Below, piece by piece: positions 1-25,318 of a stretch of DNA of 25,318 nucleotides. Under the pieces are notes generated by a model. It had not been told where the DNA came from, searched no databases, and saw only the letters and a list, made by a program, of their open reading frames with translations. The first letter of the stretch is position 1; every line of letters starts with the position of its first letter. Source of the stretch: a virus; IMG/VR virus record IMGVR_UViG_3300046003_004737, positions 1-25,318 of that record. One strand, given 5' to 3'. A program made the position numbers and the translations under genes.

Positions 1-1
1 A

Positions 2-136
2 AACTTACTTGATTTTCTATCTTATATCAAAAAGGGTAAACCTAAAAATAAAAGTGGTAATAAAACTAAAATTATAGGTATTTCGGTTGATTTTCGATAT
101 AACAAAAAGTCAATTAAAACAATCACGGAAGATTAA
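2..136 (+). CDS. C-terminal end of an unknown protein (partial)
   Basis: An open plus-strand frame enters from the left edge and gives 44 residues (NLLDFLSYIKKGKPKN... ending KTITED) before a TAA stop. The fragment is basic and lysine-rich. It has no start codon in the window and I recognise no domain. Its stop codon overlaps the stop of the convergent minus-strand gene at a shared TTAA, which supports both frames being real gene ends. Function cannot be judged from this fragment. Confidence 0.55.
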   Translation, partial: NLLDFLSYIKKGKPKNKSGNKTKIIGISVDFRYNKKSIKTITED

Positions 137-333
137 TTAATTAAACTTTTTATTAATGTATTTACTTTTTCATCATACTTACTTATAATTGTATTTAATT
201 TACTAAGATATACACCACATTCAAATTTATTTAAACAATAATCTTTTGTTATAGTGTTTAAATCCACATCTCGTTCTTTATTAATTAATTGTAAACTCTT
301 CCTATAAAAACGTTTTTTATCAACTTCAGTCAT
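133..333 (-). CDS. Small hypothetical protein, 66 aa
   Basis: This short basic, helix-prone protein starts MTEVDKKRFYRKSLQL and ends KVNTLIKSLIN. It has two cysteines but no paired zinc motif, signal peptide or membrane segment. The ATG is preceded by an AAAGGGAT ribosome binding site at suitable spacing. It is the last gene of the minus-strand accessory block and lies just after the hairpin that follows the tRNAs, so it is reached either by read-through or by its own weak promoter. Its stop overlaps that of the convergent partial gene at the left edge. I do not recognise the family. Confidence 0.6.
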   Translation of the reverse strand: MTEVDKKRFYRKSLQLINKERDVDLNTITKDYCLNKFECGVYLSKLNTIISKYDEKVNTLIKSLIN

Positions 334-357
334 TGTAATCCCTTTATAATAAAAGAC

Positions 358-404
358 TAAGCCACCGATTTATTTAATTTTATTTAAAATAAATCGGTGG
401 CTTA
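358..404 (-). terminator. Hairpin terminator after the tRNA genes
   Basis: An 18-bp perfect stem pairs 358-375 with 387-404 around an 11-nt loop; its core is GCCACCGATTTATTT and complement. On the minus strand it follows tRNA-Asn and is followed by a T-rich stretch (AGTCTTTTATT). The T tract is broken, so it could also act as a processing or stability hairpin for the tRNA transcript 3' end. The plus-strand side (CTTATTGGGG) has no T tract, so it is not a plus-strand terminator. Confidence 0.7.
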
Positions 405-418
405 TTGGGGAGGGAAAA

Positions 419-493
419 TGGCACGCAGAGCAAGGATCGAACTTGCGACGAGTTGATTAACAGTCAACCGTTCTACCACTGAACTATCCGCGT
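419..493 (-). tRNA. tRNA-Asn (anticodon GUU)
   Basis: The reverse complement folds as a standard cloverleaf. The acceptor ACGCGGA pairs with TCTGCGT (one G-U pair). The D arm is GTTC/GAAC. The anticodon stem GTTGA/TCAAC encloses loop CTGTTAA with anticodon GTT. The T arm is GCAAG-TTCGATC-CTTGC. The discriminator G is followed by an encoded CCA. It lies 9 nt after tRNA-Pro and ahead of the hairpin at 358-404, so the two tRNAs are probably processed from one transcript. AAU/AAC are common codons in this AT-rich phage, a plausible reason to carry the gene. Confidence 0.95.
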
Positions 494-502
494 ATATTAA
501 AA

Positions 503-579
503 TGGTCTGAGTGGCAGGACTTGAACCTGCGATCTGTCGCGTCCAAGGCGACCGTCTTAGCCAACTAGACTACACCCAG
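503..579 (-). tRNA. tRNA-Pro (anticodon UGG)
   Basis: The reverse complement gives acceptor CTGGGTG pairing with CACTCAG (one G-U pair), D arm GTCT/AGAC, anticodon stem GTCGC/GCGAC around loop CTTGGAC (anticodon TGG), T arm GCAGG-TTCAAGT-CCTGC, and discriminator A plus encoded CCA. It sits 7 nt after the HNH endonuclease stop codon and ahead of tRNA-Asn. This suggests one transcript from the promoter at 1043-1071 containing the endonuclease mRNA and both tRNAs. Confidence 0.95.
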
Positions 580-586
580 TTAAGAA

Positions 587-1003
587 TCAACATTTATATT
601 TTTTATATCTTTCACGTCTTCTTCGTTGACGTTCTTCTTTTGGTAATGAATTCCATGTCTTTCTTCTAGATTCATTATCTCTCAGTCTTTGTTCTTCTTT
701 TGAGAATCCTTGTCCGTAATTTTTACCATGACCTCTGTTTGTAGATTTATTACCGACTTTTCTAGAAGCTAACACATTACATTTTAAATGACTAAAATCA
801 ATATTGGTTAAGTCAAAAAACAATTCTACTGGATTGTCACTATCTAACCAAGGAACTTTATGTTCTATACTAAAAGTTTCTCTAGTTAAAACTTCGCCAC
901 ATCTATAGCAAGGTTTATCTTTAATTAAATTAAATAAGATATCTTTAAATAAACGATGGCTTGCTTTACCATGACTCATTCCTAGTTGTATTTGTTTTTT
1001 CAT
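587..1003 (-). CDS. HNH homing-type endonuclease, 138 aa
   Basis: An HNH nuclease of the free-standing homing type common in phages, expected to nick or cut double-stranded DNA. C32-x2-C35 precedes the core EHKVPW (H48), followed by N67 and the segment FSHLKCN (H72, C75, N76). Together these give the beta-beta-alpha-metal order with a probable Cys2/His-Cys zinc site. Residues 84-138 are strongly basic (SKEEQRLRDNESRRK, RQRRRRERYKKYK), suiting DNA contact. It lies directly upstream of two tRNA genes, a common site for phage HNH genes. A consensus sigma-70 promoter lies 40 nt ahead of the start; no strong Shine-Dalgarno is visible next to the ATG. No intron boundary is visible. Confidence 0.85.
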   Translation of the reverse strand: MKKQIQLGMSHGKASHRLFKDILFNLIKDKPCYRCGEVLTRETFSIEHKVPWLDSDNPVELFFDLTNIDFSHLKCNVLASRKVGNKSTNRGHGKNYGQGFSKEEQRLRDNESRRKTWNSLPKEERQRRRRERYKKYKC

Positions 1004-1042
1004 ATTCTACTAAACCAACAATGTTTCTCGACTAGTATTAAA

Positions 1043-1071
1043 ATTATACCATAAACTATAACAAGTGTCAA
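1043..1071 (-). promoter_or_regulatory. Consensus sigma-70 promoter (extended -10)
   Basis: On the minus strand this reads TTGACA, a 17-nt spacer, then TATAAT, with TGG just before the -10 (extended -10 TGn). Both hexamers match the consensus perfectly. It stands between the stop of the 1081-1515 gene and the HNH gene, so it would drive HNH, tRNA-Pro and tRNA-Asn. The perfect match suggests early, host-polymerase transcription. Confidence 0.85.
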
Positions 1072-1080
1072 ATACAAATG

Positions 1081-1515
1081 TTAAGAAAATTCACCTGCAA
1101 TCAAATCATAAGTACCATCACCGTGACCAATACAATGATTATTATCAATTTTACTTCTTAGTAAATTGTTTGGACCACGTTGTGAATAGTTACATTCATG
1201 AAAATGTTCTTCTGAATGATATGGTTGAAATTTACTATAAATAAAATTCCTAGCACTCCAATCAGATTCCGACTTACGATTTAAAATGGTATCTAACATA
1301 TCTTCTTTTGTAACTGGACGATCTTCTTCATCAAATATTTGATATGTATCATCATTAAAAAATTTCATCCAATCGCTCAAGTCATGAATACCTTCATCAG
1401 GAATAACATGTAAACTAAAAACCCAACCATATGAGCTTTTACCTATATGTTTTAGTTTATCACTTCTAGCACAACATTCACATGGTTTTGTTTTTAAGTA
1501 ATAATTCATACCCAT
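1081..1515 (-). CDS. Conserved phage protein of unknown function, 144 aa
   Basis: The sequence begins MGMNYYLKTKPCECC, continues LKHIGKSSYGWVFSLHVIPD and ends GTYDLIAGEFS. From memory this layout (NYY start, Cys pair, HIGKSS-GW-FSLHV, then DLxDW and a closing Y-DL-GEFS) belongs to a family widespread in phages with no assigned role. C12 and C15 with later His and Cys residues (H108, C109, C129, H132) could bind a metal. The start at 1515 is preferred over the internal Met3 because TAAGGA lies about 11 nt upstream. It follows the zinc-ribbon gene by 14 nt and is the last gene before the promoter at 1043-1071. Confidence 0.75.
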   Translation of the reverse strand: MGMNYYLKTKPCECCARSDKLKHIGKSSYGWVFSLHVIPDEGIHDLSDWMKFFNDDTYQIFDEEDRPVTKEDMLDTILNRKSESDWSARNFIYSKFQPYHSEEHFHECNYSQRGPNNLLRSKIDNNHCIGHGDGTYDLIAGEFS

Positions 1516-1529
1516 TGGAATAAAATTCC

Positions 1530-1739
1530 TTATGCGGTTTTAAGCTTGTGTGAACACTTTGGACAATAATAATGTGTTGCCTTTTCACTCACCTTCTTCT
1601 TCGTCCATCCAATTTTTTCAGACTTTGTAAAAGCAACTTCAACACTAGATTCCTTTGTACTTTTATTTCCACACATTCTATTTGTCTTTGGATTACGATT
1701 TTCACAAATAAGACAAGCAATATTATTACGAGTAGCCAT
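1530..1739 (-). CDS. Small zinc-ribbon protein, 69 aa
   Basis: Two cysteine pairs, C9-x2-C12 (CLIC) near the N terminus and C59-x2-C62 (CPKC) near the C terminus, are separated by a lysine-rich stretch, with an extra C23. This is the classic spacing of a four-Cys zinc ribbon. A GGAG ribosome binding site lies about 10 nt before the ATG. The gene sits in the operon running from the phosphoesterase at 2956 down to 1081. Binding of nucleic acid or a protein partner is plausible, but nothing shows the target. Confidence 0.7.
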   Translation of the reverse strand: MATRNNIACLICENRNPKTNRMCGNKSTKESSVEVAFTKSEKIGWTKKKVSEKATHYYCPKCSHKLKTA

Positions 1740-1758
1740 ATTTAAATCTCCAACGTGT

Positions 1759-2334
1759 TTAGTTAAGTTTTTTGTACTTTAAGGAAAAGTTACAATTATC
1801 AATGACTAAAGTTTCATGCGTTTTAATTTGATCTTTACTGAAATTATGATCGGGTTGAATAAAACAGTGTTTAAAATTTGAGTTTACAAAATGAATTGAA
1901 TTTATAGCGTTATCATAAAAATTACACTTATATACATTTGTATGCTCAAATTTACAATCTTTAAAAGTATTTGCTGTAAAATCATTTTCGTCAAAGCTAC
2001 AGTTTAAAAAATAACACGATTTAAAGATATTATTTGTTAATTCATTATTCATAAAATGTACATTTGTAAACACACATCGTTTAAATTGATTATAGTTAAA
2101 AATAGAATTGATAAACTCAACATTAAATAGTTTTAAGTCACTATATATAAGTTTTTCAATATCTTTATTTAAAGTAATTGTTTGATAATTTATATTATTT
2201 TGAATAATGTGAAAACCGGGAAGACTTTTATTTATACAATCATCATGACTATTTAAAAATAGATCACTATATTGATAACAATCTCCAGTCCCTTCAAATT
2301 TACATTCATACTCTCCCAAATATATAGCTTTCAT
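1759..2334 (-). CDS. Pentapeptide-repeat beta-helix protein, 191 aa
   Basis: From residue 74 to 159 a large hydrophobic residue (mostly Phe, otherwise Leu, Val or Ile) recurs exactly every fifth position, 18 times in a row. Rungs include KRCVF, TNVHF, MNNEL, KSCYF, LNCSF, DENDF, KDCKF. This is the hallmark of the right-handed quadrilateral beta-helix of pentapeptide-repeat proteins. Six rungs carry Cys two places before the Phe, which would stack on one face. The start chosen (MKAIYLGEY) has AGGA five nt upstream; an earlier in-frame ATG at 2361 would overlap the preceding gene and lacks a site. Some family members mimic DNA to protect gyrase (Qnr, MfpA), but that role is not shown here. Confidence 0.8.
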   Translation of the reverse strand: MKAIYLGEYECKFEGTGDCYQYSDLFLNSHDDCINKSLPGFHIIQNNINYQTITLNKDIEKLIYSDLKLFNVEFINSIFNYNQFKRCVFTNVHFMNNELTNNIFKSCYFLNCSFDENDFTANTFKDCKFEHTNVYKCNFYDNAINSIHFVNSNFKHCFIQPDHNFSKDQIKTHETLVIDNCNFSLKYKKLN

Positions 2335-2344
2335 ATGTATCCTA

Positions 2345-2956
2345 TTACACGTTAAGTTCAATAGTTTCGGAGATATTCAGGCAAATAAAATTGCAACCCT
2401 CCAATACACGATTAAAAGAAATATGCCAGTGACCAAAAATCCAATATTTTGGTTTATGTATTTTAAAAAATTCATCAAACGCTTGACGAGTTATACTTTT
2501 TTCTTCGTATAATAGTTTACCAAACTTTTTAGTAACAAATTCTGGACAATCATGTGTTACCATAATTTCTGGTTTATTTTTTTCATAAACTTCCATTAAC
2601 TGCATTAACTTTGAATAACTTAATTCTTCATCCCGCCACCAATCCCTACCTTCAGTTCTATACGCTTTGTCGATAGAATTTGCACCACCAATAAACATCA
2701 TGTTATTTTCTATATATCCATCTGGAATATAAGAATGACATTCCACACAGCTTTCAAGATGGTCGTGATTTCCTCGAATAAATCTATGTGTTCCCGGTAT
2801 ATCTTTAAAAATATTATTGATATAAACGGGTTTAGATTTATAGTCAGGAAACCCTACACCAAAATCTCCAACTTGTATAGAATTTAAAGACTTATATTTA
2901 TGTATAAGTCTCTCATAGTTTTTTAAATCACCATGAATGTCACCAATAAATAGCAT
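2345..2956 (-). CDS. Calcineurin-like metallophosphoesterase, 203 aa
   Basis: All blocks of the two-metal calcineurin-like phosphoesterase fold are present in order: GDIHG (D6, H8), GDFG (D31), RGNHD (N63, H64), THDCP (H135) and GHWH (H176, H178). Catalysis is therefore likely intact. Substrates in this family include phosphoproteins, cyclic nucleotides, nucleic acids and dinucleotides, and the sequence does not choose among them. At 203 residues it is near the minimal size for the fold, with no membrane segment. It is the first gene after the promoter at 2978-3005, with an AAGGGAT ribosome binding site, and heads a four-gene minus-strand operon. Confidence 0.9.
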   Translation of the reverse strand: MLFIGDIHGDLKNYERLIHKYKSLNSIQVGDFGVGFPDYKSKPVYINNIFKDIPGTHRFIRGNHDHLESCVECHSYIPDGYIENNMMFIGGANSIDKAYRTEGRDWWRDEELSYSKLMQLMEVYEKNKPEIMVTHDCPEFVTKKFGKLLYEEKSITRQAFDEFFKIHKPKYWIFGHWHISFNRVLEGCNFICLNISETIELNV

Positions 2957-2977
2957 GTTTTAAATCCCTTTTATTTG

Positions 2978-3005
2978 ATTATACCATAAGTTTGGTATAA
3001 GTCAA
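2978..3005 (-). promoter_or_regulatory. Sigma-70 promoter with extended -10
   Basis: On the minus strand this reads TTGACT, a 16-nt spacer and TATAAT. The bases before the -10 (TTATGG) match those of the promoter at 1043-1071, giving the shared string TTATGGTATAAT with an extended -10 TGG. It lies between the stop at 3009 and the phosphoesterase start at 2956 and would drive 2956 down to 1081. Confidence 0.8.
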
Positions 3006-3008
3006 ATT

Positions 3009-3425
3009 TTAATCTAATTTAACTCGTCTCATAAAATAAGTCTGAACTAATTGATCATCAGTTAAACTAATCGTAGAATCTTCACCTATACAAATAATTT
3101 TATCATTTTCAACACGAAATACACTCAAATTACCATAATCATATTCTGGTGTAAGTGTAAAACAATTATTTTCTACTTGGTATTCTTTATATTTTTTGAA
3201 TGTGGTTGGAAGACCAAATCTTTCTATAGCAAATAGATAATTGTTGTTATGTATTACATCAAAAATTTCTTCCCAAGCTACACACCAATCGGTAGATTCA
3301 TAGTGAACTATATTTAATTCATTCTGAAGTTTTGAAATAATTTCTTTTAGTTTTAAAATTTGTTTATCTTTGTCTTCAATCGAATTTACAAGTTTTAAAT
3401 GCTTCTCAACATTAATAAATTCCAT
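3009..3425 (-). CDS. Hypothetical protein with N-terminal coiled coil, 138 aa
   Basis: The chosen start (MEFINVEKHLK) has TAAGGA about 8 nt upstream. An earlier in-frame start at 3464 would overlap the previous gene and has no such site. Residues about 5-40 are heptad-like (LKLVNSIEDKDKQILKLKEIISKLQNEL split over two turns), predicting a coiled coil. The rest is a mixed, Trp- and Tyr-containing globular region ending DDQLVQTYFMRRVKLD. No catalytic motif, signal peptide or membrane segment is seen. It follows 3449-4162 by 23 nt, so the two are probably co-transcribed. Family not recognised. Confidence 0.6.
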   Translation of the reverse strand: MEFINVEKHLKLVNSIEDKDKQILKLKEIISKLQNELNIVHYESTDWCVAWEEIFDVIHNNNYLFAIERFGLPTTFKKYKEYQVENNCFTLTPEYDYGNLSVFRVENDKIICIGEDSTISLTDDQLVQTYFMRRVKLD

Positions 3426-3448
3426 GGAGTCTGTCCTTAACTTGGTTA

Positions 3449-4162
3449 TTATCCGTAGTACCAATTCTTCTTTTCAGTTCTCTTCCTAACAACCTTTTTT
3501 GATTGTAATGTTTTTATATGGTCAAATAACTCGGTATCAAAATATCTCAATATAAACTTATCAAACATAAAATTCTTTTTTAACTTAACAATTGTCCAAA
3601 ATCTGTACTTAATATCATCAATATGAATTGCAGGTTTATTATATATACAATATATAGATTTGCATGTGGTAATATTACATTTAATTGTCATATATAGTTT
3701 TATTCGACGTTTAATTTTATTAAATAACTTTGATTCCGTATAATAACTAAAATATTTGAGATTTCTTGTTATTTGATTTTTACACTCAACCTTATCAAAA
3801 TTCCATAGATTTTTATATAAAATTATTGAATTGGTTACCTGTCTGTGTATATCAATATAAAAATCAGAATTCATATCGGTTTTTTCATTGACTACAGGAA
3901 ATAAACATTCTGCAATAAATACATTTTGATATGATGTATTAAAATAGTTTGAACCACGATAATTGATATGTTGTAGGTAATAATCATTTACTTTTATTCG
4001 GCGTTCCTGATCAGGTGATATTTCAAACGACTTACAACATTTTAAGAAATACAAATTAGTTTGTTGATAAAAAAATGAACTTAAATGTTGTTGAACGTTT
4101 GTTAATCCTCTCACTTTAAATTTAAACTTATTCATACATTCTTCTTTTGTACTATCACTCAT
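3449..4162 (-). CDS. Hypothetical basic protein, 237 aa
   Basis: A basic, Tyr/Phe/Lys-rich protein beginning MSDSTKEECMNKFKFKVRG and ending VVRKRTEKKNWYYG. Several cysteines occur (C41, C42 and CNITTCKSIYC near 160-170), but not in a clear zinc-finger spacing. No recognisable catalytic motif or transmembrane helix. AAAGGAG lies 13 nt before the ATG, somewhat long but usable. The gene stands just after the terminator at 4204-4237, and I could not find a convincing promoter between them, so it may depend on read-through. Strong basic character suggests nucleic-acid contact, but that is only inference. Confidence 0.55.
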   Translation of the reverse strand: MSDSTKEECMNKFKFKVRGLTNVQQHLSSFFYQQTNLYFLKCCKSFEISPDQERRIKVNDYYLQHINYRGSNYFNTSYQNVFIAECLFPVVNEKTDMNSDFYIDIHRQVTNSIILYKNLWNFDKVECKNQITRNLKYFSYYTESKLFNKIKRRIKLYMTIKCNITTCKSIYCIYNKPAIHIDDIKYRFWTIVKLKKNFMFDKFILRYFDTELFDHIKTLQSKKVVRKRTEKKNWYYG

Positions 4163-4203
4163 AATTCGTATTACACTCCTTTCAAAAAGTTATGATAAAA
4201 AAG

Positions 4204-4237
4204 AAAATGAGTATTTAAATTAATAAATACTCATTTT
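4204..4237 (-). terminator. Rho-independent terminator after 4321-4692
   Basis: A 14-bp perfect stem (AAAATGAGTATTTA, 4204-4217, with its complement at 4224-4237) encloses a 6-nt loop. On the minus strand it is followed by TTTTCTTTTTT-like sequence. It comes after the stop of the 123-residue acidic protein. Confidence 0.75.
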
Positions 4238-4320
4238 TATGAAGGGATGAATTGTCAATATTATTAATTATTTATCAATAGTTTATTATTAATATTTTAT
4301 ATATATAGTATTCTTAAAAT

Positions 4321-4692
4321 TTAATCCTCATCAAGAAAATCAGGTGAGTTAATAAAATCTTCAGAATTTGTATTTAGATTATAATCTTCAATTTTAGAGT
4401 TAATTTCTTTATCAAGATTTTCAATAAAATTAATACATGCTTGAACAGTTAATTCTTTAATAAAACAAACTGAACAAGTTGAATCTTCAAAATCACTAAA
4501 ATTTAATTCTTTGTCGATCTTTTGTAAGTTTACACTTAGATCAGTTAGCTTTGAAATTTCAGTTGATAACTTACGAATGTATAAAATTGGTTGAATTTTA
4601 TCTAAAAGAATTTTTAGTTCATCAACTTTTTCAATAAGTTCGTCAGTATGATTGTCATAGATTGATAAAATTTTTTGTGTAGATTCGCTCAT
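4321..4692 (-). CDS. Acidic coiled-coil hypothetical protein, 123 aa
   Basis: An acidic, Leu/Ile-rich protein (MSESTQKILSIYDNHTDELI... ending INSPDFLDED). Residues about 15-65 have heptad spacing suggestive of a coiled coil. A single C-x2-C (CSVC) occurs near residue 73, with one further Cys near 86. AGAGGA lies 11 nt ahead of the ATG. It is a single-gene unit with its own weak promoter and a terminator behind it, divergent from the tail tube gene. Its acidity resembles 5777-6253, another single minus-strand gene flanking the tail tube gene. Function unknown. Confidence 0.6.
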   Translation of the reverse strand: MSESTQKILSIYDNHTDELIEKVDELKILLDKIQPILYIRKLSTEISKLTDLSVNLQKIDKELNFSDFEDSTCSVCFIKELTVQACINFIENLDKEINSKIEDYNLNTNSEDFINSPDFLDED

Positions 4693-4730
4693 TTATAGGT
4701 TTCCTCTGATAATAATACACTCTATTTGAA

Positions 4731-4758
4731 ATTATATAATAGCACAGTCTATTGTATA
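4731..4758 (-). promoter_or_regulatory. Weak sigma-70-like promoter for 4321-4692
   Basis: Minus strand: TATACA, 16-nt spacer, TATAAT, 39 nt ahead of the ATG. Only the -10 is strong. In AT-rich DNA this is suggestive and no more. Confidence 0.35.
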
Positions 4759-4776
4759 ATTAAATAAATTCATACA

Positions 4777-4787
4777 GGACAAATATT
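4777..4787 (+). promoter_or_regulatory. GGACAAAT motif upstream of the tail tube gene
   Basis: The string GGACAAATATT occurs 144 nt before the tail tube start. GGACAAAT is found four times in the window, always upstream of structural genes and in their orientation (also 6337, 21251 and 25146). It may be a phage-specific promoter element or an mRNA leader element. Confidence 0.45.
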
Positions 4788-4807
4788 TGAAAATATTATA
4801 AGATTTA

Positions 4808-4826
4808 TCTCTAATTGTTGACGGTG
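4808..4826 (+). repeat. Left copy of an inverted repeat in the tail tube leader
   Basis: TCTCTAATTGTTGACGGTG; its 16-nt core (4811-4826) recurs in perfect inverted form at 6369-6384, and the match extends three more bases with a single-base bulge. It lies 95 nt before the tail tube ATG. It also contains TTGACG (4818-4823), which with TAAATT 17 nt later (4841-4846) could be a promoter for the tail tube gene. Confidence 0.7.
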
Positions 4827-4920
4827 TTTATAATTCGATTTAAATTATTATATTTAAATCACTTTTTATTTTTTCGAACTTACCTAAATTAATTATACAA
4901 TAATATAAGGAGAATGTCAA

Positions 4921-5700
4921 ATGGCAGAAAATAGTTTTATTGCAGCCGCATCAAATAACAATACATTTACAAGAAAATTTGGTACTACAAATGGTGAAGA
5001 AGTACAACCATTTCTATCAGGTAGAGGGTTTGTCGAGTTTACAGGTTTACCTGCGCTTCTTCCTAATGTAGTTAATGCTAATCGCAAATTATCACACAGA
5101 AAACAAATAGATTCACCGGGAATTAAAAGCTTACTAGAATCTACAAACTTATCATTAACAATTCCGGGTAAGACTGTTAACAAGACTGAATTTACTGGTC
5201 TTGGTGGAATTACTTGGGGTGTACCAACAAACGTTCAAGTTGATAGTACAATTTCAATGAGATTCTTTGAACTTGCAAACACACCATTACTTAGTATTTT
5301 TCATGGGTGGGTTAGACTCATTCAAGATACACGTAACGGTGTATCATTACTTGGCGACGTTGGTGCTGGTGGTGATATGTACTTAAAGCAAAACTATGCT
5401 TGTAACGCATTCTACTGGACAACTCAGCCTGATGGCGCTACAATTGATTATGCAGCTTGTTTTACTGGTGTATTTCCAATGAGAGATCCCGCTGACCAAT
5501 TTGGATTTGATTTAGCATCTATCGATAAGGTTGAAATGGATATTGACTTCAGCTTTGATTATATGTTTGAAGAAGATTGGGTATATCAACAGTGTAACCA
5601 ATATTCAACCAACAGAAAAGGTAAAATGCCATCATCTTACAGTAACGAACTTGTACCTACTGGTGCTTTAGATGATTATGTACGTCACGCTCAAATATAA
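4921..5700 (+). CDS. Probable tail tube protein, 259 aa
   Basis: A structural protein without signal peptide, beginning MAENSFIAAASNNNTFTRKF. The segment MRFFELANTPLLSIFHGWVR (near residues 112-131) followed by DTRNGVSLLGD, and the late segment VEMDIDFSFDYMFEED, resemble the strand-and-helix layout of myovirus tail tube proteins (T4 gp19 class). It is longer than T4 gp19 (about 163 residues), so it may have an added domain. It has AAGGAG 9 nt upstream and is the best-expressed-looking gene here: strong site, single-gene unit, own terminator, all typical of a protein needed in many copies. A sheath or other tail protein is an alternative. The assignment rests on context and weak pattern similarity. 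Confidence 0.55.
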   Translation: MAENSFIAAASNNNTFTRKFGTTNGEEVQPFLSGRGFVEFTGLPALLPNVVNANRKLSHRKQIDSPGIKSLLESTNLSLTIPGKTVNKTEFTGLGGITWGVPTNVQVDSTISMRFFELANTPLLSIFHGWVRLIQDTRNGVSLLGDVGAGGDMYLKQNYACNAFYWTTQPDGATIDYAACFTGVFPMRDPADQFGFDLASIDKVEMDIDFSFDYMFEEDWVYQQCNQYSTNRKGKMPSSYSNELVPTGALDDYVRHAQI

Positions 5701-5722
5701 TAATACCATAGTATAATTTAAT

Positions 5723-5758
5723 AAAAATAGGCATGTTATTTAAAACATGCCTATTTTT
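5723..5758. terminator. Bidirectional terminator between tail tube and 5777-6253
   Basis: A 15-bp perfect stem (AAAAATAGGCATGTT at 5723-5737, complement at 5744-5758) with a 6-nt loop. The plus strand continues with a run of Ts and the minus strand with TTTTTATT. It sits between two convergent genes and can serve both. Confidence 0.9.
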
Positions 5759-5776
5759 TTATTTATAAATTATTAT

Positions 5777-6253
5777 TTAATTAATATCAATATTATTATT
5801 TTTAATAAAGTTATATAGAATTTTAATTGTGTGTAATGATTGATCTCTACGAAGTTCATAACATTTTTGTCCGAATTTGTCAATAAAAATAACACTTTCA
5901 TCAGAGTCATTATTATCTAATAATTCGGGATCATTATTATATTTTTCTCTAAGTGTATCTGAATATACACTTAATTCATTTTTTAATTTAATAAACCGCT
6001 CATTTAAGCTTTTTAGTTCTGTGTCATCTGAACTATTCAAAAACTCATCTCGTGGAGCATCTGGACGATTAAACACATCATAAGAATTAAATGGTGATTT
6101 AATAATAAATTTAATATGATCAATTGGACTATTATCTTCGTCTAATTTATCAATAAAGCTTTTGTTTACTTCATCTAAACTATGTTCGGATTTAAATATA
6201 CTCAATTTTTCCATTATAATGTCGGTCATGTCTTGTGGTAATTTATCTGTCAT
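5777..6253 (-). CDS. Acidic hypothetical protein, 158 aa
   Basis: An acidic protein beginning MTDKLPQDMTDIIMEKL and rich in Asp, Asn and Ser, with a charged helical middle (LKSLNERFIKLKNELSVYSDTLREK split over several turns) that may form a coiled coil. The start at 6253 is chosen because AAAGGA lies 8 nt upstream; the in-frame ATG at 6262 directly abuts that site. It is a lone minus-strand gene between the tail tube and the tail chaperone, with its own promoter and a shared terminator. This moron-like placement makes a separate, non-structural role plausible. No family recognised. Confidence 0.65.
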   Translation of the reverse strand: MTDKLPQDMTDIIMEKLSIFKSEHSLDEVNKSFIDKLDEDNSPIDHIKFIIKSPFNSYDVFNRPDAPRDEFLNSSDDTELKSLNERFIKLKNELSVYSDTLREKYNNDPELLDNNDSDESVIFIDKFGQKCYELRRDQSLHTIKILYNFIKNNNIDIN

Positions 6254-6272
6254 AATTTCCATCCTTTTGTAA

Positions 6273-6302
6273 ATTATAAAATAAAATATAGTCCAATTTC
6301 AA
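6273..6302 (-). promoter_or_regulatory. Sigma-70-like promoter for 5777-6253
   Basis: Minus strand: TTGAAA, 18-nt spacer, TATAAT, about 20 nt before the chosen start. A second possible -35 (TTGACG at 6372-6377 on the minus strand, inside the inverted repeat) has only a poor -10. Confidence 0.5.
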
Positions 6303-6306
6303 ATTA

Positions 6307-6335
6307 TTGATTATTGTATATAAATATTATATAAT
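6307..6335 (+). promoter_or_regulatory. Promoter for the chaperone/baseplate operon
   Basis: Plus strand: TTGATT, 17-nt spacer, TATAAT, followed one base later by the GGACAAAT motif (6337-6344), which would fall around the transcription start. It lies 60 nt before the chaperone ATG and would drive the run from 6396 to 12764. Confidence 0.6.
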
Positions 6336-6368
6336 TGGACAAATTTAATGTAAATTTTAAATCAAACT

Positions 6369-6388
6369 CACCGTCAACAATTAGGAGA
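6369..6388 (-). repeat. Right copy of the inverted repeat, over the chaperone Shine-Dalgarno
   Basis: On the plus strand this reads CACCGTCAACAATTAGGAGA and includes the AGGAG site of the chaperone gene. Its reverse complement matches 4808-4826 in 19 of 20 positions (one-base bulge). RNA from the tail tube leader could pair with it and cover the ribosome binding site. Confidence 0.7.
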
Positions 6389-6395
6389 ATTTAAA

Positions 6396-7544
6396 ATGAG
6401 TATAAGTAAGTTTACTGGGTTTAAGACCTATAAGTCACCCACTTTCACAGTTACATGTCCACACTCTGGATTCCAGTATGAAGTAAGAAGTCTGAATGTA
6501 GGTGAAATCACTCGTATCAAGGAAAGTTTAATTACTTCAAATAGACTAACAGAAACTATTCTCGATATTACTTGGACAGTTATTGATAAAGATTCATTAC
6601 CAGAACAAGTGAAAAATAAGGAAGACTTTGAAAGATTTACTACTACAAATGATCGTAGTGCCATTATTTATGGTATTTATTACATTACATTTGGTGATAG
6701 TAAAGAATATGAATTAACTTGTGGTTTCTGTTCACACGCATTCCCATCAAAGATTAATTATGCTGACTTTTTCAGTATGAATTCTTATCCATATGCTAAG
6801 AATGTTATTGAATCATATAAGGTTAGTAAAGTTAATAATGTAGTTGATGAAGATCCCGAACTTGAAAATATTCTTGAAGAAAATACTATTGATGGTGTTT
6901 TAGAAAAATTTGAAGGATTAATTCCTGTTAAAGATATGCCAATTGGTCTTGCTCAGGCTGATACAAATTATAATGACTTCTTTGAATTTTATAATAAAGA
7001 AGGTTCTGACTTAAAGTTAGATTATAATAGTGTTGTTTATAAACTACATGATATTCGTTTAGCCAAAGAATCAAACCCCGTTGAAGTTGCTGCAACACCA
7101 GATAAAGATTCAGAGTTCTACAAAAATGATGCATTTACAAAACGAGTAGAAGTTATATTACCCGAATCCGGGGTTCTGGCTATCATTAAGGCTCCTACAA
7201 TTCATGATGAACGTATTCTACATAATCGTTTAACACACACCAACGAAGACCAATTATCAATTGCGTCCGATATTCTGTTTATAGATCGATTTGAAGAATA
7301 TGAAGCCGGAAAGACCAGTCCAATTCAGGTAATCTCAGATCAAACTGATATTCTAAGTGCGTACTATTCTCTTCCTATTGATGATCGTAAAGAATTAATT
7401 GATGTATACGAACGTGAATTTGGTCAATATGGTGTAGAACTTACAATCAAGTGGACTTGCCAGAATATGTATTGTAAGGAAAAGAACGAGTTGGAGGTTG
7501 ACATAATCAACCAGTTTTTTCGCACCGTTGCGGCATCACGATAA
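6396..7544 (+). CDS. Tail/baseplate assembly chaperone, T4 gp26/gp51-like, 382 aa
   Basis: The N-terminal part (FTVTCPHSGFQYEVRSLNVGE, later RSAIIYGIYYITFGD) and Cys pairs ELTCGFCSHAF (near 109-112) and WTCQNMYCKEKNE (near 356-362) match the layout of T4 gp26/gp51-type baseplate proteins: a sequence-diverse chaperone with zinc-ribbon-like pairs. Such proteins act transiently with the tape measure or hub in tail assembly. T4 has 26 and 51 directly next to 25, and here the gp25-like gene follows at 7812. Residues about 140-230 are acidic and less ordered. AGGAG lies 7 nt upstream and falls inside the inverted repeat. The 3' end contains a TTTTTTC slip site that may extend the product into the next frame. 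Assignment is from pattern and synteny. Confidence 0.6.
   Translation: MSISKFTGFKTYKSPTFTVTCPHSGFQYEVRSLNVGEITRIKESLITSNRLTETILDITWTVIDKDSLPEQVKNKEDFERFTTTNDRSAIIYGIYYITFGDSKEYELTCGFCSHAFPSKINYADFFSMNSYPYAKNVIESYKVSKVNNVVDEDPELENILEENTIDGVLEKFEGLIPVKDMPIGLAQADTNYNDFFEFYNKEGSDLKLDYNSVVYKLHDIRLAKESNPVEVAATPDKDSEFYKNDAFTKRVEVILPESGVLAIIKAPTIHDERILHNRLTHTNEDQLSIASDILFIDRFEEYEAGKTSPIQVISDQTDILSAYYSLPIDDRKELIDVYEREFGQYGVELTIKWTCQNMYCKEKNELEVDIINQFFRTVAASR
7515..7521 (+). other. Candidate programmed frameshift site TTTTTTC
   Basis: In the chaperone frame this reads CAG TTT TTT CGC, seven codons before the TAA. A +1 (or -2) shift on TTT TTT C enters the frame of the 7528-7794 reading frame, which is open from 7507. 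CGC is a rare-type Arg codon for such AT-rich DNA and could slow the ribosome. A small CGCA/TGCG stem follows immediately. Confidence 0.5.
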
Positions 7545-7794
7545 CGTAGACAAAAATGTAAAATATAATAGAGATAGATTATTTAATTTATTTGAATTAA
7601 CTAATCATTCATATGAATCCATTATGGAAATGCCACATTTATTTTTTGAGGCTTACTATTCTTGGAAAATGAACTTAGAACAAGAGAAATATAAGAAACA
7701 AAAATCTGAACTTGATAGTCAACAGAAGCTACAAATTAAATTAAAAGCGGAACAACATCAACAAACCATTAAAAATAAATTAAAAAATCGATAA
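7528..7794 (+). CDS. Tail chaperone T-domain-like protein, probably made by frameshift, 88 aa
   Basis: Read from a TTG this gives 88 residues, but there is no Shine-Dalgarno in front of that TTG and no ATG until the middle of the frame. The frame is open from 7507 and overlaps the end of the chaperone, so expression by frameshift at 7515-7521 is more likely. The protein is helical and charged. LFELTNHSYESIMEMPHLFF resembles the YS-ee-I--mP core of tail chaperone T domains, followed by a Lys/Gln/Glu-rich helix. In lambda-type systems the shifted G-T product binds the tape measure. If the fusion is real, the full product would be about 470 residues. Confidence 0.6.
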   Translation: MRHHDNVDKNVKYNRDRLFNLFELTNHSYESIMEMPHLFFEAYYSWKMNLEQEKYKKQKSELDSQQKLQIKLKAEQHQQTIKNKLKNR

Positions 7795-7811
7795 CATTGG
7801 AATAACACTAT

Positions 7812-8237
7812 ATGACAGAATATAATCAAATTACTGAATTTATGGATAATGTTCCCGGTTCAAACTATAGACTATATGATATCAATAATATATTTAATAG
7901 TGAGGGGGACTTAGCTGAGATATATAATGTTGACGTAATTATTAACAGCATTAATAATATCTTACGCATTCCAAAGGGAACTTATTTAGACGATCCTGAA
8001 TTTGGTGTTGGAATTGAAAAATATTTGTTTGAACCCTCGGACCAAACAACTATTTCTGCCATAACAAGTGAAGTAAAGGAAGCAATTTCTGTATTTGAGA
8101 GAAGAGCGAAAATAGACGTTTCAGTAAGTTTTTTTACAAACATGCGAGGTTTTAATATCGATATTAAAGTATCCATGAATGGTATTTCAAAAACAACCAA
8201 AGTAAAAATACAAGAAAACTTAATTAAAAATATATAA
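7812..8237 (+). CDS. 25: Baseplate wedge protein, GPW/gp25 family, 141 aa
   Basis: Clear GPW/gp25 domain. The signature IPKGTYLDDPEFGVGIEKYL (near residues 53-72), then LFEPSD, is followed by a helix ending VFERRAKI, as in T4 gp25 and P2 gpW, which share a fold with the type VI secretion sheath-initiator TssE. gp25 sits in the wedge and helps start sheath assembly. Length matches T4 gp25 (132 residues) plus a short N-terminal arm. It is 17 nt downstream of the chaperone extension and 13 nt upstream of the next gene, within one operon, and gp6-like follows two genes later. This supports a contractile tail. Confidence 0.9.
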   Translation: MTEYNQITEFMDNVPGSNYRLYDINNIFNSEGDLAEIYNVDVIINSINNILRIPKGTYLDDPEFGVGIEKYLFEPSDQTTISAITSEVKEAISVFERRAKIDVSVSFFTNMRGFNIDIKVSMNGISKTTKVKIQENLIKNI

Positions 8238-8250
8238 AGCGAGTTAACTC

Positions 8251-8934
8251 ATGGCAGAATCATATTTTCAAAATTATATACGAAAACACAATTATAGCTC
8301 AGATTACTTTCATGTAGCATATGAGCGATATATTTCTACGTATCCAGCTTTTCCTGTAAACTATTATGCAGTTGATACAAATAATACAATTTGGGAAGAC
8401 GATAAGTTTCGGGGTGGGTCATATGAAAAAACCGACGTTGGTGAATTATCCGGTAAAAAATTTAAAAAAATATATGAACTTCCCATATTTCAATTAAGTT
8501 CAATACAACCAAGTATGGACTCTGGTGATACGGGAATAACCACTAGAAATTCACTACAAGGTACATTTTTATTACCACAAATATATGGTTTAAAACCAAC
8601 TATGCATGATGTAGTTGATTTAAATTTTTCATTTAAAAACAATGGAAGTCCAAGTAAAGTTTTATATGTTATTTCCAATGTAGAGTTTGCTCACCATGGT
8701 GATGAGTTTAATATTTTTAAATGTGAAATACAGGTAGCACATTTTGAAAAAACAGATATAGAAAAACAACTATCTGAACTGTGGCGTTTTTATGAACCAT
8801 CAAAATCAATACTTCCACTTACAAATACATCCATATTATATAAAATGATAAGTCGGTCCGAACAAGTTTCAACTAATTTGAATACTATGTTTCATAAAAG
8901 TACGAGTTTTTATTTAGATAAGCTTAATTTATAA
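8251..8934 (+). CDS. Baseplate-region structural protein of unknown fold, 227 aa
   Basis: A soluble protein beginning MAESYFQNYIRKHNYSSD, with an aromatic-rich N-terminal half and a beta-rich middle (GTFLLPQIYGLKPTMHDVVDLNFSFKNN, split across a strand pair), then VLYVISNVEFAHHGDEFNIF and a helical C terminus. No catalytic motif, membrane helix or signal peptide. It lies between gp25-like and gp6-like genes, where wedge components are encoded in many myoviruses. This suggests a wedge subunit in the position occupied by gp53 in some phages, but I see no convincing similarity to T4 gp53. Ribosome binding site GCGAGTTAA is weak. Confidence 0.6.
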   Translation: MAESYFQNYIRKHNYSSDYFHVAYERYISTYPAFPVNYYAVDTNNTIWEDDKFRGGSYEKTDVGELSGKKFKKIYELPIFQLSSIQPSMDSGDTGITTRNSLQGTFLLPQIYGLKPTMHDVVDLNFSFKNNGSPSKVLYVISNVEFAHHGDEFNIFKCEIQVAHFEKTDIEKQLSELWRFYEPSKSILPLTNTSILYKMISRSEQVSTNLNTMFHKSTSFYLDKLNL

Positions 8935-8946
8935 AGGATTTAAATA

Positions 8947-11694
8947 GTGTTAGATGAAAAATCAATAGAAATTTATTCTTCTCGTGATAAAATTCGAGAA
9001 CAATTAATCGATTTATCAAAGAATTACTTACAATTAACAAACTTTGATTTTAATAAGAGTTCATATTTATCTTATATTATAAATATGTTAGCTACACTAG
9101 ATTCAAATTTAATGTTTTATGTAAGTTCTGTATACAGAGAACAATTTTTAACAAAAGCTGTTCAACGGGAATCTGTTTTAAACTTAGCAAATATTATTGG
9201 GTATAAACCAAATTTTGCAAAGCCATCTACATGTAATGTGTTGATTCAAATTCCTTTTAACATTGGAGCGTCAACATTAAATTCTACTAAAATTAAATTA
9301 GTTGGTCGTAATAATAATTCTACATTAGAAGAATCCGAAGAACAAGTATTTAAAATTAAAACTGGAGATGGAATTGAATTTTCATTAATTGACACTATTA
9401 TTGTTGAAATAACTGCACAAAAAATCATTAAAGTTTATCAACAAGTTTATGTAAACTCCAGCTTAGAAACTTTTAAAAACATTGAATACAGATATGTGAA
9501 TGGAAAAATTCAATTCTTTTCAAACTTTATTCAAATTGTTGATCACTCAGAGACATTTACAATTCCGGAAGTATTACCAAACGAATTTTATTCAATAAAT
9601 TATAATTTTAATAAGCGTGGTAGTATTGCTGATATTGATTTATTTACAATTAGTTCTTCCATTAATGGTGTTTTAGAGCGATGGGTTCAAAAGGATTCAA
9701 TCTTCGGTATTGGACCCAATGAATACGCTTATACGTACCGTGAAACTGACACAGGGATTGTTATCACGTTTGGTAACGGTGTTGTGGGTAAACAGCCTAA
9801 AAAGGGAACCACGGTCATTGTAGCGGTTGGATTAACCTCGGGATATAAAGGTAATGTTATTGCTGGTTCTATTCGACAATCTAGTTCAGTTCGATCTGTT
9901 GAAAGTAAGCCTGATAAGTCAGAATTATATAAATCTATAGAACTTAGTGTTATTAATAAAGAACCATCACAATTTGGTAAAAATGCACCTACAATTGATG
10001 AGATTCGAACCAATGCTATAAATCGAGTTTCAACAAACTCACGTCTCGTTAGTGAACGGGATTATCAAAATGCAGACTTGGTTGTAAGTAATCTACCAGT
10101 AAGAAATGTTTTTCAAGTTTTAAAACGAAGTGATTTGAAGCGAAATGAAATATCAATTTTCACAGAATTAATTTATAACAACACAATTGTGCCAACTAGA
10201 AATGCTAATATCGCTGTTAATCCTACAGAATCAGATTTACCTGAAGAGGTCATTATAAAAGCAGAATCAACTGAAATTTCAATTGATGACGAGGATTATG
10301 TGACTTTATTTGATTTAAGTTTAAATACTTATACTAATGAAGTTAACTACTATTATTATATTAATGAAATTCAAAAACCATTAACATTAGTACGACAATT
10401 GAAAACATTGGAAACAACTAAAATTCTTCCAATTTATTCATACTATGCTACAGATAGAACATCTGATGTTGAAAATTTATATGTTGAACTACATTGTAAT
10501 GTACTTGATACTACATCTAAATATGAATGTAAACTCGAAGTTACTTCAATGAATGGTTCTAAACAAACTTATTACTTATATGATACAACATCATTATTAA
10601 GTGATTCCGAAACTGCGATTAAAATATTTTCAACTACACGAGATGATGATACAGACGAAAATACAAGTTCAAATCTACCAATATTATTATCTAGTATTCC
10701 CGCTGGTGACACTGTTGAATTCACATACACTATTAATCACATAACAACAAGTCCAGCAAGTTCAACAGAATTAAATATTTCAACACATTCAATTATTGTG
10801 AAAAAAGATTTAAGTGATTTTATGTATAGTCAAGTTGAACCCGGAAATTCCACATACATGATTTATGATGTTCCTGTGGTTAAGAAGGATTATTTTCAAA
10901 GTTTAATAAATAGAAGCTTATTTACATCAAATGTATTACAAAAGATTGTAGATTTTAATGTATATGAATACAAAATGTTAACAGACTTTGTTAATTTAAA
11001 ATTTGCTAATACAACTGGTTATTCAAGTAATATGAAATACAGATCAATTACAAGAACATCAGTTATTGATATTAATCCAGACTTAGATCCTACAGATGAT
11101 GATCTTTTTGAAATTGGTGACCGATATGCAGTAAGTGATAATAAAAATATGTTCTCCCTACACCTTGATTACAAAGCGTCTGTACCAACTGGTGGTTATA
11201 TTGGTACATATACTGCAAGTGGTTGGACATTTGAAAAAATTAAAGTTAATGATATTTTTGATGTTACTAACCTTGATGGAATTAATACAAATATTTCAGA
11301 TCCGGCAGACCATACTATATATAGAATGATTTATACAGGAATTGAAATAGTTGAGCCAAAATTTGAAATTCCACTCGAAATTAAAATGGTAATTATTCCA
11401 AGTGTAGACTCTCGTGTATCAGATCAGGTATTAGTAAAAAATATTAAAGACACACTCGTATCAAAATTAAATCCATATTTCGGTTATAATAAAACCTTAC
11501 TTCGTTCTGTTATTATAAAAACAGTACAAGAAATTACAGGTGTAGAACACGTAGAATTACTCGAACCTTCTTTTAATATTAAATTTGAAGAAGACCCATA
11601 TAAAAATATGACTCAAGAACAATTATTACGTTATACACCAGAGTTAATTTATTTTACAACCGAAAATATTATTATTGAATTGAAGGATGTATAA
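8947..11694 (+). CDS. 6: Baseplate wedge protein, gp6/baseplate-J-like, 915 aa
   Basis: Baseplate-J/gp6 architecture. The N-terminal helical region (NFDFNKSSYLSYIINMLATL, then AVQRESVLNLANIIGYKP) corresponds to gp6 residues that pack at the wedge core. A beta-rich middle precedes APTIDEIRTNAINRVSTNSR plus LVSERDYQNADL (near 344-375), the typical baseplate-J segment. T4 gp6 is 660 residues; here about 250 extra residues (roughly 420-680, Ser/Thr/Asn-rich beta) look like an inserted domain. gp6 forms the iris-like ring that drives baseplate opening. Translation starts at GTG (AAAGGA 8 nt upstream), and its stop overlaps the ATG of the next gene (TAATG), indicating translational coupling. Confidence 0.85.
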   Translation: MLDEKSIEIYSSRDKIREQLIDLSKNYLQLTNFDFNKSSYLSYIINMLATLDSNLMFYVSSVYREQFLTKAVQRESVLNLANIIGYKPNFAKPSTCNVLIQIPFNIGASTLNSTKIKLVGRNNNSTLEESEEQVFKIKTGDGIEFSLIDTIIVEITAQKIIKVYQQVYVNSSLETFKNIEYRYVNGKIQFFSNFIQIVDHSETFTIPEVLPNEFYSINYNFNKRGSIADIDLFTISSSINGVLERWVQKDSIFGIGPNEYAYTYRETDTGIVITFGNGVVGKQPKKGTTVIVAVGLTSGYKGNVIAGSIRQSSSVRSVESKPDKSELYKSIELSVINKEPSQFGKNAPTIDEIRTNAINRVSTNSRLVSERDYQNADLVVSNLPVRNVFQVLKRSDLKRNEISIFTELIYNNTIVPTRNANIAVNPTESDLPEEVIIKAESTEISIDDEDYVTLFDLSLNTYTNEVNYYYYINEIQKPLTLVRQLKTLETTKILPIYSYYATDRTSDVENLYVELHCNVLDTTSKYECKLEVTSMNGSKQTYYLYDTTSLLSDSETAIKIFSTTRDDDTDENTSSNLPILLSSIPAGDTVEFTYTINHITTSPASSTELNISTHSIIVKKDLSDFMYSQVEPGNSTYMIYDVPVVKKDYFQSLINRSLFTSNVLQKIVDFNVYEYKMLTDFVNLKFANTTGYSSNMKYRSITRTSVIDINPDLDPTDDDLFEIGDRYAVSDNKNMFSLHLDYKASVPTGGYIGTYTASGWTFEKIKVNDIFDVTNLDGINTNISDPADHTIYRMIYTGIEIVEPKFEIPLEIKMVIIPSVDSRVSDQVLVKNIKDTLVSKLNPYFGYNKTLLRSVIIKTVQEITGVEHVELLEPSFNIKFEEDPYKNMTQEQLLRYTPELIYFTTENIIIELKDV

Positions 11695-12764
11695 TGATTG
11701 CTGTACCTATTCTAAAAAGTTCACCAGTTGAATTAAGAGCACTGCAAAACTACGTTACACGTGTGAATGGCTTTGAATTAAGTAAATTACATACACCGTG
11801 TTATAAACCTGTTATGGTCAAATATACGAAAGATATGAAAAATTTATTAGGTATAGAAGACAGTGACTTAAGTATATTTTTTGATGCTATAGTTGATGAA
11901 AAATATCGCGCTGCGTTTAAAATGCTTAAAAGTGATATTACAATGCTTTTATTTATTGGTATTATATATTATTCAAGATTAAAGAAGTATGATATTGTTG
12001 AATCCTTATATATTTTATTGGCTATAAGATTATATGCAAATAGAGCCAATCAATTTTGGCAAAAATATTGTAAAGAAGATATATGGGATATCGCATTAAA
12101 GAACTTATCACAAAAACATTTATATAAAGTTAGAAATGGAATTTCTAGCACTGTTCTTTTTCTAGCATCTCACGAATTTGATAAAAATAAAAATATACTC
12201 GCTTCAAAATCAATAACTCATGAACAAGCAATTAAAATGATATACATGCTTAGACATAGAATAAATCAATCAGTAAAATCTTTTGGTAAACGATATTATG
12301 AAATTGAAGCTGAAGCAAAACAACAAAATGAAATTAAAGATAAGACCAAAGAAAATATTAATGTTGGATTAATTGCTAATCAAATATCAGATAAAATATG
12401 TACTTATTCTCAAATTGATGTACAATCGTTTAATGAAGCTGTAACACGTAGTCGTATTAGAAAAGATTTGGCATTACCTATTATTCAAGGTTTATCTAGA
12501 ATTGAATATAGAGATAACATTAAGTTTATAATATTACTAATGTCAAAGATTATAAACTTTTCTGATATTTGTATTCGACATCAATATTTAACCAAATCAA
12601 TAGTTTCAAATAGAATTAAAATAAACAATTATTCTATAAAAGATCAAATTTTAGAAATAGTTGACTCTTTAATGTTACTTCAAACAAAATCTATGAATAA
12701 AGATCAAATTACAATACTTGTATCTACATATATTGGTTATTATATTAAAACAACTATTTGTTAA
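11694..12764 (+). CDS. Helical structural protein of unknown function, 356 aa
   Basis: A basic, mostly helical protein beginning MIAVPILKSSPVELRALQNY. Hydrophobic helices (MLLFIGIIYYSRLKKYDIVE split by charged residues, VESLYILLAIRLYA, FIILLMSKIINF) are amphipathic-looking rather than a clear set of membrane spans. A charged helix (YEIEAEAKQQNEIKDKTKEN) lies near 205-225. The ATG overlaps the TAA of the gp6-like gene, so it is translationally coupled and probably made in similar amount, consistent with a wedge or tail component. A strong terminator follows directly, closing the plus-strand block. I recognise no family. Confidence 0.6.
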   Translation: MIAVPILKSSPVELRALQNYVTRVNGFELSKLHTPCYKPVMVKYTKDMKNLLGIEDSDLSIFFDAIVDEKYRAAFKMLKSDITMLLFIGIIYYSRLKKYDIVESLYILLAIRLYANRANQFWQKYCKEDIWDIALKNLSQKHLYKVRNGISSTVLFLASHEFDKNKNILASKSITHEQAIKMIYMLRHRINQSVKSFGKRYYEIEAEAKQQNEIKDKTKENINVGLIANQISDKICTYSQIDVQSFNEAVTRSRIRKDLALPIIQGLSRIEYRDNIKFIILLMSKIINFSDICIRHQYLTKSIVSNRIKINNYSIKDQILEIVDSLMLLQTKSMNKDQITILVSTYIGYYIKTTIC

Positions 12765-12778
12765 AAAATTAATACATT

Positions 12779-12820
12779 AAAAAATACCCTGAATTCAATT
12801 AAGAACTCAGGGTATTTTTT
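12779..12820. terminator. Bidirectional terminator between the two structural blocks
   Basis: A 14-bp stem AAAAAATACCCTGA (12779-12792) pairs with 12807-12820, and after one mismatch TTC/GAA extends it inward around a 6-nt loop. T runs follow on both strands. It separates convergent genes ending at 12764 (plus) and 12835 (minus). Confidence 0.9.
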
Positions 12821-12834
12821 GTGTTAATTTTTAT

Positions 12835-14643
12835 TTAAAAGCTACCAGTTTTTAATGCTGGTTGTGATGTACTAAGACCTTGACTAATTACCTGCATAGA
12901 ACCCGAATTAATATTTTCTGTAAGATTAAATGCTCGAATGTTTGGTTGTTGAATATCTTTTATAACATTCAAAGTAGTTGAGTCAAATTTATCTGTATTA
13001 TTCCAAAACCAGTTTACTAACTTGGAATCTAATGGGACTCCGTTTTTAATTTTAATTGCAACACGATCTTGTAAAGACAACTGATATATTTCAGCATTAT
13101 AATCTTCTGAGCGTAATTGTAAGTGGTCTTCCAGATCTGTTTTATATTTGGCTATTGAGCTTATATTTGAATCTGTTAATAATGTTTCATCTGTAAATTG
13201 ATAATTTAATAATGGATCTGACTTTGCATCTAAAAATTCTAATTCATCAAGTTCAATTTGATTAGTACTTGTACCAACTTTTGTTGATTTTTGTGCGGTT
13301 TGTTTTGCTGTAGCCAGTAATGCATTAGATCTACTATAAGTTGTGTTTAATATTACTTGAGTTTGGTCATAAAATTCTGGTGGTATTGTTTCACCGAGAA
13401 GATCTCTCATATATTTATCTAATGTTGGTCGGTCTTCCAATGGATCTTGTTCACCACGAATAATCATTGTACTATATAGAGATTGTATTGAAAATCTTAC
13501 TTCAACGGTTCCGGGTCTTTGTTTAAATGATATATCATTATTATCACCACCCTTTACAACATCTAGATTTGAAATAAATCCAGCATCAATTGCACCCATC
13601 CCCGGACATTTCATTCTACATAAAACTGGATAACTATATGTAAAATTAGAATCAGATAGTGGGCACATAAATAATAATAAGTGATATAGTGGATTTAAAA
13701 TATATTTAATATAATGTGGTAAACTTGATGGATATGGGTTCCATAATTTAACAGTAAATGAATAGTTTGGTTGAAATGAACTTCCTCTCCAAATCATAGG
13801 AAAGTCTACTTTTGAACCACTTGCAATATTCATTACACCTTTCATTAAATTGTTAGGTGGTTGTACAGGTTGTTGTGGTTGCTGTTGTGGTTGTGCTGGT
13901 GTAGTAGATTCTTCTGGAAGCAACCCACTAAGTCCGGGAATCTGACGTAGCGCCGTCATACCCGCTGTTCCTAGCGAACTGAATGCACCAAAAATATCGG
14001 TTGCACCTGTTATTTGTTTAAGTTCACTTCCTATCGAAGAACCAACATTCGTCGCATTTTCAAACATAGATTCACCAAAATCATGATTCCAAGACTCATT
14101 AAATGAGTTTTCAGCTTGAACTGCAAATTTGAATATATCACCAATAGGTTTTAATCCGGGAATTCCTTTTGGGAATAATGATGCAACACCAGCATCCGTT
14201 GATCCACCGCTCGAATTGGACACCATTCGTCTATATTTTTGTACAGTAAATAAGTTTAAACCTGTATCTTCACCAATTGCTCCAATTTGAGCACTAACTG
14301 GTTCTAATGTTATTACCAGCGATTTTTGTAGAATTCTATTTAAAGTTTGTTCATATGCATAATCACCACGATGTATAATTTCATGTACTGGTGGTAATCC
14401 CATTATTCGATCATACTCATCAAATAATTTAGTTTCTTCAGGAATATTTGAAATTGTTGTTGGTGTACCGATTAGATCAATTACATCATATATACTAAAA
14501 TTAGAAAACGGATCTTCTGCTCGTTGTTCTTCTTGTCGTGATATAAGATCTCTAAATGCAGCAACATCTTTTCGATTAATTGCACCATCATTATTTACAT
14601 CTAGTATTATAGTTTGCTCTTGGGTTGTTAAATTTTCAGCCAT
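12835..14643 (-). CDS. Tail/baseplate structural protein with a dockerin-like Ca-binding loop, 602 aa
   Basis: N-terminal residues 15-26 (DVNNDGAINRKD) have Asp1, Asn3, Asp5-Gly6 and Asp12 of a dockerin/EF-hand calcium loop, followed by a helix (VAAFRDLI). Residues about 195-270 are Gly/Ala/Ser-rich and end in a PQQQPQQPVQPP linker. From about 275 a beta-rich domain (WRGSSFQPNYSFTVKLWNPY, later CPGMGAIDAGFISNLDVVKG and RPGTVEVRFSIQSLYSTM) resembles domains of large-phage proteins that cap or adapt the tail tube to the baseplate; this is from pattern memory. The C-terminal 170 residues are helical and charged. It follows the tape measure gene by 14 nt, the position of T4 48/54-type tube proteins relative to 29. 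Confidence 0.6.
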   Translation of the reverse strand: MAENLTTQEQTIILDVNNDGAINRKDVAAFRDLISRQEEQRAEDPFSNFSIYDVIDLIGTPTTISNIPEETKLFDEYDRIMGLPPVHEIIHRGDYAYEQTLNRILQKSLVITLEPVSAQIGAIGEDTGLNLFTVQKYRRMVSNSSGGSTDAGVASLFPKGIPGLKPIGDIFKFAVQAENSFNESWNHDFGESMFENATNVGSSIGSELKQITGATDIFGAFSSLGTAGMTALRQIPGLSGLLPEESTTPAQPQQQPQQPVQPPNNLMKGVMNIASGSKVDFPMIWRGSSFQPNYSFTVKLWNPYPSSLPHYIKYILNPLYHLLLFMCPLSDSNFTYSYPVLCRMKCPGMGAIDAGFISNLDVVKGGDNNDISFKQRPGTVEVRFSIQSLYSTMIIRGEQDPLEDRPTLDKYMRDLLGETIPPEFYDQTQVILNTTYSRSNALLATAKQTAQKSTKVGTSTNQIELDELEFLDAKSDPLLNYQFTDETLLTDSNISSIAKYKTDLEDHLQLRSEDYNAEIYQLSLQDRVAIKIKNGVPLDSKLVNWFWNNTDKFDSTTLNVIKDIQQPNIRAFNLTENINSGSMQVISQGLSTSQPALKTGSF

Positions 14644-14657
14644 ATTATTTTAAACCT

Positions 14658-17600
14658 TTATGCATCAAATTGTGCAAAAATTAAATTATATACTTCCGGT
14701 GGAATACTTTCATTGCTATTATTAGATTGTGCATTTGTTGCATTTGAATTTGAAGTATTATTAGTTGTTGTAACGGTATTTGTAACAGGACTAGACGTAT
14801 TTACAGCAACTTGAGCCACATTATTATTAAGTTTATCTAATCCATCCGCAACTTTGGTGTTTGAATCTCCTACAACTTTAGATACACCATTACTTATTCT
14901 AGCAGAACTTAGCTCGTCACTTACATTTTGACTATCTACAATTTGTTCTGGTGTTATAGCAGATGCCGTTTGAGGAGGTTTTTCTTGAATACTTGGTGTT
15001 GCAGATGGAGTAGCACTTGCAGCCGGTGCCGCTGATGATGAACCCGCTGTACCTAAGCTACCCGATGCTATTTGACCTTTGTAATTTTCTGCCAGTTTAG
15101 CACGTTTTGCAGTTTCAGATTGTCCACCAGCATAACCAACCGCTTTACCAATTGAATTTATATCAGATAAATTAGCACCATGACTTTGCTTATCTGCGAA
15201 ATAAACTGCTGCAATTCTTGCTGCAATTGCAGGGTCATTTGCTAGATCTGGATTTGAAACTAAGTCTAAACCAAGTTTCTTACCATATGTTGTATAGTTA
15301 TCTTTACCAGTAAGCTGAATTAATCCTCTACCGCGATATTTGTATCCTTCATCTGCAGCATTACCCATACGAGAACCATAGATATGGTTACCAACCGCTT
15401 CTGGACCCTGATCTACAAGTGCTTGTGCTGCATTTACATCCGCAAATTTTTTAGGAAATAATCTATATAATGTTTTAGCACTATATTTATCAACGTCTTC
15501 AGATCTTGGTCTAAAATTAGATTCAGCTTCAATCTGAGCCATAACGTTTGCTATAGCAGTAGGATCTGTAATTCCTTGTGCTTTTAATTCATCAATGAGT
15601 GCCTGTTGAACTTCAGGTTTATTTGCACTACCAGTTGATGTTTTTGCTGATGGTGATGTACTTGTAGCCGGAGTTTTTGATGGTACTGCAGCGGGATCTG
15701 TAGTAGCAGTGGTTGGATCAAAATTTACAACAGAGTTCGCTGGCTTAGTTGTACTATATCCACTCTGAGTTGCGGCTGGTCCTGTTCCTGCTGGAGTACT
15801 ATATCCATTCTGAGTAACGGCTGGACCTTGTGGAGTTGTACTATATCCGGATGGATTTGCTGATGGTTTTTTAAAAACATGTCCAGCAGCAGGATTTGTA
15901 GCAGCTTTGGGATCATATGTAGCCACAGAATTTGTTGTAGTTGTAGTTGTTGGTGTACTTACATTGGCTGGTGAAGTAGTGTTTAAAGCAATTCCTCTAG
16001 ATTCCAATTCTTTAATAAAACTTTGTTTAACCGGAGCATTATCAAATTCAACACCATCAATACCAATTTGTTTTCTAACATCCATAGGAATATCAGATAC
16101 AACATATTTCTTAGAACTTTGATCAATTGGTAACGAATTTGTTGCATTGGTATTCGTGTTTTCAGCAATTCCTGACTGAGGATTTAATTCCTGATCTAAG
16201 TGACGAAGTTTTGCAGACTTATTAATGTATACCATAAGTTGATCAGCAATTTCATCACCATATTTTTCACGCATTTGTTTCATTGCTTCAACTTTATTCG
16301 TACCCTGATCAACTAAATTTTTATATTCAACATGAATTTCTTTAATCTTTGTTGGAGTTGCTTTTACTTCAGCTTCAAGTGTTTTGTAATCAGCTTGACC
16401 TTTAGCACGCATTGCATCTAGTTTTTCTTGACCAAATTGCTTTATTTTTTCAATTCTACGAACAACTCGTTTACCACCAGATTCCACAATTCTAGTAATA
16501 ACTTCTCTTACTGTACCATCAGCGTCTGTAATATTTTCTCTTATTTCATCAATAATTTTGTCTTTAAGTTCACCACCTTTTTCTTGCATCTTATTACCAA
16601 ATTCATATCCAGCGTCTTTTAATTCTGTCATTGATTTTGGTACAGATGATGAAATTTTTTCGACAATACTACTATTTTTAATACCATTGACAACGTTTTG
16701 ACCAGCATCTAAAGCAATTGATTTTAAATCGTTTATTCTATGAGCTATACCATATTGTTTAGCATAGTCCATAAATTGAGTAAATATTTTATCACCATAT
16801 TTTGTTTGAATTGCATTTATAGCATCAATTTTAGTCATACCAGATTTGGTCATTTGTTGATATTCTACAAATATTTTCTTAACTTCAACTGGATATGATT
16901 TTAATTTGCTCATAGCCTCTTTTTGTTCAGTTGTTTGATAATTTTTATTATATAATGTTTCACCTGATATTGCGCCAATACTATTTTGAACACCATTAAC
17001 AGCATTGTTACCATATTGCATAGCTTGATTGCCATACTGTTTAGCCATGTCAATACCTTGATTGCCATACTGTTTTGCATTATCTATATATGGTTGTGCC
17101 TTTTCTTTTAAACCATTGACAATATTTGTACCTTGATCTTTTAATGCATCTGGTGTTGACATTTGTGTATTATATTTTTTACTTAATAAATAATAATTCA
17201 TTACATCATTAAAAATTTCAGGATATTTATTTTTAATCTGATTAATAGCATCTGTTTCCGGAATACCATTTTTTAACATCGTTGTAAATTCAGCATATGC
17301 ATATTTAACTTCTTTTGGAAACTTTTTCATCTGAGTTAAAGCTTGTTGTTGAGACATACTCTTATAGTCAGTTGTTGAATTGTTTATTAGTGTTTTTGTT
17401 GAATCGTATGTTGATTGACCATATTGCATAGCTTGATTGCCATACTTCTCTGCTGTAGCTACAGCACCGGGAGCGTATTGGTTAACAGCACCAAGTGCTT
17501 GATTGCCATATTGTTTAGCCATATCAATACCCTGATTGCCATACTGCTCCGCTGTAGCTACAATACCGGGATTTGCTGGTGGGACTTGCTGAACTGGATC

Positions 17601-20234
17601 CTCCTCACCAAAGTCCAAAAGTCCGGGTTTGTTCAGAGATTTATCACCAATATAGTTTTCAGCTACATAATCACCACCATACGAACCAGCAATCATACCA
17701 CCTAAACCACCAATAACTCCTCCAATTGCGGCTCCCGGTATTGCTCCAGCACCTCCAAAAAATGCTCCAATTGCACCACCGGCTGCTGCGCCACCCTTAG
17801 CTCCAAGCGCACCACCCGCCCACATACCACCAGCTCTAGCAGCGCCTCTACCCACAACTGCTGTTGCGCTTTGACCTTCTTTTATATCATCATAAGCACT
17901 AATTCCAGCATCTAAATAATTTAATGCACCAAGACCCTTGGCACCCTTAGCTAAAACTTTACCGGCTTTACCAACTTTACCAACTTTAGCAGCACCTTTT
18001 CCTGCGGCAGCAGCCACGTCGTCAACAGCACCAACACCTTTTACTCGTTTTACGCTTTTGGCTTTTTTTATCCAATTTGCAGTTTTTTTAAATCCAAGTG
18101 CAGAAACAACTGAAGAACTAAGTATTACCATAGCGTCTTTAAGACCTGTGAGTCCAGCACCAATCACACTCAGTGCTCCACCAGCTAGATCTTTTAACCA
18201 CATTAATTTTTGTATACCTCTAAAGAATGCATTTTCTTTATGTTCTTTTTTATCTTGTTTACGAATTGTATCAATATCATCAGCAGATTCTTTTGTATTT
18301 TTTTGGGTCTTCATCTCAGCAGATACACCCATTGCTAATATATCATTAACAGTTTTACCTCTAAATTCACCACGTGTAAGTTTTTTAGGTGAATTACTCA
18401 ATTTAATTTGTAATTCCATTAATTCAAGGGATCTCTTTTGAAACACGTCGTCTTTTCTACGAGACTCTTGCATAAAATTCAATAATGATGACATATCTCC
18501 ACCGGAACCACCACCCAGATTTTCAGATATATCACCACCACCCGAACCACGAGACTTACCCGTGAAGTCATCTTTAACTCCACCTAAAAGACTTTTACCT
18601 TTTTTAAATACAGACTTAATTCCACGTTTACCTAATAATTTTACATATGAGCCAGCACCAGCATCTGGTTTTCCTTCTGTAGCTTTCCATTGTTTAAATA
18701 TTTTTGATTCGTTTTTAAATAGATCTCTACCTTTACCAAATAATTTTTTACCACCTTGAAATGCACTATATCCGGCTTTAGCACCACGATATCCTAACTT
18801 ACCTATTGCACCAGCAGCTAAAGTACCACCCAAAACTGGTAATAAATATGGAGCAATAGCACCAAGTAATCCCGGTAAAGCGGATGCTGCAGCTAATCCA
18901 CCGGAGCCAGCAGCGCCAGCGACACCACCATACATAGACAAAGGATTCATACCAAGCATCATAGGTATTAATATACCTGCTGCACCAACACCACCAGCAC
19001 CGCGTAACAAGCCGCTCATCTTACCACCACCGCCACCACCCTGCATTTGTCTAGATCCACCACCCATATAACCTCCACCACCCATACCACCACCCATAGT
19101 ATTCCGTTGACCACCACCGAATAATTTTTTTATAGCGTTTGGTGTAGCAGCACTTACTCCAAGTTTAGCAGCACCAAATGCAGCACGACCAGCCATTTTA
19201 GGAACTGCCGCTATAGCTTCAATTACGGTAGTTACTTCAGATGGTTTTTTAATTTTATAATCAACATTTAAACCAGCTTTAGCAATAGACGCAATATCAT
19301 AAAGTAATCTATTTGTTTCGGCTGAATTAGCACGACTTGACATATACATTAAACCAAGTGTGATATTCATAGCATTTAATACACCAACTTTTTTAGCGTT
19401 GGGTAATTCTGTAGAATATCGTGCGGTTCTTAAGAATGAAATTGAAGGTAAAGCAGTTAAAATACCAAGTTTACCAAAAAATCCAAAAGTTGTTTTTACT
19501 TTTCGTTTTTCATCACTTCGATCTAATGCACTTGCAATACTTTTAGATAAATTGGTTATATATTCGTAATCGTGTTTTGATAAACCACCACTGGAGCTTC
19601 CATATTTTTTTGATTCATTAACTCCAGAATTTCCAGAATCTCTAGAAATCATTGAATTAGCAACACCACCAGAACGAGCTAGTGAACGATCTCCTAATGA
19701 TTGTCTACCCCTTTTGTTGGAATGTTCTTTATATTCAATTGTTTGACGTTTTCCGGTCCTTCTAATTTTAGCAACTCGTTTTACTTTTGAACCATCATCT
19801 GATGAAATATATGTTTCTTCAATTTGTTCAATTGGTTCTGCAATTGGTTGGACAGATTTATCGTAAGATTCCATGTTACCACCACCACCCATACCACCAC
19901 CATATTCATCTGAACTACCTATAGTAGAACCACGATAAGACTTATACTTGCTGTATATGTCTTTACCACGTTCAGCCAAGCCTCTAACTAGCATTGAACC
20001 GATAGGTCCACCCAACATTAACATAGCAGCATCTCTATGGGATTTCATTAGCTCTGGAGCATTATCCGATAGAGTTTGATCATACGCAGTACTACCAGCA
20101 AATTTTGCGGTATTACCCACATTTCTTGCTGTGCTTTGAGCAAAGTTGCTCATTTTACCAAGAATCGAACTTCTTCTAGAAGAACGAGAAGAAATTTCAC
20201 CACTATCAAACATAGCCTTTGGATCATTTGCCAT
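14658..20234 (-). CDS. Tape measure protein with GH19 murein hydrolase domain, 1858 aa
   Basis: Largest gene here, tape-measure-like in size, composition and place. Hydrophobic Gly/Ala-rich stretches lie near 66-86, 250-272, 415-480, 670-718 and 798-856. Poly-Gly runs occur near 380-410. Residues about 870-1100 hold YGNQ-type repeats (AKQYGNQGIDMAKQYGNQ). Three copies of a ~60-residue helical unit lie near 963-1020, 1105-1165 and 1283-1345. A Pro/Thr/Ser linker precedes a GH19 chitinase/endolysin-like domain at about 1535-1720. There AQIEAESNFRPRSED gives likely catalytic Glu1571 and a second acid near 1579, followed by KYSAKTLYRLFPKKF and GYKYRGRGLIQLTG. The domain would cut peptidoglycan during DNA entry. 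The last ~135 residues are Ser/Asn/Thr-rich. It starts 9 nt after the metallopeptidase-like gene. Confidence 0.85.
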   Translation of the reverse strand: MANDPKAMFDSGEISSRSSRRSSILGKMSNFAQSTARNVGNTAKFAGSTAYDQTLSDNAPELMKSHRDAAMLMLGGPIGSMLVRGLAERGKDIYSKYKSYRGSTIGSSDEYGGGMGGGGNMESYDKSVQPIAEPIEQIEETYISSDDGSKVKRVAKIRRTGKRQTIEYKEHSNKRGRQSLGDRSLARSGGVANSMISRDSGNSGVNESKKYGSSSGGLSKHDYEYITNLSKSIASALDRSDEKRKVKTTFGFFGKLGILTALPSISFLRTARYSTELPNAKKVGVLNAMNITLGLMYMSSRANSAETNRLLYDIASIAKAGLNVDYKIKKPSEVTTVIEAIAAVPKMAGRAAFGAAKLGVSAATPNAIKKLFGGGQRNTMGGGMGGGGYMGGGSRQMQGGGGGGKMSGLLRGAGGVGAAGILIPMMLGMNPLSMYGGVAGAAGSGGLAAASALPGLLGAIAPYLLPVLGGTLAAGAIGKLGYRGAKAGYSAFQGGKKLFGKGRDLFKNESKIFKQWKATEGKPDAGAGSYVKLLGKRGIKSVFKKGKSLLGGVKDDFTGKSRGSGGGDISENLGGGSGGDMSSLLNFMQESRRKDDVFQKRSLELMELQIKLSNSPKKLTRGEFRGKTVNDILAMGVSAEMKTQKNTKESADDIDTIRKQDKKEHKENAFFRGIQKLMWLKDLAGGALSVIGAGLTGLKDAMVILSSSVVSALGFKKTANWIKKAKSVKRVKGVGAVDDVAAAAGKGAAKVGKVGKAGKVLAKGAKGLGALNYLDAGISAYDDIKEGQSATAVVGRGAARAGGMWAGGALGAKGGAAAGGAIGAFFGGAGAIPGAAIGGVIGGLGGMIAGSYGGDYVAENYIGDKSLNKPGLLDFGEEDPVQQVPPANPGIVATAEQYGNQGIDMAKQYGNQALGAVNQYAPGAVATAEKYGNQAMQYGQSTYDSTKTLINNSTTDYKSMSQQQALTQMKKFPKEVKYAYAEFTTMLKNGIPETDAINQIKNKYPEIFNDVMNYYLLSKKYNTQMSTPDALKDQGTNIVNGLKEKAQPYIDNAKQYGNQGIDMAKQYGNQAMQYGNNAVNGVQNSIGAISGETLYNKNYQTTEQKEAMSKLKSYPVEVKKIFVEYQQMTKSGMTKIDAINAIQTKYGDKIFTQFMDYAKQYGIAHRINDLKSIALDAGQNVVNGIKNSSIVEKISSSVPKSMTELKDAGYEFGNKMQEKGGELKDKIIDEIRENITDADGTVREVITRIVESGGKRVVRRIEKIKQFGQEKLDAMRAKGQADYKTLEAEVKATPTKIKEIHVEYKNLVDQGTNKVEAMKQMREKYGDEIADQLMVYINKSAKLRHLDQELNPQSGIAENTNTNATNSLPIDQSSKKYVVSDIPMDVRKQIGIDGVEFDNAPVKQSFIKELESRGIALNTTSPANVSTPTTTTTTNSVATYDPKAATNPAAGHVFKKPSANPSGYSTTPQGPAVTQNGYSTPAGTGPAATQSGYSTTKPANSVVNFDPTTATTDPAAVPSKTPATSTSPSAKTSTGSANKPEVQQALIDELKAQGITDPTAIANVMAQIEAESNFRPRSEDVDKYSAKTLYRLFPKKFADVNAAQALVDQGPEAVGNHIYGSRMGNAADEGYKYRGRGLIQLTGKDNYTTYGKKLGLDLVSNPDLANDPAIAARIAAVYFADKQSHGANLSDINSIGKAVGYAGGQSETAKRAKLAENYKGQIASGSLGTAGSSSAAPAASATPSATPSIQEKPPQTASAITPEQIVDSQNVSDELSSARISNGVSKVVGDSNTKVADGLDKLNNNVAQVAVNTSSPVTNTVTTTNNTSNSNATNAQSNNSNESIPPEVYNLIFAQFDA
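16990..17575 (-). repeat. YGNQ-coding repeats within the tape measure gene
   Basis: The plus-strand string TGATTGCCATA occurs five times (near 17027, 17059, 17432, 17500 and 17533), encoding YGNQ(A/G). A longer near-identical unit of about 34 bases at 17042-17073 recurs at 17516-17547, and a GCTGTAGCTACA unit is also duplicated. These mark recent internal duplication; the two clusters flank the first ~60-residue unit. Confidence 0.75.
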
Positions 20235-20243
20235 AAAATTTTA

Positions 20244-21224
20244 TTATCCCATATCAATCTTATTTATTGAATTTACAATATTTTGATGTATTCCGTATTG
20301 ATTTTTAATTGCAATAATTTCACTTGGAAATACTACTTCTTGTCCAATTGTAGTTGTAAAATTTCGTAATCCTAATGCAAAGTAAGCATGTATTAATGCC
20401 TTCTCCGCTAACCCCGTATCTTTATGATAATTTTTTTTACCCTGAAAATTTTCCATATAAACACCAACTGTAGCATTGGCAGCATCATTAATTTGATCTG
20501 AATTTAATAATTTATCATCATAGTAGAATAAATTGGCAAAAAAATAAAACCATAAGTGAAATAAGTCGTTTATAGGAATTGAAAAATTTCCTTCTGTATT
20601 TGCATCATATGTATGGTGTAATTTTTCTACAAAATCATATACAACTCGCATTTTTTTATTTAATATTTCAGCTATATCCTTTTCAGGTATATATTTAAAT
20701 TCTTTTCCAATTAATCTTATAATATAGTTGGTATAAAATGTTAGATAATCACTACTTACATTTTTTAAATAACTCGTCTTTTTATAATTTTTTGCAGCCA
20801 TATGACACAACTCATGTGTTAAGACTCTATCCAAATTATAACGAGTATTACCAAGTAAAGATACATTATCGTCTAATACAATATATATAGTGTTATCGAG
20901 ATTAAAATAAAATCCGAGCGCATAATTCTTTTTGATACCAAAACTGAGTTTAATCTTATTGTATAGAAAATCAAATTTTGATTGATTTGTATATCCAATT
21001 ATTATCTTCTTATTTTCAATTCCAGCTTTAATTGTTTTAAATATCGGCTTTGTTAGACTAGACTCTTCAAATTGACTTATTGCTCTTTTTTGAATTTCAG
21101 GACTTGAAAATATTTCAATTGGGGGAATATCTGACATAATATTCACCTTTGTATATGGTACTAAACCAACTGGTGAAAATCGAAATTCCTCAATATAGTA
21201 TTTAGAGTGATCAATAACCAACAT
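20244..21224 (-). CDS. Zincin-like (HEXXH) metallopeptidase-like protein, 326 aa
   Basis: Contains LDRVLTHELCHMAAKN with H137-E138-x2-H141, the HEXXH zinc-binding motif in its usual helix context. It is preceded by an aliphatic beta segment (NTIYIVLDDN), as in many zincins. A third zinc ligand is not obvious; candidates are His/Glu residues after position 200 (LHHTYDANTEG). The second half is helical, with an aromatic segment (LFHLWFYFFANLFYY). No signal peptide. AAGGA lies 7 nt before the ATG. It lies between terminase and tape measure genes, behind a GGACAAAT motif. Virion maturation cleavage, or a structural protein that kept the motif, are both possible; T4's own prohead protease is a serine enzyme, so this is not its homologue. 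Confidence 0.65.
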   Translation of the reverse strand: MLVIDHSKYYIEEFRFSPVGLVPYTKVNIMSDIPPIEIFSSPEIQKRAISQFEESSLTKPIFKTIKAGIENKKIIIGYTNQSKFDFLYNKIKLSFGIKKNYALGFYFNLDNTIYIVLDDNVSLLGNTRYNLDRVLTHELCHMAAKNYKKTSYLKNVSSDYLTFYTNYIIRLIGKEFKYIPEKDIAEILNKKMRVVYDFVEKLHHTYDANTEGNFSIPINDLFHLWFYFFANLFYYDDKLLNSDQINDAANATVGVYMENFQGKKNYHKDTGLAEKALIHAYFALGLRNFTTTIGQEVVFPSEIIAIKNQYGIHQNIVNSINKIDMG

Positions 21225-21240
21225 TAATAAATCCTTTTTT

Positions 21241-21251
21241 TATATTTGTCC
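21241..21251 (-). promoter_or_regulatory. GGACAAAT motif upstream of 20244-21224
   Basis: Minus strand GGACAAATATA followed by an A run and AAAGGAT, 27 nt before the ATG. This leader is strikingly like that of the hub gene at 25117 (GGACAAAT, AT-rich stretch, AAAAGGAT, ATG). Confidence 0.5.
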
Positions 21252-21256
21252 TTTGT

Positions 21257-23101
21257 TTATTCCGTATTTCTATATAACATATTATATATTTCTTCTTCGT
21301 TGTCAGATGAATCATCATAGTCATCATTAAAAATACAATCTATAGCAACATCAGAATAGTCATTTTCAAATTTATTCAGTCCATAATTTTCTTCAACCTT
21401 CATATGCTTTCGAACTTGATCGTACTCATATGATTTTAAACCGTATTTATCTCCGGGTAGTATTGCTTGTGGTGCTAAGTTGTCTTGATTTTCATAAAAT
21501 TTATCTATAAAAGAATCATCCATTAATAAATCTTTTTGTACATCTTTACCACGGTCAAGTTTTTTTAATATTTCTTGATATGAATCTGGTGCATATTTTC
21601 TTACATAGAAGCAAAAAGCATATGCCATAACCAAGTCATCGTTATATCCATCATCAGCTTGAATTTTTCCATTTTTATTTACTAAGGTCATTAATTCGGA
21701 AGCTAATCGTTTAGAATAAACTGTATCATAATTTTCTCTAACATGATTATACATAGCTTCAATTATTAAAGGTCTTGATTTTGAATTTGTGCTTAAACCG
21801 GGAACTAATGATGGTTTACCTATTTTTAATATATTCATAGCACCCAATTTACGGGTTTCACCAAATATATTAAAATTTTCAGGTTCATCGGCTAAGTAGT
21901 TTAATACGGTTATACCGAAACCACCCGAATTTTCAACTATAATTAAATTATTTGGAAACATAATTGCAATTGTTTTAACAAATCGAGCAAATGTGAGTGG
22001 TTCTAGTTTACCAACGTATTCTGCTATTTGTTCACATGTAACGAAATCAATTATTTGTATTGTACTAAAATCGCTACCACTAGCAGATGCTACGTCAATA
22101 CCCATCATACAAAAATTTGTTCTATCATAATCTGGCTTATAGATACATAATACACCACCATCTATATATTTTATTTCTTTTGTTGCTGGAAGTTCACCTT
22201 CCATATTAATTAATTCGTTTAGTTTTGTCTGTACATCAGCATCCCAATAAGATCCTTCCGAACTTATAAATTGCATTTCTAACTCTTGTGCAATAATTTT
22301 TGGATCATTATTAAACGCATCACACTGTTCTTTATACCATTTATCTGAAAGTCCAATATCTCGCCAGTAAATTGCGTTTGCTTTATATACAGATTTACCG
22401 GTCTTTGCATCCATCCATTTTCTGAAATACCATTCACCTCTACCCCGAGTTCCGTTTGGAGTACTAATAATGAATGTACCATATGGTATATTATTTTCTT
22501 GTGCAACTTTTTGTGAAATTGAGGTAGATGGAATTAATGCTGTAAACGCGGTTTGAATATTGGAAATGAAGGCGGCCTCATCGATCAGAAGTAAAGAAAT
22601 TGAGTTACCACGAAGAATACCTTCGGGATTACTGGGAGAAACCGCTTGTGATACTAATGTAGAACCAGTCTTTTTTAATTTAAATGATTGTGCATTACGT
22701 TCTTCATAGTCCAATGATTCATGGGGTCGCATAAAATCTTGTGGTATATTATCTAAAATATCTAAAACTTTTTTATTGTATGAAGAAGATTCACTACCAG
22801 AACGACTTACTACACCAATAATATAGTTATCAAATAATAGTACTAACCACGCGCATATACATTGAGTTATATAACTACCACCAGTTTGCCTACTCTTATT
22901 CAGAATCTGAAAGTGGTCCTCTAGAAATGTAGTCGCTACTTTTTTCTGAGGATCATATAAAGTTACCAGTTTTCCCGTCTGTGGAATTACACAACAATTT
23001 TCAATAAAAAATATCAAATCTTCTTTACACTTATTGAAGAAATATACTTTTTCCTCAACCGACATTGTGTTGTATTCTTCTATAGTTTCTTTAAATTTCA
23101 T
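21257..23101 (-). CDS. 17: Large terminase subunit, T4 gp17-like, 614 aa
   Basis: DNA-packaging ATPase and nuclease. The ATPase has a deviant Walker A at residues 69-76 (KSRQTGGS) with Lys at the first position instead of the usual GK[S/T]. Walker B is LLLIDEAAF (D174, catalytic E175) and the coupling motif is STPNGT (213-218). The RNase H-like nuclease has MGIDVASASGSDF, VENSGGFG and DDGYNDDLVMAYAF, giving the three acidic metal-binding sites. T4 gp17 is 610 residues, so length fits. The C-terminal ~45 residues are very acidic (NDDYDDSSDNEEE), perhaps a portal or small-subunit contact. AAGG lies 10 nt before the ATG. No small terminase gene is visible nearby. Confidence 0.95.
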   Translation of the reverse strand: MKFKETIEEYNTMSVEEKVYFFNKCKEDLIFFIENCCVIPQTGKLVTLYDPQKKVATTFLEDHFQILNKSRQTGGSYITQCICAWLVLLFDNYIIGVVSRSGSESSSYNKKVLDILDNIPQDFMRPHESLDYEERNAQSFKLKKTGSTLVSQAVSPSNPEGILRGNSISLLLIDEAAFISNIQTAFTALIPSTSISQKVAQENNIPYGTFIISTPNGTRGRGEWYFRKWMDAKTGKSVYKANAIYWRDIGLSDKWYKEQCDAFNNDPKIIAQELEMQFISSEGSYWDADVQTKLNELINMEGELPATKEIKYIDGGVLCIYKPDYDRTNFCMMGIDVASASGSDFSTIQIIDFVTCEQIAEYVGKLEPLTFARFVKTIAIMFPNNLIIVENSGGFGITVLNYLADEPENFNIFGETRKLGAMNILKIGKPSLVPGLSTNSKSRPLIIEAMYNHVRENYDTVYSKRLASELMTLVNKNGKIQADDGYNDDLVMAYAFCFYVRKYAPDSYQEILKKLDRGKDVQKDLLMDDSFIDKFYENQDNLAPQAILPGDKYGLKSYEYDQVRKHMKVEENYGLNKFENDYSDVAIDCIFNDDYDDSSDNEEEIYNMLYRNTE

Positions 23102-23123
23102 GTATAATATACCTTATTAATCA

Positions 23124-23152
23124 ATTATATACAAAAAAACTAAACATGTCAT
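23124..23152 (-). promoter_or_regulatory. Promoter for the terminase gene, overlapping a terminator
   Basis: Minus strand: ATGACA (5 of 6), 17-nt spacer, TATAAT (6 of 6), about 23 nt before the terminase ATG. The spacer is formed by the 3' arm and T tract of the terminator at 23131-23179. Confidence 0.65.
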
Positions 23153-23179
23153 AATAATTATATTATAACATGTTTAGTT
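23131..23179 (-). terminator. Terminator after the hub operon
   Basis: AACTAAACATGT (23138-23149) pairs with 23168-23179. After one C-A mismatch, ATAATA pairs with TATTAT around a 4-nt loop. On the minus strand a run of seven Ts follows. It ends the 25117-23199 transcript. Confidence 0.85.
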
Positions 23180-23198
23180 GAATTATATGAAATTATAA

Positions 23199-23456
23199 TT
23201 ATTTATTTCTATTGAGTCGTCTCGCTAACTTTTGAGACTTCTTTTTCTTTAAATTATTCTTACTACGTTGAATGATTGGAGTTCTAGTTGAATTATTATA
23301 TTTAAATGTGTTTTTGGATTTTCCTTCAGATTCGATCATATCTTTAAGTAGAGAATCTGGAGAAGGATTACAGTCTGATGTAGTAGATGTTAAATTGACT
23401 AAACTGTTTGTAACATTAGATTTGTATTGTTTAATAGGTGTTGGTTCTGGTGTCAT
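23199..23456 (-). CDS. Small basic hypothetical protein, 85 aa
   Basis: A low-complexity protein. The N terminus is Ser/Thr/Pro-rich (MTPEPTPIKQYKSNVTNSLV) and the C terminus strongly basic (RSKNNLKKKKSQKLARRLNRNK). It probably lacks a stable fold and could bind nucleic acid or an acidic partner. It follows the hub candidate by 14 nt with a GAGGA ribosome binding site, and a terminator lies directly behind it, so it is the second gene of a two-gene operon. No family recognised. Confidence 0.6.
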   Translation of the reverse strand: MTPEPTPIKQYKSNVTNSLVNLTSTTSDCNPSPDSLLKDMIESEGKSKNTFKYNNSTRTPIIQRSKNNLKKKKSQKLARRLNRNK

Positions 23457-23470
23457 TTTTAATATCCTCG

Positions 23471-25117
23471 TTAAGTGTCTAGGCTTTCTCGGAAACAGGT
23501 TATATCAGCGCGACATACATAGTGACCCGTTTCACTTCGTGATAGTGATATTATAGACGATCCGATGATGTATTTTCCACCTGACGGCAAATATTCTGTA
23601 GTTTGTGGAATTATTTCTACACATTTTCCAACAGATGATAATTTCTTGATTGGTAACTTACTACCTGAAATTTCAAAAGAAACTGTTGAAGCAGAAGCAA
23701 TGAATGCAGCCATTTTGGATGTCAGATATGAATCATTTTGGTCATCTTCATTTGAATTTGCATTAACCGTAGTGTGAATAATCTTTTTACCTTTTGCTGC
23801 AGTATTAAAGATTAGTTCTGGATTTTGTGTTGTTTGAAATGTTTGTGAAATATCATCCAAATTCTTTTTAACTGTATCTGTAAATTTATTACGTGGTCGT
23901 TTGATAACAATATGTTCATAACCTTTTGTCATAACACTAGTATTTGTTTTATTTTTTACAGCTAGTGGTTTAAATGTATAAAACACATTATCTTCCTCGG
24001 ATGATTTTTTCATTATATCAGAATCAGATTTACCGGGAGCTAAAAAATACATCGAATATAGAATGTCTTGTTCAGCAATTGTAGATATATCCCACATATT
24101 AATATTATTATCAAAGTCACAATATATAAACAATGGACCTTTATAAATACCATATCTATCATTCAAATATCGAATACAACCTATAACCGATTTTGGTGGA
24201 ACTACTAGTTGCTTTAATTTTGTTTCATTCATATTACGGTCTATAATATTTTTAGTTATATCTTTAACATATTTATCTAATAATGTTTTTACTATTGATA
24301 ACGGTGTATTTTCTCCACCACTTTTATTTGAATTTGCATTTTTAGTATTTTGTGAATTTTGATTTCTCGCTTTATTAAATTGATCTGTTATATTTTTAAT
24401 CGAAGAATTTCCAACAGAACCCATACCAAACCCACCACCATTAGTTAGTACATCTAGTGATGCACCACCAGTCCGCATAATTTCTGATACTGTTCCCGAT
24501 GGTAAATTTGTAATCGAAGTTGAACCATCTGAGTTTAATCGGGTTTCTTGAATTGCACCAGTAAACGAATCAACAGTTGACGTGATTGTGTCTGATATTT
24601 GATTTACACCAGAAAAGGCATCAAATAAACCAGACGCATTAATCACATTAAAATTATTAACACGTTCAGTTAATCTTGAAAATTCACCCTGTCCATTTTT
24701 CTTACTCTCTTCATTAAATATAAAATTAATTGTAGTTGATAATGCTAGATATGGTTCTTTTAATAAACATACAACTTTAACTTTATCTTCCAATTGGCTT
24801 GTAGTATTTGCATCTCCAGAATCTGCTTGATTTGAAGCTACAATATCCATATGAATAACAATGAGGTTGAGATTAATTTTTTCTCCCGGTTGAACTGATT
24901 CTCCGGTCACATTAATTTCTAAAAAAGCATCCTGTTGACCATAAATTTTATCTAAAAAATAATCCTTTGCAGTCATATTAAAATTAATAGTAATTACAGG
25001 ATAAACTGTTTTTATTGAATTCGATATGTATATACTATCAACACGCATAGTCAAATCAATTTCACCAATAGAAAATTGAATTGTATATTGTGGTCGTAAC
25101 GAACGAAGAGTAGCCAT
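23471..25117 (-). CDS. Probable baseplate hub protein, gp27-like, 548 aa
   Basis: The N-terminal beta-rich domain (PQYTIQFSIGEIDLTMRVDS, then VYPVITINFNM and DAFLEINVTGES) and the C-terminal region (KSVIGCIRYLNDRYGIYKG followed by PLFIYCDFDNNINMWDIS, and SVGKCVEIIPQTTEYLPSGG) fit the two-lobed layout of hub proteins of the T4 gp27 / gpD / VgrG class. That class threads the tail tube onto the spike. Between them (about 185-270) is a Gly/Ser/Asn-rich stretch with GGGFGMGSVGN, probably a loop or linker. T4 gp27 is 391 residues, so this would be an enlarged form. It heads a transcript starting at a GGACAAAT/TATAAATA leader with AAAAGGA 8 nt before the ATG. The assignment is from pattern only. Confidence 0.55.
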   Translation of the reverse strand: MATLRSLRPQYTIQFSIGEIDLTMRVDSIYISNSIKTVYPVITINFNMTAKDYFLDKIYGQQDAFLEINVTGESVQPGEKINLNLIVIHMDIVASNQADSGDANTTSQLEDKVKVVCLLKEPYLALSTTINFIFNEESKKNGQGEFSRLTERVNNFNVINASGLFDAFSGVNQISDTITSTVDSFTGAIQETRLNSDGSTSITNLPSGTVSEIMRTGGASLDVLTNGGGFGMGSVGNSSIKNITDQFNKARNQNSQNTKNANSNKSGGENTPLSIVKTLLDKYVKDITKNIIDRNMNETKLKQLVVPPKSVIGCIRYLNDRYGIYKGPLFIYCDFDNNINMWDISTIAEQDILYSMYFLAPGKSDSDIMKKSSEEDNVFYTFKPLAVKNKTNTSVMTKGYEHIVIKRPRNKFTDTVKKNLDDISQTFQTTQNPELIFNTAAKGKKIIHTTVNANSNEDDQNDSYLTSKMAAFIASASTVSFEISGSKLPIKKLSSVGKCVEIIPQTTEYLPSGGKYIIGSSIISLSRSETGHYVCRADITCFRESLDT

Positions 25118-25129
25118 TTATTATCCTTT

Positions 25130-25146
25130 TATTTATAAATTTGTCC
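25130..25146 (-). promoter_or_regulatory. GGACAAATTTATAAATA leader motif of the hub gene
   Basis: This 17-base string on the minus strand contains GGACAAAT and the T4-late-like octamer TATAAATA, 13 to 29 nt before the ATG. If TATAAATA were a -10, the ribosome binding site would barely fit in the transcript, so a leader-RNA role is also possible. Confidence 0.5.
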
Positions 25147-25180
25147 TAGAAAAAAATATATTGACAAAAAAATAATCAAA

Positions 25181-25217
25181 AAATATAGATCTTACGGAAT
25201 TCGTAGGATCTATATTT
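25181..25217 (-). terminator. Terminator of the gene at the right edge
   Basis: A 16-bp stem (25181-25196 with 25202-25217, one G-T pair) around the 5-nt loop GAATT. On the minus strand it is followed by TTTGATTATTTTTTTG. It lies 8 nt after the stop of the partial membrane protein. Confidence 0.8.
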
Positions 25218-25225
25218 ATATGATA

Positions 25226-25318
25226 TTATCTGAATGTGTATTTTACTACCCCAATTGCACAGACTCCGATAGCTGCTATAGGGGTGAGAACTATACATGT
25301 CATTCCATATATTATAGC
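25226..25318 (-). CDS. C-terminal end of a membrane protein (partial)
   Basis: An open minus-strand frame enters from the right edge and encodes 30 residues before TAA. They form one hydrophobic helix (MTCIVLTPIAAIGVCAIGVV) and end KYTFR, a typical transmembrane span with a short basic tail. A terminator follows, supporting a real gene end. A complete 25-residue peptide from the internal ATG is possible but has no ribosome binding site. Identity (holin, small membrane protein or other) cannot be judged. Confidence 0.55.
   Translation of the reverse strand, partial: AIIYGMTCIVLTPIAAIGVCAIGVVKYTFR

Follow-up and report, generated by a model that had tools for sequence, protein, structure and literature searches.

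A candidate trans-acting RNA from the tail tube locus of a large contractile-tailed phage and its predicted pairing with the Shine-Dalgarno region of a tail assembly chaperone gene

The DNA analyzed here (the window, that is, the whole stretch of 25,318 nt) is an IMG/VR virus record with 30.5% GC, and it is a piece of a large contractile-tailed phage. Its tail tube gene and a gene for a tail assembly chaperone-like protein had only remote named matches, all of them in giant phages (AR9, PBS1, phiR1-37, BpSp, and SA1). The following genes and coding features make up the locus:

4321-4692, minus strand: gene upstream of the tail tube gene
4921-5700, plus strand: tail tube protein, 259 aa (phrog_45 tail tube, 3e-6; Pfam Phage_TTP_14, below the cut-off)
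5777-6262, minus strand: gene between the tail tube and chaperone genes
6396-7544, plus strand: tail assembly chaperone-like protein, 382 aa (T4_baseplate-like, PF12322, below the cut-off)
7515-7523, plus strand: slippery site TTT TTT CGC, continued by an extension in the +1 (or -2) frame that stays open to 7794

The second plus-strand gene lies near the tail tube gene and appears to frameshift into an overlapping downstream frame, as would be expected of a tail assembly chaperone. In a comparison that drew on L139-L143 and L144-L222, the pattern TTY TTT CGN was found in 58 of the 61 relatives, 15-30 nt before the chaperone stop, and was followed in nearly all cases checked by an open +1 (= -2) frame of 43-100 aa. 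From this pattern, a programmed +1 or -2 frameshift in the chaperone gene is very likely. Tail chaperones of the lambda type mostly use a -1 frameshift.

Direct single-protein searches of IMG/VR and of genome contigs returned nothing useful, whereas profile searches worked, and the tail tube profile identified 245 relatives in IMG/VR (80 among the matches listed). In the first set of relatives (L139-L143), as in most of the others, the tail tube and chaperone genes are mostly in operons, so that this set gave no leaders to compare; the comparison of leaders is based on a small number of relatives in which these are long. Alignment searches returned L144 and L145 as the sole closer kin. The L145 tail tube is 57% identical to that of the window, and its contig of 245 kb carries two RNA polymerase beta sets, like the giant phages of the AR9 group. 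Both L144 and L145 share the layout of the window (minus gene, tail tube, minus genes, chaperone). L144 additionally has a phage-encoded tmRNA gene at 4067-4430 on the minus strand (RF00023, 88.9 bits).

The noncoding features recognized around these genes in the window are:

4777-4784, plus strand: GGACAAAT, candidate late promoter of the tail tube leader or small RNA (GACA-N6-TG; predicted start about 4789)
4789-4920, plus strand: predicted long tail tube leader (start position inferred)
4808-4826, plus strand: antisense segment TCTCTAATTGTTGACGGTG, the complement of the Shine-Dalgarno region of the chaperone gene, with further pairing at 4837-4844
4837-4876, plus strand: A/T hairpin GATTTAAAT..ATTTAAATC and, after it, a T-rich tract (predicted fold; possible weak terminator)
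4892-4920, minus strand: sigma-70-like promoter without mismatch (TTGACA-17-TATAAT), directed toward the minus gene 4321-4692
5723-5758, strand unassigned: terminator-like hairpin after the tail tube gene, which supports separate transcripts
6337-6344, plus strand: GGACAAAT, candidate late promoter of the chaperone gene (59 nt to the ATG; predicted start about 6349)
6356-6388, plus strand: segment of the chaperone leader that would be targeted, complementary to 4808-4844 and containing the Shine-Dalgarno AGGAG at 6383-6387

The sequence CTAATTGTTGACGGTG at 4811-4826 (plus strand) is the exact reverse complement of 6369-6384. This 16-base repeat was pointed out in an earlier, sequence-only reading of the window, and both its position and the distances reported with it were confirmed: 95 nt separate the left copy from the tail tube ATG, and GGACAAAT lies 34 and 32 nt upstream of the copies. 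That reading also placed the whole AGGAG inside the right copy, which is true of an extension with one bulge that runs to 6387 and takes in the Shine-Dalgarno sequence, but the perfect 16-mer holds only its AG. The repeat search stretches the 16-mer to 25 nt with 84% complementarity, and a second block of 8 bases pairs GATTTAAA (4837-4844) with TTTAAATC (6356-6363). Because other distant exact matches of 16-17 nt are found in the AT-rich window (4551/10266, 4843/23291, 4451/16006, and 10226/24019), the length of the 16-mer is by itself unremarkable. The pairing of the two complete leaders, however, exceeds chance. Their duplex energy, a calculation proposed with the original observation, was -34.1 kcal/mol by RNAduplex against a shuffle mean of -17.5, a value reached by 0 of 1000 shuffles (about 5 standard deviations), and none of 10000 shuffles had as high a local-alignment score. 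Among 23 gene starts, the chaperone was the best target of the tail tube leader (-31.9, with the next at -19.0).

The 16-mer itself was missing from the tail tube relatives examined. It was also considered as a mobile or shared regulatory element and rejected as such, its 32 matches in IMG/VR being at chance level and without exception on unrelated contigs, where the ones inspected appear to be coding (Leu-Ile-Val-Asp-Gly).

The motif GGACAAAT is present in four copies in the window, every one upstream of a virion-type gene. Two giant relatives have 22 and 30 copies, mostly just upstream of ORFs with a ribosome site, while the reversed control gave 3 and 0. The late promoter consensus mapped in AR9 is AACA-(6N)-TA/G (PMC5312081). 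Compared with a promoter of this type, GACA-N6-TR fits several of the GGACAAAT sites and a spacing of N7 fits that of the chaperone gene, all starts being predicted ones. The distance from GGACAAAT to the tail tube ATG is 144 nt in the window, 137 nt in L144, and 147 nt in L145; for the chaperone leader, it is 62 nt in L144 and 57 nt in L145, and in eight relatives GGACAA precedes the chaperone ATG by 56-63 nt. GGACAAA is upstream of both genes in L144-L147, L149, and L151. Because GGACAA(A) precedes both genes, both copies of the repeat were taken as leader sequence. GGACAAAT looks like a genome-wide late-promoter-like motif that would place both copies in the leaders of predicted late transcripts, and its position favors the earlier assignment of the left copy to the tail tube leader.

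Upstream of the non-virion genes 587-1003 and 2345-2956 there are textbook sigma-70 promoters (TTGACA/TTGACT, 16-17 nt, TATAAT). The presence of sigma-70 promoters at non-virion genes and of GGACAAAT at virion genes suggests that the host polymerase acts early and a phage polymerase late. The minus-strand promoter inside the tail tube leader, which matches the sigma-70 consensus at 12/12 positions in the window, has counterparts in L144 (4980-4952, minus strand, 11/12) and L145 (4981-4952, minus strand, 9/12); a transcript from it would be antisense to the leader RNA. In the L150 record (G014), many GGACAAAT sites (for example 58975, 61322, and 88275 on the minus strand) have CCACAC(A/G) upstream and TAAAAA downstream in common, which suggests a second class of promoter or an extended form.

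Some 1.5-1.6 kb, in which a terminator-like hairpin and a minus gene are located, separate the tail tube leader from the chaperone leader, and any antisense RNA would thus be encoded away from its target. Since each gene has its own candidate promoter and predicted terminators separate them, the pairing would be in trans. As for where the first RNA ends, the A/T hairpin at 4837-4876 is weak as a terminator, because a strict terminator scan missed it, but it is possible that it would release an RNA of roughly 88 nt.

Compensatory change in relatives had been suggested as a check on the antisense proposal, and such change was observed. The L145 leaders pair through TTGTGTG and GCTAATGAAA, a sequence unrelated to that of the window, at -26.4 kcal/mol. 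Of 1000 shuffles, 25-38 did as well by energy, and of 10000, 17-39 did so by alignment (p about 0.002-0.004); the chaperone ranks 3 of 357 genes as a target of the L145 leader. In L144, short pairings are found at the same place and are convincing by eye, but they were not significant by alignment (2638 of 10000 shuffles) and only weak by energy (77-164 of 1000). When the leaders of different phages of the window clade were mismatched, energies were -14.5 to -19.2, weaker than those of every cognate pair.

More distant relatives carry a different element at the same position. In L146-L151, L159, and L259, a hairpin of nine pairs lies upstream of the tail tube gene and exposes an invariant loop, CCCCUCA, which is an anti-Shine-Dalgarno sequence; a second, terminator-like hairpin follows it. 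The stem covaries: in an alignment of seven sequences, L259 being left out, six of the nine pairs are changed on both sides, 98.4% of the cells are paired, and 0 of 500 shuffles was equal. A covariance model of the hairpin (R1) gave a single significant hit in each record, in every case upstream of the tail tube gene, and had no match in AR9, BpSp, phiR1-37, the window, L144, or L145. The window, L144, and L145 would share with the hairpin phages the position and the predicted anti-Shine-Dalgarno role, not the hairpin family. At seven loci searched against Rfam (release 15), only tRNAs and tmRNAs were matched, none at the regulatory element. L148, L150, and L159 combine a late-type motif with the two-hairpin layout, while in L146, L147, L149, L151, and L259 the hairpin lies beyond the end of the preceding gene and has no clear late promoter.

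The loop has its counterpart at the chaperone gene, whose start carries GAGGGG in all eight hairpin phages and in none of 40 hairpin-less relatives, although these are not independent events, because the eight are related and represent some three or four lineages. Loop and target pair at -13 to -18 kcal/mol among the hairpin phages, compared with -3.6 to -9.6 in combinations with the window clade. At least three different sequences (that of the window, that of L145, and the CCCCUC loop) thus match RNA from this one position to the chaperone start, a pattern that speaks against both coincidence and a conserved DNA operator. An inverted DNA duplication maintained by gene conversion was also rejected, as it would keep the copies identical and leave unexplained the targeting of the chaperone start in separate lineages.

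Considering this evidence, we find it probable, from comparison of sequences, that a late RNA of the tail tube locus pairs in trans with the Shine-Dalgarno region of the chaperone mRNA and represses its translation. The RNA would start at GGACAAAT upstream of the tail tube gene and carry the antisense 4808-4826 together with 4837-4844. It would pair with the leader (6356-6388) of the separately transcribed chaperone mRNA, cover the Shine-Dalgarno sequence, block ribosome binding, and lower chaperone synthesis late in infection, so that making the major tail proteins would hold down a low-copy assembly factor. We infer that both RNAs are made, that they meet, and that repression follows. In the window clade, the RNA would be the first part of the 140-nt tail tube leader, perhaps shortened by the A/T hairpin at 4837-4876. 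The original proposal gave this role to the abundant tail tube mRNA. Its antisense part is strengthened by a complementarity to the Shine-Dalgarno region that recurs in relatives with different letters, but the identity of the regulator is not: most relatives have a terminator-like hairpin and a second promoter before the tail tube gene, so that the regulator is probably a small or leader RNA, and that of the hairpin phages is probably discrete or processed.

The best surviving alternative, although we regard it as unlikely, is an anti-Shine-Dalgarno small RNA with multiple targets, of which the chaperone would be one and possibly not the main one. The best target of the L145 leader among 357 genes is not the chaperone but the Shine-Dalgarno region of an RNA polymerase beta gene, at -36.4:

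L228:11651-14686, minus strand: RNA polymerase beta-subunit gene targeted by the L145 leader (record G012; sigma-70-like promoter)

This target is only suggestive, because 4 of 120 shuffled versions of the leader also find a target at -36.4. GAGGGG, similarly, is otherwise rare but is found at 20 of the 320 gene starts in G014, a gp6-like baseplate gene among them. Against this alternative, only the chaperone is found again as a target in each of the lineages tested, with the exception of L144.

Less probable still is that the complementarity in the window arose by chance and that the conserved hairpins of the relatives are unrelated to it. The other exact matches in the window and the result for L144 would agree with such an explanation, but it would have to accommodate the shuffling results for the window and L145 by alignment as well as the joint occurrence of loop and target in the hairpin phages. 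The reverse direction of control, in which the chaperone mRNA would govern read-through of the tail tube leader as an anti-terminator or sponge, could draw on a hairpin with a T-rich or weak terminator-like tract, located after the pairing segment in both the window and L145. It appears very unlikely, since in every case the target site includes the region where the chaperone gene starts, and since the RNA of the hairpin relatives ends at its own terminator before a second tail tube promoter, which leaves RNA-to-chaperone as the only direction that can be common to all. Finally, the suggestion that the repeat is a duplicated promoter or operator with TTGACG, serving the tail tube gene and the minus gene 5777-6262, can practically be set aside: TTGACG is present in both copies and the similarity runs a few bases past the 16-mer, but the best sigma-70 score is 9/12 at the left copy, the promoter scan lists nothing at the right copy and has higher-scoring sigma-70 sites in other places, GGACAAAT is the candidate late motif, and the 16-mer is not conserved as DNA in relatives.

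Repression of the chaperone by a tail tube-locus RNA, if correct, would have wider consequences. In phages, the ratio of scarce factors to abundant tail proteins is mostly ascribed to promoter strength, ribosome-site strength, and frameshifting, and a trans-acting RNA at the tail tube locus would add a layer of control over the ratios of tail parts. To our knowledge, regulatory RNAs are little known in lytic-type giant phages. Our broader proposal, which is tentative, is of an undescribed family of phage regulatory RNAs encoded beside the tail tube gene that silence the frameshifted chaperone and sometimes RNA polymerase beta. Such a family would belong to a lineage of jumbo phages that encode multisubunit RNA polymerases of their own, its pairing sequence would have been rewritten several times while the target stayed unchanged, and silencing of RNA polymerase beta in some members would create a late-to-earlier feedback loop. 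The pairing model gives sharp predictions of which bases pair and which swaps would break or restore the pairing.

The OOP RNA of lambda is a phage-encoded antisense RNA. Other antisense RNAs of phages are STnc6030, directed against the BTP1 tailspike, and PAK_P4as15, at an endolysin gene (PMC12197685). As with these three, a phage RNA is here predicted to act on a phage structural or lysis mRNA. STnc6030 and PAK_P4as15, however, are made opposite their target genes, in cis (PMC12197685), whereas the RNA of the window would act in trans, from about 1.6 kb away and with partial complementarity. The late promoters of AR9 are read by its non-virion RNA polymerase and give leaders of 26-491 nt (PMC5312081); like them, the candidate motif has an ACA core 10-12 nt before a T-purine and would serve many late genes (PMC5312081), but it is longer and stricter (GGACAAA[T/C]). 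In mode of action, the closest resemblance is to the C-rich (UCCC) small RNAs of low-GC Gram-positives, RNAIII, RsaE, SprD, FsrA, and LhrC, in which a C-rich loop or single strand pairs with the Shine-Dalgarno sequence and blocks initiation (PMC4132741), as predicted here. Unlike these, the RNA would come from a lytic-type phage, in which it would be encoded ahead of the tail tube gene, its likely target would be the phage's own tail assembly chaperone, and it would pair through a CCCCUCA loop or, in the window clade, through a unique and longer antisense.
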